Below, in pieces: positions 1 through 64,000 of a stretch of DNA of 64,000 nucleotides (its first letter is position 1; the number at the start of each line of letters is the position of its first letter). The stretch spans positions 1,015,001 through 1,079,000 of the forward strand of contig CP036424.1 of NCBI GenBank assembly GCA_007745835.1, given 5' to 3'. A program made the position numbers and the translations under genes. The stretch is from Planctomycetes bacterium MalM25. Its GTDB lineage: Bacteria > Planctomycetota > Planctomycetia > Pirellulales > Lacipirellulaceae. The notes beneath the pieces were generated by a model. The model was not told where the DNA came from. It did no database searches and saw only the letters and a program-made list of their open reading frames with translations.

Positions 1-1667
1 GAGCGGATGACGAACGTCGGGATCAGCTCCATGAGCGACGCCGCTCCGACGGCGAGCGTGGTGAGCAGGGTGAACTTGATCGGGGCCCGCTCCCAGGCCC
101 GGTGCCACCACATGCTGGTGAAGACGTCCATCGTGCGGCCGAGATCGGTCACCTGGTTGAGGTGCGACTCGGGCGCGTCCTCGCGGGCGACGGCGGTCGC
201 GCTGAGCGAGGGCGCCTCGTAGACGGGCTCGTCGTACGCGGCGGGGCGGGCCTGCCAGGTCTTGTAGAAGTTCCAGACGCCGATCAGCGTGCCGACGATG
301 TACAGCCCCCCGCCGATAGCGCGCAGATAGTAAAAGGGGATGATCGCCTGCGTGGTTTCGACGAAGTCCGGATATTCGAGCTGTCCGCTCGAATTGATCG
401 TTCCCCACATCAGCCCCTGCAGGACGCCGGCCACGTAGAGCGGCAAGACGTAAACCAGGATGCCGATCGTCGAGGTCCAGAAGTGAGCCTCGGCGAGTGA
501 CTTGCTGTGCAACTCGGTCTGGAAGAGCCGGGGGGCCAGCCAGTAGCACATGCCGAAGACCATGAAGCCGTTCCAGCCGAGCGCGCCGGCGTGGACGTGG
601 GCGATGGTCCAGTCCGTGTAGTGCGACAGGGCGTTCACCGCCTTGATCGAGAGCATCGGGCCCTCGAACGTGCTCATCCCGTAGAACGTGATGCCCACGA
701 CAAAGAACTTGAGCACCGGGTCGCTGGTGACCTTGTGCCAGGCGCCGCGGAGCGTGAGCAGGCCGTTGATCATGCCGCCCCAGCTGGGCATCCACAGCAT
801 GAGCGAGAAGACCATGCCGAGCGTTTGCGCCCACTCGGGGATCGCTGTGTAGTGCAGGTGGTGCGGGCCGGCCCAGATGTAGATGAAGACCAACGACCAG
901 AAGTGCAGGATGCTCAACCGGTAGCTAAATACAGGCCGATCGGCCGCCTTGGGCATGAAGTAGTACATCAGCCCGAGGAAGGGGGTCGTCAGGAAGAACG
1001 CGACCGCGTTGTGGCCGTACCACCACTGCATCATCGCGTCCTGCACGCCCGCGTAGATCGGGTAGCTCTTGATGAGCGTCGGCGAGAGGATCGGCACCCA
1101 CAGGTTGTTGAAGATGTGCAGCACCGCCACGGTGATGATCGTCGCGATGTAGAACCAGAGCGCCACGTACATGTGCCGCTCGCGCCGGTTCACCAGCGTC
1201 ATGAAGAAGTTCACGCCGAAGAAGCCGGCCCAGACCACCGCGATGGCGATGTCGATCGGCCATTCGAGCTCGGCGTACTCCTTGCTCTGCGTGATGCCGA
1301 ACGGCAGGGTCAGCGCCGCGGAGACGATGATCGCTTGCCACCCCCAGAAGTGCAGGCGGCTCAGCGTGTCGTTGAACATCCGCGCCTTGCAGAGACGCTG
1401 TGTGGAGTAGTAGATCGCGGCGAACACACCGTTGCCCGCGAAGGCGAAGATCACCGCGTTGGTGTGCAGCGGGCGCAAGCGTCCGAAGCTGATCCATTCG
1501 ATTCCCCCGTTGAGCGAGGGGAAGGGGAGCTGCAACGCGAGCAGGAGGCCGACGGCGAAACCGACCAACGCCCAGACGAGCGTGGCGGCGAAGAACATGC
1601 GGACGATCGCGTCGTCGTAGCTGAAACGCTCGAGCCGGGTGTCGGCGGCGTCTTGGGGCTCGCTCAT
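1..1667 (-). CDS. ccoNO: cbb3-type cytochrome c oxidase, fused subunits I and II (partial, runs off left edge)
   Basis: Terminal haem-copper oxidase of the inner membrane that reduces O2 with electrons from c-type cytochromes. About 555 codons are visible from an ATG at 1667; the C-terminus lies outside the window. The first ~475 residues are a multi-pass CcoN core with the conserved histidines in RPLHTNAV (H68), WWYGHNAV, AGPHHLHY and HVHAGALGWN. After a hydrophilic linker the chain continues in frame into SMWWHRAWERAPIKFTLLTT, the usual start of CcoO with its membrane anchor, so CcoN and CcoO are fused. The haem-c site of CcoO would lie beyond the edge. The Rrf2 gene sits 137 bp upstream on the same strand, suggesting regulation by Fe-S or redox state (inference). 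Confidence 0.93.
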   Translation of the reverse strand, partial: MSEPQDAADTRLERFSYDDAIVRMFFAATLVWALVGFAVGLLLALQLPFPSLNGGIEWISFGRLRPLHTNAVIFAFAGNGVFAAIYYSTQRLCKARMFNDTLSRLHFWGWQAIIVSAALTLPFGITQSKEYAELEWPIDIAIAVVWAGFFGVNFFMTLVNRRERHMYVALWFYIATIITVAVLHIFNNLWVPILSPTLIKSYPIYAGVQDAMMQWWYGHNAVAFFLTTPFLGLMYYFMPKAADRPVFSYRLSILHFWSLVFIYIWAGPHHLHYTAIPEWAQTLGMVFSLMLWMPSWGGMINGLLTLRGAWHKVTSDPVLKFFVVGITFYGMSTFEGPMLSIKAVNALSHYTDWTIAHVHAGALGWNGFMVFGMCYWLAPRLFQTELHSKSLAEAHFWTSTIGILVYVLPLYVAGVLQGLMWGTINSSGQLEYPDFVETTQAIIPFYYLRAIGGGLYIVGTLIGVWNFYKTWQARPAAYDEPVYEAPSLSATAVAREDAPESHLNQVTDLGRTMDVFTSMWWHRAWERAPIKFTLLTTLAVGAASLMELIPTFVIR

Positions 1668-1804
1668 GTCGCGGAGGATCCTGTTCGTCGTGGGGACGCG
1701 CTGCGCGCCCTCTTGCTGGTTTGCTGGCTTATCGCCGTTGGAATGATTGAATCGTCGCGCCGCTTTCAAGGAAACGCGTCATGTCGCCGCATCTCCTTCG
1801 CCGT

Positions 1805-2269
1805 TCATGAAGGGGGCCCTAGGTCGAGCTGTACGACTCCCGGGCCATCCTCACAAAGCGGCTTGAGGTTCGACTCTTGCCGGAGCAAGCCGGCGATGGT
1901 GGTCTCGGCGTAGCGACGTTCGAGGTCGGCGATTGCGTCGTCGAGCATCCGGTGCAGCGGGCAGAGCCCGCCGGTGTGAGTCGATAGCTTCAGCGGACAG
2001 CGGGTGATGCGCTGGATCGGATCGACGCAGCTGATGACCTCCAGGACCGACAGGTCCTCCGGGTCGCGATCGAGTGAGTAGCCCCCGTTGATGCCGCGCT
2101 GGCTGGTCAGGATGCCAGCCCTTCCAAGGGGTTGGAGCACCTTCGGGAGGTAGCTAACCGAGACCTGGGTGCCGGTCGCTAGCTGCTGCGTTGTCTGAGG
2201 GGCGCCCGGGTTCTGCGCCAGCCAGACAACGGCTCGAAGAGCGTACTCGGCGGTCTGTGATACCGACAT
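1805..2269 (-). CDS. Rrf2 family transcriptional regulator
   Basis: Winged-helix DNA-binding protein of 154 residues, a normal Rrf2/NsrR/IscR length. It opens MSVSQTAEYALRAVVWLAQ, a typical Rrf2 start, so I prefer the ATG at 2269 over longer upstream starts. The recognition helix and wing follow (SVSYLPKVLQPLGRAGIL, then QRGINGGYSL). Three cysteines lie in the effector region (SCVDP, TRCPLK, GLCPL) and could hold an Fe-S cluster as in IscR or NsrR; their spacing is not identical to either, so the signal is unknown. It precedes the oxidase gene on the same strand and probably controls it or itself. There is no obvious Shine-Dalgarno site. Confidence 0.9.
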   Translation of the reverse strand: MSVSQTAEYALRAVVWLAQNPGAPQTTQQLATGTQVSVSYLPKVLQPLGRAGILTSQRGINGGYSLDRDPEDLSVLEVISCVDPIQRITRCPLKLSTHTGGLCPLHRMLDDAIADLERRYAETTIAGLLRQESNLKPLCEDGPGVVQLDLGPPS

Positions 2270-2348
2270 AACTGGTTGCCATTTAGGCGGATAGGGAAAG
2301 TAGGCCAATCGCCTACCAACAAAAAGGATATGCAGATCCCTTTGGAGC

Positions 2349-2377
2349 AATATCGGCTGCAAGCCATTTGTGGTCAA
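2349..2377 (-). promoter_or_regulatory. Putative sigma70-type promoter of the Rrf2 gene
   Basis: On the minus strand TTGACC (2377-2372) is separated by 17 bases from GATATT (2354-2349). Transcription would begin near 2341 and leave a leader of about 70 bases before the Rrf2 start. Seen by eye only. Confidence 0.35.
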
Positions 2378-2417
2378 GAGGATAATCATGTCTTTTGTCA
2401 AACTAGACCCCTTTGAC

Positions 2418-2439
2418 GCAATTGGCTCATGCCGATTGC
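2418..2439. promoter_or_regulatory. Imperfect palindrome, possible operator
   Basis: GCAATTGGC-TCAT-GCCGATTGC: 9-base arms with one mismatch and a 4-base centre, in the gap between the Rrf2 gene and the divergently read Cys-rich outer-membrane gene. A dimeric regulator could bind here, but there is no second copy to compare. Confidence 0.25.
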
Positions 2440-2606
2440 GAGCCTCAAGCGGATCGCTCCGGCACGGCATGGGGCCTGGAGAAAAACACCTTCTGTGCCG
2501 GCCTCTGCCCGAAGCTCAGCGATAGGACAGGCGAGACCCGATGGAGCGGTCTGCCGGCGGGGCAGCCGCGCCCGTAGTGGCGCGGATTCACGGAGGAGGG
2601 TGAGAG

Positions 2607-3728
2607 ATGAAGATCGGGCGGATGATCTTAGTGGCCGGAATCGGCCTAGCGCCGGCGACGGTTCTTGCAGGCACGTCAGACGTTGCCGGTTGCTTCGAGG
2701 GCGTTCTGCCGCCCGCGAACACCGACACCGAGATCGGCCAGGCGTCTTGGAGCACAGTATGTGGCGGCGATTGCTGCGACTCGACCTGTTGCGGCGATGT
2801 TGGCTGTTGTGGATCGACTTGCTGTGGTTCGACGTGTTGCTGCGACAAGAACTGCGGCCTCTTCGGTCAGGGCATCCTCACTCACGACCCGTGCGGCGAG
2901 GGGTGCGCCTTGCCGGAGCTGTTGCTCGGATGCTTCTGTGAGTCCGAGGAGTGCTTCGACGACTTCATCAGCCCGATCACCAACCCGATCTTCTTCGAGG
3001 ACCCGCGGAACGTCACCGAGGTCCGCTTCTTCTTCTGGCAACACAAAGTGCCCCAGGCCGCCGGCGGCGGGGACATCAACCTGTACGCCGCGCAGATCCG
3101 CGCTCGGCTGACCGATCGGTTGTCGCTGATCGCGGCGAAGGACGGCTATGCGGTGTCGACCAACGCGTTGGTCGATGACGGCTGGGCCGATGTGGACATC
3201 GGATTCAAGTACGGCCTCTACCGCGACGCCCGCAAGCAACGTTTGCTCTCGGTCGGCGTCGTGTACGACATGCCGGTCGGCTCGCCCCGCACGCTGCAAG
3301 CGAAGGGCGACGGCGAGTTCCACCTCTTCCTGACCGGTGGCGCCGAGCTGTGTGACTGCGCCCACTGGATCAGCGCGTTCGGCGGGGTGATCCCGGTCGA
3401 TGGCGATGAGAGCTCCGACTTCCTGTACTGGTCCAACCACTTCGATTATCAGGTCCGCAAGGGCTGGTACGTCCTGACCGAGTTCAACTGGTTTCACTGG
3501 ACCGGAGGTGGATCGGACGAGCTCGGGTTGACCGGCGTCGAGGGCTTCGACGCGTTCAACCTCGGCTCGGGCGGGGTTGCCGGGAACGACATCGTGACCG
3601 GAGCGATCGGTATGAAGTACAAGCCGAACCGCAAGACGGAGATCGGTATTGCTTGGGAAGCTCCCCTCACCGAGCGACGCGACGTGATCGAGAACCGCCT
3701 GACGCTCGACCTGATCCTGCGGTACTAA
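2607..3728 (+). CDS. Secreted outer-membrane-type protein with Cys-Cys repeat segment
   Basis: 373 residues with a signal peptide (MKIGRMILVAGIGLAPATVLAG). Residues ~52-83 are a run of Cys pairs separated by short spacers (CCDSTCC, CCGSTCC, CCCDKNC), followed by more cysteines up to ~120. From ~135 onward alternating hydrophobic/aromatic segments (EVRFFFWQHK, LSVGVVYDMP, WYVLTEFNWFHW) ending in LTLDLILRY suggest an outer-membrane beta-barrel; a C-terminal aromatic residue fits that. The start is fixed by a strong upstream GGAGGAGGGTGAG. A terminator follows. The Cys block could bind metal or cross-link at the surface (inference). I do not recognise a named family. Confidence 0.8.
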   Translation: MKIGRMILVAGIGLAPATVLAGTSDVAGCFEGVLPPANTDTEIGQASWSTVCGGDCCDSTCCGDVGCCGSTCCGSTCCCDKNCGLFGQGILTHDPCGEGCALPELLLGCFCESEECFDDFISPITNPIFFEDPRNVTEVRFFFWQHKVPQAAGGGDINLYAAQIRARLTDRLSLIAAKDGYAVSTNALVDDGWADVDIGFKYGLYRDARKQRLLSVGVVYDMPVGSPRTLQAKGDGEFHLFLTGGAELCDCAHWISAFGGVIPVDGDESSDFLYWSNHFDYQVRKGWYVLTEFNWFHWTGGGSDELGLTGVEGFDAFNLGSGGVAGNDIVTGAIGMKYKPNRKTEIGIAWEAPLTERRDVIENRLTLDLILRY

Positions 3729-3757
3729 CGGGCCGCATCTAACGGGAATGTTCGCCG

Positions 3758-3797
3758 GCCTGCTCGGACCCGCCTGGGTCCGAGCAGGCTTTTTTTT
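3758..3797 (+). terminator. Rho-independent terminator
   Basis: Perfect 13-bp stem GCCTGCTCGGACC / GGTCCGAGCAGGC with a 6-base loop, followed by eight T residues. It ends the Cys-rich outer-membrane protein transcript. Confidence 0.92.
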
Positions 3798-3798
3798 G

Positions 3799-4065
3799 CT
3801 AGTCCGGCAACCGGCGGGCGACCAGTTTTAGGGCCACCCACGGGGCGAAGAAGAGGGTCAGGCCGAGTGTCTTCATCAAGCCAAAGAACGCGTAGCAAGC
3901 CAGGTCGAACTGCTCGGGCGTCAGGGCGAAGAGCTTCGAGTGGACCCCGTAGGCCCAGTCGTGCATGCCTAGAAAGAGCCCAAGGCCCAGCACCTGGAGC
4001 CCGACCAACACCAGGAAGGCCGTTCCAAATACGGACGCCAGTCGGTTCATCGATTCGCGGTTCAC
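3799..4065 (-). CDS. DUF6868-type small membrane protein
   Basis: Small protein of 83-88 residues with two membrane helices (FLVLVGLQVLGLGLFLG and TLGLTLFFAPWVALKLV) and the motif HDWAYGVHSKLFALTPEQFD between them, the pattern I associate with DUF6868. I chose the GTG at 4065 because GGGAGG lies seven bases upstream; the alternative ATG at 4050 lacks such a site and shortens the protein by five residues. Function is unknown. It converges on the terminator of the preceding gene. Confidence 0.72.
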   Translation of the reverse strand: MNRESMNRLASVFGTAFLVLVGLQVLGLGLFLGMHDWAYGVHSKLFALTPEQFDLACYAFFGLMKTLGLTLFFAPWVALKLVARRLPD

Positions 4066-4290
4066 TTGGTCGCCTCCCGGGCGGATTAAGGAAGATTCGC
4101 ACCGGTTATTCGCCCGGTGAGAGCGGGGATTGGCACGAATCGCCCCCCCGCAGGATAGGCCCACGGCGGCGGGCGTCCACGGCGATTTGGCGTCCTTGGC
4201 CTGGGGTTTCCCACGAGGGGGGGCCGTTGGAGTAAACTCAGCGTTCCGGCCGCCCGTGGCCGGCACGACCCACGCCCGGAGACCTCAACG

Positions 4291-5778
4291 ATGCGTCTTG
4301 CTCTTCTCGCCAGCCTCGCCTTGCTGGCCGCTTGCCCCACCAGCCTGCTAGCCGGTGATTTTGACCCGCTGATGGCGAAGCTGCCGGCCCGCTCGAACGT
4401 GCTGGTCCTCGTCAACGCCCAGAAGATGTTCTCCTGCGAGATGGCGAAGAGCGAGGGGTGGCTGAGGAAGTACGAGGACAACTACTCCAAGTCACCGCTG
4501 ATGCTGCCACCGGGCGCCCAACGGTTCGCCCTGGGGGCCGACTTCGACCTGGCGCAGATGACCGCTATCACCGAGTCGGCGGCGATGCGGGTCGCGGACG
4601 ATCTGCCGATGCCTGCGGTCGCGCGTCGCGTGCGGGGCGAGTTGGAAACGCTCGCCGGCCTGCAGGCGGTCGCCACGCCGAAGGGGGCGTACGTCGTGAA
4701 GTTCGCGCCGAGCCTGTTCGGCGTCGCCCGGCCGGCCGATCGCCAGCGCGTGTCGCGCTGGCTCCGCAGCTCGGGCGGGGCGACATCGCCCAACCTGTCG
4801 GCCTATCTGACCGAAGCGGCTGGCTACACGGAGAGCGCCGGGACCGAGATCATCCTCGCGATCGACCTGACCGACGCGGTGAGCGAGGCTTCGATCGCCA
4901 ACGCCATGGCCGCCTCGCCGGTGCTCGCCGACGCCAAGATCGACGCGGCCGCCGCCGCGAAGGAACTCGCCGGCCTGCGTGGCATGACCCTCGGCATCCG
5001 CACCACGGACCGCGCGACCGGGTCGCTGCGTGTCGACTTCGCCGCCCCGATCCCCACGATCACCCCCGTCGCCAAGGAACTGTTGCTCGAGGTGCTGGGC
5101 GAAGCGGGCCTCGCGATTGATGGACTCGGCAGCTGGAAGCTCCAAACGGCCGAGACGACCTTCCGCTTGTCGGGATCGATGGACGCCCGCGGATTGCGTC
5201 GCGTGTTCAGCATCCTGGATCTCGACGCCACGGGCGTCGCCGCCGGGGGAGAGAGGCCGAGCGATGGCGAAACCGTCAACCGCTACGTCACGCAGCAGTA
5301 CTTCGAGAGCGTGAAGGATTACCTCCACGACCTGCAGCGGGAGACCGGCGCCAAGTCGTACTACACGATGGCCCGCTGGTTCGAGAAGTACGCCCGCAAG
5401 ATCGACAACCTGCCGATCCTGGGCGTCGATCCGGAGCTCGTTGACTACGCCGGCACGGTCGTCGGGCAGTTGCGCGACGCGGGCCTCGCGATCCGCGGCG
5501 CCGGGACGCGGACGAGCTCTCGCTCGGCCGGCATCCAGGGGAGCAGCGGTTACAACTACGAGTACGGCGATAACGGCTACAACACGACCATCTTCAGCGG
5601 CAGCACCTACGCGCAGGGCCAGGACGCCATCCGCGACGCCGACGTCCAGCGCCGCGCCATCGAGAAGCAAGAGCGCGCGAAGAGTTCGACCGACGCCCGC
5701 GAGATCATGCGACAGGTTCAGGAGGAGACCTCCGCCATCCGCCGGAAGATGACCCAGAAGCACGGCGTCGAGTTCTGA
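4291..5778 (+). CDS. Conserved hypothetical secreted protein
   Basis: 495 residues. The first ~22 (MRLALLASLALLAACPTSLLAG) form a signal peptide. The body has alternating hydrophobic strands and Ala-rich helices (ARSNVLVLVNAQKMF, GTEIILAIDLTDAV, GSLRVDFAAP) without a motif I recognise. The last ~60 residues after a Gly/Tyr/Ser-rich stretch are charged and probably coiled coil (QRRAIEKQERAKSS). It is probably periplasmic or surface-exposed. It stands alone, with a terminator directly downstream. No function is assigned. Confidence 0.75.
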   Translation: MRLALLASLALLAACPTSLLAGDFDPLMAKLPARSNVLVLVNAQKMFSCEMAKSEGWLRKYEDNYSKSPLMLPPGAQRFALGADFDLAQMTAITESAAMRVADDLPMPAVARRVRGELETLAGLQAVATPKGAYVVKFAPSLFGVARPADRQRVSRWLRSSGGATSPNLSAYLTEAAGYTESAGTEIILAIDLTDAVSEASIANAMAASPVLADAKIDAAAAAKELAGLRGMTLGIRTTDRATGSLRVDFAAPIPTITPVAKELLLEVLGEAGLAIDGLGSWKLQTAETTFRLSGSMDARGLRRVFSILDLDATGVAAGGERPSDGETVNRYVTQQYFESVKDYLHDLQRETGAKSYYTMARWFEKYARKIDNLPILGVDPELVDYAGTVVGQLRDAGLAIRGAGTRTSSRSAGIQGSSGYNYEYGDNGYNTTIFSGSTYAQGQDAIRDADVQRRAIEKQERAKSSTDAREIMRQVQEETSAIRRKMTQKHGVEF

Positions 5779-5803
5779 TTCACTAGCCGACCATCCAAAC
5801 GAC

Positions 5804-5848
5804 CGCCGGCCACCGCGATACACGATCGCGGCGGCCGGCGTTGTTCTT
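5804..5848 (+). terminator. Rho-independent terminator
   Basis: Stem CGCCGGCC-A-CCGCGAT / ATCGCGG-C-GGCCGGCG with one internal mismatch and an ACACG loop, followed by TTGTTCTT. It lies between convergent genes and ends the 4291-5778 transcript. Confidence 0.8.
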
Positions 5849-5865
5849 GGGTTCGGTGATCGGCC

Positions 5866-6474
5866 TCAGAAGGTGCTCGCCACCGGGGCGGGGGCCGTGA
5901 AGGTGGGCGCCGGGGCGCCACCGCCGTTCAGCCGCGGGCTGACCAAGACGTACTTCGCTTGGTTGGTTCGCACATCGATGACGGTGACTTGCACCGTGGG
6001 GGACACCGGGGCGACGAACGCCGCCGCCGCGGTCGGAGCGGGCGCCCCCGAGCCGACGGCCGATTGCAGCAGCTGCACGCCGTGCTCGTTGCTGTACGCG
6101 TTCTGCAGGCTGACCGAGCCCGCCGCGAGCAGCACGTCGCCCACTTCCAGGCCGGCACGGTAGGCGGGGCTGCCGGGCGTGACCCTGGCGACTTGCAGGC
6201 CGCGGCCGTACGCCGTGTTGGTGATCTGCAGGCTCATGCCGAAGTACCAGTTCCGGGCCGGGACGACCGTCGGGGCGGGCGCCCAGCCGATCGGCTTCAG
6301 TGTCGGCGCCGGTTGATGGATCGGCGCGGGGTGATGGATCGGGGCCGGCTGGTAGATCGGCCTCGGGGCGGGCTTCCAGCGTTTGTGGCAGCCGCCCGCG
6401 TTGGCGGCAGCGGCCAGGCCGAAGACGAGCAGCGAGGCGAGGGCGAAGATCGTGGCGGGCGACAGGCGGGACAT
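5866..6474 (-). CDS. Secreted PDZ-domain protein
   Basis: 202 residues. Signal peptide (~1-26, ending NAGG), then a Pro/His/Ala repeat linker (YQPAPIHHPAPIHQPAP), then a PDZ core at ~75-165: GMSLQITN, GLQVARVTPGSPAYRAGLEVGDVLLAAG and a final strand VQVTVIDVRT. There is no protease domain, so it is more likely a binding or scaffolding protein of the envelope. The ATG at 6474 is preceded by GGAG seven bases upstream and starts the signal peptide directly; longer in-frame extensions are not needed. Confidence 0.78.
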   Translation of the reverse strand: MSRLSPATIFALASLLVFGLAAAANAGGCHKRWKPAPRPIYQPAPIHHPAPIHQPAPTLKPIGWAPAPTVVPARNWYFGMSLQITNTAYGRGLQVARVTPGSPAYRAGLEVGDVLLAAGSVSLQNAYSNEHGVQLLQSAVGSGAPAPTAAAAFVAPVSPTVQVTVIDVRTNQAKYVLVSPRLNGGGAPAPTFTAPAPVASTF

Positions 6475-6809
6475 CGGAGGGCTCCAGGCAGTGAAGATGC
6501 GACAGCGGGTGATGGATTCGCCGAGTCGTTCGCTCGACTGCCTTGCCACTAGAGCGCATCGCGTGCCAGAATTGCTGTCCCCTGGCCCTAAATCGTTTAA
6601 CTGTAAGGGCATCGGTGAATTCTTGGGTGCAGGAGCAGGTCTCTTAGGAGGTCGGATGGGAGTCGATAAGGTGGCGCATCCTTTGGGGGCGTGTGCTCGA
6701 TATGACCTCCGTCTCGCGATTGCGAGAAACCCCGCCGCGTCGCCCGCTTGATGGCGACGACGGATCGGACAAGCTGTCAGACGACCCCTCACGCCATCAC
6801 GAGGCCGCC
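6475..6809. other. Intergenic region between divergent genes (335 bp)
   Basis: The gap separates the PDZ gene and the M14 peptidase gene, which are read away from each other, so both promoters should lie here. I see no convincing -35/-10 pair, palindrome or RNA gene. Confidence 0.4.
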
Positions 6810-7517
6810 ATGCGCCCCCGACTCGCTCTTTCGGTTTGCTTGCTGCTGACCGCCGCCCTGAACGGGGCGACGCCCGAGGAGGTGGCGCTCGGCGAGAGCG
6901 TCGAGGGCCGCCCGATCGTCGCCCGCGTCTGGGGCGAGTCGGAACGTTGCCTGCTGATCCTCGCGAGCATCCATGGCAGCGAGCCCGCGGGGACGCCGCT
7001 CGTCGAAAGGCTCGAAGCGTGGTTCGTTGAGCATCCCAGAGAGCTTGCCGAACGCCGCGTCGCGATCGTGCCGATCGCCAACCCGGACGGCTACGCGAAA
7101 CGCGAGCGGTTCAACGCGAACGGCGTCGACCTCAACCGCAACTTCCCGACCGGCAACCGGACCGAGCGCAAGATCCACGGCGAGAGCGCCCTGTCCGAGC
7201 CCGAATCGCGGGCGCTGATGCGGGCGTTGCAGGTCTTCGACCCGGTGCGGGTGGTGAGCCTCCACCAGCCGATCGCGTGCGTCGATTACGACGGCCCCGG
7301 CGAGGCGCTCGCCGAGGCGATGTCGGCCGCGATCGAGAGACGGCTGCCCGTTAAGAAGCTCGGCGGTCGTCCCGGTTCACTCGGCTCGTACGTCGGCGTA
7401 ACCCTAGGGCGACCGATCATCACGCTCGAACTGCCCAAACACGCCGAAGACCGCCCCGCGGAGGAGCTGTGGCGCGATTACGGCCCGGCGCTGATCGCGT
7501 TTCTCCGCGCCGACTGA
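6810..7517 (+). CDS. M14-family zinc carboxypeptidase, exported
   Basis: 235 residues with a short signal peptide (MRPRLALSVCLLLTAALNGA). The M14 zinc site is complete: H55 and E58 in SIHGSEP, H152 in SLHQP, and catalytic E207 in ITLELPKHA. DLNRNFP (R110, N111) is the substrate-carboxylate motif of the family. The small size and the LNRNFP context resemble murein tripeptide amidase (MpaA-like) rather than digestive carboxypeptidases, so a role in peptidoglycan peptide trimming is plausible. It converges with the methyltransferase gene, whose stop lies four bases away. Confidence 0.85.
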   Translation: MRPRLALSVCLLLTAALNGATPEEVALGESVEGRPIVARVWGESERCLLILASIHGSEPAGTPLVERLEAWFVEHPRELAERRVAIVPIANPDGYAKRERFNANGVDLNRNFPTGNRTERKIHGESALSEPESRALMRALQVFDPVRVVSLHQPIACVDYDGPGEALAEAMSAAIERRLPVKKLGGRPGSLGSYVGVTLGRPIITLELPKHAEDRPAEELWRDYGPALIAFLRAD

Positions 7518-7521
7518 TCCG

Positions 7522-8364
7522 CTAAGCGCATGGCCTCAGCACGGCGTACATGTTGTCGCTCAGCGGGTTGCGATCGAGCAGCGTGCCACGCTCGGTTTGG
7601 TAGCCCGCTTCGAAGGCGAGGCGGCGGAGCGTGGCCGGCGTGAAGTAGTTGACGTGGTCCGGGTAGCGGAAGCCGCACCAGCGCTCGCCGCGGAGTCGCC
7701 GGTTGAGCGATCCGAAATTGGGCACCTTGATGATCGCCGCACCCTCGGGGCGTAGGCGGGATCGCAAAGCTTTGAGAAGTTCGAGCGGTCGCGGATCGTG
7801 CTCCAAGAAGCTGGACATCATCGCCACGTCGATCGAGGCAGGGGCGAGCCCTTGCACCGCTTCGAGCGCGGGCTGGGCGATCACCTCGCCCGACCACGCT
7901 TTAAAATCGCGAGCCGCGTTCTTCGCCAACCGAGGTGACAACTCGACCCCGATCGGTCGGACCCGCCGGCCGACGCGGGCGAAGCGGTCACAGCAGTCGA
8001 TCGCCAGCCCGCCACAGCCGCAGCCGACGTCGAGGAGTTGTAGCTCTCGCGATCGATCGATCCGCGCCGCCACGCCGGCGGCGAGTTGGTGCATGCGGTT
8101 GCGTTTCGGGAGGAAGCGTCGCTTGGCTTGCTTCGTCGCTTCGCTCAGCCGCGAGATCAACGGCTCGGCGGCCGTCCGCCGTGTGCGTTCGCGATCGGCG
8201 GTCACTTCCCAGGGGAAGTCGTCGCGCACCTCGTCGTAGCTGGGCGGGTTCTCAAGGAAAACGAAGCCGGTCTCCAGGCACCGCATCAGGCGGTACGGCC
8301 CACGCGAGAAACGGGTGGCCATCGACTTGGTCGGGCGGCCGATCAAGGGGCAGTCGCTGGTCAT
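7522..8364 (-). CDS. Class I SAM-dependent methyltransferase
   Basis: 280 residues. Motif I LLDVGCGCGGLAID (~110-123) binds S-adenosylmethionine; GVELSPRLAKNA is motif II; SSFLEHDPRPLELLKALRSRLRPEGAAIIKVPN is the post-motif region of Methyltransf_11/23 proteins; the PDHVNYFTP box is common in sugar- and lipid-modifying methyltransferases. The N-terminal ~45 residues (CPLIGRPTK ... RCLETGFVFLENPPSY) resemble a degraded zinc-ribbon leader in which most cysteines are lost. The substrate is unknown. The first ATG at 8364 is used. Confidence 0.82.
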   Translation of the reverse strand: MTSDCPLIGRPTKSMATRFSRGPYRLMRCLETGFVFLENPPSYDEVRDDFPWEVTADRERTRRTAAEPLISRLSEATKQAKRRFLPKRNRMHQLAAGVAARIDRSRELQLLDVGCGCGGLAIDCCDRFARVGRRVRPIGVELSPRLAKNAARDFKAWSGEVIAQPALEAVQGLAPASIDVAMMSSFLEHDPRPLELLKALRSRLRPEGAAIIKVPNFGSLNRRLRGERWCGFRYPDHVNYFTPATLRRLAFEAGYQTERGTLLDRNPLSDNMYAVLRPCA

Positions 8365-8457
8365 GCTAATCGCGGGGCGGGGGCGGCGTGCGGACGGGGA
8401 GCGTCGTCCTATAGCGGGGAGGAGCCCCCCGCGGAATAGCGATACGCCGCCAGACCG

Positions 8458-8988
8458 TCACGCCGGCGCCAGCCGGGTGATCTCCTCCGCCCAGTCGGGG
8501 AACCGCCGGTGAAGCCCGTTGACCTCCTCCGGCGTGGCGACGTGGAAGTCGGCGAAATCGAAGCCCGGGGCGACCAGGCAGCTCATGAGGGCCCAGCCCG
8601 GCTCGGCGCCCTCCTCCAGGCGGCAGCCCTGCCAGACGCCCCCCGGCACGATAGCCTGAGGGCGCTGCCCCGCCACCAGATCGACGCCCAGCGTGATCGG
8701 CTCCGCGGGCCCTTCCGGCGGGAGCCGCAGCATGCGGACGGGGGCGCCGGCGTGCCACAGGAAGACCTCGTCGCTGGGCAGGAGGTGCCAGGCGGAGGGC
8801 GACGCGGGCGTCACGAGGAAGTAGATTGCGGTGAGCGCCGAACGCGGTCCCTCGTAGTCGGCGCCCATCGAGCCGGCGGGCAGCTCGCGCGGCGAGCGGA
8901 AGGTCTCGCGGTAGAAGCCCCCCTCTTCGGGCAGCGGCTCGAGACCGAGCCGCTGGATGAGCTGCTCGGCCGTCATTCCCATTCCCAT
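8458..8988 (-). CDS. Cupin-fold protein, DUF985 (Cupin_5) type
   Basis: 176 residues. The family pattern is clear: LGLEPLPEEGGFYRETFRS near the start, LTAIYFLVTPASPSAWHLLPSDEVFLWHAG in the middle, PGGVWQGCRL and CLVAPGFDFADFHVA toward the end. DUF985 proteins are single-domain cupins of uncertain substrate, with a possible sugar or small-molecule role. Starts at 8988, 8982 and 8976 are all possible. It is divergent from the RNA methyltransferase gene with only ~14 bp between starts, so the two share a very tight control region. Confidence 0.85.
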   Translation of the reverse strand: MGMGMTAEQLIQRLGLEPLPEEGGFYRETFRSPRELPAGSMGADYEGPRSALTAIYFLVTPASPSAWHLLPSDEVFLWHAGAPVRMLRLPPEGPAEPITLGVDLVAGQRPQAIVPGGVWQGCRLEEGAEPGWALMSCLVAPGFDFADFHVATPEEVNGLHRRFPDWAEEITRLAPA

Positions 8989-9002
8989 CGCACTTGTCTC
9001 GC

Positions 9003-9803
9003 ATGTCGTTACGGATCACCAGCCGCCACAACCCGCGATTGAAGCAGGCGGCGCGGCTTCGCGACAGCCGGGAGCGCCGTCGAACGGGTCGGCTGCTGGT
9101 CGATGGCGCTCGTGAGACGCTCCGCGCGCTCGCCGCGGGAGTCGAGCCAATCGAAGCGTTCTACGACGACACGCGCCCGACCGATCGCACGATTGAGACG
9201 ATCGCCGAACTCGATCGTCGCGGGGTCGAGGTCGTGCGGGTCGACGCCGAGCCATTCGCGAAACTCGCCTACGGCGACCGGGCGGACGGCGTCGTGCTGG
9301 TGGCGGCCGCTCCGGTCCGCGGCCTGCGGGAGCTGAACCTGCCGCCCGATCCCCTCGTCGCGGTGATCGAGGGGATTGAGAAGCCGGGCAACCTCGGCGC
9401 GATCCTCCGCACGGCGGACGGCGCCGGCGTGGACGGGGTCATCGTGGCCGACCCGCGCGTCGACCTGTTCAACCCGAACGCGATCCGGGCGAGTGTCGGC
9501 GCCGTGTTCGGCGAGGGGATCGCCGTGGCGACCGCCGAGGAGACGCGGGCTTGGCTCGCCGAGCGGGGACTGCCGATCTATGCCACGCGACCCGAAGCCG
9601 AGACACGCTACACCGACGCCGACTTCGCCCGCGGCTGCGCGATCGTCCTAGGAAGCGAAGCGGACGGCCTCACGCCCGACTGGGACGCTACGGCGACCGG
9701 GGTCTCGCTGCCGATGCTCGGCGTGGCGGACAGCCTGAACGTCTCCGCGGCGGCGGCCGTGCTGCTCTACGAAGCCCGCCGGCAACGCGACGGTGCGCGT
9801 TGA
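9003..9803 (+). CDS. SpoU/TrmH-family RNA 2'-O-methyltransferase
   Basis: 266 residues. The N-terminal substrate-binding part starts ITSRHNPRLKQAARLRDSRERR, the family opening. The SPOUT knot domain has AVIEGIEKPGNLGAILRTADGAGVDGVIV (motif 1), CAIVLGSEADGLTP (motif 2) and SLPMLGVADSLNVSAAAAVLLYEARRQ (motif 3). It probably methylates a ribose in rRNA or tRNA using S-adenosylmethionine. I chose the ATG at 9003; a TTG at 8994 would add three residues. The exact target cannot be read from the sequence. Confidence 0.92.
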   Translation: MSLRITSRHNPRLKQAARLRDSRERRRTGRLLVDGARETLRALAAGVEPIEAFYDDTRPTDRTIETIAELDRRGVEVVRVDAEPFAKLAYGDRADGVVLVAAAPVRGLRELNLPPDPLVAVIEGIEKPGNLGAILRTADGAGVDGVIVADPRVDLFNPNAIRASVGAVFGEGIAVATAEETRAWLAERGLPIYATRPEAETRYTDADFARGCAIVLGSEADGLTPDWDATATGVSLPMLGVADSLNVSAAAAVLLYEARRQRDGAR

Positions 9804-9831
9804 TCCGATCGACGGCGTCGGGCGACGGCCG

Positions 9832-10878
9832 TCACTTGGCCGTTTTGGCGCCCGCAACCGCTTCGTTGATGCGGCGGATGTTGGCCCAGTCGTCCTTGTA
9901 ATTGACCGGGACGAAGGCTGTGACGCCGGAGGAGCCGTACTTAGCCTCGACGCTGGTCCCGGCCCACGCGAAGCCGGTGAGGGCCTCGGTGATCTTCTCG
10001 CGCAGCTGGGGGGCGAGGTTGTGGGCGTAGCCGATCGTGGCGGGGGGGAAACGCTCCGACTCGTAGACCACGGTGTAGGCGTCCTCGCCGACCTCGCCGT
10101 CGCTGACCATCCGCTGGAGGATGTCGCTGGCGACCGGCGCCACGTCGTGATCGCCGGCGACGAGGCCCTTGACCGAGGTCTCGTGGTCGAAGGTGAAGCC
10201 CCACTGGTAATCCCGCTCCGGGAGCAATCCCTTCTCGTCCATCAGGTAGATGAGCGCCGCTTTGAAACCGGAGTTCGAGTCGGGGGTCGTGAAAGCGAAA
10301 CGCTTGCCCGCGAGTTGGTCCGAGTCTTTCGCCGCTTTACCGGCGAGCAGCTTCATCGTGTAGCCGAAGGAGCCGTCCTCGTTACCGAGCGTGCAGACGG
10401 GCCGGAACCCGGCGCCCTTCACCGCCGCCGGCACGGCGCCCGTGTTGAGGCCGGCCAGGTGGAGTTCGCCGGCGGTCATCGCCGCGAGCTGGTCGTTCAG
10501 CGAGCCGTAATGTTGGTACTCGACCGGCAGGCCGGTCGCTTCGCCGAGGGCGGTCAGCAGGTCGGCCCAGGTCTGCGACTCGTCGACCTCCTCGGGGCCC
10601 CCGACGTAGGTGAAGACCAGCTTCTCGGGCGTGACGCATTGATCGTCGGCGGGGAAATCGCACAGCAGGTCGCCGTCCGAGTCGGTGAACTCGACGCCCT
10701 CCGCTGGCGGCGCGTAGGACTCGCCCAGCAGCTTCTCGAGCATGTTCGATTCGAGCTCTTGCTGCGCCGCCTGCTCAAAGCTCGGCAGCGTATAACGCAC
10801 CGCCAACGCGATCAACGCGACGGGGATCAGCACCTTCAGGAGGCGGGCGAACGAGATGGCGCCGGTGTCTTCGCTCAT
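9832..10878 (-). CDS. PhnD-like phosphate/phosphonate-type substrate-binding protein, membrane-anchored
   Basis: 348 residues. An N-terminal membrane helix (LLKVLIPVALIALAVRYTL) acts as anchor or uncleaved signal. The rest is a periplasmic two-lobed binding protein of the PhnD/Ssu type: FTYVGGPEEVDESQTWADLLTALGEATGLPVEY, LHLAGLNTGAVPAAV, FAFTTPDSNSGFKAALIYL, VAPVASDILQRM. No ABC permease or ATPase gene is adjacent, so it is an orphan receptor or works with a distant transporter. The ligand is unknown; phosphite and phosphonate are only family precedents. Confidence 0.82.
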   Translation of the reverse strand: MSEDTGAISFARLLKVLIPVALIALAVRYTLPSFEQAAQQELESNMLEKLLGESYAPPAEGVEFTDSDGDLLCDFPADDQCVTPEKLVFTYVGGPEEVDESQTWADLLTALGEATGLPVEYQHYGSLNDQLAAMTAGELHLAGLNTGAVPAAVKGAGFRPVCTLGNEDGSFGYTMKLLAGKAAKDSDQLAGKRFAFTTPDSNSGFKAALIYLMDEKGLLPERDYQWGFTFDHETSVKGLVAGDHDVAPVASDILQRMVSDGEVGEDAYTVVYESERFPPATIGYAHNLAPQLREKITEALTGFAWAGTSVEAKYGSSGVTAFVPVNYKDDWANIRRINEAVAGAKTAK

Positions 10879-10963
10879 CTTGGGGGCTTCCGGGTGTCGC
10901 GAGTGAGGAGCGGTCAGCAGACGGTAAACATACCAGGGCTGGGGCCCCCTGCAACGATTCCGC

Positions 10964-11833
10964 TCAACCCTTCGCCGATTGGCGGGCCGCTTCCAGCGTG
11001 TTGTGCAGCAGCATGGCGACCGTCATCGGGCCCACCCCGCCCGGGACGGGGGTGATCCAGCCGGCCCGTTCGGCGGCCGGGGCGTAATCGACATCGCCCA
11101 CGAGGCCGCCCCCCTCCGCCTCGGGCAGGCGGTTGATGCCGACGTCGATGACCGCCGCGCCGGGCTTGACCCAGTCGCCGCCGATCATCCGGGGCCGCCC
11201 GACGGCGGCGACCAGGATGTCGGCCGAGCGGCAGACCTCCGCCAAATCGGCCGTGCGGCTGTGCGCCAGGGTCACCGTGCAGTCCCAGCCCCGCTGGGCG
11301 AGCAGCATCGCCATCGGTTTGCCGACGATGTCGCTCCGTCCGACGACGACGGCGTGCTTGCCAGCGGTCTCGACGCCGCTCCGCCGCAGCATCTGAAGCA
11401 CGCCGTGCGGGGTGCAGGGGAGGAAGCGGGGCTGGCCCTGCACCATCAGGCCGACGTTCTCCGGATGGAAGGCGTCGACGTCCTTCGCCGGGTCGATCGC
11501 GCGGAGGACGACTTCGGAGTCGATCTGCTCGGGCAGCGGCAGCTGCACCAGGATGCCGTGCACGCCCGTGTCGGCGTTGAGCTGGGCGACCGTGTTGAGC
11601 AGCTCGGCCTGCGTGGTCGTGTCGGGCAGGCGGACCAGGCGGCTCTCGAGGCCCGCCTTGTCGCAGGCGCGTTGCTTGTTGCGGACGTAGACCTGGCTGG
11701 CCGGGTTCTCTCCCACGAGCACCGCGGCGAGGCAGGGCCGCGGCCCGCCGCCAGCGACGTGCTCCGCCACGGCCTCGCCGACCTCCTCGCGGATCTCGGT
11801 CGAGAGCTTCTTGCCGTCGATGATGTTCGCCAT
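10964..11833 (-). CDS. folD: Bifunctional methylenetetrahydrofolate dehydrogenase / methenyltetrahydrofolate cyclohydrolase
   Basis: Cytosolic one-carbon enzyme interconverting 5,10-methylene- and 10-formyl-tetrahydrofolate with NADP. 289 residues, normal for FolD. It starts [31 protein letters not shown] carries the catalytic Lys motif; [11 protein letters not shown] is present; the Rossmann part has [16 protein letters not shown]; the C-terminus has [18 protein letters not shown]. The start at 11833 matches the family; longer in-frame extension runs into the palindromic repeat at 11869-11956 and is not coding. Confidence 0.97.
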
Positions 11834-11868
11834 GGTCGCTGTTGGGTTGGCGGGGTGTTGTTGTTGAT

Positions 11869-11956
11869 TGTGGGAGGCGTCTCCCGACGCCGATTCCGGC
11901 ATGCCAGCTCAATCAAGCTGGGACTATCGAATCGGCGTCGGGAGACGCCTCCCACA
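11869..11956. repeat. Perfect 28-bp inverted repeat with nested hairpin (REP/MITE-like)
   Basis: Arms 11869-11896 and 11929-11956 are exact reverse complements over 28 bases (beginning TGTGGGAGGCGTCTCCCGACG). The 32-base centre contains a second small hairpin, CCAGCT-CAATCA-AGCTGG. It sits between pgpA and folD, both on the minus strand, and has no T-run, so a simple terminator is unlikely. Each arm itself contains GGAGGCGTCTCC-like self-complementarity. Confidence 0.9.
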
Positions 11957-11970
11957 GTTCTGCGTGCAGG

Positions 11971-12513
11971 TCACCAGGAGCCGCTCCACCAGCGCCACAG
12001 CAGCGTGTAGCAGAGCCCGGCGTAGCAGGCGGCCGCCACGTCGTCGGCCATGACGCCCCAGCCGTCGGGCAACCGCTCCAGCCGCCGGCAGGGCCACGGC
12101 TTGGTGATATCGAACAACCGATGCAGCGCGAACCCGGCGAGCAGCCAGCTCACGCAGGTGCAAGCCCCCGGGGCGAAGGCGTAGACCAGCGGAACGGTCG
12201 TGAACTCGTCCCAGGTGATCGCCTGGGGGTCCTTCGTGTCGGCCGTCAGGCCGTGGCGGTGCAGGTCGCGGGCGGCCCGGGTGCAGAGGGGCCCGCCGAC
12301 GAGGATCAGCCCGGCGATCACGGCCAGCTGGGCCGGGTAGCTCGGGATTTGGGCGAGGGCGAGCCAGAGGGGGACGCCCCAGATGGCGCCTACAGTCCCA
12401 GGGGCGGGGACGCCCTGGCTCACGCCCAGGCCGGTCGCCAGCCACGCCGCGACCGATTGCCGCGGGCCAAGGAACCCCTTGGGCTGAACCGATTTCGACT
12501 CGGGTGCGTCCAT
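11971..12513 (-). CDS. pgpA: Phosphatidylglycerophosphatase A family protein
   Basis: Inner-membrane phosphatase that dephosphorylates phosphatidylglycerophosphate to phosphatidylglycerol. 180 residues. Family motifs are present: WLATGLGVSQGVPAPGTVGA at ~24-43, DPQAITWDEFTTVPL (acidic D-E pair) in the middle, and HRLFDITKPWPCRRLERLPDGWGVMADDVAAA near the end. Four hydrophobic helices are visible. It lies upstream of folD on the same strand, with the palindromic repeat between them. Confidence 0.93.
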   Translation of the reverse strand: MDAPESKSVQPKGFLGPRQSVAAWLATGLGVSQGVPAPGTVGAIWGVPLWLALAQIPSYPAQLAVIAGLILVGGPLCTRAARDLHRHGLTADTKDPQAITWDEFTTVPLVYAFAPGACTCVSWLLAGFALHRLFDITKPWPCRRLERLPDGWGVMADDVAAACYAGLCYTLLWRWWSGSW

Positions 12514-12681
12514 GGAACGAGCATGACAGCACCCGCGTCGTATTCGCTAGTGGGGCGTTTGGGGGCCGCTAGGGTCGTGTGGCCCCGGAAAGGCCCGCGC
12601 GATACGCTGGCGGCCTTGCGACCTTACCGATTGCGGCGTCTGGGGACGCCGACCCGAGCCATAAGACACGAGATTCTGCCG

Positions 12682-14460
12682 ATGTCCGCCGACGCCGCCC
12701 AAGACGCCCCCAAGAAGCTCACCCCCGTCGAGGGCTTCAAGGACGCCAGCAACTACCTCTCGGGCCCGATCCCCGAAGAGCTGGCCAACGACGCGCCGAA
12801 CTTCACCGGCGAGGCGATGCAGCTCCTCAAGCACCACGGCTCGTACGAGCAGGACGACCGCGACCGCCGCAAGGAGGCCAAGGCCGAGAAGGTGCCCGGC
12901 GGCAAGTACTACTCGATGATGGTCCGCACCGTCGTGCCGGGCGGCCGCATGTCGAGCGATCAGCTCATGGCCCAGTTCGACCTGTGCGAGGAGGTCGGCA
13001 ACGGCACGTTGCGTCTCACCACCCGGCAGGCGATCCAGGTCCACGGCATCCTCAAGTCGAACCTGCGGCACTACATCAACCGCGTGGTCGCGATCGGCCA
13101 GACGACCCTAGCCGCCTGCGGCGACGTCTGCCGCAACGTGATGTGCTCGCCCGTGCCGAAGAAGAACGCCGTCTACGACGAGATGCAGGCGCTCGCCGAC
13201 CGGATCAAGGAGCACTTCAAGCCCCGCACCGGCTCCTACTACGAGCTGTGGGTCACCGACAGCGAGACGGGCGAGAAGACGCTCGCCGCCGGCGGGGCCA
13301 ACGCCAACGGCTCAGGCGGCTACGAGTTCAAGTCGTCCGGCATCAAGGACGGCGACGGCGTCGAGCCGATCTACGGCAAGACCTACCTGCCGCGCAAGTT
13401 CAAGATGGGCGTCGGCCTCCCCGAGGACAACAACGCCGACCTCTACTCGCAGGACATCGGCTTCCTGGCGATTGTCGAGAACGAGCTGGTCGTCGGCTAC
13501 AACCTGATCGTCGGCGGCGGCTTCGGCCGCACGCCCAGCGCCGCCAAGACCTTCGCCGCGGTCGGCGCGCCCCTCTGCTACTGCCCGCTCGGCGAGGAGA
13601 TCTCCGCCGCCGAGGCGATCATGAAGGTCCAACGCGACTTCGGCGACCGGACCGACCGCAAGGTCGCTCGCCTGAAGTACACCTTGAACCGGCTCGGCGT
13701 CGAGAAGTTCAAGGAGCTGGTCGAGGAGTACGCCGGCCGCGCGCTCGACCCGCCGAAGGACGCCCCCATCACCGCCCACGACGACGGCATGGGCTGGCAC
13801 GAGCAGGGCGACGGCCGCTGGTACTACGGCCTGAACGTCGAGAACGGTCGCATCAAGGACGACGGCGACTTCCGCCTGAAGACCGCGCTGCGTCAGATCG
13901 CCGCCGAGCTGAACCCGCCCCTGCGGATCACCGGCCACCAGGGCCTCATCCTCTGCGATATTGATGCGGGCGATAAGTCGAAGCTCGAGTCGCTGCTCAC
14001 CTCGCACGGCGTGACGCTCACGGAGAACGTCTCCAACGCGCGGCGGTGGAGCATGGCCTGCCCCGCGATGCCGACCTGCGGCCTGGCGATCACCGAGAGC
14101 GAGCGCGCCCTGCCCGGCATCATGACGCAGATCGAGGAGGAGCTCGCGAAGCTCGGCCTCCAGGACGAAGTCTTCACGACCCGCATGACCGGCTGCCCGA
14201 ACGGCTGCGCCCGCCCGTACAACTCCGACATCGGGCTCGTGGGCCGCGCGAAGGAGAAGTACACGATGTTCCTGGGCGGCGGCACGCTCGGCTACCGCCT
14301 GAACTGGATCTACAAGGACATGGTCCCCGCCGACCAAGTCGCCCCCGAACTGGCGAAGGTCTTCGCGGAGTTCAAAGCGAAGCGGACCGAGGGGGAGACC
14401 TTTGGGGACTTCTGCGATCGTGTTGGGAAGGAAGAGCTGCTGGCGAGCTGCGGGGAGTGA
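12682..14460 (+). CDS. Ferredoxin-type sulfite reductase (siroheme/4Fe-4S; nitrite reductase family)
   Basis: Reduces sulfite to sulfide (six electrons) in assimilation, or nitrite in close relatives. 592 residues in two pseudo-symmetric halves. TTRQAIQVHGI and CGDVCRNVMCSP lie in the first half. The cluster-binding cysteines are C460 and C466 (CPAMPTC) and C505 and C509 (CPNGC), the C-x5-C ... C-x3-C pattern bridging the 4Fe-4S cluster and siroheme. RPYNSDIGLVGRA follows. The start MSADAAQDAPKK fits the family; the in-frame open stretch upstream to 11842 crosses the palindromic repeat and pgpA and is not coding. Sulfite is preferred over nitrite as substrate from overall resemblance only. 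Confidence 0.92.
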   Translation: MSADAAQDAPKKLTPVEGFKDASNYLSGPIPEELANDAPNFTGEAMQLLKHHGSYEQDDRDRRKEAKAEKVPGGKYYSMMVRTVVPGGRMSSDQLMAQFDLCEEVGNGTLRLTTRQAIQVHGILKSNLRHYINRVVAIGQTTLAACGDVCRNVMCSPVPKKNAVYDEMQALADRIKEHFKPRTGSYYELWVTDSETGEKTLAAGGANANGSGGYEFKSSGIKDGDGVEPIYGKTYLPRKFKMGVGLPEDNNADLYSQDIGFLAIVENELVVGYNLIVGGGFGRTPSAAKTFAAVGAPLCYCPLGEEISAAEAIMKVQRDFGDRTDRKVARLKYTLNRLGVEKFKELVEEYAGRALDPPKDAPITAHDDGMGWHEQGDGRWYYGLNVENGRIKDDGDFRLKTALRQIAAELNPPLRITGHQGLILCDIDAGDKSKLESLLTSHGVTLTENVSNARRWSMACPAMPTCGLAITESERALPGIMTQIEEELAKLGLQDEVFTTRMTGCPNGCARPYNSDIGLVGRAKEKYTMFLGGGTLGYRLNWIYKDMVPADQVAPELAKVFAEFKAKRTEGETFGDFCDRVGKEELLASCGE

Positions 14461-14514
14461 GTTTCAGCCAAAGAGAGCAGTACAGGCACAGGATGAGAGT
14501 GACGCTGGGGACCA

Positions 14515-14976
14515 TTAGTCCAGCATCGATCTATCGAACGGAACGGACTCTTTCAGCAAGTCATCAAATGCACCCTCAGAGAACACAGTGATTGCCAGTT
14601 GGGAATCATCGTTGTCGTGAATGCCGGTAACCGCTATTCCGAGATCGGCTAGCACGATGAATCCGTGCATATCTCTGGGGAGACCGTCACGAGAACAGGC
14701 TTGCCGCAGAAATGCGTAGTCCCAAGTGATCTCGATGTCATCGATTGTCGCAGATGCTCGTGGAATCAGCGTGCATTCTTGCAGGACGCGTTTCTCGCGA
14801 TCGAAACGCAGTATGAAATGAGGGTAGTGGAACTCTTCAATTCCCTCGCTATTGGTGCGATTCTGTAATGGCTTGCCGAAAGCCGTCACGCAATCGTCTC
14901 TTGTGCTTTCGCCTAGGCAAAGAGGCTCGAATGATTTGTAGGGTTGGATTTCCATCACACCAAAGCGGTTTGTCAT
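14515..14976 (-). CDS. Hypothetical protein, AT-richer orphan
   Basis: 153 residues, soluble, no signal peptide or membrane helix. Short recognisable stretches are FEPLCLGESTRDDCVTAFGKP near the start and HGFIVLADLGIAVTGIHDNDD later, which read as a compact alpha/beta domain. Base composition is clearly lower in GC than the sulfite reductase before it. It sits 12 bp downstream of the ParE-type toxin gene on the same strand. It could be an accessory or immunity-type protein (inference only). Confidence 0.6.
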   Translation of the reverse strand: MTNRFGVMEIQPYKSFEPLCLGESTRDDCVTAFGKPLQNRTNSEGIEEFHYPHFILRFDREKRVLQECTLIPRASATIDDIEITWDYAFLRQACSRDGLPRDMHGFIVLADLGIAVTGIHDNDDSQLAITVFSEGAFDDLLKESVPFDRSMLD

Positions 14977-14988
14977 AGAACCTGCTGC

Positions 14989-15324
14989 CTACTCCCGATC
15001 GACGTCTTCGAGCGTGAGCCGATCTTGCCGGGCGGATCGCACACGGTAGATGACGACCGACTTATCAACGATCTCGTAGATCAAGCGATGGGTCGGACGA
15101 GACCCGACGCCGTAGCTCATTTGCCGGATGTCCACCCGCATGAGTTCGCGCTCATCGGCGTAGCCGTAACGATCGGGCATCGTGTTGAGTGACAGCATGG
15201 CTTGGCGAACGCCAAAGAGCCACACAGCGGCTTGATCGGCGGAGCGGTTCTCGGCCCACCAGCGGTAGTTCGCGCGAACGTCCGCCTCTGCCGGGGCGGT
15301 GATGCGCACCCGATACGTCTTCAT
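14989..15324 (-). CDS. RelE/ParE-family toxin
   Basis: 111 residues. ParE-like fold: YRVRITAPAEADVRANYRWWAENRSADQAAVWLFGVRQAM (two helices), then MPDRYGYADEREL, HRLIYEIVDKSVVIYRVRSARQD (central strands). Its ATG overlaps the stop of the antitoxin gene by four bases (ATGA at 15324-15321), so translation is coupled. ParE toxins act on gyrase and RelE toxins on ribosome-bound mRNA; the sequence looks more ParE-like, but the target is not proven. Confidence 0.85.
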   Translation of the reverse strand: MKTYRVRITAPAEADVRANYRWWAENRSADQAAVWLFGVRQAMLSLNTMPDRYGYADERELMRVDIRQMSYGVGSRPTHRLIYEIVDKSVVIYRVRSARQDRLTLEDVDRE

Positions 15325-15551
15325 TCGGGCGGGGTCAGACCGACTTCGGCCATGAACTCATTCAGGAACTCGTCGACCGGTCGGTGCTGCCCCGTTTGGT
15401 AGGCGTCGATGCCTTCTTGGATCGCGGCGACTTCCTGTCGCTCCCAGGCCATCTTGGCGAGCGCTTCGGTGATCACTGTGGCGGCGTCTTGTTTATCGTC
15501 AGCGAGGCGATTCGCGAGCTCGATGGCCTTGTCGGGCAGTTCAATCTGCAT
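15321..15551 (-). CDS. Antitoxin of ParE-type toxin-antitoxin pair
   Basis: 76 residues. The N-terminal half (MQIELPDKAIELANRLADDKQDAATVITEALAKM) fits a ribbon-helix-helix-like DNA-binding segment; the C-terminal tail (VDEFLNEFMAEVG) is the likely toxin-wrapping part. The ATG at 15551 has AAGGAG seven bases upstream. It is the first gene of a two-gene operon with the toxin and likely represses it. Upstream the divergent amidase gene begins 82 bp away. Confidence 0.8.
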   Translation of the reverse strand: MQIELPDKAIELANRLADDKQDAATVITEALAKMAWERQEVAAIQEGIDAYQTGQHRPVDEFLNEFMAEVGLTPPE

Positions 15552-15632
15552 AGGTAAGCTCCTTGTCACCTCTAGTATAGCAAAGAATCGTTCCCTACTC
15601 GGATGGGCGACGATTTCGAGTACGCTCAAGGC

Positions 15633-16349
15633 ATGACCCCACAAAGCCTCGCCCTCGCCGCCCTGCTCCTCGGCACGCTGCCCGCCCACGCGGGTGAGCG
15701 TATCGACGTTCCCCGCCCGCCGAACTTCGTCACTGCTGCGGCATGGGGATCGGAGCCCGATACGATCCCGGACGATCGGCGGCAGACGCCGCGGTTTGTG
15801 ACCGTGCACCACGCGGGCGTTGTTTGGAAAGCGGGGCGGGACCCGGTCGCGTTCCTCAAGAACATGCAGTCGTGGGGCAAGCGGCGGCCGGAGATCGAGG
15901 AGCCGCCGCGGAACACGTACTGGGCCGACCTGCCGTACCACTTCCTGATCGCGCCGGACGGGCGGGTCTTCGAGGGGCGGCCCGTGGAGTACGAGCCCGA
16001 GTCGAACACCAAGTACGACCTGGCGGGCCACCTGGGCGTCGAGCTGATGGGCAATTTTGAAGAGCAGCGACCGAGCCCCGCGCAGGTCGATTCCGCGGTG
16101 CGGCTCGTGGCGTGGCTCCTCTCCGAGCACGGCCTGCCGCTGTCGGCGATCGGCACGCACGCCCAGGTCGCCGAGGGGCAAACGAGCTGCCCGGGGCGCG
16201 ATTTGGCCCGCTACTTCGAGGGCGACCCGACGCCGTTCGCCGCGTGGGTCGAGCGCGTCCTGCATGGCGAAGAGCCCGGGATCGAGCTGGGCCCTCCCCT
16301 CGCCGACGGGCCGACCGTGTTGATCACCGAGGGCGCAGCGACGCCGTAG
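15633..16349 (+). CDS. N-acetylmuramoyl-L-alanine amidase (Amidase_2/PGRP fold), exported
   Basis: Cuts the amide bond between muramic acid and the stem peptide in peptidoglycan. 238 residues with a signal peptide (MTPQSLALAALLLGTLPAHAGE). Zinc ligands of the T7-lysozyme/PGRP fold are visible: H59/H60 in FVTVHHAG, H176 in IGTHAQV and C186 in TSCPGRDL; Y102 in PYHFLIAPDGRVFEGR is the usual helper residue. GVELMGNFEE is the central strand. The ATG at 15633 starts the signal peptide directly. Confidence 0.9.
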   Translation: MTPQSLALAALLLGTLPAHAGERIDVPRPPNFVTAAAWGSEPDTIPDDRRQTPRFVTVHHAGVVWKAGRDPVAFLKNMQSWGKRRPEIEEPPRNTYWADLPYHFLIAPDGRVFEGRPVEYEPESNTKYDLAGHLGVELMGNFEEQRPSPAQVDSAVRLVAWLLSEHGLPLSAIGTHAQVAEGQTSCPGRDLARYFEGDPTPFAAWVERVLHGEEPGIELGPPLADGPTVLITEGAATP

Positions 16350-16355
16350 GGGCGG

Positions 16356-17630
16356 TCACCCCGCGGCGATGGCTTCCGCTTCGATCTCGACTTCTTCCTG
16401 GGCGGGCGGGCCCCCGTCGCCCGGGGGCGACGACGGCTCGAAGTCGTCGATGACGTTCGCCAGCCGGACCAGGTCGCGCTTCTTCATGCGGAAATGGATC
16501 GGCAGGTAGAGCGACTTGCTCATCCGCTCGGGCGCCTCGACCGGTTGGACCTCGGGGCGGTCGGGGGGCGAGTCGAGCACGACGAACGCCTTGTGGCCGA
16601 GGGTCGAGTCGAACCCCTCTTGGTGCAGCCGACGCCGCAGGCCGACCGGGTCGTCGCTGTTGACGGGGAAGAGCCAGTAGCCGTGGTCATCGGCCTGCCG
16701 CCCCGGCCGCGGGACCTCGGGGATCCGCCGCAGGACGGTCTCGGCCGCCGACATGCGCCGCCGAACCAGGTCGGGGTCGAAGGTCTTCAGGCGGTGGAGC
16801 AGGAGCGCCAGCAGCGGGTAGCCCGGCTGCTTGCGGAGCTTCTTGAGTTGGTTGCGGCCGCGGAAGTTGCGCACCGGCGTGTTCATCAGCTCGGAGAGGC
16901 CGAGGCGTCTCGCGATGCCCATGACCAACGAGTAGGGGAGCTCCTGCGTGAAGAACAGCAGCTCGGAGAAGAGCATCAAGCGATCGAAGAACTGGTAGCG
17001 GCCCTGGACCGGGCGCTGCGATTGCAGGCGGCGCGCTTTGGCGAGCCGGGCGGGGTCGCGGAAGCTGACGAAGCCGCCCATCGTGGCGGAGCAGGTCTTC
17101 AACGGTCCGAAGCTGAACAGGGTGACGTCGCTGCGCGGGTCGCCCCGCCAGGCGTCGCCCCGGTAGGCTTGGGCGCAATCCTCGAAGAGGACCAGGCCGT
17201 GCCGATCGGCGAACCGGCGGAGCTCGTCGAGCGGCTGCCGCGAGCCGAGCACGTGCGCGTGGACGATCGCGCGGGTCTTGCTGTTGACCGCCTTCTCCAA
17301 CAGCTCAGGCCGCATCTGCAGCGTGTCCATGTTCAGGTCGATCGAGATTGGCGTGAGGCCGCGGTCGCTGGCGATCTCGGCCATCGGGCCGATGTTCATG
17401 CACGACATCAGCACCTCGCTCCCGGGCGGGAACGCGTAGGCCTCGAGGGCGACGTCAAATCCGCTGCGGAGCGACAGGCAGGCGAGCGTTTCGCCGTCGG
17501 GGACCCACTGGCTCTCCAGCTCGCGTTGCGTGCTCAGACGGTCCCCGGCCCAGGCGATCTGGCGGAAACCGTAGCCGAGGTCTTTCCACCCGATATCGAA
17601 TCGTGTGCGAGGGATCACGCGACGCCCCAC
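16356..17630 (-). CDS. DegT/DnrJ/EryC1-family PLP-dependent aminotransferase
   Basis: 424 residues. Fold-type I aminotransferase: SLRSGFDVALEAYAFPPGSEVLM near the start, LVLFEDCAQAYRG with D151 (binds the pyridine nitrogen), and SFGPLKTCSATMGGF with K178 as the Schiff-base lysine. The usual GEGG after the lysine is changed to ATMGG. The C-terminal ~30 residues are an acidic, Pro-rich tail not needed for the fold. Relatives aminate nucleotide sugars for surface glycans, but no other sugar-pathway gene is adjacent. It converges with the amidase gene, six bases away. Confidence 0.85.
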   Translation of the reverse strand: MGRRVIPRTRFDIGWKDLGYGFRQIAWAGDRLSTQRELESQWVPDGETLACLSLRSGFDVALEAYAFPPGSEVLMSCMNIGPMAEIASDRGLTPISIDLNMDTLQMRPELLEKAVNSKTRAIVHAHVLGSRQPLDELRRFADRHGLVLFEDCAQAYRGDAWRGDPRSDVTLFSFGPLKTCSATMGGFVSFRDPARLAKARRLQSQRPVQGRYQFFDRLMLFSELLFFTQELPYSLVMGIARRLGLSELMNTPVRNFRGRNQLKKLRKQPGYPLLALLLHRLKTFDPDLVRRRMSAAETVLRRIPEVPRPGRQADDHGYWLFPVNSDDPVGLRRRLHQEGFDSTLGHKAFVVLDSPPDRPEVQPVEAPERMSKSLYLPIHFRMKKRDLVRLANVIDDFEPSSPPGDGGPPAQEEVEIEAEAIAAG

Positions 17631-17786
17631 TTCCAGTGTTCAGGATGCCTACGTTCATTTGCCGATCGCGACCCGAGTGGGCCGATCGCTGGTGGACCAG
17701 ATGATAGTCTCCCGCGGCGATTGCTCGGACCGGGTAGTCTGGGATAAATCGGAAAACTTTGCGGCCTCCGGGAACCGGGCCCGGAT

Positions 17787-18536
17787 TCACTCCCCGCCGG
17801 TCGATTCGCCGCGGAGGAGCAGTTCGCCGGGGCGGACATCGACGCCGGTCAGCCGGACCGAGAGGTCCTGGCTCGTGTTGAGCCGCTCCAGATCGAGGAC
17901 GATTGTCGCCGTGTCGCTGGACTGGGCGAGGCGGATCGGGCCGATCTCCGTGAGGGGCGTCTCTTTGAGCTGGGCCATCAACGCCTCGAGTGGCAGCGGC
18001 AACGCGCCGAGCCTCGCCGACGCGACCTGCAACGCCAACTCGTCGTCCTCGGTCACCATCGGCCGCAGCGTCAAAGCGAGCACGCCGTGGACCCGGGTCA
18101 GGACGCTCCGCGCGGCGACAAGGATCTCGTCCTCGCGGAGCACCACCCGTGGCGAGAGGAGCCCCGCCCGTTTGAAGCCGGGGAAGTCGCGTTCCAGGCG
18201 GACCGCGAGCCAGGCGTTGATTTGGCGGGCGGTGACGCGGCTGGTCCACTCGGGCAGCGATTGGGCGTCGCTCGCCAGGGCGGTGAGCTGGCTCTCGAAC
18301 TCGCGGCGGTCCGCTTCGGCGGTCACCGGGTCGATCTCGAGGGCGGCCTCGTACTCGGGCACCGTGGCGGTCGCCGAGCGGTAGAGCGCGAAGGCCGTGC
18401 CCGCCGCCACCGCCGCGACCACGCCGAGCGAGCCGATCAGGATCAGCGCCAGCCGGCGGAAACCGCTGACGGACCGCTGCTTGGCGGCGGGGTCGTCGGC
18501 GGGCGTGGGGGCGTCGGTGCCGGGCTGATCGGTCAT
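17787..18536 (-). CDS. Hypothetical single-pass membrane protein
   Basis: 249 residues. A Pro/Ala/Asp-rich cytoplasmic start (MTDQPGTDAPTPADDPAAKQ) is followed by one membrane helix (LALILIGSLGVVAAVAAGTAFALY) and a ~200-residue exported part. VTARQINAWLAVRLERDFPGF is an amphipathic helix and the later strands (VRPGELLLRG) resemble small lipid-binding or LptA/C-like beta segments, but no named family is secure. It is divergent from lysS with 143 bp between starts. The ATG at 18536 is chosen because it opens directly onto the acidic leader. Confidence 0.7.
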   Translation of the reverse strand: MTDQPGTDAPTPADDPAAKQRSVSGFRRLALILIGSLGVVAAVAAGTAFALYRSATATVPEYEAALEIDPVTAEADRREFESQLTALASDAQSLPEWTSRVTARQINAWLAVRLERDFPGFKRAGLLSPRVVLREDEILVAARSVLTRVHGVLALTLRPMVTEDDELALQVASARLGALPLPLEALMAQLKETPLTEIGPIRLAQSSDTATIVLDLERLNTSQDLSVRLTGVDVRPGELLLRGESTGGE

Positions 18537-18679
18537 AGGATCCATCGAACCATAAAGGCGTGGGGCGACCAAGAGCGGGCCGCCGTTGACTGGCGCCGCC
18601 AGCAGGCGAGACAATCGCGGATCTTCGACGCCCCGAGCGCGTCGCCCGTTCTGCCGATTCCCAGCTAAAAAAGCCGCCG

Positions 18680-20320
18680 ATGTCCGCCGACGAGAACAAC
18701 AACGAAGGCCCCGACCTGACCGACCCGCTCGTCGCCCGCCGAGAAAAACTCGAGGCGATCGCCGCGCTGGGGGTCGATCCGTGGGGCCATCGGCTCGACG
18801 GCCACACGCCGATCGGCGACGCCCGAGCCCTCGCGGGCGAGGTGAAGTTCCGCTGGGAGGACGGCGAGGAGATCGAACTCCCTGACTTCAACGCCCAAGC
18901 CGAGGACTGGCAGTTCCGGCAGTGGAAGGCGGACCGCAACGAGGAGCACGGCGGCGCCAAGGGCGAGGTCGTCGGGCCGACGATCACCGTCGCGGGCCGC
19001 GTCGTGCTGAGCCGCTCGGCGGGCAAGCTGGTCTTCATCAACCTGCGTGACCAGTCGGGTGACCTGCAACTGATGATCGGCAAGAAGCAGGTCGGCGACG
19101 CCTGGGAGATCGTTCAGAACACCGACTTGGGCGACCTCATCGCGTGCGAGGGGACGCTCATCTACACCAACACGGGCGAGCTGACGATCGCCGCGACCGG
19201 CGTGACGTTCTTGGCGAAGAGCCTCGAGTCGCCCCCCGAGAAGCACCACGGCCTGACCGACCCCGAGGCGCGGCAGCGGATGCGGTACGTCGACCTGGCG
19301 TACAACGAGGGCGTCATGCCCCGCATGCTCGCCCGCAGCACGATTGTGCGAAGCGTGCGCGAGTCGCTCGCGAAGCGGCGTTACGTGGAGGTCGAAGGCC
19401 CCACGCTCCACTCGATCGCCGGCGGCGCCGCGGCCCGGCCGTTCAAGACGCACCACAACACGCTCGACATCGACCTGCACCTCCGCATCGCGCTGGAGCT
19501 GCACCTCAAACGGCTGCTGGTCGGTGGCGTCGAGCGCGTCTACGAGCTCGGCCGCGTCTACCGCAACGAGGGGATCTCGCCGCGGCACAACCCCGAGTTC
19601 ACCATGCTCGAGGCGTACCAGGCCCTCGGCGACTACGAGACGATGATGGACCTGACCGAGGGCATCGTCGTCGAGGCGATCGACGCGATCGCGGATTCGG
19701 GAGCCGTGTCGTCCCCGACCAGGGAGAAGTACGTCCTGCCGTGGGGCGACGACTCGATCGACTTCACGCCCCCGTTCGCGCGGAAGACCTACAACGAGCT
19801 GTTCCAAGAGCACGCGGGCGTCGATCCGACGGATGAGAAGGCCGTCGCGGAGCTGGCCAAGTCGATCGGTTTCGACCTCACCGACGAGGCGGGCAATCCG
19901 CGGCACCCGGACGTGATCAAGAACGAGGTCTTCGAGGAGAAGGTCGAGGACGCCCTTGTGGGGCCGGTCTTTGTGATCGACTACCCGGCGAGCATCTGCC
20001 CGCTCACGAAGCGGAAGCGGGACAACCCGGCGATCGCGGAGCGGTTCGAGCTGTTCGTGAAGGGGATGGAGATCGCCAACGCCTACACGGAGCTGAACGA
20101 CCCCGACCTGCAGGAGGAGCTGTTCAAGAACCAGCTCGCCGGCCTGAGCGACGAGGACTCGATGGCGAAGATGGACCACGACTTCATCCGCGCCCTCCGC
20201 CACGGCATGCCCCCCGCCGGCGGCTTGGGCATCGGCATCGATCGGCTGGTGATGCTGCTCACAAACAGCCAGACAATCCGCGATGTGATCCTGTTCCCGC
20301 TATTAAGACCAGAGCGGTGA
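18680..20320 (+). CDS. lysS: Lysine--tRNA ligase, class II
   Basis: Charges tRNA-Lys using ATP. 546 residues, slightly longer than the usual ~500 because of an insertion of ~40 residues (EDGEEIELPDFNAQAEDWQF region) between the N-terminal helix and the OB fold. Class II motifs are present: motif 1 RSTIVRSVRESLAKRRYVEVEGP, motif 2 YELGRVYRNEGISPRHNPEFTMLE, motif 3 GMPPAGGLGIGIDRLVMLLT. The OB fold includes GKLVFINLRDQSGDLQLMI. The C-terminus DVILFPLLRPER is typical. The next gene begins 12 bp downstream. Confidence 0.97.
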   Translation: MSADENNNEGPDLTDPLVARREKLEAIAALGVDPWGHRLDGHTPIGDARALAGEVKFRWEDGEEIELPDFNAQAEDWQFRQWKADRNEEHGGAKGEVVGPTITVAGRVVLSRSAGKLVFINLRDQSGDLQLMIGKKQVGDAWEIVQNTDLGDLIACEGTLIYTNTGELTIAATGVTFLAKSLESPPEKHHGLTDPEARQRMRYVDLAYNEGVMPRMLARSTIVRSVRESLAKRRYVEVEGPTLHSIAGGAAARPFKTHHNTLDIDLHLRIALELHLKRLLVGGVERVYELGRVYRNEGISPRHNPEFTMLEAYQALGDYETMMDLTEGIVVEAIDAIADSGAVSSPTREKYVLPWGDDSIDFTPPFARKTYNELFQEHAGVDPTDEKAVAELAKSIGFDLTDEAGNPRHPDVIKNEVFEEKVEDALVGPVFVIDYPASICPLTKRKRDNPAIAERFELFVKGMEIANAYTELNDPDLQEELFKNQLAGLSDEDSMAKMDHDFIRALRHGMPPAGGLGIGIDRLVMLLTNSQTIRDVILFPLLRPER

Positions 20321-20332
20321 GGACTAATAGAG

Positions 20333-21337
20333 ATGCCGATAACCGAAGCTGAATTTAAGAACGAAGCGGAGCTAGAGACTTGGTCTCTTGAAAACCTCGA
20401 CTTGTTCTTGGGCAAGTGCTTCCAGCTGGGCAAGACGAAGATCCTGACCCAATCAGGGAAGGCGGGAGTGCCCGATGCCTTTGCGTTCAACTTTGACACG
20501 CAAGAATGGTTTGTAATTGAGTGCGAGTTGCTTCGGCATGGGGTTTGGCCGCACATCGCAGAGCAAGTGACGCGATTCGTAGTCGCGTTGCAGAACCTCG
20601 ACTCTCGTAGAAAGCTAAGAGATCAGTTGTTTGAGGCTGTCCTTGGCTCAGAGACGAAGTCAAGTGTAGCTTCGCAGCTTGGAGTGGAATCAGATCGATT
20701 ACTGCAACAGATCGAATTGCTGATCGAAGGTGTCCAGCCGCAGTTAGTGATCTTCATCGATGAGACCAATCAGGACCTTACCGACTTTGCACACGCGTTG
20801 GAGACACCCACCTCGATCTACCGTGTTCGCAAACTCCTGGTTAACGGAGTCTCTGACTACTACTCTCCAGACCATGCGATTCCGCTTGTATCCACAACCC
20901 CGGACGATAAGTCCTCGGCGGGAGCGCAACTGCTAGATGTCGTGGAGCAGCTTGGTGGTGGTTCTCTGATAGAGAGTCGTGGCAGATTCAAGTGCTTCAA
21001 GCTACATGACGGACGCACTATCCATCTCAAGCGTTCTAAGTTCCATGAGAAGAAGGACTACTACTGGTACGGTCTCAATCCAAGTTCGCTGGAGCACGCA
21101 CGAGAGCATGGTGTAACGCACATCGTATTTATTCTCGGTGACTGGGGTTTCTCAGTCGTTCCTATGCAGATGGTAGGATCGTTCTGCGAGGAAACGAGCG
21201 TGACGTTGCATCCAGACGGCCAAGTACGTCACTATCACGCTCTGATCTCCCCAGAGCCCAATCCAGTTCTTTACTGGTCAAACGATAGCGTACGGTACGA
21301 TCTGACAGAGCTTTCTCATCCCTTTGCTAGCATATGA
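20333..21337 (+). CDS. PD-(D/E)XK-nuclease-like protein, AT-richer accessory gene
   Basis: 334 residues. The N-terminal ~130 residues look like a restriction-endonuclease fold: a leading acidic helix (EAELETWSLENLDLFLGK), then GVPDAFAFNF (Asp) and WFVIECELLRHGVWPHIAEQV (E-x-E in place of E-x-K). The rest (~180-334) is an alpha/beta module with FKCFKLHDGRTIHLKRSKFH and HIVFILGDWGFSVVPMQMV. Codon usage and GC are visibly unlike lysS and the ABC genes on either side, a sign of transfer. It lies 12 bp after lysS and may be read from that transcript. A defence or DNA-processing role is inference only. Confidence 0.6.
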   Translation: MPITEAEFKNEAELETWSLENLDLFLGKCFQLGKTKILTQSGKAGVPDAFAFNFDTQEWFVIECELLRHGVWPHIAEQVTRFVVALQNLDSRRKLRDQLFEAVLGSETKSSVASQLGVESDRLLQQIELLIEGVQPQLVIFIDETNQDLTDFAHALETPTSIYRVRKLLVNGVSDYYSPDHAIPLVSTTPDDKSSAGAQLLDVVEQLGGGSLIESRGRFKCFKLHDGRTIHLKRSKFHEKKDYYWYGLNPSSLEHAREHGVTHIVFILGDWGFSVVPMQMVGSFCEETSVTLHPDGQVRHYHALISPEPNPVLYWSNDSVRYDLTELSHPFASI

Positions 21338-21449
21338 CGCGTCTCAGTTTAGTCCGCTAGCTGCCGGGGTGCTGCTCTGGCGGCGTCCGGCCGCCGCTTG
21401 GTACGGTCCGCGGCTCCCACCCGCCCCGCACTGCGCCCGCTAGCAACGC

Positions 21450-23021
21450 ATGTACAAGCTCGTCCTCTGCCTCCGCTACCTGCGGACGCGCTGGATCGCC
21501 CTCGCTTCGATCATCAGCGTCACGCTCGGCGTGGCGACGATGATCGTCGTCAACTCGGTCATGGCCGGCTTCACCCACGAGATGCGCGACCGCATCCACG
21601 GCGTGCTGTCGGACGTGGTGTTCGAGGCTCGCAGCCTCGACGGCGCCCCCGACGCGGAGGCCCACATGGAGCTGATCCGCAAGCAGGTGGGCGACGACCT
21701 CCTTGGCATGAGCCCCACGGTCAACGTGCCGGCGATGCTCGGCTTCACGGTGAATGGTCAGCGGGTTAACCGGCAAGTGATGCTCATTGGGGTCGATTCG
21801 AAGGCGTACGGCGAGGTGAGCGACTTCGGCCGCTACCTGCAGCACCCGGCCAACCGCGCGGAGCTCGATTTCAACCTCCGCGACGGGGGCTACGACACGA
21901 CCGACCACCAGGCCGACGACGCCACCAACGCGGCCGTCCGGCCGATGATGAAGAACGCCGGCTGGGAGCACCGCCGCCGCAAGGCGTACTGGGCCGCCCG
22001 CGAAGCGGAGCTCTTGAAGAAGGTGGATGGCGGAGGGGCGAAGGCGGAAGAGGCTGCCGCTTCAGTGGTGAATGATCCGTTCGCGAAGGCCGAGGCCGGC
22101 AGCGGCGAGCAGGCCAAGACCTTCGATGCCGCGACCGAACAGCACCCCGGGTTGGTGCTTGGCATGGCGCTGGGCAGCTTCCGTATGCCGACCGGCGAGG
22201 CGGGCGACGCGTCGGCCCCGCCCGAAGACAAGTTCCTCGTCCTGCCGGGCGACGACGTCGAGGTGACCTACCCGATGTCAACGACGCCGCCCAAGCCGGG
22301 CTCGGCCTTCTTCACCGTGGTCGACTTCTACGAATCGAAGATGAGCGAGTACGACTCGTCGTTTGTCTTCGTGCCGATCCAGACACTGCAGAAGATCCGC
22401 GGCATGGTCGATCCGACGACCGGCGTGGCGAACTTCAACTCGATCCAGATCCGCTGCAAGCCGGACGCCGACCTCAACGCGGTGCGCGACCGCTTGCAGC
22501 AGGTCTTCGCGCCCGAGCAGTACGTCGTGAGCACGTGGAAGGACAAGCAGGGCGCCCTGCTGGCCGCCGTGCAGATGGAGACCACGGTGCTGAACGTGCT
22601 GCTGTTCTTGATCATCGCGGTCGCCGGCTTCGGCATCCTGGCGATCTTCTACATGATCGTCGTTGAGAAGACCCGCGACATCGGCATCCTCAAAAGCCTC
22701 GGCGCCGGCGACGGCGGCGTCATGGGCATCTTCGTGGGCTACGGCCTCACGCTCGGCGTGGTCGGCGCGGGGGCGGGCATGATCGGCGGGCTGCTGTTCG
22801 TCGCCTACATCAACGAGATCGCCGCCGTGCTGAGCTGGATCACCGGCCAGCCGGTCTTCGACCCGGCCGTGTACTACTTCGCCTCGATCCCAACGATCGT
22901 GCACCCGCTAACGGTCGGCTGGATCGTGCTGGGCGCCGTCGCCATTGCCGTCCTGGCCAGCCTGCTGCCCGCGAAGCGGGCGGCGGACCTGCGGCCGGTC
23001 GAAGCGCTCCGTTGGGAATAA
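21450..23021 (+). CDS. ABC transporter permease, FtsX/LolC-LolE type
   Basis: 523 residues. One membrane helix near the start (TRWIALASIISVTLGVATMIVVNSVMAGF) is followed by a large periplasmic domain and three helices in the last ~150 residues (VLLFLIIAVAGFGILAIFYMIV, TLGVVGAGAGMIGGLLFVAYI, TVGWIVLGAVAIAVLASLL). EKTRDIGILKSLGAGDGGVMGIFVGYGL is the FtsX coupling segment and AKRAADLRPVEALRWE the family C-terminus. An Ala/Lys/Glu-rich insertion of ~60 residues sits in the periplasmic loop. With the following ATPase it would form a LolCDE-type lipoprotein-releasing or related exporter. Confidence 0.88.
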   Translation: MYKLVLCLRYLRTRWIALASIISVTLGVATMIVVNSVMAGFTHEMRDRIHGVLSDVVFEARSLDGAPDAEAHMELIRKQVGDDLLGMSPTVNVPAMLGFTVNGQRVNRQVMLIGVDSKAYGEVSDFGRYLQHPANRAELDFNLRDGGYDTTDHQADDATNAAVRPMMKNAGWEHRRRKAYWAAREAELLKKVDGGGAKAEEAAASVVNDPFAKAEAGSGEQAKTFDAATEQHPGLVLGMALGSFRMPTGEAGDASAPPEDKFLVLPGDDVEVTYPMSTTPPKPGSAFFTVVDFYESKMSEYDSSFVFVPIQTLQKIRGMVDPTTGVANFNSIQIRCKPDADLNAVRDRLQQVFAPEQYVVSTWKDKQGALLAAVQMETTVLNVLLFLIIAVAGFGILAIFYMIVVEKTRDIGILKSLGAGDGGVMGIFVGYGLTLGVVGAGAGMIGGLLFVAYINEIAAVLSWITGQPVFDPAVYYFASIPTIVHPLTVGWIVLGAVAIAVLASLLPAKRAADLRPVEALRWE

Positions 23022-23024
23022 CCC

Positions 23025-23801
<777 letters not shown>

Positions 23802-23905
23802 CCCGCTTGGGGAATGGCCCTATCTGCCAACCTCCCCAACCGACTGCTAGAATCATGGCCCGGCTCACGACACCGACTCCCGCCCGCAGCTACCCGCGAC
23901 CGCCC

Positions 23906-24763
23906 ATGTCCCGCACCGTTTGGATCAACGGCAAACTCGTCCCCTCCGCCGAGGCGAGCGTCAGCGTCTTCGACCACGGCCTGCTGTACGGCGACGGCGT
24001 GTTCGAGGGGATGCGGATCTACAGCGGAAAGGTCTTCCGCCTTGAGGAACACCTCGAGCGGCTGTACGAGTCGGCCCGGGCGATCTGCCTCGAGCTGCCG
24101 ATCGGGATTGAGGAGCTGACCAAGGCGACCAACGAGACGGTCGCCGTCAACGACCTGACCGACGGCTACATCCGGCTGGTGGTCACGCGCGGCGCCGGCA
24201 CGCTCGGGCTCGACCCGAACCGCTGCAGCGACCCGCAGGTGATCATCATCGCCGACAAGATCGCGCTGTACCCGGCCGAGTTCTACGAGAACGGCCTGGA
24301 GATCATCACCTCGAGCGTGATCCGCAACCACCCGGCCGCCCTCAGCCCGCGCATCAAGTCGCTGAACTACCTGAACAACATCCTCGCGAAGATCGAGGGC
24401 CTGCAAGCGGGCTGTGTCGAGGCCCTCATGCTCAACCACAAGGGCGAGGTCGCCGAGTGCACGGGCGACAACGTCTTCGTGATCAAGCGGGGTGAGCTCT
24501 ACACGCCGCCGCTCGACGCCGGCATCCTGGGCGGCGTCACCCGCAACGTCGTCCTGGAGATCGCCGCGGAAGCGGGCCTCCCGACGCACGAGACCGCGCT
24601 CACCAAGCACGACATCTACATCGCCGACGAGTGCTTCCTGACCGGCAGCGCCGCGGAGGTCGTGCCGGTCGTGAAGGTCGACAACCGCCCCATCGGCGAC
24701 GGCAAGCCGGGCGCGGTGACCAAGCAACTCAGCGACAGGTTCCACACCGCCGTGCGGGCGTGA
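23906..24763 (+). CDS. ilvE: Branched-chain-amino-acid aminotransferase (class IV)
   Basis: PLP enzyme transferring the amino group between glutamate and branched-chain 2-oxo acids. 285 residues, normal for class IV. It opens VWINGKLVPSAEASVSVFDHGLLYGDGVFEGMRIY, the family start; the Schiff-base lysine is K151 in SPRIKSLNYLNN; EVAECTGDNVFV and GILGGVTRNVVLE bind the cofactor phosphate; TGSAAEVVPV follows. D-amino-acid transaminase and aminodeoxychorismate lyase share this fold, but the overall pattern fits IlvE best. The ATG at 23906 gives the canonical N-terminus. Confidence 0.93.
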   Translation: MSRTVWINGKLVPSAEASVSVFDHGLLYGDGVFEGMRIYSGKVFRLEEHLERLYESARAICLELPIGIEELTKATNETVAVNDLTDGYIRLVVTRGAGTLGLDPNRCSDPQVIIIADKIALYPAEFYENGLEIITSSVIRNHPAALSPRIKSLNYLNNILAKIEGLQAGCVEALMLNHKGEVAECTGDNVFVIKRGELYTPPLDAGILGGVTRNVVLEIAAEAGLPTHETALTKHDIYIADECFLTGSAAEVVPVVKVDNRPIGDGKPGAVTKQLSDRFHTAVRA

Positions 24764-24772
24764 GTCGGCTTT

Positions 24773-24827
24773 GCTAGGGGGCGTTCGGAAGGGAGATGAG
24801 GGGATAAGGGGGGATGTGGTGATGGCC
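24773..24827 (+). repeat. Left copy of a degenerate inverted-repeat pair
   Basis: Reads GCTAGGGGGCGTTCGGAAGG, then GAGATGAGGGGAT, GGGGATG and GATGGCC. A similar sequence in inverse orientation occurs at 25663-25716. The shared blocks are GCTAG, GGAAGGGAGA, GGGGAT, GGGGATG and GATGG in the same order. The pair brackets the orphan gene at 24998-25606. Confidence 0.6.
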
Positions 24828-24997
24828 TGTTCGTCGGCGTTGTTCAGCGGCTGAATCCGCCCGATCTTCGGATAACTGGGCAAGGCTTGCACTCGTCCGG
24901 CTTTGCCTGCAGAGCCGCTAAGTAGGAGCAATCCAGGATGGCTGCCTAGAATCAAGCTATTCCTTGGGCTCGCGATCCGCCTCTTCGAGCATGACGA

Positions 24998-25606
24998 ATG
25001 GACTTCACAGCTAGGCTTCAGTCCGAATCCATGAAAGTCCGCAGCACCGCGGCGGTCTTTCTGGGGAATGAAGGCGCGGACGGGGTTCGCCACCTTCCGG
25101 CATTGCTGACTGCGTGCAGCCGCGTTGATCTTGATCGAACCATACTATGCTGGGATGAAGCGATGCTGCTCTGTAGCGTCGCGATGTCGACTGGAGCCAT
25201 TCTCAACGCGGTTGGTTTTGATCACTCGGATTCGCTTCATAGCGATGCACTCGATTGGCTGCTGGCACTTTCACGTGCTCAGCATCCCGAACCTGTGGGA
25301 GGTGCGATCTATGGCCTTGAGCGGGTGGGTATTCCCCCGATCGAAGTTCGCGACCGCTTGTGCGAGCTAGTGGTTGCGGAACGAAGTGCTCGTGATTACC
25401 CCGTGGTTACAACGCGTGCCGTCGCCTTTCGAGTGCTTTCGCGCATCGATCGAACAACCGCTCAAGATTATGTAGCGAGCGCAGCGTGTAGAGAGTACCT
25501 GGCGTGCATTGACCACTGGGTCGAACAGTTATCTCCGGATCGAAAGGCAGCTTGCAGAGAGGACTTGCGCAGGGAGTCGCAATGGTTGGATAGGCATGGC
25601 TGCTGA
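24998..25606 (+). CDS. Hypothetical helical protein, AT-richer orphan
   Basis: 202 residues, nearly all helical, with repeats of the kind STAAVFLGNEGADGVRHLPALL and SDALDWLLALSRAQHPEPVGGAIYGLERVG that resemble HEAT-type repeats. No signal peptide, membrane helix or catalytic motif is visible. GC is lower than in ilvE and in the secreted protein downstream. It is bracketed by a degenerate inverted repeat pair at 24773-24827 and 25663-25716, suggesting that it arrived as a unit. No good ribosome binding site is seen before the ATG. Confidence 0.55.
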   Translation: MDFTARLQSESMKVRSTAAVFLGNEGADGVRHLPALLTACSRVDLDRTILCWDEAMLLCSVAMSTGAILNAVGFDHSDSLHSDALDWLLALSRAQHPEPVGGAIYGLERVGIPPIEVRDRLCELVVAERSARDYPVVTTRAVAFRVLSRIDRTTAQDYVASAACREYLACIDHWVEQLSPDRKAACREDLRRESQWLDRHGC

Positions 25607-25662
25607 GAAGCACCTTCCTTGCGCAACCAGGCCTGCCTGCCGCGCGACGCTCAGCACCCAAC

Positions 25663-25716
25663 GACCATCCCCTCATCCCCAAGCATCCCCACCTCTCCCT
25701 TCCTGAGGCCGCTAGC
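25663..25716 (-). repeat. Right copy of a degenerate inverted-repeat pair
   Basis: On the minus strand it reads GCTAGCGGCCTCAGGAAGGG, then AGAGGTGGGGAT, GGGGATG and GGGGATGGTC, matching the blocks of the copy at 24773-24827. Part of the similarity is low-complexity G-rich sequence, so the match needs an alignment score. Confidence 0.6.
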
Positions 25717-25727
25717 AAGGGAAGGCG

Positions 25728-26498
25728 TCACTCGCTTTCCGCTTCCGCCAGCTGGTCGGCGAACTTGCTGAACTCGCTGTTCTCGACCGGCTGGTACTCC
25801 ATGAGTTGGCGGTTGGCCTGCTCGATGCGGTGGCGGTCGCTGCGGGAGAGGATCCAGGTCACGACGTGCTCCGCCCGCAGGTCGGGCTCGCCGTCGATCG
25901 GTCCGCTGTACAGCTCGACCTCGATCGGCACGACGTCGTGGTTCGCCAGGGCCTCGTTGACCAGCAGCCGCGGCGCGGGTGGCAGGCCCGCCTCGAGCAG
26001 CGTGTGCAGCTGGGCGTAGGCGTCGAGGAACGCGCGGAGCTCCTTCATCGCCTCGCGGCTGGCGACCGACATGGTGACCAGGCGGTACGACATCAGCTTG
26101 CTGGTGAGCCGCAGCTCGCCCGTGTCGCTGTTGAAGGCCTCTTCAAAAGCGGGGTCGCCGGTGAAACGGAGGAACGCGTCCTCGTGGACCGACGCCCAGC
26201 GGCGGAGCTTGGTGGTGGCGATCGCCACGCGGTCGCCGCCGATCTCGGTGCGGACCTCGCGGTCGGTGTCGAGCAGCACGAAGCGGCCCGGCTTGTCGCC
26301 CGCCCCGGGCCGGAAGACCGTGATCCGGCTGTCGGCGTCGCGGAAGTCGTAAGCCGCCCCGCCGGTGAAGAGCGTGACGCTCTCGCTCGCCGGCTCCTCC
26401 TCGCCCGCCGCGAAGACGCGGGTCTCGATGCGGAAGTCGGCCGCATCAACCAACGGCAGCCAGCAAGCGGACCACAGCAGAACAAAGAACAGTCGCAT
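25728..26498 (-). CDS. Hypothetical secreted protein
   Basis: 256 residues with a signal peptide (MRLFFVLLWSACWLPLVDAAD) that fixes the ATG at 26498. The mature part has FRIETRVFAAGEEEPASESVTLFTGGAAYDF and SRITVFRPGAGDKPGRFVLLDTDREVRTEI, a beta-rich N-terminal half, then helices with KELRAFLDAYAQLHTLLEAG and a C-terminal HRIEQANRQLMEYQPVENSEF. I know this overall pattern only as an uncharacterised planctomycete type. It is probably periplasmic. There is no operon partner. Confidence 0.68.
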   Translation of the reverse strand: MRLFFVLLWSACWLPLVDAADFRIETRVFAAGEEEPASESVTLFTGGAAYDFRDADSRITVFRPGAGDKPGRFVLLDTDREVRTEIGGDRVAIATTKLRRWASVHEDAFLRFTGDPAFEEAFNSDTGELRLTSKLMSYRLVTMSVASREAMKELRAFLDAYAQLHTLLEAGLPPAPRLLVNEALANHDVVPIEVELYSGPIDGEPDLRAEHVVTWILSRSDRHRIEQANRQLMEYQPVENSEFSKFADQLAEAESE

Positions 26499-26662
26499 AG
26501 CAGAACTCGGGCGGCGGGGAACTCGGTTGCTCGAAGCCCGCGCACGGTACCAGCTTGGGAAAAAAGCTCCCAGATCAGCTCGTGCTAGCAACACCGCATC
26601 ACTAACGCGTGGCGGGGTCTTGGCGTCAGCCCAGCCGAGACCGCAGGAACCCTGCGAGACCG

Positions 26663-27241
26663 CTAGTTAAAGTAATCCGGCTCGGCGCCCGCGATCCACT
26701 TGATGTTGCAGCCGATCGAGGGGAGCTGCTGCTCGCTCGGCGCGGCGCCGGCGAGGACGGCGTCGCACGCCGCGCGGAGGTCCTCGCCCGTCGGCGCGAC
26801 GCCGCTTCCGGGTCGGCTGCTGTCGAACTGGCCGCGGTAGGCGAGCTTCTGGTCCTTGTCGAACAGGAAGAAGTCGGGCGTGCACGCGGCGCGGTACGCC
26901 TTGGCGACCGCTTGGGTCTCGTCGTACAGGTAAGGGAACGTATAGCCGCGGGCGGCGGCCTCCTTGACCATCAACTCGGGCGAGTCGTCCGGGTAGTTGG
27001 CGACGTCGTTCGAGCTGACGCCCACGACCGCCAGGCCCTTCTCCTGGTACTCCTTGGCGAACACCGCGAGGGCGTCGGCCAGGTGGATCACGAAGGGGCA
27101 GTGGTTGCACATGAAGATGACGAGCAGCCCCGGCGAGCCGGCGAAGTCGCCCCGCGACTTGGTCGAGCCATCGACATCCGGCAGCGAAAACTCGGGGGCG
27201 GGCGTGCCGAGCGGCAGCATCGTGCTGGGGGTGCGAACCAT
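26663..27241 (-). CDS. Thioredoxin-fold (AhpC/TSA-Redoxin type) protein
   Basis: 192 residues, no signal peptide. LGTPAPEFSLPDVDGSTKSRGDF is the peroxiredoxin-like opening; LLVIFMCNHCPFVIH carries a C-x2-C site (C45, C48); GLAVVGVSSND, YLYDETQAVAKAYRAACTPDFFLFDKDQKLAYRGQFD is the rest of the fold with the cis-Pro region TPDFF. This MCNHCPFV subgroup is widespread and usually annotated as thioredoxin family protein; a thiol-oxidoreductase or peroxidase role is likely but the substrate is unknown. It is divergent from trxA across a 393-bp gap. Confidence 0.88.
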   Translation of the reverse strand: MVRTPSTMLPLGTPAPEFSLPDVDGSTKSRGDFAGSPGLLVIFMCNHCPFVIHLADALAVFAKEYQEKGLAVVGVSSNDVANYPDDSPELMVKEAAARGYTFPYLYDETQAVAKAYRAACTPDFFLFDKDQKLAYRGQFDSSRPGSGVAPTGEDLRAACDAVLAGAAPSEQQLPSIGCNIKWIAGAEPDYFN

Positions 27242-27634
27242 TCGGGCCTCTCCTGCGTTGTAGGGCTAGCGATGATTTCGCCGGATGGCCTTCCGGGCCG
27301 GCTGGCGTGGCGTTCGCCCGAGTAGACCGTGGGGACGGTCGGCGGGCAACGCTCCCCCCACCCCTGCCGGTCCCGGCGCCGACTGCCCCGATCCAGTCCG
27401 AGCTCGCTCCGCGTTGACACGGGGGCCAGTCTCCCTAAAATCACCGGGCGCAGACAGTTACGTCGAAATCGTTCGCGAAATCCGGATGGGCATCGAACCT
27501 TGTCGTAAGATGCCCCCTCACAACAGCTACCAACACGAAGAGAGACGGAAGTTTCCGCGGTAGGCGGGTCGCACCATGCGAAGGTTCGACCGGCGCCCGG
27601 ACGCCGCCCCTCAGCCTTTCAGCGGAGGTCCAAC
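27242..27634. other. Intergenic region between two divergent thioredoxin-fold genes (393 bp)
   Basis: It contains the trxA promoter candidate at 27414-27441 and a long (~190 base) trxA leader. The leader contains a ribosome binding site GCGGAGG before 27635. I see no tRNA or clear riboswitch fold by eye. Confidence 0.4.
27414..27441 (+). promoter_or_regulatory. Putative sigma70 promoter of trxA
   Basis: TTGACA (27414-27419), 16-base spacer, TAAAAT (27436-27441). The -35 is a perfect consensus and the -10 differs at one position. It would give a ~190-base leader before the trxA start at 27635. Confidence 0.6.
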
Positions 27635-27958
27635 ATGGGCGTTCTTGAAATCACCGACGAAAACTTCGAGGCGGAAGTCCTCAGCAGCGACCAGCCCGTG
27701 CTCCTCGACTTCTGGGCGCCCTGGTGCGGCCCCTGCCGCCAGATCGCGCCGCTCGTTGAGGAGCTGGCCGGCGAGAACGAGGGAGGAGCCAAGGTCGCCA
27801 AGCTCAACGTCGACGACGCCCCCGGCGCCGCGCAGAACTACGGCGTGAGCAGCATCCCGACCATCATGGTCTTCAAGGGAGGCGAAGTCGTCGACCGCTT
27901 CGTCGGCGTCCAGGCGAAGAACCGCCTCCAAGAGGCGATCGACGCCGCCAAGGGCTGA
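27635..27958 (+). CDS. trxA: Thioredoxin
   Basis: Cytosolic dithiol reductant. 107 residues, typical length. VLLDFWAPWCGPCRQIAPLVEEL carries the classical active site WCGPC (C31, C34); SIPTIMVFKGGEVVDRFVG has the cis-proline loop. GCGGAGG lies upstream of the ATG. A terminator follows, so it is monocistronic. Confidence 0.97.
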   Translation: MGVLEITDENFEAEVLSSDQPVLLDFWAPWCGPCRQIAPLVEELAGENEGGAKVAKLNVDDAPGAAQNYGVSSIPTIMVFKGGEVVDRFVGVQAKNRLQEAIDAAKG

Positions 27959-28002
27959 GCCAAGCGCTGAGCCCGCGCCGGCCACAACCGAAACCATCAC
28001 GC

Positions 28003-28047
28003 CCCGGGGCGGAGAGGCTTAGCTGCCTCCCCGTCCCGGGTTCTTTA
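28003..28047 (+). terminator. Rho-independent terminator after trxA
   Basis: 16-bp stem CCCGGGGCGGAGAGGC / GCCTCCCCGTCCCGGG with one G-T pair and one mismatch, loop TTAGCT, followed by TTCTTTA. Confidence 0.8.
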
Positions 28048-28157
28048 TGCGCCGAGGCTCAAGTGCCGGCTCGGGTGGCGCCGATCCGACTGAGGGGGGA
28101 CTTTGCCGGTTATCCGGCCTTTGCCAGCTAGCACTACCAGCTAACCGACGCCCGCCG

Positions 28158-29615
28158 ATGAGCGATCCGAAGCACTCCCGCATCGACCAGCCGCACTCGG
28201 GCCGCCCCGAGGCCAGCCGCACGCCGCTCGCCGAGCCGGTGGTGCGCGTCGAGGCGGGCCCCGCGTTACCGGCGGCGCCCCCGTCGCTCGCGTCGGCGCC
28301 CGCCGCGGAGGGCCACGCTGGCCAGCTCGCCGAGTGGCTGCAGGCCCGCGGCCGCGAGCTGCACCAGCGGGCGGAGCTGCTCGAACGGCAGGAGGCCGAC
28401 CTCGAAGCGAAGGTCGCCGCCGCCAAGCAGGCGATCCAGAACGAACGCGACGAGCTCGACGCCCGCGAGGCCGCCCTCGAGCGCCCCGCCGCCGACCCCG
28501 CCCTGCTGGCCAAGCTCAACGAGCGCGAGCAAACGCTCGACACCCGCGAGGCGGACCTCGACCACGAGGTCCGCGCCCTCGCCCAGGCGAAGGCGGCTTT
28601 CAACGAGCGGCTGGAGAGCCTCGACAAGCAACGACAGGAGATCGACGAGCGCTCGCAGGCGTTCGACTCGGCGACCACCGAGCTGGCCGACGAGAGCCGC
28701 GCCCTCCAACGGCTGAAGACCGAGATCGAGCTCCGCCGGGCCGAGCTGCTCCAATCCGAAGAGGACCGCAAGGAGGCCGAGCTGTCGCTCAACGAGCGGG
28801 AGAAACGCCTCGCCCTGCGTCAGAAGGAGATCGACGCCGCGGTGAAGCGGTTCGAGCGGCTCGACGCGACCGAACGCCGCGTCGCGGAGCTCGAGGAGCA
28901 ACTCGGCCGCACCGCCGAACGCGAGGTGAACCTCGCCTCGGCCGAGCAGCTGATCGCCGACGAGCGGGCGGCCCTCGCCCGCCGGGTCGCCGAAGTCGAA
29001 CGCCGCGAGGCGGAGGTCCGGCTCCGTACCGACCGGGAGCGGACGACGGTCGACTCCGACCGCGAGGCGTGGCGGACCGAGGCCCGCGCGGCCGCCGAGC
29101 GGACCGACCGCCGCGAGCAGGAGCTCGACCTCCGGGCCGATTCGCTCCGGCGGATGCAGACCGAGGTCGAGAACGCGCAGCGCGAGGTGCTGGAGATGCG
29201 TCTCGCCACCGAAGAGACCTGGGCGCAGCTCACCGGCGTCCTGGCCCCGGCGGCCCTGACCAAGTCGGTCGCGAAGGTCCGCGGCCAGCTCGCCGACCAG
29301 TACGGCCACACGATCCGGCAGATCGCCGACGAGCGGGGCGCCCTCCGCGACGCCGCCGCGACGGTCGACGCCGAGTTCAAGCGGCTCGAGCAGCAACGCC
29401 TGGAGCTCGCCGAGTGGGCCAACCGCCGGCACGAGGAGTTCGGCGAAGCGGCCGATCGCCTGGAGGGCCGCGAGCGGGAGCTCGATCGGCAGCAGCGTCA
29501 GTTCGAGAAGCTCGAGGCCCGCTGGGCGGTCGAGCGGCAGGAGTACCGCGACCAGATCCGCACCCTGCTCGCCGACCTCCGCGGCCCCGAGGTCAGCCTC
29601 CAACGCGCGGCGTGA
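28158..29615 (+). CDS. Large coiled-coil protein
   Basis: 485 residues. After a ~50-residue Pro/Ala-rich start, residues ~55-480 are almost entirely charged heptad-rich helix (e.g. RGRELHQRAELLERQEADLE, LNEREKRLALRQKEID, RRHEEFGEAADRLEGRERE), a long coiled coil with many repeated RE/ER motifs. There is no membrane helix, signal peptide or ATPase motif, so it is a cytoplasmic structural or scaffolding protein. A cytoskeletal or cell-shape role is conceivable; nothing in the neighbourhood supports a specific one. The ATG at 28158 gives the natural acidic/polar start. Confidence 0.72.
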   Translation: MSDPKHSRIDQPHSGRPEASRTPLAEPVVRVEAGPALPAAPPSLASAPAAEGHAGQLAEWLQARGRELHQRAELLERQEADLEAKVAAAKQAIQNERDELDAREAALERPAADPALLAKLNEREQTLDTREADLDHEVRALAQAKAAFNERLESLDKQRQEIDERSQAFDSATTELADESRALQRLKTEIELRRAELLQSEEDRKEAELSLNEREKRLALRQKEIDAAVKRFERLDATERRVAELEEQLGRTAEREVNLASAEQLIADERAALARRVAEVERREAEVRLRTDRERTTVDSDREAWRTEARAAAERTDRREQELDLRADSLRRMQTEVENAQREVLEMRLATEETWAQLTGVLAPAALTKSVAKVRGQLADQYGHTIRQIADERGALRDAAATVDAEFKRLEQQRLELAEWANRRHEEFGEAADRLEGRERELDRQQRQFEKLEARWAVERQEYRDQIRTLLADLRGPEVSLQRAA

Positions 29616-29756
29616 ACCGCGAATTGTTGGAAGCGAACCCCCCGTTTTCGGGCTGCCGTTCGGGATTCAGCGCGGGCCGCTGTAAACAATTCGGGTCCGC
29701 GCACCTGGCCAAATCGCGGGTTGACCCCCACCGACCCAAAGTGGCCACCACCAATC

Positions 29757-29777
29757 CCCCTCCCTCTCAGGGAGGGG
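29757..29777. repeat. Short perfect hairpin repeat
   Basis: CCCCTCCCT-CTC-AGGGAGGGG: 9-bp arms and a 3-base loop, followed by CTATGGGAGGGTC. There is no T-run. It lies in a 269-bp gap that holds no other gene I can support, and looks like an interspersed intergenic repeat rather than a terminator. Confidence 0.55.
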
Positions 29778-29884
29778 CTATGGGAGGGTCGGCGTATTGT
29801 CGCGACATCCCCCTTCCGTCATCGCGATCATCGCACTGATCGTGTCCGTACTCGGATTGCTCTTCTGATGATCCACCGATCCGA

Positions 29885-30220
29885 TCAGGACGGCTCACCC
29901 TGCCGACTGCTAAGATCGAGCGGCGATCGCCGGCCATGCCGGAAGCCGAGCACCTCGACCCGCTGGCGCTCCTCGTTGACGTGGTACAAGACGACCAACG
30001 TCTTCTTAAGCACCAGAGACCGGACCTCGAAAGGGACCAGATCATTCTCTGGGGGATGGGGGCAACGCTGCGGGAGACGGCGGAGGCTGAGGATGCCCTC
30101 GTCGATCACGTCCACCAGCCGGTCCGCGTTAAGCGGTTCCTGCTTGACGTTAGCGACGTAGTCGATGAACTCGTAGATTTCCGCCTTGGCAGCGGGGGTG
30201 ACCAGAACGGCGTAAGTCAT
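29885..30220 (-). CDS. RelE/ParE-family toxin (second module)
   Basis: 111 residues. ParE-like: YAVLVTPAAKAEIYEFIDYVANVKQEPLNADRLVDVIDEGILSLRRLPQRCP (paired helices), then VRSLVLKKTLVVLYHVNEERQRVEVLGFRHGRR (strands with the typical HGRR end). The ATG overlaps the antitoxin stop by four bases (30217-30220). It is only weakly similar to the toxin at 14989-15324, so the two modules were probably gained separately. Confidence 0.85.
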   Translation of the reverse strand: MTYAVLVTPAAKAEIYEFIDYVANVKQEPLNADRLVDVIDEGILSLRRLPQRCPHPPENDLVPFEVRSLVLKKTLVVLYHVNEERQRVEVLGFRHGRRSPLDLSSRQGEPS

Positions 30221-30465
30221 CGGCTCGACGGCAAATCACACCGGGCGGCGATCTCGCGAAGGGCTTCGTGGGCGTCCTGCAAATCGCCCGCCTGAGCCTG
30301 AGCGTACGACCGCTCCAAGGCGTCAGCACTGCGCCGCAATTCTTCATCCGAGGCCGCATACAGGCCGAGCAACGTCGCCGCGTACTCTTCGACCGAGCCG
30401 AAGCCCTTGGCGATCGCCCGCTCGGCGAGCGTCTGCTGTTGGTCAGGAGATAGGTTTATCTGCAT
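30217..30465 (-). CDS. Antitoxin of second ParE-type pair
   Basis: 82 residues. MQINLSPDQQQTLAERAIAKGFGSVEEYAATLL is the ribbon-helix-helix-type N-terminus; ELRRSADALERSYAQAQAGDLQDAHEALREIA is the toxin-binding helix. The ATG at 30465 has GGAG seven bases upstream. It is first in the operon and translationally coupled to the toxin gene by an ATGA overlap. Confidence 0.8.
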   Translation of the reverse strand: MQINLSPDQQQTLAERAIAKGFGSVEEYAATLLGLYAASDEELRRSADALERSYAQAQAGDLQDAHEALREIAARCDLPSSR

Positions 30466-30616
30466 GTTAATTCTCCTCTCTACCACCGTATCACGGCCGT
30501 CGATCGCCGGTCAAAAGTTATTCATGCAAGCGAAAAGGGGCGAGGGGTTCTAGCCGGTCAAGCAATAAAAGCAATCCGCTCTAGTGCCGCGTTAGGGTAC
30601 GCGAGCCGTAGACGAC

Positions 30617-30646
30617 AAATCAAACCCATCCCACGCCGCCCCCAGC
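30617..30646. repeat. 30-bp direct repeat, copy 1
   Basis: Identical to 30784-30813 over 30 bases (beginning AAATCAAACCCATCCCACGC). Copy 2 is the 3' coding end of the rluA-like gene; copy 1 is a detached duplicate on the other side of the palindromic element. Confidence 0.9.
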
Positions 30647-30654
30647 TGCGCGGC

Positions 30655-30760
30655 GGGTGGCCGGGGTCGGAGGCGTCAGCCGGAGCCCCCGGTGTTTAGC
30701 AGTCGGCCGCTGCGTCGGTGATTCGCCGGGGGCTTCGCTTCGCTGCGACCCCGGCCACCC
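30655..30760. mobile_element. Palindromic element (MITE/REP-like), 106 bp
   Basis: Perfect 15-bp terminal inverted repeats GGGTGGCCGGGGTCG (30655-30669) and CGACCCCGGCCACCC (30746-30760), and inner arms AGCCCCCGG (30684-30692) and CCGGGGGCT (30726-30734). It has no coding capacity. It sits between the two 30-bp direct repeats, so it appears to have inserted at the 3' end of the rluA-like gene and altered its stop. Confidence 0.75.
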
Positions 30761-30770
30761 CACTCCTCAC

Positions 30771-31466
30771 TCAGCTCGGCTCTAAATCAAACCCATCCCA
30801 CGCCGCCCCCAGCGGGGCGGTGACCTCCACGCTCTCCTCGCGCATCGGGTGGCGGAAGGAGAGGCTCCGTGCGTGCAGCGCGATCTGGCGGTCGCGGAGC
30901 TCTTCGGTCGGCTCGCCGAAGGGGGTCGTGGCGCCGTACTGGCTGTCGCCGAGGATCGCGTGGCCGCGGCTGGCGGCTTGCACGCGGATCTGGTGCGTGC
31001 GGCCCGTTTCGAGGGTGATCTCGAGCCACGTCGCGCCGTCGAGCCGGCCGCGGATCGTGTAGTGCAGCACGGCGTGCTTGCCGCGCGGGTCGTCCTCGGG
31101 CACGACGATCGACTGCGCCATGCCGTGCCGCTTGTGCAGGTGGTCCCGCCAGGTCCCCTCGTCCGGCTCGACTTGGCCCTCAACGAGCGCCCAGTAGGTC
31201 TTGCCGACGGTCCGCTCCTGGAACTGCTTGGCGAGGCGCTGCGTCGCTCGGAGGTGGCGGCCGAAGGCGATCGCGCCGGTCACCGGGCGGTCGATCCGGT
31301 GAATGATGCCGCAGTAGAACTTCCCCTCGAGCCGCTCCTTCTCCTTGTAGTGCGCGCGGACCCACAGCTCGAGCGAATCGATCCCCCGCGGCGCCTGCGT
31401 GAGGAGACCGGGGGGTTTGTTCACCACCAGGACGGGACCGTCTTCGTACAGAACATCGAGCGACAT
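30771..31466 (-). CDS. RluA-family RNA pseudouridine synthase
   Basis: 231 residues, single catalytic domain without an S4 domain. It isomerises uridine to pseudouridine in rRNA or tRNA. IIHRIDRPVTGAIAFGR carries the catalytic Asp (D59); LVEGQVEPDEG, LEITLETGRTHQIRVQAASRGHAILGDSQYG and IALHARSLSFRHP are family motifs. The current stop follows GFDLEPS; the copy of the gene end at 30617-30646 would instead read GFDLSSTARVP and stop, so the original C-terminus was probably replaced when the palindromic element inserted. The start MSLDVLYEDG at 31466 is canonical. Confidence 0.92.
   Translation of the reverse strand: MSLDVLYEDGPVLVVNKPPGLLTQAPRGIDSLELWVRAHYKEKERLEGKFYCGIIHRIDRPVTGAIAFGRHLRATQRLAKQFQERTVGKTYWALVEGQVEPDEGTWRDHLHKRHGMAQSIVVPEDDPRGKHAVLHYTIRGRLDGATWLEITLETGRTHQIRVQAASRGHAILGDSQYGATTPFGEPTEELRDRQIALHARSLSFRHPMREESVEVTAPLGAAWDGFDLEPS
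30784..30813. repeat. 30-bp direct repeat, copy 2 (within rluA-like gene)
   Basis: Encodes the C-terminal residues AAWDGFDL of the pseudouridine synthase. The identical copy lies at 30617-30646, 137 bases away. Confidence 0.9.
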
Positions 31467-31484
31467 GGGTAGAAGACGGCAGAG

Positions 31485-31550
31485 GATAGATGGCAGATGG
31501 TAGGAAGCGGCCTGCGAGCGTGCCCTACCATCTGCCATCCGCCATCTATC
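31485..31550. repeat. Inverted repeat of GATGGCAGATGGTAGG
   Basis: Arms 31489-31504 and 31524-31539 are exact 16-base reverse complements, and the flanks repeat GATAGATGG / CCATCTATC. It fills the ~95-bp gap between the SDR and rluA-like genes, with short-period AGATGGC-type repeats inside each arm. Confidence 0.8.
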
Positions 31551-31561
31551 ATCTACCCCAC

Positions 31562-32362
31562 CTAACCGTGCCGCTTGAGCCACCAGTCGAGCAGCCAGGG
31601 GGTGAAGCGGGCGGCGCGGACGATGGCCCAGTCTTCCCAGACGATGGCGACCTCGTTCCGCCGGCGGGCGACGCCGTGCAGCACACGCTGGGCGACCTTC
31701 TCGGGCGACACGCCGGGGCGGTCGGCCCAGGGGACCGTGTTGAGGCGTTCGACCAGGTTCTGGCGGAAGTCGCTGGCGATCGTCGAGGGGCTGGCGTGCA
31801 GCACATGGACGCCGAGCTTGGCGAGTTCGGGGCGGATCGCCTCGCACCAGCCGCGGAGGGCGAACTTGCTGGCGCAGTACTCGGCGGTGTGTGGCACGCC
31901 CCGCCAGGCGAGGACCGAGCCGACGTTGGCGACGCACGCGTCGCGCCCCTCGCGGAGCAGCGGCAGCGCCTCGCGCGTGAGCTCCACGGCGGCGAAGAAG
32001 TTCACCTCGAAGACCTGGCGGAGCCGATCGACCGACGCCTCGTGGAAACGGCCGTGCGCGCCGATCCCGGCGTTGTTGATCAGCAGGTCGAGCCCGCCCA
32101 GCTTGGCGGAGGCGGCGTCGAGCGCCCGGCGGCGGTCGTCCGGGTTGGCGACATCGCCCACCACGGTGACCACCCGCCCGCCCGCTTCGCGCGCCATCTC
32201 GGCGGTCTCTTCGAGGGCCTCAGCGCGACGGGCGATGAGCAGCGACTCGGCGCCCGCCTCGGCGAGTTGGACGGCGAGCGCGCGGCCCACGCCGCCCGAG
32301 GCCCCGGTGACGAGGGCCCGTTTGCCTTGCAGGCGACGATCGCTCAAACCCCGCTTACTCAA
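31562..32362 (-). CDS. Short-chain dehydrogenase/reductase (SDR)
   Basis: NAD(P)-dependent oxidoreductase, 266 residues. TGASGGVGRALA is the nucleotide-binding motif, NNAGIG the structural motif, and S149-Y162-K166 (VGSV, YCASK) the catalytic triad. Classical SDR; the C-terminal ~45 residues (WEDWAIVRAARFTPWLLDWWLKRHG) are hydrophobic and may associate with membrane. Its ATG overlaps the hflX stop by four bases, so it is translationally coupled to hflX. Substrate unknown. Confidence 0.92.
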   Translation of the reverse strand: MSKRGLSDRRLQGKRALVTGASGGVGRALAVQLAEAGAESLLIARRAEALEETAEMAREAGGRVVTVVGDVANPDDRRRALDAASAKLGGLDLLINNAGIGAHGRFHEASVDRLRQVFEVNFFAAVELTREALPLLREGRDACVANVGSVLAWRGVPHTAEYCASKFALRGWCEAIRPELAKLGVHVLHASPSTIASDFRQNLVERLNTVPWADRPGVSPEKVAQRVLHGVARRRNEVAIVWEDWAIVRAARFTPWLLDWWLKRHG

Positions 32363-33708
32363 GCGACATCGCCTATCTGCGTGTCGTCCGCGTCGATCGG
32401 CAGATCAACGATCGGGGTCGATTCGGGCTCGTCGGTCCGCTCGCGGATGTCGGCCTCCTCGGTCGGGATGCGGCCGAGGTACTTGCGGGGGACGCGGCAA
32501 TGGACGGTGACCCGCTCTTCGGTGAACGTCCGGCTGAGGATCTCGCCGTGCTTGGCGAGGTAGGCGAGCAACCGGCCGTTGGCGACCGAGGTCTCGATGT
32601 CGGCCTCGATGAACTCGCGGCTGAGGGCGTCGCTCACGGCGACCGCCAGCGCGTCGAGGCCTTCGCCGCTCTTCGCGCTGATGCGCACGGCGCCGGGGTA
32701 GTGGTCTTCGAGGATGGTGAGCGAAGCCTCGTCGGCGGCGTCCGCTTTGTTGAGCACCAGGAGCGTGTCCTTCTGCTCGATGCCCAGCTCCTCCAGCACG
32801 CCGTACACGGCGCGGATCTGGTCGTGGGCTGAGGGGCTGCTCGCGTCGGCGACGTGCAGCAGCAGGTCGGCCTGGCGGGACTCTTCGAGCGTCGCCTTGA
32901 AGCTCGCGATCAGTCGGTGGGGCAGGTCGCGGATGAAGCCGACCGTGTCGCTCAGCAGCACGGGGCCCCAGCCGGGCAGGCGCCACTGGCGGGTGCGGGT
33001 GTCGAGCGTCGCGAAGAGCTGGTCCTGCGCGTAGACGCCCGAGTCCGTCAGCTTGTTGAGCAGCGTGCTCTTGCCGGCGTTGGTGTAGCCGACGAGCGAA
33101 ACGGTCATCCGGTCGCCGCGGGCGGCGACCTCGCGCTCCTTGCGGTGGAGGACCTTGTCGAGGTCCTTCTTGAGGTCGCTGATCCGCTTCTCGACGAGCC
33201 GGCGGTCGGTCTCCAGCTGCTTCTCACCCGGGCCCCGCATGCCGACGCCCATCTTCAAGCGTGACAGGTGGGTCCACATCCGCTTGAGACGCGGCAGCGA
33301 GTATTCGAGCTGCGCCAGCTCCACGGCGAGGCGGGCCTCGTGCGTCTGCGCGCGGGTGCTGAAGATGTCGAGGATCAGCTCGGTCCGGTCGAGCACCTTC
33401 GCCTTGGTCGCCTGTTCCAGGTTGCGGACCTGGGCGGGGGAGAGGTCGTTATCGAAGACAACGACATCGGCGTCGGTCGCTTTGACCAGCTGGGTGAGCT
33501 GCTCCAGCTTGCCCTTGCCGAGGTAGGTGGCGATGTCGGGCGACTCACGTCGTTGCCACAGGCGGCCGGTGATGTTCGCGCCCGCGGACTCGACGAGCCC
33601 GGCGAGCTCTTCCAGCGGCTCTTCGCTGAGTTGCGGTCCGTCCGGCAGCTGGACACCGACCAGGACGGCCGATTCGCTGTCGACACTCTGCTTGCGATCG
33701 ATTTCCAT
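32359..33708 (-). CDS. hflX: GTPase HflX
   Basis: Ribosome-associated GTPase that splits stalled ribosomes under stress. 449 residues. The HflX N-terminal domain (ATYLGKGKLEQLTQLV, VVVFDNDLSPAQVRNLEQ) is followed by the linker signature GVGMRGPGEKQLETDRR and the G domain: G1 GYTNAGKST (~208-216), G3 DTVGFIRDLP, G4 NKAD. The C-terminal ~80 residues end in an acidic tail. It is first gene of an operon with the SDR gene (ATGA overlap). Confidence 0.96.
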   Translation of the reverse strand: MEIDRKQSVDSESAVLVGVQLPDGPQLSEEPLEELAGLVESAGANITGRLWQRRESPDIATYLGKGKLEQLTQLVKATDADVVVFDNDLSPAQVRNLEQATKAKVLDRTELILDIFSTRAQTHEARLAVELAQLEYSLPRLKRMWTHLSRLKMGVGMRGPGEKQLETDRRLVEKRISDLKKDLDKVLHRKEREVAARGDRMTVSLVGYTNAGKSTLLNKLTDSGVYAQDQLFATLDTRTRQWRLPGWGPVLLSDTVGFIRDLPHRLIASFKATLEESRQADLLLHVADASSPSAHDQIRAVYGVLEELGIEQKDTLLVLNKADAADEASLTILEDHYPGAVRISAKSGEGLDALAVAVSDALSREFIEADIETSVANGRLLAYLAKHGEILSRTFTEERVTVHCRVPRKYLGRIPTEEADIRERTDEPESTPIVDLPIDADDTQIGDVA

Positions 33709-33820
33709 CGAGAGGAGTGGGTTCCTTATGGCGGGGTCGAGGTGCTCCCTGATTATAGACGGCCGCGGCCGATTCGCCGAAGCCGGGTCTTAGGGACCCC
33801 TCCGCAGGGGTAAAGGCACG

Positions 33821-33863
33821 AAAAAACGCCGGCCCCGAGGCGAGATTCGCCCCCGGGCCGGCG
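33821..33863 (-). terminator. Rho-independent terminator of the BBP7-like gene
   Basis: On the minus strand, CGCCGGCCCGGGGGCG / CGCCTCGGGGCCGGCG (one mismatch, one G-T pair) with loop AATCT, followed by six T residues. Confidence 0.88.
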
Positions 33864-33897
33864 TGGATCGGACCGTTCAGGTTCGATGAAGGTTCGC

Positions 33898-35403
33898 TCA
33901 GTACGTCCACTCGGCTCCGACGTGGAAGCCGTGGTAGGTGACTTCGCCGTCGGTCGTGGCGCCCGCGCCGGGCAGGTCGGCGGCGATGTCGTTGATGTCG
34001 CCGTAGGGCTGGACCTGGGCGAGCCCGCCGTCCAGCAGCGCGACATCGCTGATGAACAGCACCTCGTAGCCCGCCTTCAGCGAGAGGCTGGGGGTCACGT
34101 CGGCCACCATCATCAGCTTCGCTTCGGTGAGGAAAGAAGCCTGGTTGCCCGAGAAGCCCGTGGCGGAGCCCATCGGGCTGCCGTCGGCGGCGATCGCCGA
34201 GCCGCTGAAGTCGTACTCGTTGTTGTAGATGCCGACCTTCACCTCCGTGCCCAGACGCAGGCCTTGCAGCACGGTGACCCACACGTCACCGCCGCACTCG
34301 AAGCCGGCGAGTTGGTTGTCGGCGTCGGCGTCGATGTTGATCGTCAACGCCGGGTCCGCGCCGAATGTGTCGGGCGACGTGCCGGTCTGCTGGCTGCCGA
34401 TGGACGTGAACCCGAGCCGCTCGCTCAGGCTCGTGTAGCGGAAGCCGAGCAGGATCGTGCCGCTGATTCGCGGGTTGTAGCCGACCCAGTAGCGGCGGAA
34501 CAACGCCTCGGCGTTGTGCAACTCACTCTCGTAACGGATGCCGTGGTACGAGGCGAAGTCGGTCTCTTGGAAGTTGGTCCCGCCCGGGTTGTCGTTCAGC
34601 GGGTTGTTGCTGCCGGGGGCCGAATCGGAGTCGACCGGGCGTCCCGGGTCGGAGCCCGCGGGGCCGTTGGTCCGGGTTCCGAATCGGCTGAACACCGAGA
34701 AAAGGCGGGCCGTTTCGCTGTCGTCCGGCGCCGCGAACGAGGCGGAGTCCTCATCCCAAAGGCCGCTGTAGGCGACCTCGAAGACCGAGAGGGCGCCGAC
34801 GTCGATCCGTCCGGTGAGGCGGAAACCGTCCAACGCGTCGCTGCTCAGCTGGCTGGTCGAAAGCCGTGTGGCGGAGTCTAGGTCGTTCAGGTTCTCGTTG
34901 GCGAAACCGATGGTGGTGATCGGCAGATTGCCCAGGGCCGACCCGTCCCGCTCGTAGTGCAGGTACTCGGCGGAGAGGTCGAAGTAGTGCGGTCCGCACT
35001 GCTCGGTGTTGCCCAGCCCGGCGAGTAGAGCGGCCAGTCGGCCATGCCCGTGACCGCCAAACAGGCCGCTGCAGAGGCCACCGCCACCACCGCCGCAAGC
35101 GCCGCCGCCGCCGTGGCAACCGTAGCCGTACTCGCCGCCGTAGCAGCCACCGCAGGCGGGGCCACCGCCGTAGCAGCCGGCGTCACCGCAGGCGTAGCTG
35201 GCCGGGGTGACGAAAGGCTCGCCGTAGGCGTTGACGAAGGCGTTGTCCTGCCTGCCGCCGCCGTAATGCGTCGCCGGGGCGACGTCCTGGACCGCCGCGG
35301 GTCCGCCGGCGACGAAGCCGGGCTGCATCAGCGGGCTTTGGCCCGTCACCACGGCCGCCAGGCCGAAGACCGCACTCAGTGCGGCTCCATAAAGAGTCCT
35401 CAT
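33898..35403 (-). CDS. BBP7-family outer-membrane beta-barrel protein
   Basis: 501 residues. A signal peptide (MRTLYGAALSAVFGLAAVVTG) is followed by a Gly/Cys-rich low-complexity segment (~65-120: CYGGGPACGGCYGG, CGGGGGGLCSG) and then a barrel of alternating strands: YFDLSAEYLHYERDG, RLTGRIDVGALSVFEVAYSGLW, YWVGYNPRISGTILLGFRYTSL, GLRLGTEVKVGIYNNEYDF, ending HVGAEWTY with a C-terminal aromatic. This layout matches the BBP7 planctomycete outer-membrane family. The ATG at 35403 opens the signal peptide; a GGGAG run lies very close to it. Confidence 0.85.
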   Translation of the reverse strand: MRTLYGAALSAVFGLAAVVTGQSPLMQPGFVAGGPAAVQDVAPATHYGGGRQDNAFVNAYGEPFVTPASYACGDAGCYGGGPACGGCYGGEYGYGCHGGGGACGGGGGGLCSGLFGGHGHGRLAALLAGLGNTEQCGPHYFDLSAEYLHYERDGSALGNLPITTIGFANENLNDLDSATRLSTSQLSSDALDGFRLTGRIDVGALSVFEVAYSGLWDEDSASFAAPDDSETARLFSVFSRFGTRTNGPAGSDPGRPVDSDSAPGSNNPLNDNPGGTNFQETDFASYHGIRYESELHNAEALFRRYWVGYNPRISGTILLGFRYTSLSERLGFTSIGSQQTGTSPDTFGADPALTINIDADADNQLAGFECGGDVWVTVLQGLRLGTEVKVGIYNNEYDFSGSAIAADGSPMGSATGFSGNQASFLTEAKLMMVADVTPSLSLKAGYEVLFISDVALLDGGLAQVQPYGDINDIAADLPGAGATTDGEVTYHGFHVGAEWTY

Positions 35404-35965
35404 CGCTCCCCCCCGAAAACGGTGTCGCGGGCCATTCCCGGCCACGCTGGCTTATCGGCCTCCACGCCGGGCCGGCCACGGGGGCGGGCTTCGGGGCGAA
35501 GGCTCCTCTTGAGCGGCCGCGTGGGCGGCCACCTAAGTGGTTCGTTCGAGAGTGTCTATCGGAGCCCTTCCACCGGAGGAACCAGTCGATTCAGTACAGA
35601 CCGCAAAGTTTCCCAAACTGTGGCGAAACCCGGGAAAACGAGGTTGAATCGACATTCGGGGGCCCTGGCGGGCCTCCGCCGTAATGGTCACGGCGAGTTT
35701 GACGCTCCCTAGGGGCGTGGTTAGCCTGAAGGTTCGTGTCAAAACAGGTTAAATACGCTGACTTCGCAGACCGGGGTGTGACAGCCAACCGCTGTTCAGG
35801 CCTCGGTTTAGGGCGGACGGCTCACCCCGATCGCTCCGCTGCCAACCGCCCCTTCGGAATAACCGCTACGACCGGCGACGAATCGAAGTAGCACCGTCGT
35901 TGTGTCCAGGCTCCGGGTCCCCCCCGGCGCTGCCCCCCAAGATCTCCCGCCTAGGAACGTTAGAA
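35404..35965. other. Intergenic region between divergent surface-protein genes (562 bp)
   Basis: The longest gene-free stretch of the window. It must hold the promoters of the BBP7-like gene and the giant secreted protein. I see no clear -35/-10 pair, tRNA, or large palindrome; small open frames here look non-coding. Part of it (35690-35780) is AT-richer and is the best place for a promoter. Confidence 0.4.
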
Positions 35966-38900
35966 GTGCGCAAGAACCGCCCCTCCCGCCGGTCTCGCCG
36001 CAACGGATTCACCCGCCTGCTGGGCGGATCGAGCTCGGAGCTCCGCCGCGCCCCGCGTCGCGGCGCGCTCGAACGGCTCGAAGAACGCCAGGTGCTGTCG
36101 GCCAATGTAGGGGGGAATCCCTACTTCGAGGACCAATGGAACCTCAACGCGGATGGTCAGCAGACCGAGTTCGACCCGACCTCGCCGACCCGCTTCCAAA
36201 CCCTCGCCGAGATCGACAACAACGTTGTTGAGGCTTGGGAACAGCTCTTCACCGGCGCCGGGGTGCAGGTCGGCATCATCGCGGGTGGGTTCGACCTGAC
36301 GCACGAGGACCTGGCGGCGGGCTTCGCCGACGCGCTAGCGTACGACGCGATCGGCAGCTTCGCCGGCGGGGTGCTCTCGACGATTGACCTGGACCCGTCG
36401 ATCGAGCCGGACTTCTTCGACGACGGGCCCGACTCCCTGGGCACCGCGGCCGCGGGCATCATCGGCGCCCGCAACAACGACTTGGGCATCGTCGGCATCG
36501 CGTACGAAGCGGACCTCGTGCCGATCCGCGCCGTAAGCAACGACTTCCGCAACACATTCGCCGACGAGAACATGATCGCCTCGGCGATCCGCTGGCGGAT
36601 GGGCACGGTCCAGGACATCAACGGGGACGGCATCGTCGACGGGGTCGATAACGACGGCGACGGCATCATCGATGGCTACGCTTCGGACGAGGTGATCGAC
36701 GTCTACTTCGTCGCGAACGAGGTGAACAACAACTTCGGGGACTCCCCCGGCACGGTCTTCGCCAACGACGCCAACTTCCTGCCGGACGAGGTCCGCCAGG
36801 CGATCGAGGACGGCTACAACTTCGGCCGCTCCCGCTGGGACGACACGGACGGCGACGGCGTCTTCGACCTCGACGAGGTGACCTCGTTGGGCGCGATCTA
36901 TGTCGTGCCCGCGGGCAACGACAACGGGGCGGTGCTCGCCGTCAACGACCCGACGGGCATCTACGCCTCGTCGCAGTTCAACGAGTTGGCGAACAGCCGG
37001 TACACGATCGCCGTGGGCGCCGTGGATTACGACGGCCGCTACGAAAACAACGCCACGGGCACGGTCACCTCCTACGCCGAGATCGGCCCGAACGTGCTGA
37101 TCGTCGCCCCCTCGGGGACCGACCAGGTCGACCTCTCGGCGGACAACGACCTGAACTCGGGCATCCTCACGACCGACGTCAGCGGCGACCTGGGGTTGAA
37201 TCAGAGCCCGGTCTTCAACAACGAGATCGACGACGACTACTTCCCGGACACGGATTACACGTCCACCTTCGGCGGCACCGAGGCGGCCGCGGCGCAGGTG
37301 ACCGGGGTGGTCGCGCAGATGCTGCAGGCGAACCCGAACCTGACCAACCGCGACGTCGAGATGATCCTCTTGATGTCCGCCCAGCAGACCGACCAGTTCA
37401 GCGAGAGTTGGGTCACCAACCCGCACCTGTTCTTCGCCGACCTGTACGCACCGCCCGCCTACGCCGCGTACACGGTCAGCAACGGTGGCGACACCATCCA
37501 GAACGCGATCCTCCCCAACACGTCGATCTACAACCAGCTGTCCTACGACGCGGACGTTATCCGGGCTTACTTCCTGAACAACCCGGACCTGACCTTCCCG
37601 GACCTCCCGCTGCTCGACGCCACCGGTCAAACGGTGGACGGCGTTCCGTTCGAGGTTCTCGCGTCGAACCTGCCCCTGGGGATCGATGCCGCCCAGAACA
37701 ACCCCGATCCGCTCTTCATCTTCCCGGCAGGTCTGGGCGACGCCGACATCCAGATCGGCTTTGACGACCTCGTCGCCCCGAACTCCGCCAACGGCGATGG
37801 GCTCCGGTTCGAGAACGGCGCGGGCTTCACCGTGAGCTCGGGCTACGGTCGCTACCTCGAGGAGATCGGGTACGCCCACGGCCTGCTCGACGCCGGCTTG
37901 GCGGTCGAGTTGGCCTCCAGGTGGGGCACCGAGGACCTGCACAAGGACCAATCGGTCTCGATCTCCACGCCGATCATCGACACGGGGGTTCTTGCGATCC
38001 AAGGCGCAGCACGCGTCAGCCTCGGCAACAACTTGCCCGATTTCATTGTCCCCGGCGGGTTCGGCACAACGCCGATCAACGGCGGCTTCTACACCGAGTT
38101 CTTGCAGACGCTCGAGACCGAGGAGATCGAGTTCGATAGCGGACTCGTCGGCGAGGTCATCACGGACGCTCCGTTCTTCGACCCAGATGAGACCTTCGTC
38201 CGCAACCGGGGAGCGACCTGGATTCCGATCCAAGTCGATCAGAGCGTCGAGACCGATTTCTTGTCGCTCGAGTGGCTTGAGCTACGGGCGGACTTCGTCG
38301 GGGTCGATGTCGACAACATGGCGGTCACGCTCGTGTCGCCCGACGGCACGCACACCGAGATGAACCCGTACCGCGGCTCCACGTTCATTGGTGGCAACTC
38401 GATCTTCCAGACCTCGCAGGTCTCCCAGAGTTGGGGAGTGCCCGGTTTCAGCGAGGTGATCGGTCCCGAGGTCGATATCGACGGGTCCGAACTCTTCGAT
38501 ACGGCTCTCATTGATCTGCCCGACCCGCTGCTGGGCATAGGCGACGACACCTGGGTGTGGACGACCAACCGGCACTACGGGGAGCTGTTCAGTGTCGAGG
38601 CGTCCCACAACGCCACGAGCGTGATCGCGGACGAAACGCAGGTTGAGGACGACGTTTGGTACCTGGTCTTTGAGAACTGGGGCGCCGCCGCGGGCGGCCT
38701 CGACGGGTATCAGGTGACGTTGCACGGGACCGAGGTCAGCGGGCAACGGATCCAGGGCAAGATCGGCGTCGACGACAACGCCCAGGGCGTCGATTTCTAT
38801 AACCTGCCCCAAGCGCCGGGCGGGGTTGGCGCCGAGAACCCGACCCCGGAGCAACTGGGTGACGGCATCTTCAACTTCGACCGTCTCGTCGAGTACGGGC

Positions 38901-41900
38901 AGGTCACCATCGACTTCGCTCCGAACATCGATCCGATCACCGGCTTCAACCTGTTGGACGGCAACGAGGAAGTGATCACCGTCGTGCTCGACGACGCGGG
39001 CGACTCGGTCCACTTCGCCGACCTGAACGATTCGTTCCGTGATCGCTCGTATCGAACCTTCGATCCGGACAACCAGATCGAGTACACCTACCCGATCGTC
39101 GATCTCGACGCCTACTCCGAGGGCAACTCGTTCGACCTCGCGTCGAACCTCGCCGAGTTCGACCTGCAGTACGTGGGCGCCCTCGTCGAGCCCGCCATCC
39201 GCACCAACGACGGAACGATCGACATCGCCGGAGGCCTGGACGGCACGATCGGCCGGGTGCGGAACTTCGACTACAGCCAGGAGAGCTTCGCGGCGGGGGT
39301 CTCGGTCCTCGCGACGCAGTACGAGGTCTCGTACGACCAGTTCGGCAACCCGACCACGCGCACCGCGACCGGCAAGGTGCAACGGTTCGTCACGGGCGCC
39401 GACGGCAACTATTACTTCGATGTCGAATCGGTCCCCGCCCCGCCCGACCCGATCGTGGACCCGGCGGCTTACGCGAACTGGCTGTTGGATTTCGGATCGA
39501 CCTTCGAGTACGACATCTCGCTCGACGGGGAGGCCGAGCGGACCTGGGACCGTTCCTACACGCTCGACACCCAGGAAGACCCGACCTCCCAGGTCTCGTA
39601 CCAGGGAGCGGGCGTCTACACGGTCCAGCTCTTCGATAACACCGAGGTCCTGAACGGCGTCACGACCAGCGTCCGGGACGTCAACTTCTTGCTCGCGGTC
39701 GATCTCGACGAGATCCGCCTGAACGTCACGGGGGATGTGATCCGCGACCTCGACGGCGACGGCGTGCTCGACCCGACCGACGGCATCTACGCCGGCATCC
39801 GCGTTTACGTGGACGCCGACGGCAACGACCAGTTCGACGCCGGCGAGAAGGAAGCGATCACCGACGCGAGCGGGGCTTACTCCTTGGAGATCGACCCGGG
39901 CGCCGAGAGCAGCGTCTCGATCCGGCTCGACCCGACGACCTACCCCGAGCCCCTCCGGGCGATCACCCCGATCGACGGGCTGGGCGACGCCGAGTTGGTC
40001 CTCTCAAACTTCGAGACGGGCGACAACTTCGCCGGGCAGGACTTCTTCCTGAAGCCGACCGCCAGCTTTATCACGGGCGCCGTCTGGCAGGACGTCAACG
40101 AGGACGGCGTGTTCGACGCCGACGAGCTCGCGGTCGACGGCACGACCCTCGGCATCGATGGCGTGAACCCGGCCCTGTTCGTCTACTACGACGCCAACAA
40201 CGACGGGGCCTTCGACGCCGGCGACACCAAGGCCGACATCGACGCCTCGGGCAACTACAACCTCGAGTTCACCGACCCGGGCAACTACGTGCTCCGGCTC
40301 GACCGGACCAACGCGGGCGTCATTCAGACGTACCCGTTCGACGAGGGCGCCCAGTTCGTCGATCTGGCCAGCGAAGAGACTCGCGGGGGGGTGAACTTCG
40401 GCATCGAGACCTTGGTGGTCGTCGATCCGCGGGTTTACGATTACGGCGACCTGCCGGATAGCTACGGCACGACGCTCGCTGCGGACGGGGCGCGTCACCG
40501 GGTGACCGGCAACGTCTACCTGGGCGCCAGCGCTCCGGACCTGGAGCTCGACGGACAGCCGACCGCCAACGCGGACGGCGACGACGCCAACGGCTTCGAC
40601 GACGAGGACGGCGTCCGGTTCGTCAGCCCCGTCATCGAGGCGGACTCCACGGTCGAGTTCGACATCGTCGCGCACGGCGGCGGCGCCCTGCTCAACGCCT
40701 GGATCGACTTCAACAACAACGGGGTCTTCGAGGAGGACGAGCAGGTCTTCGACGACGTCGCCGACCTCGGCACGGGCGTCGAGACCCGCATCTCGGCTCC
40801 GACCCCCTCCAGCCTCGCCGACGTGGACCGTTACGCGGCCCGTTTCCGCTGGGGCCCCTTCGGCCTCGAGCCGACCGGCGAAGCGAACGACGGCGAGGTC
40901 GAGGACCTGTGGCTCTCGCCCGAAGCGATCGTCGTCAGCGGCGAGATCCGTCGCGACGCGGATTACGACGAGACCCTGGAGGAGACCGACACCCAGCGCG
41001 CCGGCATCCGGGTCTTCCTGGACCTCAACGACAACGACGCCTACGACGCGGACGAGCCGAGCAGCGTCACCAACTCCGAGGGCCAGTACTCGATCGAGAT
41101 CACTCCGACCGGCGAATCGACGCCCTTCGAAGTCCGCGTCGACACTTCGACGCTCGACGCCGGCGAAGGCTTCAACGCACCGGCGGACGGGGTCTTCTCG
41201 GATTCGGGAACGCCCGGCCAGGCGTTCGACGCCGACTTCCTCTTGTCCCCGCAGCCGGCGACCGCGCAAGCGATCACCGGGACCGTGTTCGGTGACCTCG
41301 ACAACAACGGGGAATACGACACGCCGGGCGAGTCCGGCTTCGAGGGGCTCACGGTCGAACTGTTGAAGAACCTCGACGCCGACCCCGAGTTGGAGGTGGT
41401 CCAGAGCACCACCACCAACGCGAGCGGGGTCTACGGCTTCGGCGTCGAGGACACGGGCCTCTACGAGGTCCGACTCGTGCTGCCCGCAGGCGGCACCCTC
41501 GTGAAGTCGACGCCCGGCGGCGACACCGTCGAGGTGGCCGTCGCGGCGGACGCGGTGGTCACCGCACCGCGGATCGGGGTCTTCGACGTCCGCACGACCT
41601 ACACCCGCGACTACGGCGACCTAGGGATCTCGGGCGGCGACAACTACCCGACGACCGCCGTTCAGGAAGGCCCGAGTCACTTGGTTGTCGAAGGGGTCTA
41701 CCTCGGGTCGAGCGTCGACGCCGATAGCGGTCAGCTCACGTCGACCAACGGCACGGCGGACGACACGGACTTCACCGACGACGAAGACGGCGTCGCGTTG
41801 CTGAGCCAGGAGATCCTCGCCGGCGAGACGGTTTCGTTTGAGGTCACGGCCACCGGCGACGCGTCGTCGCGGCTCAACATGTGGGTCGACTTCGACGACA

Positions 41901-42691
41901 ACGGCGTCTTCGACGCCGACGAGCAGATCGCGACCGACGTGGCGCTCACGTCGGGCGTGCCTCAGCAGATCGACTACGTCGCGAACGCCGACACCGACGC
42001 GGCCGCCACGCTGCTCGCCGTGCGGGCCCGTTGGGGCACGCCGGGCGTCGGCGCGGACGACGTTGGCCTCACCGACGAACAGAAGGACGCGATCGTTGGC
42101 GAGGTCGAGGACCAGTTCGTCCGCACCAGCCAGCCGAGCGTCCTGGTCTCGCCGATCCCGGGCGACTTCGACGGCTCGGGCGTTGTGGACTCCGCGGACG
42201 AGCAGGTCTGGCGCATGTCCTACGGCGCCGTGGGAGCGGGGCTGGCGGCCGACGCCAACGACAACGGCCGCATCGACGCCGGCGACTACTCCATCTGGCG
42301 TGACGCCTACGCGGACGCCCAAGCGGCCGCTTCCGCGATCGCCACGGCGACGGCTCCGGCAGCCGCCCCCGTGGCGGACGAGCCCGCCGAGGTCCCGCCG
42401 GTCGTCACCATGCCGATCGAGGACGTCCTCGAGCCCGTTAGCTACGACGCCAACGCCTTCGCCCCGATGGCCCTCCTGAGCGCGTTCCAGACGGCCGCGG
42501 TCGATGAGTCGCTGTCGGTCGAAGAGGAGACCGCCGGAGCCGCCGACGACGCGATCGCCGCCGCTCTGCTCGAGTGGTCGTTCGAGGGCGTCGCGGAGCA
42601 AGACGACGAAGAGGTCGAGACCGGCGCCGCCGCGGACGACGAGTCCGAGGAGACGGCCGACACCGCCCTCGACGAAGCGTTCGCTCTCTGA
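35966..42691 (+). CDS. Giant secreted protein with catalytically inactive kexin/subtilisin-like domain, P domain, SdrD-type repeats, two GEVED domains and dockerin
   Basis: 2241 residues from GTG 35966. Basic leader ending ALERLEERQVLSA, a planctomycete export leader. Residues ~50-480 follow the S8 kexin fold (QWNLNADGQQ, GIIAGGFDLTHEDL, LGTAAAGIIGA, GNDNGAV, FGGTEAAAAQVTGVVAQML), but the triad is lost: Asp is A106, His is L158, Ser is E439. A P (proprotein convertase) domain at ~750-925 ends FENWGAAAGGLDGYQVTLHG. Then come SdrD/Cna-like calcium-rich repeats (~1253-1490 and ~1652-1865) interleaved with two GEVED domains (ending GEVEDLWL and GEVEDQFV), a dockerin-like pair of EF loops (~2066-2113; DFDGSGVVDSADEQVW, DANDNGRIDAGDYSIW) and an acidic tail. 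It is probably a cell-surface binding or adhesion protein rather than a protease. A terminator follows. The start is the least certain part. Confidence 0.85.
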   Translation: MRKNRPSRRSRRNGFTRLLGGSSSELRRAPRRGALERLEERQVLSANVGGNPYFEDQWNLNADGQQTEFDPTSPTRFQTLAEIDNNVVEAWEQLFTGAGVQVGIIAGGFDLTHEDLAAGFADALAYDAIGSFAGGVLSTIDLDPSIEPDFFDDGPDSLGTAAAGIIGARNNDLGIVGIAYEADLVPIRAVSNDFRNTFADENMIASAIRWRMGTVQDINGDGIVDGVDNDGDGIIDGYASDEVIDVYFVANEVNNNFGDSPGTVFANDANFLPDEVRQAIEDGYNFGRSRWDDTDGDGVFDLDEVTSLGAIYVVPAGNDNGAVLAVNDPTGIYASSQFNELANSRYTIAVGAVDYDGRYENNATGTVTSYAEIGPNVLIVAPSGTDQVDLSADNDLNSGILTTDVSGDLGLNQSPVFNNEIDDDYFPDTDYTSTFGGTEAAAAQVTGVVAQMLQANPNLTNRDVEMILLMSAQQTDQFSESWVTNPHLFFADLYAPPAYAAYTVSNGGDTIQNAILPNTSIYNQLSYDADVIRAYFLNNPDLTFPDLPLLDATGQTVDGVPFEVLASNLPLGIDAAQNNPDPLFIFPAGLGDADIQIGFDDLVAPNSANGDGLRFENGAGFTVSSGYGRYLEEIGYAHGLLDAGLAVELASRWGTEDLHKDQSVSISTPIIDTGVLAIQGAARVSLGNNLPDFIVPGGFGTTPINGGFYTEFLQTLETEEIEFDSGLVGEVITDAPFFDPDETFVRNRGATWIPIQVDQSVETDFLSLEWLELRADFVGVDVDNMAVTLVSPDGTHTEMNPYRGSTFIGGNSIFQTSQVSQSWGVPGFSEVIGPEVDIDGSELFDTALIDLPDPLLGIGDDTWVWTTNRHYGELFSVEASHNATSVIADETQVEDDVWYLVFENWGAAAGGLDGYQVTLHGTEVSGQRIQGKIGVDDNAQGVDFYNLPQAPGGVGAENPTPEQLGDGIFNFDRLVEYGQVTIDFAPNIDPITGFNLLDGNEEVITVVLDDAGDSVHFADLNDSFRDRSYRTFDPDNQIEYTYPIVDLDAYSEGNSFDLASNLAEFDLQYVGALVEPAIRTNDGTIDIAGGLDGTIGRVRNFDYSQESFAAGVSVLATQYEVSYDQFGNPTTRTATGKVQRFVTGADGNYYFDVESVPAPPDPIVDPAAYANWLLDFGSTFEYDISLDGEAERTWDRSYTLDTQEDPTSQVSYQGAGVYTVQLFDNTEVLNGVTTSVRDVNFLLAVDLDEIRLNVTGDVIRDLDGDGVLDPTDGIYAGIRVYVDADGNDQFDAGEKEAITDASGAYSLEIDPGAESSVSIRLDPTTYPEPLRAITPIDGLGDAELVLSNFETGDNFAGQDFFLKPTASFITGAVWQDVNEDGVFDADELAVDGTTLGIDGVNPALFVYYDANNDGAFDAGDTKADIDASGNYNLEFTDPGNYVLRLDRTNAGVIQTYPFDEGAQFVDLASEETRGGVNFGIETLVVVDPRVYDYGDLPDSYGTTLAADGARHRVTGNVYLGASAPDLELDGQPTANADGDDANGFDDEDGVRFVSPVIEADSTVEFDIVAHGGGALLNAWIDFNNNGVFEEDEQVFDDVADLGTGVETRISAPTPSSLADVDRYAARFRWGPFGLEPTGEANDGEVEDLWLSPEAIVVSGEIRRDADYDETLEETDTQRAGIRVFLDLNDNDAYDADEPSSVTNSEGQYSIEITPTGESTPFEVRVDTSTLDAGEGFNAPADGVFSDSGTPGQAFDADFLLSPQPATAQAITGTVFGDLDNNGEYDTPGESGFEGLTVELLKNLDADPELEVVQSTTTNASGVYGFGVEDTGLYEVRLVLPAGGTLVKSTPGGDTVEVAVAADAVVTAPRIGVFDVRTTYTRDYGDLGISGGDNYPTTAVQEGPSHLVVEGVYLGSSVDADSGQLTSTNGTADDTDFTDDEDGVALLSQEILAGETVSFEVTATGDASSRLNMWVDFDDNGVFDADEQIATDVALTSGVPQQIDYVANADTDAAATLLAVRARWGTPGVGADDVGLTDEQKDAIVGEVEDQFVRTSQPSVLVSPIPGDFDGSGVVDSADEQVWRMSYGAVGAGLAADANDNGRIDAGDYSIWRDAYADAQAAASAIATATAPAAAPVADEPAEVPPVVTMPIEDVLEPVSYDANAFAPMALLSAFQTAAVDESLSVEEETAGAADDAIAAALLEWSFEGVAEQDDEEVETGAAADDESEETADTALDEAFAL

Positions 42692-42717
42692 GCCGCTTCG
42701 GATCGTTGATCGAACCA

Positions 42718-42755
42718 CGAGACCCGGTCGCCCCGCGACCGGGTCTCGTTCTTTG
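42718..42755 (+). terminator. Rho-independent terminator of the giant secreted protein gene
   Basis: Perfect 13-bp stem CGAGACCCGGTCG / CGACCGGGTCTCG with loop CCCCG, followed by TTCTTTG. Confidence 0.9.
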
Positions 42756-42894
42756 CGCCGTCACAAACGGTGAAATCGGCAGAGTCGCCAGCCGGGACAG
42801 TTCCGCCATGTCGTTCGGTGCTGGCGCCGATGAAAGACCGAGAGGCCGCGCGTCAGCGTCGCGTCCCTCGGAGCGATCTACGGAGGCGATCGAC

Positions 42895-43170
42895 ATGGAA
42901 CTCAATCGGAATCAATTCCTGTTCTTGGCCGTGTTCCTGGTCTTGCTGGGCGTGCAATTCCGCCTGGTGAGTTCCTACGTGCTCACGCCCGAAACCACCC
43001 GGTTCCTCGCCGAGCGGGCGCAGGCCGCGGGCGACCCGAGCGCGGCGGTGCTGCCCCCCACGCTTCCGCCAAAGGTGGTCTCCCCGCCGGAGTGGCTCGG
43101 TTGGTGCCTGATCTCGGTCGGGGCCGTGCTGTTCTTCCACAGCATGACGATGCCCAAGCCCGGCGGTTAG
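42895..43170 (+). CDS. Small two-helix membrane protein
   Basis: 91 residues. Helix 1 is FLFLAVFLVLLGVQFRLVSSYV, helix 2 EWLGWCLISVGAVLFFHSM, joined by a Pro-rich loop (LPPTLPPKVVSPP). The ATG at 42895 has GGAGG eight bases upstream, which sets this start over longer frames. No family recognised. It precedes the STAS operon but is separated from it by a hairpin and a promoter candidate. Confidence 0.72.
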   Translation: MELNRNQFLFLAVFLVLLGVQFRLVSSYVLTPETTRFLAERAQAAGDPSAAVLPPTLPPKVVSPPEWLGWCLISVGAVLFFHSMTMPKPGG

Positions 43171-43179
43171 CCGCCGGGC
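43158..43179 (+). terminator. GC hairpin overlapping the stop of the small membrane protein gene
   Basis: Perfect 9-bp stem GCCCGGCGG / CCGCCGGGC with loop TTAG that includes the stop codon. No T-run follows, so termination would have to be Rho-dependent or leaky. Confidence 0.35.
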
Positions 43180-43185
43180 GGCAGC

Positions 43186-43213
43186 TTGACACCCGACCGG
43201 GGAGCGTTAGCAT
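43186..43213 (+). promoter_or_regulatory. Putative sigma70 promoter of the STAS/ATPase/MgtE operon
   Basis: TTGACA (43186-43191), 16-base spacer, TAGCAT (43208-43213). It would leave a leader of ~110 bases before 43328. Confidence 0.5.
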
Positions 43214-43327
43214 CGAAATCTCCGGGCGCAGGAGCTGCGCCGCCACCGACGCCATGACCCGGCGTCACCCCCCCACGCACCCCGGTCCGACCGCTCGCGG
43301 CCCGCCGGGGCAGAAGAGAACCCCGCC

Positions 43328-43681
43328 ATGAGCACGCCACAACGGATCTCCCTCGCCGAATCGGGCGCCGTCACGGTCGTGACGTTCAACGACTCGAAGA
43401 TCATCGACGAGCAAGCGATCCAGGAACTGGGCCAAGAGCTGATCAACCTGGTGGAGCAGGACGAGCGCGGCAAGATCGTGCTCAACTTCTCCGCGGTTGA
43501 GTTCTTGTCCAGTGCGGCGCTCGGCAAACTGATCAGCTTCGAGAAGAAGGCGCGGACAAAGAAGGCCCAACTGGTCCTCACCAACATCCGCCCGGAGATC
43601 TACGAGGTCTTCGCGATCACGAAGCTGACGAAGCTGTTCACCATCAAGGACGACGAGGCGGACGCGTTGGCCGTCCTCTGA
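43328..43681 (+). CDS. STAS-domain anti-sigma-factor antagonist (RsbV/SpoIIAA type)
   Basis: 117 residues, single STAS domain: AVTVVTFNDSKIIDEQAIQEL, KIVLNFSAVEFLSSAALGKLISFEKKA, AQLVLTNIRPEIYEVFAITKLTKLF. S61 or S62 in EFLSSAALG sits where SpoIIAA-type proteins are phosphorylated by their partner kinase. The next gene encodes such an ATP-binding kinase-type protein, 51 bp downstream. Together they would form a partner-switching module; no sigma factor gene is adjacent, so the downstream target is unknown. Confidence 0.92.
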   Translation: MSTPQRISLAESGAVTVVTFNDSKIIDEQAIQELGQELINLVEQDERGKIVLNFSAVEFLSSAALGKLISFEKKARTKKAQLVLTNIRPEIYEVFAITKLTKLFTIKDDEADALAVL

Positions 43682-43732
43682 GCCTCGCCCGACCCGACGG
43701 CCCGGTCACCAACTACAAACCACGGCGGCGAC

Positions 43733-44176
43733 GTGACCTGGGACTGGACCGCCGAAACCGAGATCCCCAGCAAGCTGGGCGCCCATCTCCCGTTCCTTGA
43801 GGAGGTGCTCGAAAAGCTCGAAGCCCTCGGCTGGGACGGCCGCGACCACTTCGGCGTGCAGATGACGCTCGAAGAGACCCTCACCAACGCCATCCGCCAC
43901 GGCAACGGCGAGGAAGAGTCCAAGCGGGTTCGCGTCGCCTGCAAGGCGAGCGGCGAGCGGTTCTGGATGAGCGTCGAGGACGAGGGCGAGGGCTTCCGCC
44001 GAGACGACGTGGCCGATTGCACGGCCGAGGAGAACCTCGAGGCGTTCGGCGGGCGCGGCATGGCGTTGATCGACGCCTACATGGAGAAGGTCGCGTTCAA
44101 CGAACGGGGCAACCGGATCACCGTCGAGACCTTCCGCGGCTTCCGCCCGCCCCCGCCGCCGGAAGAAGAAGCGTGA
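43733..44176 (+). CDS. ATP-binding anti-sigma regulatory / serine kinase-like protein (RsbW/SpoIIAB type)
   Basis: 147 residues, GHKL fold. The N-box is MTLEETLTNAIRHGN (E47/E48, N52, H56); the G1 box is VEDEGEGF; FGGRGMALIDAYMEKV is G2; NRITVETF the closing strand. It starts with GTG at 43733. The C-terminus has a Pro run (RPPPPPEEEA). Its stop overlaps the GTG start of the MgtE-like gene (GTGA), so the transporter is translationally coupled to a partner-switching protein. It is expected to bind and phosphorylate the STAS protein. Confidence 0.9.
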   Translation: MTWDWTAETEIPSKLGAHLPFLEEVLEKLEALGWDGRDHFGVQMTLEETLTNAIRHGNGEEESKRVRVACKASGERFWMSVEDEGEGFRRDDVADCTAEENLEAFGGRGMALIDAYMEKVAFNERGNRITVETFRGFRPPPPPEEEA

Positions 44177-45165
44177 ACGGGCCCCACCTCGACGAGCCCG
44201 TCATGCGGCACGCCCGCCGCGAGTTCGTCCGCGTGCGGGCGAGCGGCGACGTGGAACAAGCGCTACGCGACGCGCGCCAGACCGCCGAGGGCGCCCGGTT
44301 CCTCTACTTCTACGTGCTGGACGATTCGGACCGGCTGGTTGGCGTGGTGCCGACACGCGACCTGCTGCTGAGCGATCCGAAGACGTCGATCACCGAGCTG
44401 ATGCTCACGCCCGTGGTGAGCGTGCCCGAGTCGGCCACGCTGATGGACGCCTGTGAGTTCTTCCTGCTGCACCGCCTGCTCGCCCTGCCCGTGGTCGATA
44501 GCGAGGGGCGGATCATCGGCGTGGTCGATGTCGAGGCGTACGCCGACGAGATGAACGAGCTCTCCCGCTTCGACGCCGAGCGCGAGGGCGCCGAGGACTT
44601 CTTCCAGCTGATCGGTGTTCGCCTCGCCGAGGTCCGTCGAGCCAGCGCCGGCGCCGCCTTCCTCGCCCGCTTCCCTTGGCTCCTGTGCAACGTCGCGGGG
44701 GGGATCGCGGCGGCCCTGGTGGCGGGCCAGTTCCAGGGGGTGCTCGATCGGGTGGTCGCCGTTGCGTTGTTCATCCCCGTCGTGCTGGCGATCGCCGAGA
44801 GCGTGAGCATCCAGTCGCTCACGCTCACGCTGCAAGCGCACCACAGCCTCAGCCGCGTCCGCCCCCGCCGCGTGCTGCAAGCCCTCACGCACGAGGCGCC
44901 CGTCGGCGCGCTGCTCGGCATCGGCTGCGCCGTGACGCTCGCCGCCGTCGTCGGCGTGTGGCGCGGAGACGGCCCGCTGGCGATCTGCCTGCTGCTGTCG
45001 GTCTTCGTGACCGTGCTTCTCGCCACGAGTCTCGGCGTCCTGGTCCCGATGACGCTCCAAGCGTTGCGGACCGACCCGAAGATCGCCTCGGGCCCGATCG
45101 TCCTGACGGCGACCGACCTCGTGACTCTGGCGACGTATTTGACGCTCGCGGCGTGGCTGCTCTGA
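44173..45165 (+). CDS. MgtE-family magnesium transporter, CBS pair plus membrane domain, lacking the MgtE N-domain
   Basis: 330 residues. It starts at GTG 44173 inside the stop of the previous gene. Residues ~35-145 are two CBS motifs (VLDDSDRLVGVVPTRDLLL, LLALPVVDSEGRIIGVVDVEA), and ~165-330 hold about five membrane helices (LLCNVAGGIAAALVAGQF, VVAVALFIPVVLAIAESVSIQSL, APVGALLGIGCAVTLAAVVGVW, LLLSVFVTVLLATSLGVLVPMTL, TDLVTLATYLTLAAWLL), the MgtE channel domain. The superhelical N-domain of classical MgtE (~130 residues), which senses Mg, is absent. The pairing with a STAS/ATPase module is unusual. Confidence 0.86.
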   Translation: MNGPHLDEPVMRHARREFVRVRASGDVEQALRDARQTAEGARFLYFYVLDDSDRLVGVVPTRDLLLSDPKTSITELMLTPVVSVPESATLMDACEFFLLHRLLALPVVDSEGRIIGVVDVEAYADEMNELSRFDAEREGAEDFFQLIGVRLAEVRRASAGAAFLARFPWLLCNVAGGIAAALVAGQFQGVLDRVVAVALFIPVVLAIAESVSIQSLTLTLQAHHSLSRVRPRRVLQALTHEAPVGALLGIGCAVTLAAVVGVWRGDGPLAICLLLSVFVTVLLATSLGVLVPMTLQALRTDPKIASGPIVLTATDLVTLATYLTLAAWLL

Positions 45166-45357
45166 GGGAAGAGGGGGCTCACGCCTTAACCAGGTCGCGC
45201 CCGCCGTTCTGCGTGCAGCCTCGGCCCTTAGCGGATAAGATGGCGTGTGAGCGCTGCGGCCGATCGGGAGCGGGTCGCCAAGAGCAGGAACCACGCCGAC
45301 TGATCGATCTCGCTTCAACGCGAAGCGACCTCCCTCTCCTCCGAGCCGTTACCAGCG

Positions 45358-47595
45358 ATGAGAGTCTCTCCGAGGAGGAAGCTCGACCGCCGCCGCCGGC
45401 GATCTCTGGAAGCCTTGGAGTCCCGCTTGTTGATGGCGGCCGACTGTCAGGTGGAGGCTCCCCTGCTGGATGGCGACTACGACCGAGATGGCGTCGTGTC
45501 CGCGGCCGACTACACGATCTATCGTGACACGTTGGGTCAATCGGTGGCGGCCCGTTTTGAGGCGGCCGACGGCGATGGCGATGGCGTCGTCGATCCTGAG
45601 GACCATGCCGTGTGGGCGGCCAACTACGGCGCCCGGTTCACTTCCTCGGGATCGGACCTCTTCGATCGCTACGTGGCCGCGTTGAATCACGACACCGCGT
45701 TGCCGTTGCCCAACTTCGCGTACGCCGGCTATCAACGCTCCGAGGCGCCCTTGCCCGACCCGGGCTGGCAGGTCTTCCGTGTCGGTGATTTCGGGGCCTT
45801 CCCCAACGACGGGCTCGACGACCGCGCGGCGGTCCAGAACACCATCGACGCCGCCAGCAACGCCGCCAACGGAGCCATCGTCCTGTTCGACGCGGGCCGG
45901 TACCTGCTCTCTGAGACGACCGGCCTGACCGATTCGGTCTTGGACATCGGGGCGGATAACCTGATCCTACGCGGCGCCGGCTCACAGACCGGCGGCACCG
46001 AGCTTTACTTCCGAGAGCATCTGAACAGCACCACGCCCGAGAAGTTTTGGTCGACCCCGGCGATGATCAACGCCCGGGGGGGCGGCGGCTCGGTCAACGG
46101 CACGCTGATCTCGACCGTCAGCGCCGACGCCCGCATGGGTGAGCACCGCATCCAGGTCGCCAGCGCGGGCTCGCTCTCCGTGGGCGATGTCGTTGCGATC
46201 CGCCTGGACGACCCGGCCGCGGCGAACGACGACCTGATCGCTCCCTACTCGGTCGAGGACGCATGGACGACCTTCAGGTCGGGCGAGATCACCAGCGAGC
46301 TGCACCGCATCGCCGCGATCAACGGCAACCAGCTGACGTTCGCCGAGCCGCTGGCCACGGACCTCGACTCGCAGTACCGGTGGGAGGTCCGTCGCCTCGA
46401 CGCGGGGCGGCAACTCGGCTTCGAGGACATGACCCTACGCGGCGGTTGGACGGGCGACTTCGTCCATCACCGCAGCATCATCGACGACAGCGGATGGACC
46501 GCGCTGAGGATCGTCAAGTACGTCGATTCCTGGGTCGAGAACGTCCGCATGGTCGATTGGAACCAAGGCCTCACGCTCGCGGTCGGCATGAACACGACCG
46601 TCAAGGACACCGTTGTGGAGGGCACGGCGGGCCACAGCGGGATCAGCGTACAGAACACCTACGGCGCCCTCCTGACCAATGTGCACGACCGCACCGACGG
46701 CGGCATGTGGCATCCGATGGGGGTGTCGCACCGGGCGGCGGCCACCGTTTTTCATCGTGTGAGTTGGCCCTCCAACCGGGCCTTCGACGCGCACGGCGTC
46801 TTTCCCCACGCGACGCTGTTCGACGACTCGACCGGGGGATTGGTCGGAGCGGCCAGCGGCAGCGGCGGCGCGCAGAACAACCTGCCCAACCACATGCGCG
46901 ACCTAGTCATGTGGAACTTCAATCACACGGGGCAGGACGGCCTCTACGATTGGTGGAGGACCAGCTCCCGCTTTTATCGCATCCTGCCGCCGATCCTCGT
47001 TGGCTGGCACGGCCAGTCGGCGCAGTTCCTCAGTGGCCAAGTCGAGTACGTCGAGTCGTTCGGCGCCGCGGTCCAACCCGCTTCGTTGTTCGAGGCACAG
47101 CTGAACGTGCGCTTCGGCGCCACCTCCGCGAGCCAGACGGCGGCCCGGTTCGAAGCGAGCCCGGGGATCGCCGAACCCTGGGAGCCGACGACCATCGCTC
47201 AACCGGCGACTAGGTTCAGTTCGAGCACGCCAAACGATCGCCCCACCGAGACCGGCGGTTGCGGGTGCGGCGGTGTGGGCTGCTCGGCGTGCCTGGCCGT
47301 CGCCCCGGCGACGACCGTGCCGTCTTACGAGCTGCTCGCTTTCGAGGCGGCCGCCCCGCAGCCACAACGGATCGATCGGCAGCGCGGGGCTCAACCGATC
47401 TCTTCGAAGAATCTCGACGGAGCGCAACCCGGGCTGAGCACAGAGCTCCTCGGCCTTCCGTCGCCGAGCATCCACGAAGACGACAACCAAGACGCGTTCG
47501 TCAACGCCTTGCTGGCCGACGAGGTCTTCGGGCAAGCGGAACCGGTGGACTTCGATCCCGACGAAGAATCGACCCTCGCCGCGTGGGCGCGGTGA
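45358..47595 (+). CDS. Secreted pectate-lyase-like beta-helix protein with N-terminal dockerin
   Basis: 745 residues. Arg-rich leader ending LEALESRLLMAADC, the same planctomycete export type as the 35966 gene. Residues ~37-95 carry a dockerin-like pair of EF loops (DYDRDGVVSAADYTIYRD, DGDGDGVVDPEDHAVW), placed at the N-terminus although planctomycete dockerins are usually C-terminal. Then a right-handed beta-helix of the pectate-lyase-3 type: FGAFPNDGLDDRAAVQNTID, ANLILRGAGS-like coils, VENVRMVDWNQGLTLAV, DGGMWHPMGVSHRAAATV. A Cys cluster GGCGCGGVGCSACLA lies near residue ~640. It probably acts on or binds a polysaccharide at the surface; catalytic residues were not assigned. Confidence 0.82.
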   Translation: MRVSPRRKLDRRRRRSLEALESRLLMAADCQVEAPLLDGDYDRDGVVSAADYTIYRDTLGQSVAARFEAADGDGDGVVDPEDHAVWAANYGARFTSSGSDLFDRYVAALNHDTALPLPNFAYAGYQRSEAPLPDPGWQVFRVGDFGAFPNDGLDDRAAVQNTIDAASNAANGAIVLFDAGRYLLSETTGLTDSVLDIGADNLILRGAGSQTGGTELYFREHLNSTTPEKFWSTPAMINARGGGGSVNGTLISTVSADARMGEHRIQVASAGSLSVGDVVAIRLDDPAAANDDLIAPYSVEDAWTTFRSGEITSELHRIAAINGNQLTFAEPLATDLDSQYRWEVRRLDAGRQLGFEDMTLRGGWTGDFVHHRSIIDDSGWTALRIVKYVDSWVENVRMVDWNQGLTLAVGMNTTVKDTVVEGTAGHSGISVQNTYGALLTNVHDRTDGGMWHPMGVSHRAAATVFHRVSWPSNRAFDAHGVFPHATLFDDSTGGLVGAASGSGGAQNNLPNHMRDLVMWNFNHTGQDGLYDWWRTSSRFYRILPPILVGWHGQSAQFLSGQVEYVESFGAAVQPASLFEAQLNVRFGATSASQTAARFEASPGIAEPWEPTTIAQPATRFSSSTPNDRPTETGGCGCGGVGCSACLAVAPATTVPSYELLAFEAAAPQPQRIDRQRGAQPISSKNLDGAQPGLSTELLGLPSPSIHEDDNQDAFVNALLADEVFGQAEPVDFDPDEESTLAAWAR

Positions 47596-47605
47596 GGGCC
47601 TCCGC

Positions 47606-48781
47606 TCAGGCCGGTGAGAGCTTCCGCTTCACGCCGATGATCTTGTAGTTGTCTTCAACGATCTCGACGGTCTCCATCTGAGAGACGCAGCAGGAGAGGT
47701 TCGGGTTCTGCAACGCCCACAGGTAGGCCTTGGCGAAGACGGAGAGCGAATCGTCGGGCAGGGTGCGGTCCAGCTTCTCCTGCCGCCACTCGGGCTGCTT
47801 CTCCATCGCGAATAGCCGGGCCACCTTCATGGCGATCATGCCGAGGCCCGCCTCCTTGGCCTTGAACATCACGTTCTCGAGGGCGGCGTGGTTGGCGATG
47901 TTGTAGGCGAACATGGCGGCGTCGTAGTAGCCGACCTCGACCGCTTTGGAGAGGTTGCCCCCGACGTCGTTGTGGAACGAGAGCGCGGCGGCGCGGATCA
48001 GGCCCCGCTGCTTGAACTCCGCGAAGAGTTCACGCAGCACCTCGTCGTCCATCATCTCCGGCATGGCGATGCCGTGGGGGCAGTGGAGCACGTCGAGGTA
48101 GTCTGTCTTCAATCGGCCCAGCGCCTGTTCGAGCAGCCCGCGGGCGTGCTCCTTGATCTTCTCCTTCCAGCCGGCCCGGTAGCCGTGCTGCTGGAGCATC
48201 AGGTGGCGGTAGTAGGTCTTCGCAAACTGGGCTTCCTGCCCGGCGAAGTAGTTCATGTGGTAGCCCGGCTTGAGCACGCCCCGGTCCGCCATCATCTGTT
48301 CGGCCTGCTTCTGCAAGCTCTCGATCTGCGCCCGAGTGAGGTCCTTCTCGACCTCCCGGAGCACTCGGTCGAGGTAGCCGTAGTACCCGCTGAGCTTCGT
48401 CGAGAGGAAGACCTTCTCCCGGTTGCCGGTCTGCTCGAAGTAGTCGCCGAGGTTGCTCTCGACCTGCCCTTTGCTGTAGGCGGCGGCGGTGTCGACGTAG
48501 TTCATTCCTCGCTCGATGCCCGCGTCGAGCGAGGGGTAGTACGAGGGGTCCTCGAACGGGAAGGTGCCCATAATGAGCTCGGAGACCATCATCCCGGTCC
48601 GGCCGAGCGGCCGGTAGCTCATCCCCTCCTGCCGGTTCCGCCACTCGGGCGTCGGGGCGGCGGGCGTCCCGCTCTGGGCCGCGGCCTCGCTCGCTAGGAG
48701 GCCCGGGCCGAGCGTCAGCCCGACCGACGCGCCCGCCGTCTTCTGAAAGAAGTCCCGGCGTGAGTTCTTCGATTCTGGCAT
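47606..48781 (-). CDS. Aldo/keto reductase family protein, Tat-exported
   Basis: 391 residues. Twin-arginine signal SRRDFF (R8, R9) with a hydrophobic stretch GLTLGPGLLA and Ala-rich cut region. The AKR barrel has catalytic D97 and Y102 (YVDTAAAYSKG), K129 (FLSTKL) and the His in VLHCPHG. The insertion around 130-220 (ESLQKQAEQMMADRG ... QEAQFAKTYYRHLM) is longer than in standard reductases. Export by Tat implies that it folds with NADP in the cytoplasm. The start MPESKNSRRDF at 48781 is used. Substrate unknown. Confidence 0.9.
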   Translation of the reverse strand: MPESKNSRRDFFQKTAGASVGLTLGPGLLASEAAAQSGTPAAPTPEWRNRQEGMSYRPLGRTGMMVSELIMGTFPFEDPSYYPSLDAGIERGMNYVDTAAAYSKGQVESNLGDYFEQTGNREKVFLSTKLSGYYGYLDRVLREVEKDLTRAQIESLQKQAEQMMADRGVLKPGYHMNYFAGQEAQFAKTYYRHLMLQQHGYRAGWKEKIKEHARGLLEQALGRLKTDYLDVLHCPHGIAMPEMMDDEVLRELFAEFKQRGLIRAAALSFHNDVGGNLSKAVEVGYYDAAMFAYNIANHAALENVMFKAKEAGLGMIAMKVARLFAMEKQPEWRQEKLDRTLPDDSLSVFAKAYLWALQNPNLSCCVSQMETVEIVEDNYKIIGVKRKLSPA

Positions 48782-48895
48782 GGTGAGGCGCCGCTTAGTG
48801 ATGGAGTGACCCACTTAATTTAGACGACGGTCATGTTGGGGCAAATTCGGTTGCAGGAAGCGAGTCCATTAAGATGCAAGAAAGGCTTTGAAGCC

Positions 48896-48994
48896 GTATT
48901 ACGCCGAAGGCGTTATAGACCATAGCCCAGGGTTGCCGCGTTAGCCGCTACCCTGGGACCGGTTAACGGATTCCAACCACCCTGAAGGGGTCAC
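48896..48994. repeat. Interspersed palindromic repeat element
   Basis: Three small palindromes in a row: ACGCC-GAA-GGCGT (48901-48913), CCCAGGGT (48926-48933) with ACCCTGGG (48950-48957), and ACCC-TGAA-GGGGT (from 48979). The motif order (CGCCGAAGGCG, CCCAGGG...CCCTGGG, CCTGAAGGGG) looks like a dispersed non-coding repeat rather than a regulatory site. Confidence 0.5.
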
Positions 48995-49038
48995 GCACGA
49001 TACTTCGGGGAAGGAGCGATCTTATCGCGTAAGGAGTT

Positions 49039-49077
49039 AAAAAAGAGGCGGGGCGGGACAACGTCCCGCCCCGCCTC
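49039..49077 (-). terminator. Rho-independent terminator of the first beta-propeller gene
   Basis: Minus-strand stem GAGGCGGGGCGGGAC / GTCCCGCCCCGCCTC (15 bp, perfect) with loop GTT and a run of six T residues. Confidence 0.9.
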
Positions 49078-49105
49078 GTTGCGTTTCTCAGTCAGCCCCC
49101 CAAGC

Positions 49106-50155
49106 TCACTCCGCCACGTGCTCTAGCACGGCGTAGCAGCCCGGGTTCCAGCCGTAGCAGAGGACGTACAGCTTGCCGTTGACCGACACGCCGGCGGCGT
49201 TGTGGATGTGCTCGAACTGGCTGAGGCCGAGGTCGTTCTTGGGGCGGAGCGTCGAGACGACCTTCCCGTCGCGGAGGATTTGCACGACCCCCTTGTCGGG
49301 GCCGGTCAGGCAGCCGGCGACCATCAGACGCTCGCCGTTGTGCTCGACGAAGTCGACGTCGCACGGGTTGTGGCGGTCCATGTCGTACCCCTCAACGAAC
49401 TCGCCCGCGGTGGTGAGCTTCTGCGCCCACTGCCGCTCGCGGTCGGCGATGACGAGGGTCTCGTCGGTCGGGTCGAAGGTGACGCCGTGGTTGGTCGAGA
49501 ACTTGCCCTTGGTGCGTCCCTTGCCGGGCACGCGCCCGCCGAACTTGTGCTCGCCGTAGTCGAGCGCGTCGAGGTCGAGGGTGAAGACCGTCTTGCTGGC
49601 TCCGTAGCCGTTGCAGATGTACACGAGGCCGTCGGCCGCGACGTCGGCGTCGGTCGGGGCGTACTTGCCCTCGAGGAAGGTGGGGACGCCGAGCGTCTTC
49701 ACTTCGGAGCCGTCGAGCTTCACGACCAGCACGCGGCCCTTGTTGTTGTCCGGCAGGATGAGCAGCCCGCCGTCGCGATCGACGTACGCCGCGTTGTGCA
49801 GCCCCCCCTTGGTGAGGTTCTCCGACGCGGAGACGAGCGTCTTGGTCCGCAGGTCGGCCGACAGCTTGATGAGGCCGGTCCGGTTGAGCCCGAAGTAGAT
49901 CTCGCCGTTGGGCGCCTTCGCGAAGCCGCCGTGCGCGGGGAGGATCCCCTTGGCGATCTCCTCGGGGAGCGCGCTCAGCTCCGCGTTGTACTTGAACTGG
50001 AGGTCGCCCGAGCCGGTGGTCGCGCCGGGGGTCGGCTCGGAGCCGTCGCTGTTGGCGGTCAGCACGCCGGCGGCGACGCCGTGGTCGTGGCCCTCGTGGG
50101 CGATGGCGATCGCGGGGAGGGAGGCCGCGGCCAGTAGCAGAGCAAGCAGACGCAT
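49106..50155 (-). CDS. Secreted beta-propeller (NHL/6-bladed type) protein with N-terminal HEGHDH, copy A
   Basis: 349 residues. Signal peptide (MRLLALLLAAASLPAIAIA) followed directly by HEGHDHG, which would become the N-terminus after cleavage and could bind metal. GATTGSGDLQFKYNAELSALPEEI leads into repeated blades: FAKAPNGEIYFGLNRTGLIKL, HNAAYVDRDGGLLILPDN, TDADVAADGLVYICNGYG, STNHGVTFDPTDETLVIADR, NPCDVDFVEHNGERLMVAGC, HIHNAAGVSVNGKLYVLC. It is a paralogue of the next gene (50375-51499), same strand and same order of motifs. It may be a sensor or lactonase-like enzyme. No catalytic site was identified. Confidence 0.82.
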   Translation of the reverse strand: MRLLALLLAAASLPAIAIAHEGHDHGVAAGVLTANSDGSEPTPGATTGSGDLQFKYNAELSALPEEIAKGILPAHGGFAKAPNGEIYFGLNRTGLIKLSADLRTKTLVSASENLTKGGLHNAAYVDRDGGLLILPDNNKGRVLVVKLDGSEVKTLGVPTFLEGKYAPTDADVAADGLVYICNGYGASKTVFTLDLDALDYGEHKFGGRVPGKGRTKGKFSTNHGVTFDPTDETLVIADRERQWAQKLTTAGEFVEGYDMDRHNPCDVDFVEHNGERLMVAGCLTGPDKGVVQILRDGKVVSTLRPKNDLGLSQFEHIHNAAGVSVNGKLYVLCYGWNPGCYAVLEHVAE

Positions 50156-50314
50156 GTTGAGAGTTCCGGGAGGTGGATCGGGGAGAAGCGCCTCGCCCGT
50201 CGGAGAGGAGGCGGTTTGAATTCGACGCCATCTTAGTCGGTGGTGGCCCGGCTGTCAGACGCCGCCTGACGCCCGCCCCCGGCAAGGGCCCCTGTAAGGC
50301 CCCTGCAAGAACGA

Positions 50315-50348
50315 AGAGCGGGACGAGGCCTCGGTCTCGTCCCGCTCT
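50315..50348 (-). terminator. Rho-independent terminator of the second beta-propeller gene
   Basis: Minus strand AGAGCGGGACGAG / CTCGTCCCGCTCT, 13-bp perfect stem with an 8-base loop, followed by TCGTTCTT. Confidence 0.8.
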
Positions 50349-50374
50349 GGCGGTTCGGTTGTTGAACGGTGGGG

Positions 50375-51499
50375 TCACTCAACGACGTGCTCGAGCACGG
50401 CGTAGCAGCCCGGGTTCCAACCGTAGCAGAGGACGTACAGCTTGCCGTCGCGCACCACGCCCGCCGCGTTGTGCACGTGGCGGAACTGGTCGAGTCCGAG
50501 GTCGTTCTTCAGGTCGAGCGTCGAGACGACCTCGCCGTCGCGCAGGATCTGCACGACCCCGTTGCTGCGTGTCGGGCGGTCGTTCTTGTCCGTGCCGCCA
50601 TCCTTTGGCCCGACGAGGCAGCCGACCACCATCAAGCGGTCGTCGCCGAAGTCGACGAAGTCGATGTCGCACGGGTTGCTGTCGCCCGTTTGGAAGCCGG
50701 CGAGGAACTCGCCGTCGAGGTCGAACTTCTGCACCCATTGCCGCTCGCGGTCCGCCACGACGACCGAGTCGTCGGTCGGATCGAACGTCACGCCGTGGGA
50801 GGTCGAGAACCGACCCGGGGTCTGGTTGCTGTCGGTGACGCGGTCGCCGAACTTGATCGCTTCGTAATCCATCGTCTCCAGGTCGATCGTGAAGACCTTC
50901 TTGGTCGATCCGTATCCGTCGGCAACGTACGCCTTGCCGTTCGAGGCGATGTCGATGTCGGTCGGCTTGTAGTTTCCCTTGGGGAAGAAGGGGGGCCGCT
51001 TGAGGGTCTTCACCTCGTTCCCTTCCAGGTCGACGATCAGGATGCGCCCGCCTTCGTCGTCGGGGATGATGAGCAGGCCGCCGTCGCGCTCCAGGTAGGC
51101 GCAGTTGTGCAGCCCACCGGAGGCGTAGTACTCGTTGGCGGCGATGAGGGTCTTCGTCCGCAGGTCGGCCGACAGGTGGATCAGGCCGGTGTCGCGGAGG
51201 CCGAAGTAGAGGTCGCCTCCGGGGGTCTTCGCGAAGCCGCCATGCGCCCGCAGGATGCGGTCGGCGATCTCGGAGGGGAGCTTGCTCAGCTCGGCGTTGT
51301 ACTTGAACCGGAGGTCGCCCGAGCCGGTGGTGGCGCCGGGCGTGGGTCCCTTCTTCGACTTGAACGCGGTCTCGACGCCCCCCGACGAGCTGGCCGGGGA
51401 GGCGACCACCGTGGCGCCCGCCTCGTGGTCGTGGCCTTCGTGGGCCGAGAGCGGTGTGCTGAGGGCCAGGAGGGCCATGAGGGCTAGAACGAGTCGCAT
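50375..51499 (-). CDS. Secreted beta-propeller (NHL/6-bladed type) protein with N-terminal HEGHDH, copy B
   Basis: 374 residues. Signal peptide (MRLVLALMALLALSTPLSA) then HEGHDHEAG. The blades match copy A closely: TPGATTGSGDLRFKYNAEL, FAKTPGGDLYFGLRDTGLIHLS, TDIDIASNGKAYVADGYG, FSTSHGVTFDPTDDSVVVADRERQW, NPCDIDFVDFGDDRLMVVGC, HVHNAAGVVRDGKLYVLCYGWN. It is longer by a ~15-residue insert (KDGGTDKNDRPTRSN) and a longer linker after the His motif. It is upstream of copy A, each with its own terminator. The C-terminal GCYAVLEHV is shared, so the duplication is not very recent but both copies are intact. Confidence 0.82.
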   Translation of the reverse strand: MRLVLALMALLALSTPLSAHEGHDHEAGATVVASPASSSGGVETAFKSKKGPTPGATTGSGDLRFKYNAELSKLPSEIADRILRAHGGFAKTPGGDLYFGLRDTGLIHLSADLRTKTLIAANEYYASGGLHNCAYLERDGGLLIIPDDEGGRILIVDLEGNEVKTLKRPPFFPKGNYKPTDIDIASNGKAYVADGYGSTKKVFTIDLETMDYEAIKFGDRVTDSNQTPGRFSTSHGVTFDPTDDSVVVADRERQWVQKFDLDGEFLAGFQTGDSNPCDIDFVDFGDDRLMVVGCLVGPKDGGTDKNDRPTRSNGVVQILRDGEVVSTLDLKNDLGLDQFRHVHNAAGVVRDGKLYVLCYGWNPGCYAVLEHVVE

Positions 51500-51687
51500 C
51501 GGGAGTCTCCTCAGGGAAGCGTCGGGCGGGGCCGAGGGCGGCGTCAGGAGCCCCCGGAACCCGGTGGTTGTGAGCGGCCCGGGGGGGCACTATAACTATT
51601 GCCTGACAAAGGGTTTTTTAAGCCTGAATCGCCTGTTTTCTAGCCGCCGACGAGCCCCCGCGAGCCGTCCGTAGAGACGTCACCTGA

Positions 51688-52782
<1,095 letters not shown>

Positions 52783-52815
52783 GCGCCCTGAGAGACGCGT
52801 TCGAATAAGCACGAC

Positions 52816-52848
52816 CGAGGGCCGCGGGAGTCTCTCCCGCGGCCCTCG
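52816..52848 (+). terminator. Hairpin after gapA
   Basis: Perfect 15-bp stem CGAGGGCCGCGGGAG / CTCCCGCGGCCCTCG with loop TCT. The following bases are not T-rich, so it may work as a stabiliser or weak terminator. Confidence 0.6.
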
Positions 52849-53025
52849 CTGTGCGCTAAACGCCAGTTGAATACGCTTTTTGCGGACTTTCTGACCCCAA
52901 ACGCCGGATTCTCGCGCCGGTTTCTCTCCAGAGGGGTTAGAAATCGAGTGTGGGCCAAATCTTATTCGGTGGGCGGACGCCGACGGCTCACGACTCTTCC
53001 ACGTCGCTTTTCTGGAGAGCTTGCG

Positions 53026-53607
53026 ATGCGTGCTTTGGTTGGGGCCCTCATCGGGCTGGTCGTTGGTGCGGCAATCGTTGCGGCGTTGGGCGAAAACGCC
53101 TACTGGTCGGTGGTCCTTGCCGGGCTGGTAGCCGGGCTTTCGATGCGGTTTTTCACGGGGGTGAGTGGCTTCCCCTACGCCAAGGGCGCCCTAGCGGCGA
53201 TCGCCACCGCACTGGCGGCCATCGGTGGTCCGGTCGCCGCGACTCAATGGCGTTCAGCGGCAACACCCGTCGCAACGCTTGATGATGCCAAAGTCGTCGC
53301 CGAAGCCGAGGACGAGACGGAGGGCGCCGCCACGGATGACGCGGCCGACCTGGAGCCCATGCCCGAGATGGCCATGGACGAAGGCCTCGGGCCGCTCAGC
53401 ACGGTCAATCTCAAGCGTCCCAGCGCGGACACCAAGTCGATGAAAGACATCGCCTGCCTAGTGATTGGCTGCTTGCTCGCCTACCAGATGGGGAAAGGTT
53501 CCGAAGCGAAGCCCGCGAATGAGGACGAACCGCCGGCGGACGACCCCACCGATCCGGGCGACCAACCGGCCGTCCCCGAGGACGCCGGCGACGCTGGCGA
53601 GGAGTGA
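53026..53607 (+). CDS. Hypothetical membrane protein with acidic tail
   Basis: 193 residues. Membrane helices at ~1-22 (MRALVGALIGLVVGAAIVAALG) and ~28-60 (SVVLAGLVAGLSMRFF, YAKGALAAIATALAAIGGPVAA), then a long acidic segment (AEDETEGAATDDAADLEPMPE), then a third hydrophobic stretch (DIACLVIGCLLAYQMGKG) and an acidic, Pro-rich C-terminus. GGAGAG lies before the ATG. Unrecognised. It lies between gapA and the ECF sigma gene on the same strand but is not tightly spaced to either. Confidence 0.7.
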   Translation: MRALVGALIGLVVGAAIVAALGENAYWSVVLAGLVAGLSMRFFTGVSGFPYAKGALAAIATALAAIGGPVAATQWRSAATPVATLDDAKVVAEAEDETEGAATDDAADLEPMPEMAMDEGLGPLSTVNLKRPSADTKSMKDIACLVIGCLLAYQMGKGSEAKPANEDEPPADDPTDPGDQPAVPEDAGDAGEE

Positions 53608-53734
53608 AACTTGCCGGGGCGTTAGCCAACTCACGCTCGGCGGATTGGAGTGGGGGAACGTTAACTCCCACACAATACGGCGTGCGGGTGGCTTCTAGGG
53701 TGGAGGGCTGACTCCCCTCGAGACCGCCCCGCCG

Positions 53735-54295
53735 ATGTCGACCCTCACCTCCCCCCCGCCGCCCCACTCCGGTTGTCGCCTCGGTGACCCCGAGCGGTGG
53801 GTCGATGAGCACGGCGAGGCGTTGATGCGCTACGCGCTGCTCCGGGTTCGTGATCAGGCGACCGCCGAGGACCTGGTCCAAGAGACCCTGCTGTCCGCAT
53901 GGCGGGGACGCGGTCGCTACGACGGCCTGTGCGAGCCACGCACCTGGTTGGTCGCGATCCTCAAGCGGCGAGTCGCCGATCACTTCCGCAAAGCGGGCCG
54001 TCAGCCCGAAACCGAGGGCGACCCAGCGGCCGAACCGGCTTCCCGCGACACGGCGTGCGACGCCGAGTCGGCCGAGTTCTGGAGCGTCCTCACCGGATGC
54101 ACCGGCAAGATGCCGCCGCACCTCGCGCGGGCGTTCCGGCTCCGGACCTTCGGGCACGAAGAGCCGACCGCCATCTGCGACGCCGAGGGCATTAGCCGGA
54201 AGAATCTCTCGGTCCGGCTGCACCGCGCTCGCCAGCTCCTGAGGCGGTGCCTCGAGCTGAGCGGTTTCGGCGCCGGACGGAGCGCCCCGCGATGA
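53735..54295 (+). CDS. ECF RNA polymerase sigma factor
   Basis: 186 residues. Region 2: LMRYALLRVRDQATAEDLVQETLLSAWRG, YDGLCEPRTWLVAILKRRVADHFRK. Region 4: MPPHLARAFRLRTFGHEEPTAICDAEGISRKNLSVRLHRARQLLRRCLE. It redirects RNA polymerase to a small regulon under an envelope or stress signal. Its stop overlaps the start of the zinc anti-sigma candidate (ATGA at 54292-54295), the usual sigma/anti-sigma arrangement. The PEP-CTERM gene that follows is a likely target or neighbour (inference). Confidence 0.93.
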   Translation: MSTLTSPPPPHSGCRLGDPERWVDEHGEALMRYALLRVRDQATAEDLVQETLLSAWRGRGRYDGLCEPRTWLVAILKRRVADHFRKAGRQPETEGDPAAEPASRDTACDAESAEFWSVLTGCTGKMPPHLARAFRLRTFGHEEPTAICDAEGISRKNLSVRLHRARQLLRRCLELSGFGAGRSAPR

Positions 54296-54597
54296 AGCGT
54301 CCGCTGCGTGGTTGGCGGCTGCTGCTCTTCGCGCGATGCGAGCACGCCTCGCTCGCGGAGTCCGACGAATGGGACGGCCCGGTCTCGCGAGACCGCTGGT
54401 GGGCCGCCCGCCTGCACCGGTTGGTCTGTGGGCCCTGCCGCCACGAGCACCGCGGGATGCGTTGGCTACGCCGCCTGCTGGACGAAGCGCCCGAGCATGT
54501 CTGCGGCGAGCACGGTTCCGAGCCCGCCCTCTCCGACGAGGCGGCCGAGCGTTTGCGCCGTCGGTTGCGTGAGACAGTTCACCAAGACGACTCATGA
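54292..54597 (+). CDS. Small putative zinc-binding anti-sigma factor
   Basis: 101 residues. The middle has RLHRLVCGPCRHE, the H-x3-C-x2-C motif of ZAS (zf-HC2) anti-sigma factors. There is no membrane helix, so it would act in the cytoplasm. It starts inside the sigma-factor stop codon. A second pair of Cys/His (CGEHGSE) is present near residue 80. Small soluble ZAS proteins such as RsrA/ChrR sense redox or metal; the trigger here is unknown. Confidence 0.78.
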   Translation: MKRPLRGWRLLLFARCEHASLAESDEWDGPVSRDRWWAARLHRLVCGPCRHEHRGMRWLRRLLDEAPEHVCGEHGSEPALSDEAAERLRRRLRETVHQDDS

Positions 54598-54721
54598 ATT
54601 CTTTTCTTCTGAAAAGCTTGTAGCGCCTCGGGCGTGTCGGCGACCAACCCGTAGCGGCGACAGGACCAGCGTGTCATCGCCGCCGTTACTTGTTACGTCA
54701 CACCTGAGGAGAGAAGAGAAC

Positions 54722-55528
54722 ATGCGTTCGTTCACCAAGCTGCTAGTGGTCGCCCTGACGCTGGCCCCGTGCTCCGCCTTCGCTCAAGCGATAGGCGACA
54801 TCCGCGTTGAAGTGGAGCACGCGAGCAACACCGATTTCTCGTTAACGCCCGTCTGGTTCGGTTTCCACAACGGCGCGTTCGACTCGTTCGACGCCGGCTC
54901 CGCCGCGAGCCCCGCGATCGAGGCGATCGCCGAGCTGGGCGCCGTCGGACCGATCTCGATGGACTTCACAAACGCCCCGGGCATCCCGGGCGACATCCAG
55001 GGCGTGGTCGCCGCCGCGGAGAACGGCGTGCCGCCGATCGAGCCGGGCGAGACGGGCGTCAGCTTCGTGACGCCGATCAATCCTTCCGGCTACCAGTACT
55101 TCAGCTACCTGTCGATGCTCGTGCCGACCAACGACACCTTCGTCGGCAACGACAACCCGTTCGCGTACCGGGTCTTCAACGACGACGACGATCTGATCGA
55201 CGCGATGGGCAACGCCACGTCGGAAGTGGTGATCGAGATCTTCGCCAGCGACATCTACGACGCGGGCACCGAGGTCAACGGGGCCGGCGGAGCCGCCTTC
55301 ACCCAGGGCGAAGTCGGCACGGAAGGAGTGGAAGAGAACGGCGTCGTCACGCTCGGCTCGGACCTCTCCTCGTTCCTCGATGAGACCGACGTCACCGGCC
55401 GCGACATCCGCGACACCATCGGAACGGGCGAGCTGCTCGCCACGATCCGGTTGAGCGTGGTGCCCGAGCCGACCGCCGGCCTGCTGGCCGCCATCGCGGG
55501 CCTCGCGGGCGTGGTGCGTCGGCGTTAA
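54722..55528 (+). CDS. Spondin-domain protein with PEP-CTERM sorting signal
   Basis: 268 residues. Signal peptide (MRSFTKLLVVALTLAPCSAFAQA). Spondin_N-type domain: IRVEVEHASNTDFSLTPVWFGFHNGAFDSFD, GPISMDFTNAPGIPGDIQGVV, GYQYFSYLSMLVPTNDTFVGNDNP. C-terminus VPEPTAGLLAAIAGLAGVVRRR is a PEP-CTERM signal (PEP motif, membrane helix, Arg cluster), cut by an exosortase. It is probably exported to the surface or matrix. A strong ribosome binding site GAGGAGAGAAGAG precedes the ATG. It follows the sigma/anti-sigma pair with a 124-bp gap. Confidence 0.9.
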   Translation: MRSFTKLLVVALTLAPCSAFAQAIGDIRVEVEHASNTDFSLTPVWFGFHNGAFDSFDAGSAASPAIEAIAELGAVGPISMDFTNAPGIPGDIQGVVAAAENGVPPIEPGETGVSFVTPINPSGYQYFSYLSMLVPTNDTFVGNDNPFAYRVFNDDDDLIDAMGNATSEVVIEIFASDIYDAGTEVNGAGGAAFTQGEVGTEGVEENGVVTLGSDLSSFLDETDVTGRDIRDTIGTGELLATIRLSVVPEPTAGLLAAIAGLAGVVRRR

Positions 55529-55562
55529 GGCGCCTGACTGCCCCTCACCATCCCCGCAGAGA

Positions 55563-55602
55563 GGGGCCGTGGCGACTCGTTCGCCGCGGCCCCTTTCTTA
55601 TT
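55563..55602 (+). terminator. Rho-independent terminator of the PEP-CTERM gene
   Basis: 13-bp stem GGGGCCGTGGCGA / TCGCCGCGGCCCC with one G-T pair and loop CTCGT, followed by TTTCTTATT. Confidence 0.88.
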
Positions 55603-55834
55603 GCCCGGACAACGCCTCCTGCGTCCGTGAGTACGTGGGCGAACTCGCGTTGAAGTTTCACGCCGAGGCAGATTCGCCGAACACCGCTCCTGAATAAGGT
55701 CGACGCCTCATGTGCAGGTTAGCGATGGACTAGACTGTCCGGAAGTCGCCCTCGAACGGGCCGGCTGGTTCGCCCCGAACTCGCCGAGGTGAGCTGGCCC
55801 GACGCAGGTTCGGAGAATTCTCTGGTTGTTCCCG

Positions 55835-56443
55835 CTACCGCGTTTGCATGATCTTCACACTCGCGGCCGGATACCACGAACCATTGATCCATAACGAGTG
55901 CAGGTCTGGTACCCCAGATACCGGATAGGTGTAGCTCAGCGTGTAGTCGACAACGTTTCCAGTCTTGTCCTGCCACTGTGCGCCCCATCGATGGACGCGA
56001 TTCATTGGTGTTGTTGTGCCGTCGCGGAAATCTGTCCAACCTCTTAAGTGCGATGACGGAATGCCAGGGTTTAGCCAATCGTCTTGGATTGGCATCCAAC
56101 CGAGTTTTTTGAGGTTCGATGAAATTTGTTGAATCGCAATCGATGCTGGGTGTTTCTCGTTGAGAGCATAGGCGACGTGATGCGATCCGTAGGCCCCAGG
56201 ATCACGACGCAGCTGCGTTGCGCCTTCGAGAACGAGCAAAGCAGATTTCGTCGCCTCATCGGGTTCAGTCTCTACGACGGTTTCAGAGACTGGAAAGGTT
56301 GGCTCGACACGAGCTGTCGAGCCAAAAGCAAGCCATCTGACCAACGCGGCAAGAGTAATTAAAACAACGACAGCTCCAACACCTGCCGCTAGAGCGGTTG
56401 TAGAGATCCGTGGTTGTTCAGAATGTTCGTCAGCGACGGTCAT
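55835..56443 (-). CDS. Hypothetical membrane-anchored protein, AT-richer orphan
   Basis: 202 residues. A cytoplasmic start (MTVADEHSEQPRIS) is followed by one membrane helix (TALAAGVGAVVVLITLAALVRWLAFG) and an exported domain (PTFPVSETVVETEPDEATKSALL, QISSNLKKLGWMPIQDDWLNPGIPSSHLRGWTDF, VDYTLSYTYPVSGVPDLHSLWINGSWYP). The C-terminal half reads as a small beta domain. GC is below that of the neighbours. Unrecognised. Confidence 0.6.
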   Translation of the reverse strand: MTVADEHSEQPRISTTALAAGVGAVVVLITLAALVRWLAFGSTARVEPTFPVSETVVETEPDEATKSALLVLEGATQLRRDPGAYGSHHVAYALNEKHPASIAIQQISSNLKKLGWMPIQDDWLNPGIPSSHLRGWTDFRDGTTTPMNRVHRWGAQWQDKTGNVVDYTLSYTYPVSGVPDLHSLWINGSWYPAASVKIMQTR

Positions 56444-56815
56444 AGGAGAGGGCAGCCAAGCAACTCACGAATGGTCGGAACTTTGTTGAACAGCTCGCAG
56501 TGTACGCTGTCATTCAAGCGCATACGATGCTGCGGGCGGTACGCGTCAGGTGTTCTCAAGGTGGCTGGCGAAGAGCACCGGCTTCATCGTACGACTGCAT
56601 TCTACCAGATGGCCGCTAAGTACAAATGAGTGACCCACATTTGCCTCTGAGGGCAGGTCGCCAAAGTGGCGTCGGTGGCCCGGTACCGCTGCCCTTTCGC
56701 GTCGTCACCAAGAGGCGTTCGGCTTCATCGTTCGACGCGGAGTTCGATCCTCCCGTGCTGGCTCAGGCTGCCCCGCTTTGGCGACTCGTCGTGCAAGATC
56801 GCACGAATGGGGGCG
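56444..56815. other. Intergenic region (372 bp)
   Basis: The first ~200 bases share the lower GC of the orphan gene at 55835-56443; the rest returns to the genome's usual composition. Small open frames here have no codon bias or start signals I trust. I see no RNA gene or large repeat. Confidence 0.35.
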
Positions 56816-58069
56816 CTACTGCGCCGCGTCCTCTTCGAACGACACGGTCTGCAGCGCCGGGTCGAGGTAGCGCGAGTCGGGCGAATCGACCGCCGCCCGC
56901 CATTCGTGCAGTGGCCGGGCGTCTTCGGCGACGAGGAACTCGGCCGGGCGCGGTGCCTCGTCCTCGGTCTCCGGCAGCCGCCGCAGCGGACCCGCGACTA
57001 GACCGGTCCGCGAGGCGTCGAGCCGGAGTGGGGCGTTGGCGAGCCAAACGGGCGTCGCCTGCATCCGCTTCACCCCTTCGCGATCGACCAAGCGTACCCA
57101 GAGCTGCAAACGCTGGCCCGTCGGCGCTTCGGCGGGCAGGGTGATCGGCAATTCGATCGCCGTTCCGTTCTGGTTGTCGTTCGTCCGCCAAGCGTGCAGC
57201 ACCTCGCCGGGAGTGAAATCCCAACGGGCGATCCGCTCCAGTCGGCCGTCCGGGGCGGTCTCGGTCAGCATGACCGAGGCCTCTCCCTCGAAGCCGGCGA
57301 GCGCGGCGGGCTGTCTTTCGGCGAGGGTGGCGACGACCGTCGCTGTCTTGCCCGTCAGGTTACGGACCGACAAGCCCAGACGCTTATCCAAGCCGATCGG
57401 CTGTGGGTGTCCCGTCGCGACGGCGTGCGGGTAAGGCCTTGGGGGCGTCGATGATGTGGGGGCCGGTGGCGCCGAGGCGGGCGTCACTTGCAGGATCGGC
57501 TCGTCCCCCGTTTCGAGAGCCGTCAACTTGTGTGTGGGAGGCTCGCTACTCTGTCCCGAGCCGCGATTGAACAGGGGGGCGGGCTCAAAGGCTGGCGCTT
57601 CGACCGGCGTTTCGCCGGCGCCCTCTCCGAACGCCGGCGCTTCACCGGCGGCGTCGATCGGCGCCTCGGCGGGCGGCGGCGTGTTCTCGATGTCGGGGGT
57701 CGTTTCGATCTCGATCGGCCCATCGATCACCGGCTCTTCGAGGATCGGGTCTTCCTTGACCGGCATCGGCAAGGGTTCAGTCGCTGTTCCGGCTTCGACC
57801 GGTTCGGGCCGTCCCCTCTCCGCCAGCTTGCGACGCGTCTCCGCGAGCTCGCAGCGGTAGTTCTGGATGATCGACTGGTACTCGCCGATGTAGTCCTCGA
57901 GACGGTAGATCTCGTCTTCCTGCAGCCGCAGCTCGCGCTGGTACAGGTCGGTCTGCAGCTGCTTACCGTTGTTGCAGCCGGTGAGGAACAAGACGAGGGC
58001 GACCGACAGCAGGCAGAGGAACTGCCCGACCGAGACGGAGCGCGCGGAAATGGCCCACAGGGTTTCCAT
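56816..58069 (-). CDS. Putative lipoprotein with coiled-coil and Pro-rich linker
   Basis: 417 residues. An N-terminal hydrophobic stretch ends in a lipobox LTGC (Cys about residue 32), so the protein is probably lipid-anchored; the signal peptide is a little long. A short coiled coil follows (LRLQEDEIYRLEDYIGEYQSIIQNYRCELAETRRKL), then ~110 residues of Pro/Glu/Ala-rich linker, then a beta-sandwich-like C-terminal domain (RLGLSVRNLTGKTATVVATL, GEVLHAWRTNDNQNGTAIELPIT, RLQLWVRLVDREGVKR). Layout resembles a peptidoglycan-spanning envelope lipoprotein. No family recognised. Confidence 0.7.
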   Translation of the reverse strand: METLWAISARSVSVGQFLCLLSVALVLFLTGCNNGKQLQTDLYQRELRLQEDEIYRLEDYIGEYQSIIQNYRCELAETRRKLAERGRPEPVEAGTATEPLPMPVKEDPILEEPVIDGPIEIETTPDIENTPPPAEAPIDAAGEAPAFGEGAGETPVEAPAFEPAPLFNRGSGQSSEPPTHKLTALETGDEPILQVTPASAPPAPTSSTPPRPYPHAVATGHPQPIGLDKRLGLSVRNLTGKTATVVATLAERQPAALAGFEGEASVMLTETAPDGRLERIARWDFTPGEVLHAWRTNDNQNGTAIELPITLPAEAPTGQRLQLWVRLVDREGVKRMQATPVWLANAPLRLDASRTGLVAGPLRRLPETEDEAPRPAEFLVAEDARPLHEWRAAVDSPDSRYLDPALQTVSFEEDAAQ

Positions 58070-58135
58070 GCGGGCTAAATAGAGAATCGCCGAGCCAGCG
58101 TCAACGCGGCCCTGCGGCGAGTGCTAGCACAACCG

Positions 58136-59122
58136 CTAAGCGATCGGCCGATCGGAGCGGGCGTTCGACAGCTTATCGTGGAGCCGTTGCACCTCGAGGG
58201 CGTCCGGGTGCGTCATCGCCGACCCCAGCGTGTCCAGGTAACGGCAAGCGGCGAACCCTTCCGACGCTCGCTCGTAGTTCGCGATCCACGCGAGCCGATC
58301 CGGCAAACGCTCGGGATTGATCGGCCACACCCCGGGGCGCGGCCGCAGGCGTTCCTTCAGGCCAACCCGCCAAGGCTTCGGGCTGACCCGCGCCCGGAAG
58401 CAGGCCTGGCGCCGGCACATCGCGGCGTAGATCGGGTCGCACCGCAAGCTGCGGAAGAGGGCCTGACACTCGTCCCCGTTGGGGTCGAACAGCTGGTGCA
58501 GCGCCATCACCCGCAGCCCGGCGGGCGTCCGGTAGAGGCTCAGGCTCCAGTGCGGGTTCCGCGAAAGGAACCGCACGACCCGCTCGCGGGCCACCTGCTG
58601 CATGCCGCCGCGCGATTCGCACCAACTCAGGTAGAGGCGGTTCACGATCCACGGCCCCGACGCCAAGGCGATCACCCCCGCGACGATCGCGTACCTGCCC
58701 ATCCCGATCAGGTTGAGCCCGGCGGCGACCAGCAGGCCGAGGGCGACCGAGCCGAGAAAACCGGCCACGAACCCGACCGACTCGGGGAAGTCGATGTCGG
58801 CGAACAGCACGCGGGGCGTGTTGAGGCAGAGCGCGCCGTACGAGTTGCGGGTGACGACCGTCTCGCCGTGACGCGCGACGATCTCCTCGCGGATCGGCAC
58901 CCCCTCGGCCCCGTTGTAAGGGACCTTGGGCTCCCGTCGGGGCGCCTTCTCCCCTGAAGCGATTCGGTCGAACGCCTCGCGGGCGCGCTGATCGGCGTGG
59001 GACTGCGCGGCCTCTTGGCTCGCGTCCGACCAGCCCCATCGGCGGACGGTGATCTGCCGCCCGTCGCGTCCGCGACGTGGCCGGTGCACGCGGCCTTCGG
59101 CCCAGTACCGGGGGACGAGCAT
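58136..59122 (-). CDS. Conserved hypothetical membrane protein
   Basis: 328 residues. The N-terminal ~100 residues are soluble (VPRYWAEGR, ITVRRWGWSDASQEAAQSHADQRAREAFDRIASGE). One hydrophobic hairpin at ~120-155 (SVGFVAGFLGSVALGLLVAAGLNLIGMGRYAIVAGVIALASGPWIV) forms two membrane helices. The C-terminal part has RVVRFLSRNPHWSLSLYRTPAGLRVMALHQLFDP and a Cys-rich segment CDPIYAAMCRRQACF. It starts five bases after the clpP stop and is probably co-transcribed with clpP. Function unknown. Confidence 0.74.
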   Translation of the reverse strand: MLVPRYWAEGRVHRPRRGRDGRQITVRRWGWSDASQEAAQSHADQRAREAFDRIASGEKAPRREPKVPYNGAEGVPIREEIVARHGETVVTRNSYGALCLNTPRVLFADIDFPESVGFVAGFLGSVALGLLVAAGLNLIGMGRYAIVAGVIALASGPWIVNRLYLSWCESRGGMQQVARERVVRFLSRNPHWSLSLYRTPAGLRVMALHQLFDPNGDECQALFRSLRCDPIYAAMCRRQACFRARVSPKPWRVGLKERLRPRPGVWPINPERLPDRLAWIANYERASEGFAACRYLDTLGSAMTHPDALEVQRLHDKLSNARSDRPIA

Positions 59123-59127
59123 CGGGA

Positions 59128-59712
59128 TCAGCCGACGCTATCGACCACCTTGTCGACCAGCTTGTACTCCAGGGCCTCTTCGGCCGACATGAAGTTGTCG
59201 CGGTCGGTGTCGTCTTGCAGCTGCTCGAGCGTCTTGCCGGTGTGCTTGGCGAGGATCGCGTTGAGCTTGTCCTTGGTCTTCTTGTACTCGGTCGCGTGGA
59301 TGAGGATGTCCTCGGCCGTCCCTTCCATGCCGGCGAGCGGCTGGTGGATCATCACGCGGCTGTTGGGCAACGCGTGCCGCTTGCCCGCGGCGCCGGCGGC
59401 CAGCAGCACGGCGCCCATCGAGGCGCACTGCCCGAGGCAGTAAGTCGCGACATCGCAGTTGACCCACTGCATCGTGTCGTAGATCGCCATGCCAGCCGTC
59501 ACGCTGCCGCCGGGCGAGTTGATGTAGAGGTGGATGTCGCTCTTCGGGTCGTCCGACTGGAGGAAGAGCATCTGCGCGACGACGTTGTTCGCGACTTCGT
59601 CGTTGATGCCCGAGCCGAGGATGATGATCCGATCGACCAGCAGCCGGCTGTAGATGTCCATCGCCCGCTCTTCGCGGCCGGACTTCTCGATGACGTAGGG
59701 AATCAGGGGCAT
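59128..59712 (-). CDS. clpP: ATP-dependent Clp protease proteolytic subunit (paralogue 1)
   Basis: 194 residues, normal ClpP size. Catalytic triad complete: S98 (GQCASMGA), H123 (VMIHQP), D172 (DTDRDNF). [19 protein letters not shown] is the oxyanion/handle region. It is cytosolic and assembles into heptameric rings, probably with a ClpX or ClpC ATPase encoded elsewhere. It lies downstream of the second clpP gene on the same strand; a palindromic repeat fills the gap. Confidence 0.96.
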
Positions 59713-59807
59713 GGGACTCGTCCGTGATTGGTGACTGGTGATTTGTGCAAGGAACTAGGGCGACTTGTCCGTGGCTAGCCACTAGCCACGGATCACAAAT
59801 CACTTGC
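59713..59807. repeat. Nested palindromic repeat between the clpP paralogues
   Basis: Outer arms GTGATTTGTG (59738-59747) and CACAAATCAC (59794-59803); inner arms CCGTGGCTA (59769-59777) and TAGCCACGG (59783-59791). It spans nearly the whole 95-bp gap between the two clpP genes. The left part also has GTGATTGGTGACTGGTGATT, a short-period repeat. A fold in the intergenic mRNA is likely; whether it limits read-through is unknown. Confidence 0.75.
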
Positions 59808-60482
59808 TCAATCGTCGTCTTCTTCGCTGGCGCCGGGGGCCTTGGTCAGGATGTCATCGACCAAGCCGAACTCCTTCGCCTCTTCGGCGGTGAGGTAGTT
59901 GTCGCGGTCGCACGCCTCGAGGATCTCCTGCGAGCTCTTGCCGGTGTGGCCGGCGAGGATCTCGTTGAGGGTCTCGCGGGTCTTGATGATCTCGTTGGCC
60001 TGGATCTCGATGTCCGAGACCTGCCCGCCGACGCCGCCGTGCGGCTGGTGGATCATGACCTTCGAGTGCTTGAGGGCGAACCGCTTGCCCTTCTCGCCGC
60101 CCGCCAGGAGGACGCTGCCGCCCGACGCCGCCAGGCCGACGCAGTAGGTCGCGACCGGGCAGGTGATCATCTGCATCGTGTCGTAGATGGCCAGCGTCGA
60201 GGTGACGCTGCCGCCGGGCGAGTTGATGTAGAAGTGGATGTCCTTGCGGCGGTTCTCGCTCTGCAAGTACAGCAGCTTCATGACCAGCTCGTTGGCGTTG
60301 CCGTCGTAGATCTCCCCTTGCAGGAAGATCACGCGGTTCTCCAAGAGGAGGTCGCCCAGCGTCATCTGACGCTGCCGCTGGTAGTTGCCCGCGGCCCGCG
60401 GCTCGAACAGCCCGGCGCCCAGTTGCTCCGCCGCTTGCAGCTCGGCCGAGATTCCTTCCTTGGGAGCGATGGTCTCGCTCAT
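59808..60482 (-). CDS. ATP-dependent Clp protease proteolytic subunit (paralogue 2)
   Basis: 224 residues. It carries an N-terminal extension of ~30 residues (MSETIAPKEGISAELQAAEQ) and an acidic C-terminal tail (SEEDDD). Catalytic residues are S120, H145 and D194; the context around Ser is GLAASGGSVLL, with Gly replacing the usual Met. NRVIFLQGEIYDGNANELVMKLLYLQSEN is the handle region. The ATG at 60482 has AAGGAG six bases upstream. It may form mixed rings with the other ClpP, as in other bacteria with two ClpP. Confidence 0.94.
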   Translation of the reverse strand: MSETIAPKEGISAELQAAEQLGAGLFEPRAAGNYQRQRQMTLGDLLLENRVIFLQGEIYDGNANELVMKLLYLQSENRRKDIHFYINSPGGSVTSTLAIYDTMQMITCPVATYCVGLAASGGSVLLAGGEKGKRFALKHSKVMIHQPHGGVGGQVSDIEIQANEIIKTRETLNEILAGHTGKSSQEILEACDRDNYLTAEEAKEFGLVDDILTKAPGASEEDDD

Positions 60483-60493
60483 GGGGTACTCCT

Positions 60494-60913
60494 TTATTCG
60501 GATGGGGTGTCGGTCAGTTCGACCGCGACCAGCCAGTCCTCGTTTCTTATCGGTTTATATCGCAGATCGCCGCCGGTGTGTCTTCTCTTGGCTCGTCGGC
60601 CACGGGCATCGCCGTAACGGAGAATAACACGCCTTGCTTGGATTTGCCTTGGACGTTGGTAGAAGAATTCTAACTCAATCGGAGCCAACTCATTAGGGCA
60701 ATACGCGAGCGCGAAGTAGCGAAGTGAACAGCAGTCGATAAGTTCGATCTGCTGGCATTCGATCCCGTCGCACCAGACGTTCAGTGCCCGTGTATGCTCA
60801 ACAAGAGTAAACAGATCACACAGATAGAACTCGATCGCTAAAGCGAGATCATTGTAGGACCGTGTGCCCTTGTATGGCTTTTCTGATTTGCCGAGAGCCC
60901 AACTCCACAGCAA
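60494..60913 (-). CDS. Hypothetical protein, AT-richer orphan between tig and clpP
   Basis: 139 residues, soluble. SYNDLALAIEFYLCDLFTLVEHTRALNVWCDG is helical and includes three cysteines (CDLF, WCDG, CQQ) with two more at LIDCCSLR. The tail (RRVILRYGDARGRRAKRRHTGG) is basic. No family recognised. GC is clearly lower than in tig and clpP. It interrupts the usual tig-clpP succession, so it looks inserted. Starts other than 60913 cannot be excluded. Confidence 0.5.
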   Translation of the reverse strand: MLWSWALGKSEKPYKGTRSYNDLALAIEFYLCDLFTLVEHTRALNVWCDGIECQQIELIDCCSLRYFALAYCPNELAPIELEFFYQRPRQIQARRVILRYGDARGRRAKRRHTGGDLRYKPIRNEDWLVAVELTDTPSE

Positions 60914-60983
60914 CTCGGAGATCTGGGCTTCCTGCGGATCGAAATGGCTACTGAAGAGAGTTCCTCCCCAACGGTAGTGAAGA

Positions 60984-62465
60984 TCAGTCCTCGTCGCTCG
61001 CTTCGTCGGCCTCGGTCGCTTCAGGGATGTCGCCCGACGCGCCGCCGGCGGCGAAGGGGATGCCCTCGGTCGTCGTCTTCGGGGGCGTGTAGTCCTGGTC
61101 GTCGAACTTCGCCTCGGCCTCGACTTGGGCCATCACCTTACGCTCGATGATCTGGTTGCGGAGCACGTCCATCAACCCCCGCTTCTCGAGCTGCGCCCGC
61201 ACCCGGCGGGGCGACTCGCCCGATTGCATCGACATCAGGAAGATCTCGCGATCGTAATCGCCGTCCTCCACGTCGAGGTCCTCGTCCTCGGCGATCCGCT
61301 CGAGGATGAAGTGCTCCTTGAGCGACTCGGCCGTGCCGGCCGCGCTGTTCTGGCGCAGCTCGTTCTCGCGGGCGCGGATCTCGGCCTCGCTGAAGCCGCT
61401 GCGGCGGAGCTCCATGATGGCCCGCTCCAGCTCGCGAGCGCTCTGCCGCTTGAGCAGGGCGGGGGGGAGTTCCCAGTCGGCCGATTCGGTGAGCAGCTCG
61501 CTGATCTGCTTGCGGGCCTGCTGCTGCTGGGCGTACTCGAGCTGGCGCTCCAGGTCCTTCTGCACGGCGTCGCGGAAGTCGCCTTCGGTGTCGAAGTTGC
61601 CGATCTCGGCGAGGAAGTCCTCGTCCAGTTCGGGCAGACGCAGTTTCTTGACCTCCAAGACCTCCAGCTCGACCTCGACCTCCTTGCCACGCAGCTCCTC
61701 GTTGGGAGCGCTGCCGGAGAGAGTGACCTTGGCGTTGAGCTTGTCGCCCTCTTTGGCGCCGTCGGCCAGCTTGTCGAAGCCTTCGATCTTGCCGTCGACC
61801 AGGCTGAGCGTCTCGCGGATGCGGAGGACGCGTTCCTCGTCGCGGGCCAGCTCCTTGCCGTCGGCCGTGGCCGTGAGGTTGGCGACCAGGTAGTCGCCCT
61901 CGGCGGCGGCCTCGTCGTGCGGGACGAGCTGGCCGTACTTGGCGAGCATCTGCTCGATCTGGCCGTCGATGTCTTCGGCGGTGAACTCGTGGGTCGGCCG
62001 CTTGAGCTTCAGGCCCTTCCACTTGGGCATGTCGAACTCGGGGCGGACCTCGATGCTGAACTCGAACGTCAGCGGGCCCTCTTCGGGCACCTCGACGGCC
62101 TCCAGGTCGAGGTCCGGCTCGCTGATCGCGGCAAACTCTTCCTCTTCGCTCACCTGGGCGAGGCTGTCCATCAGGAGCGAGCCCTTCACCTGGTCGGCGA
62201 CCTCGTCGCGGAATTTCTGCACGACCAGCTTCCGCGGCGCGCGGCCCTGGCGGAAGCCGGGCACCGAGGCGGTCGGCATCAGCTCGCTGAACGCGTTGTC
62301 CAGGTAGCGGTCGATGTCCTCACGCGAAACGGTCACCGTGATCCGGCGCTCGCAGGCGCTCGGCTTGGCGACATCGACCTCGAGCGACAGCTTCTCGGGC
62401 GCTTCCGCCTCGGCGACAGCGGTGTCGGTGGTGGTGTCGTCGTTTTCGAGTTCGTCTGCCGCCAT
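60984..62465 (-). CDS. tig: Trigger factor (ribosome-associated chaperone / PPIase)
   Basis: 493 residues from ATG 62465. Ribosome-binding domain: VSREDIDRYLDNAFSELMPTASVPGFRQGRAPRKLVVQKF carries GFRxGxxP, the ribosome-docking loop. A PPIase-like middle domain (~170-270: GDYLVANLTATADGKELARDEERVLRI ... IEGFDKLADGAKEGDKL) and a helical C-terminal domain follow, with an acidic tail (DIPEATEADEASDED). Length is above the usual ~430 owing to N- and C-terminal extensions. The tig-clpP-clpP order on one strand is a common bacterial arrangement for protein folding and degradation. Confidence 0.95.
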   Translation of the reverse strand: MAADELENDDTTTDTAVAEAEAPEKLSLEVDVAKPSACERRITVTVSREDIDRYLDNAFSELMPTASVPGFRQGRAPRKLVVQKFRDEVADQVKGSLLMDSLAQVSEEEEFAAISEPDLDLEAVEVPEEGPLTFEFSIEVRPEFDMPKWKGLKLKRPTHEFTAEDIDGQIEQMLAKYGQLVPHDEAAAEGDYLVANLTATADGKELARDEERVLRIRETLSLVDGKIEGFDKLADGAKEGDKLNAKVTLSGSAPNEELRGKEVEVELEVLEVKKLRLPELDEDFLAEIGNFDTEGDFRDAVQKDLERQLEYAQQQQARKQISELLTESADWELPPALLKRQSARELERAIMELRRSGFSEAEIRARENELRQNSAAGTAESLKEHFILERIAEDEDLDVEDGDYDREIFLMSMQSGESPRRVRAQLEKRGLMDVLRNQIIERKVMAQVEAEAKFDDQDYTPPKTTTEGIPFAAGGASGDIPEATEADEASDED

Positions 62466-62655
62466 TGCTGTCACGTGAGGTCGTTGTGAGGGTAGGAAAG
62501 CGGGTCCGGCCCGGATTGCCTCGGCATTCTCCGGGGGATCGCTCCATCGAAGCCCAGGAGCATACCGCGAAACCTGGGCCGGGTAGAAGGGCCGAAAAGT
62601 GGCCGAATCTCGCGTTTGGACCGGAAATCGCAGGTCCGATCGTGGTGGGTCCACG

Positions 62656-62683
62656 AAAAAACCCCGACCGGGCTTGGTCGGGG
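62656..62683 (-). terminator. Rho-independent terminator after tRNA-Gly
   Basis: Minus strand CCCCGACC / GGTCGGGG with loop AAGCCC, followed by six T residues. It lies ~80 bases after the tRNA 3' end and would end that transcript before tig begins. Confidence 0.85.
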
Positions 62684-62761
62684 CGACAGACGATCAGGAT
62701 TCTTCAAGCTTCCGCGGAGCGAGGTCTTGGCTTTAGCCAAGCCGAGCCCCCAGAAATCAAG

Positions 62762-62834
62762 AGCGGCTGATCGGATTCGAACCGACGACAATCACGTTGG
62801 CAACGTGATGCTCTACCAACTGAGCTACAGCCGC
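62762..62834 (-). tRNA. tRNA-Gly (anticodon GCC)
   Basis: Minus strand, 73 bases. Acceptor stem GCGGCTG / CAGCCGC with discriminator T, D arm AGCTCAGTTGGTAGAGC, anticodon arm TCACG-TTGCCAA-CGTGA with anticodon GCC, T arm with GGTTCGAATCC. The CCA end is not encoded. All four stems close. Confidence 0.96.
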
Positions 62835-63059
62835 AGGAAGCGGGCCGCCACTTGGTGGGACTCGCTTGCCGAGTCCCAAAGTATAGCGTCACTACGGAAG
62901 CGATCAAGCGGGGCTTCCGCCACTCTAGCGGACGTTTCAGCCCGCACAGGCGGCCCAAACGGCCTCCGAAGCGGCCCGACCAGCCCCGACCGTGCCGAGC
63001 AGAGGCGGGTATGTTTGGGGGTAGATCCCTCTCTCCCTCGCCCCCTGAGCACCCAACCG

Positions 63060-64000
63060 ATGCCAATCCAGCGGCCATTGCAGCGCGTGCTCGTCACGGG
63101 GGGGGCCGGCTTTATCGGCAGCGCCCTCCTGCGGCGGCTGCTCGCCCGGCCGGGGATTGAGGGTGTGAGGAACTACGACGCCCTCACCTACGCCGGCCTG
63201 CCCGAATCGGTGGCGGAGCTGGAGGCTGACCCGCGCTACGGGCTGGTTCACGCCGACGTGACCGACCCGGCCGCCCTCACCGAAACGATCGACGCCTTCC
63301 GGCCCGACGTGCTGATGCACCTGGCGGCCGAGTCGCACGTCGATCGTTCGATCGCCGACCCGCAGCGGTTTGTCACGACCAACGTCGTCGGCACGGCGAC
63401 CGTGCTCGCCGCGTGGCGGGCGTACCGGGATCGTGTCGCTCCTGCCGAAGCCGACGGCTTGCTGCTGCTGCACGTTTCGACCGACGAGGTCTACGGCTCG
63501 CTCCCGGCGGGCGAAGCGGCTGTCGAGGGCGACCTCTACCGGCCGAGCTCCCCCTACTCCGCGGCGAAGGCGGGCGCCGACCACCTCGTGCAGGCCTACC
63601 GCCGCACGTACGGGCTAAGCTCGATCCTCGCCTACCCAACGAACAACTACGGGCCGCGGCAGTTCCCCGAGAAGCTGGTCCCGCTGGCGACGCTCCGCGC
63701 GCTGCGGAACGAACCGATCCCACTGTACGGCGACGGCCTCCAGGTGCGCGACTGGCTGCACGTGGACGACTGCGCCGAGGGCCTGATCGCCATCGCCGAA
63801 CGGGGCGAGGCGGCCGGGGCCTACCACTTGGGCGCCGCCACGGCGGGCGAACGAGAGTGGAGCAACCGGCAGGTCGTCGAGGCGATCGCCGACGGCGTCG
63901 ATGAGCTGCGTCCGTCAGTCGATGGCCCTCGCCGGCGACTCATCGAATGTGTTGACGACCGCCCGGGGCACGATCGCCGCTACGCGCTCGATTCAACGAA
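63060..64000 (+). CDS. rfbB: dTDP-glucose 4,6-dehydratase (partial, runs off right edge)
   Basis: First step-pair enzyme of dTDP-rhamnose and related deoxysugars; removes water from dTDP-glucose. 313 codons visible of ~340-350 expected. VLVTGGAGFIGSALL binds NAD; HLAAESHVDRSI, HVSTDEVYG, and YSAAKAGADHLV (Y-x3-K) are catalytic; YPTNNYGPRQFPEKLVPL is diagnostic for RmlB. Start ATG 63060. It probably continues a surface-polysaccharide cluster beyond the window; related genes are not visible here. Confidence 0.93.
   Translation, partial: MPIQRPLQRVLVTGGAGFIGSALLRRLLARPGIEGVRNYDALTYAGLPESVAELEADPRYGLVHADVTDPAALTETIDAFRPDVLMHLAAESHVDRSIADPQRFVTTNVVGTATVLAAWRAYRDRVAPAEADGLLLLHVSTDEVYGSLPAGEAAVEGDLYRPSSPYSAAKAGADHLVQAYRRTYGLSSILAYPTNNYGPRQFPEKLVPLATLRALRNEPIPLYGDGLQVRDWLHVDDCAEGLIAIAERGEAAGAYHLGAATAGEREWSNRQVVEAIADGVDELRPSVDGPRRRLIECVDDRPGHDRRYALDST

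Follow-up and report, generated by a model that had tools for sequence, protein, structure and literature searches.

Bacterial pseudoenzymes of the subtilase type are known from Clostridioides difficile, in which CspC and CspA keep the fold and have active relatives; in CspC, Asp105 is kept, and Thr170 and Gly485 stand in place of the His and Ser (PMC6636752). The available text of that account gives CspC its own prodomain, a jelly-roll insert and a role in spore germination, and describes it without a stalk like the one reported below. Plasmodium PIMMS2 is a subtilisin-like candidate pseudoenzyme whose catalytic residues vary among orthologues, although in the available portion of its description it is eukaryotic, with a transmembrane domain and another architecture (PMC5520436). 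Among freshwater Planctomycetes, the planctosome is likewise extracellular and combines P domains with calcium-type (TSP3) repeats, and also cohesin, but the model is hypothetical and the accessible part of its description includes no subtilase domain (PMC6461901).

We found no report of a planctomycete pseudo-subtilase, or of a giant-protein variant, in the open-access literature. Bacterial pseudo-subtilases are thus known; what is new here is a kexin-like one with a P domain, part of a giant multidomain protein, with catalysis apparently lost twice in one orthologous gene and putative EF-hand-type loops in one of the two lineages. The gene lies at 35966-42691 in the window, the whole 64,000-nucleotide stretch analysed, in a genome of a single 4.72 Mb contig. 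Its product shares with the furin/kexin convertases the fold of the catalytic and P domains (1p8j) and the oxyanion Asn. Unlike them it is bacterial, has neither triad nor prodomain, and carries two calcium-loop inserts and a long stalk.

Layout and predicted fold of the protein

The gene and its modules are as follows.
35966..42691 (+): whole gene, a multidomain pseudo-subtilase of secreted type, 2,241 aa, GTG start, open frame without internal stop
36068..36103 (+): N-terminal LERLEERQVLSA (LE) motif, residues 35-46, read from the sequence
36107..37405 (+): subtilase (S8) core, residues 48-480, from the Pfam S8 match at 97-475 and the furin fold
37406..38206 (+): region linking the S8 core and the P domain, a long low-confidence insert followed by the GYAHGLLDAG helix region common to furin, from model confidence and alignment
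38207..38740 (+): divergent P domain, residues 748-925, from the model superposed on furin 112..576 and PF01483 in other rows
39764..42022 (+): stalk of carboxypeptidase-regulatory-like, SdrD_B-like and GEVED modules, from Pfam
42161..42310 (+): dockerin-like calcium-loop pair, residues 2066-2115, found by eye

The GTG start is kept in two congeners, and AGGAA precedes the start in all three. The long in-frame gene described in the initial annotation is borne out, with zero internal stops over its 2,241 aa, and the product is probably a large secreted protein. We take the LE motif to be of a type found on planctomycete extracellular proteins; Pfam Planc_extracel scores below its cut-off in two of the orthologues. 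The modules first proposed (calcium repeats, GEVED and dockerin) survive in part: GEVED is matched by Pfam in three stretches, as is SdrD_B, the calcium-type repeats are present but lie inside the catalytic domain, and the dockerin pair is recognized by eye, with Pfam scores only in two relatives and below the cut-off. Another secreted-type protein, at 45358-47595 (+), has an LE motif, a dockerin-like pair, and pectate-lyase-like and DUF4955 domains. Elsewhere in the order, genomes G051, G145, G341, G343, G376 and G151 have S8 matches in open frames of ~6,600 to 10,000 codons, that is, in giant subtilase-containing proteins.

Both a profile match and a fold test place the protein in the peptidase S8 fold family (Pfam PF00082). 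Pfam Peptidase_S8 covers residues 97-475 (E 1.3e-19, 71.1 bits against a cut-off of 21.8), and an AlphaFold2 model of residues 48-935, built with 40 aligned rows, has furin as its top Foldseek match (E 7.7e-26). The pTM of the model is 0.78 and its mean pLDDT 70.6, high in the core and below 50 for 211 of the 888 residues. VIA-align superposes it on furin 1p8j with Z 36.1 and an rmsd of 2.3 over 453 residues, spanning 112..576 of that chain, which presumably takes in furin's own P domain. The kexin/subtilisin layout originally read from the letters is thus upheld by structure prediction and superposition. The C-terminal P domain fares less evenly: as in kexin-type convertases it follows the catalytic domain, by superposition and orthologue alignment, and PF01483 was not found by Pfam in the protein itself. 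The same profile is matched by 35 of the 40 aligned rows at E ≤ 0.1, a lax limit, and with cut-offs applied it scores mostly near the 21-bit cut-off (20.4 to 27.8) in six longer relatives scanned.

Catalytic residues among the orthologues

The active-site positions of the protein are as follows.
36281..36283 (+): A106 at the catalytic Asp position, codon GCG, from phmmer alignments and codon check
36437..36439 (+): L158 at the catalytic His position, codon CTG, from phmmer alignments and codon check
36731..36733 (+): N256 in place of the Ser in the NxSWG strand of intact relatives, from column comparison
36917..36919 (+): N318, the oxyanion-hole Asn, retained, from orthologue alignment
37280..37282 (+): E439 at the nucleophile Ser position, codon GAG, the GTSAAAP-type motif being GTEAAAA here, from phmmer alignments and codon check
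37292..37294 (+): A443 in place of the Pro found in 38 of 39 intact rows, from column comparison

The triad was mapped by phmmer alignments to furin and mirolase; phmmer against the PDB matched mirolase, furin and kexin. These alignments and the codons agree with the earlier assignment of A106, L158 and E439 to the triad positions and of a retained oxyanion Asn, so that the protein lacks the Asp/His/Ser of an active subtilase and keeps the Asn in N318. Orthology to active-type enzymes, a retained fold and lost catalytic residues give it the sequence character of an S8 pseudoprotease. Assembly error was considered as a cause of the triad loss and is unlikely, the frames being open in six genomes.

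The gene is mostly single-copy across the Lacipirellulaceae. It is matched at E ≤ 1e-8 in 36 of 43 family genomes and in 27 of the 28 of good quality; in the remaining good-quality genome (G023) it was recovered by profile and reads D/H/N/S, for a family total of 37 of 43. None of the other six genomes exceeds 83% completeness; a fragment is seen in G011. Several copies occur in G016, on contigs C133, C489, C321, C79 and C405, and the four typed copies keep the triad; G003 carries, besides its orthologue, a shorter gene for an S8 plus P-domain protein whose triad is intact. Nearly ubiquitous in the family, the intact orthologues have to our knowledge not been the subject of a study.

The alignment holds 45 rows, two short fragments (G011, G016e) being omitted from alignment and tree, and rows were clipped at 1,150 residues, which shortened the P domain of G001. 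At the Asp, His, oxyanion Asn and Ser sites, 38 rows read DHNS, one reads DHDS, and six deviate: ALNE in the window, DLNE in G001, DRNE in G002, SYNE in G003, SNDT in G007 and DRNE in G013. Counted by family genome with the gene (n = 37), 31 keep D/H/S (29 typed in the alignment, plus G016 and G023) and six have lost it. His and Ser are gone from all six; Asp is kept in three (G001, G002, G013), and all three residues are lost in the other three. Glu (GAG) occupies the Ser site in all four Botrimarina-group members and in G013; G007, of a sister genus, has Thr (ACC) and is unlike the Botrimarina-group genus at every changed site. The DHDS row (L048, from G057) has an S8 domain with D/H/S intact and Asp for the oxyanion Asn, as also occurs in the convertase PC2.

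Among the best 80 of 335 wider relatives, no row in the matches listed is without the Ser; one has E at the Asp site and another has N, and in four rows between one and three of the sites fall in gaps. Two distant subtilases, L140 and L168, have Glu or Asn at the Asp position. Twenty further loci, taken from the 173 of 396 order genomes with a match and including one from the family, read DHNS in 19 cases, the other being cut at the Asp. Conservation of A/L/E in related planctomycetes, raised in the initial annotation, is therefore found for Ser to Glu across the genus and not for A/L/E as a set, full triad loss occurring in only three of the six species. Though intact homologues exist, the changes are not unique to this protein: at least His and Ser are missing from five species of one lineage and from a sixth species of another.

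In a maximum-likelihood tree computed with the four site columns removed, the window protein, G001, G002, G003 and G007 form one clade (100/100). G013, a Pirellulimonas-type genome by inferred name, stands separate from these five and groups with two intact Posidoniimonas-type rows (100/98). The intact/lost label needs two changes on this tree, and the starred branches force two. These patterns indicate that the same protein lost its catalytic residues twice, independently. Long branches do not explain the separation of the six, because they would pull the six together. A single loss, with all six forced together, was 24.8 log-likelihood units worse (p-AU 0.024) and is rejected, albeit not strongly.

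Prodomain, calcium-type loops and constraint

The subtilase entry QW stands at residue 57, so soon after the LE motif that there is no room for a prodomain, and the protein is without the N-terminal prodomain of kexin-type enzymes and the one kept in the CspC/CspA family. The linker from LE motif to QW is 18 residues here and 14-21 in the six; in 28 intact single-copy family rows it is 48-75 residues in 19 and 129-142 in nine, and in one more row the motif was not found. A model of the long linker (15 rows) has a pLDDT of 82.5, a pTM of 0.68 and a beta-alpha-beta-beta-alpha-beta arrangement. The first eleven rows of its VIA-align results are all subtilase entries, mostly prodomain chains, with the prodomain of PC1/3 first (Z 7.8, rmsd 2.2 over 70), a modest match that may mean only a common arrangement. 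Foldseek alone gave no prodomain match for this model at E ≤ 0.001, and sequence searches with the prodomain region returned two unrelated Pfam hits (E 0.15 and 0.17) and none in a PDB profile search.

L064 and other rows with linkers of 66-75 residues have an intact triad and a recurring linker segment like SSxTxEGxxxILxxELxWQ, and the short linker of such rows is maybe a reduced propeptide. Two outgroup rows combine an intact triad with a linker of 19 residues. An intact triad can thus go with a short linker, and prodomain loss is not one-to-one with triad loss. We infer that the prodomain shrank first and was then absent in the triad-losing lineages.

Two inserts lie in the stretch between the His and the oxyanion Asn of the catalytic domain.
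36614..36673 (+): first calcium-loop insert DINGDGIVDGVDNDGDGIID, residues 217-236, with DxDGDxxxD motifs, in 5 of 5 clade members and 0 of 40 other rows
36842..36877 (+): second insert, residues 293-304, with the sequence DTDGDGVFDLDE, an EF-hand-type loop of 12 residues; a loop of this type is present in 5 of 5 clade members and 0 of 40 other rows

The spacing from His to oxyanion Asn is 151-174 residues in the clade, 121 in G013 and 99-123 in intact single-copy family rows; the added length of the clade includes both inserts, and G013 has neither. The five-member lineage has thus gained putative calcium-binding-type loops. Within residues 48-480, ten polar positions do not vary in the clade, yet fewer than 30% of intact rows (n = 39) share the residue; six are acidic positions in the loops (D228, D232, D236, D293, D297, E304). 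No new conserved His was found within residues 48-480 of the clade, nor any Lys or Cys. The absence of a newly conserved His, together with the six residues in the calcium loops, argues against a replacement catalytic triad, and none is suggested by the sequences. Glu in the nucleophile position might instead support a new kind of catalysis, for instance within an Asp-Arg-Glu set; this would be consistent with the presence of Glu (GAG) there in five of the six and in both lineages, and with the occurrence of D/R/E once in each losing lineage (G002, G013). We nonetheless consider it very improbable, as Arg is absent from four of the six, Asp is lost from three, the window protein has only A/L/E, and residues 48-480 show no new conservation of His, Lys or Cys.

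Conserved columns were counted over 29 of the 39 intact rows at a threshold of at least 90% conservation, ten rows (outgroups, divergent copies and fragments) being omitted. Of the 135 conserved columns, only H158, S256, S439 and P443 are altered in all six non-catalytic proteins, and 60 are unaltered in all six. S256 is the Ser of NxSWG, the substrate strand, and position 443 is Ala or Ser in the six. The corresponding residue of subtilisin, Pro225, is reportedly changed to Ala in designed ligases, relieving crowding at the nucleophile, and by analogy losing Pro443 together with the replacement of Ser by Glu may be a matter of packing. The S8 domain retains 72-77% of conserved columns in the clade, 87% in G013 and 76-85% in three distant intact rows; for the P domain the six retain 81-95%, apart from 48% in G001, whose row was clipped.

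Substitution rates on S8 were estimated by Nei-Gojobori and are limited by near-saturated dS. The dN/dS is 0.11 for G001 against G002, where dS (2.0) is almost saturated; three clade pairs further apart give 0.46-0.51, G013 against G018 gives 0.50, and three intact pairs give 0.06, 0.14 and 0.30. The clade stem is long (0.79), and with the higher dN/dS this means that the S8 of the clade is constrained yet seems to evolve faster than that of intact relatives.

The main alternative without function is relaxed decay, in which the protease would have become dispensable and its domain a passive filler in a long surface protein. The long stem, the dN/dS of about 0.5 in the more divergent pairs and the different residues at the Asp and His sites among species are what decay would produce, but we regard it as unlikely: the frames in all six genomes are open, at 1,812-2,595 aa and without stops, the columns altered in all six are active-site positions, the share of conserved S8 columns kept by the clade compares with that of the three distant intact rows, and the gained loops are conserved in 5 of 5. 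The same observations accord with the first impression that the gene is not simply decaying. As judged from sequence, the protein is a pseudoprotease under constraint.

Gene neighbourhood and possible role

The divergent neighbour is the following.
33898..35445 (-): gene for a BBP7-type beta-barrel protein; 18 of 20 relatives compared show the same head-to-head pair

In this sample of 20 relatives (19 kb of context), the BBP7 pairing persists whether the triad is intact or lost, and a functional link between the barrel and the pseudo-subtilase gene is possible. HflX is close by in 15 of the 20, and STAS and HATPase genes are found in four, exactly the clade's other four triad-losing members. 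The shared neighbourhood (BBP7 and HflX, with STAS/HATPase in the clade) supports orthology.

The main functional alternative is that the protein regulates an active subtilase, binding and controlling it or shielding substrates from it, much as the available account has CspC and CspA act with CspB in C. difficile spores (PMC6636752). A candidate partner in the same genome, L031, has intact D/H/N/S and an LE-type N-terminus, but its gene is distant (about 3,302,390, against 1,015,001-1,079,000 for the window), and we think such a role quite unlikely. The same genome has a third S8 match, L032.

Our preferred reading, which we hold to be probable, is that the protein is a pseudoprotease throughout its lineage, orthologous to a conserved furin-like protease of the Lacipirellulaceae; catalysis was lost, and the dead S8 plus P head, stabilised by calcium, would serve binding or scaffolding outside the cell. 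That protease, with its S8 and P domains, is mostly single-copy in the family. Sequence comparison shows that the protein has no nucleophile, general base or substrate-strand Ser, no Pro behind the nucleophile position and no prodomain, while fold and P domain are retained and two calcium-type loop inserts have been acquired in the stretch from His to oxyanion Asn. The dead S8 plus P unit would then form a calcium-stabilised head on a GEVED/SdrD-type stalk, placed outside the cell by its motifs, and may hold a peptide, a glycan or a partner protein uncut, possibly the divergently encoded BBP7 barrel. We offer more tentatively, as possible rather than probable, that two independent conversions took place in the same way, Ser being replaced by Glu and His being lost, and that one lineage put EF-hand-type loops into the dead catalytic face to make a calcium-dependent receptor or adhesin head.

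The pseudoprotease reading suggests that a furin-like cutting enzyme may have been reused as a binding part. The orthologues of this one gene, mostly at the same locus and with the triad either intact or lost in what appear to be two separate events, constitute a natural experiment. Such a system could show what role a protease fold plays once it no longer cuts, and whether the calcium loops and the Glu in the nucleophile position belong to that new role.
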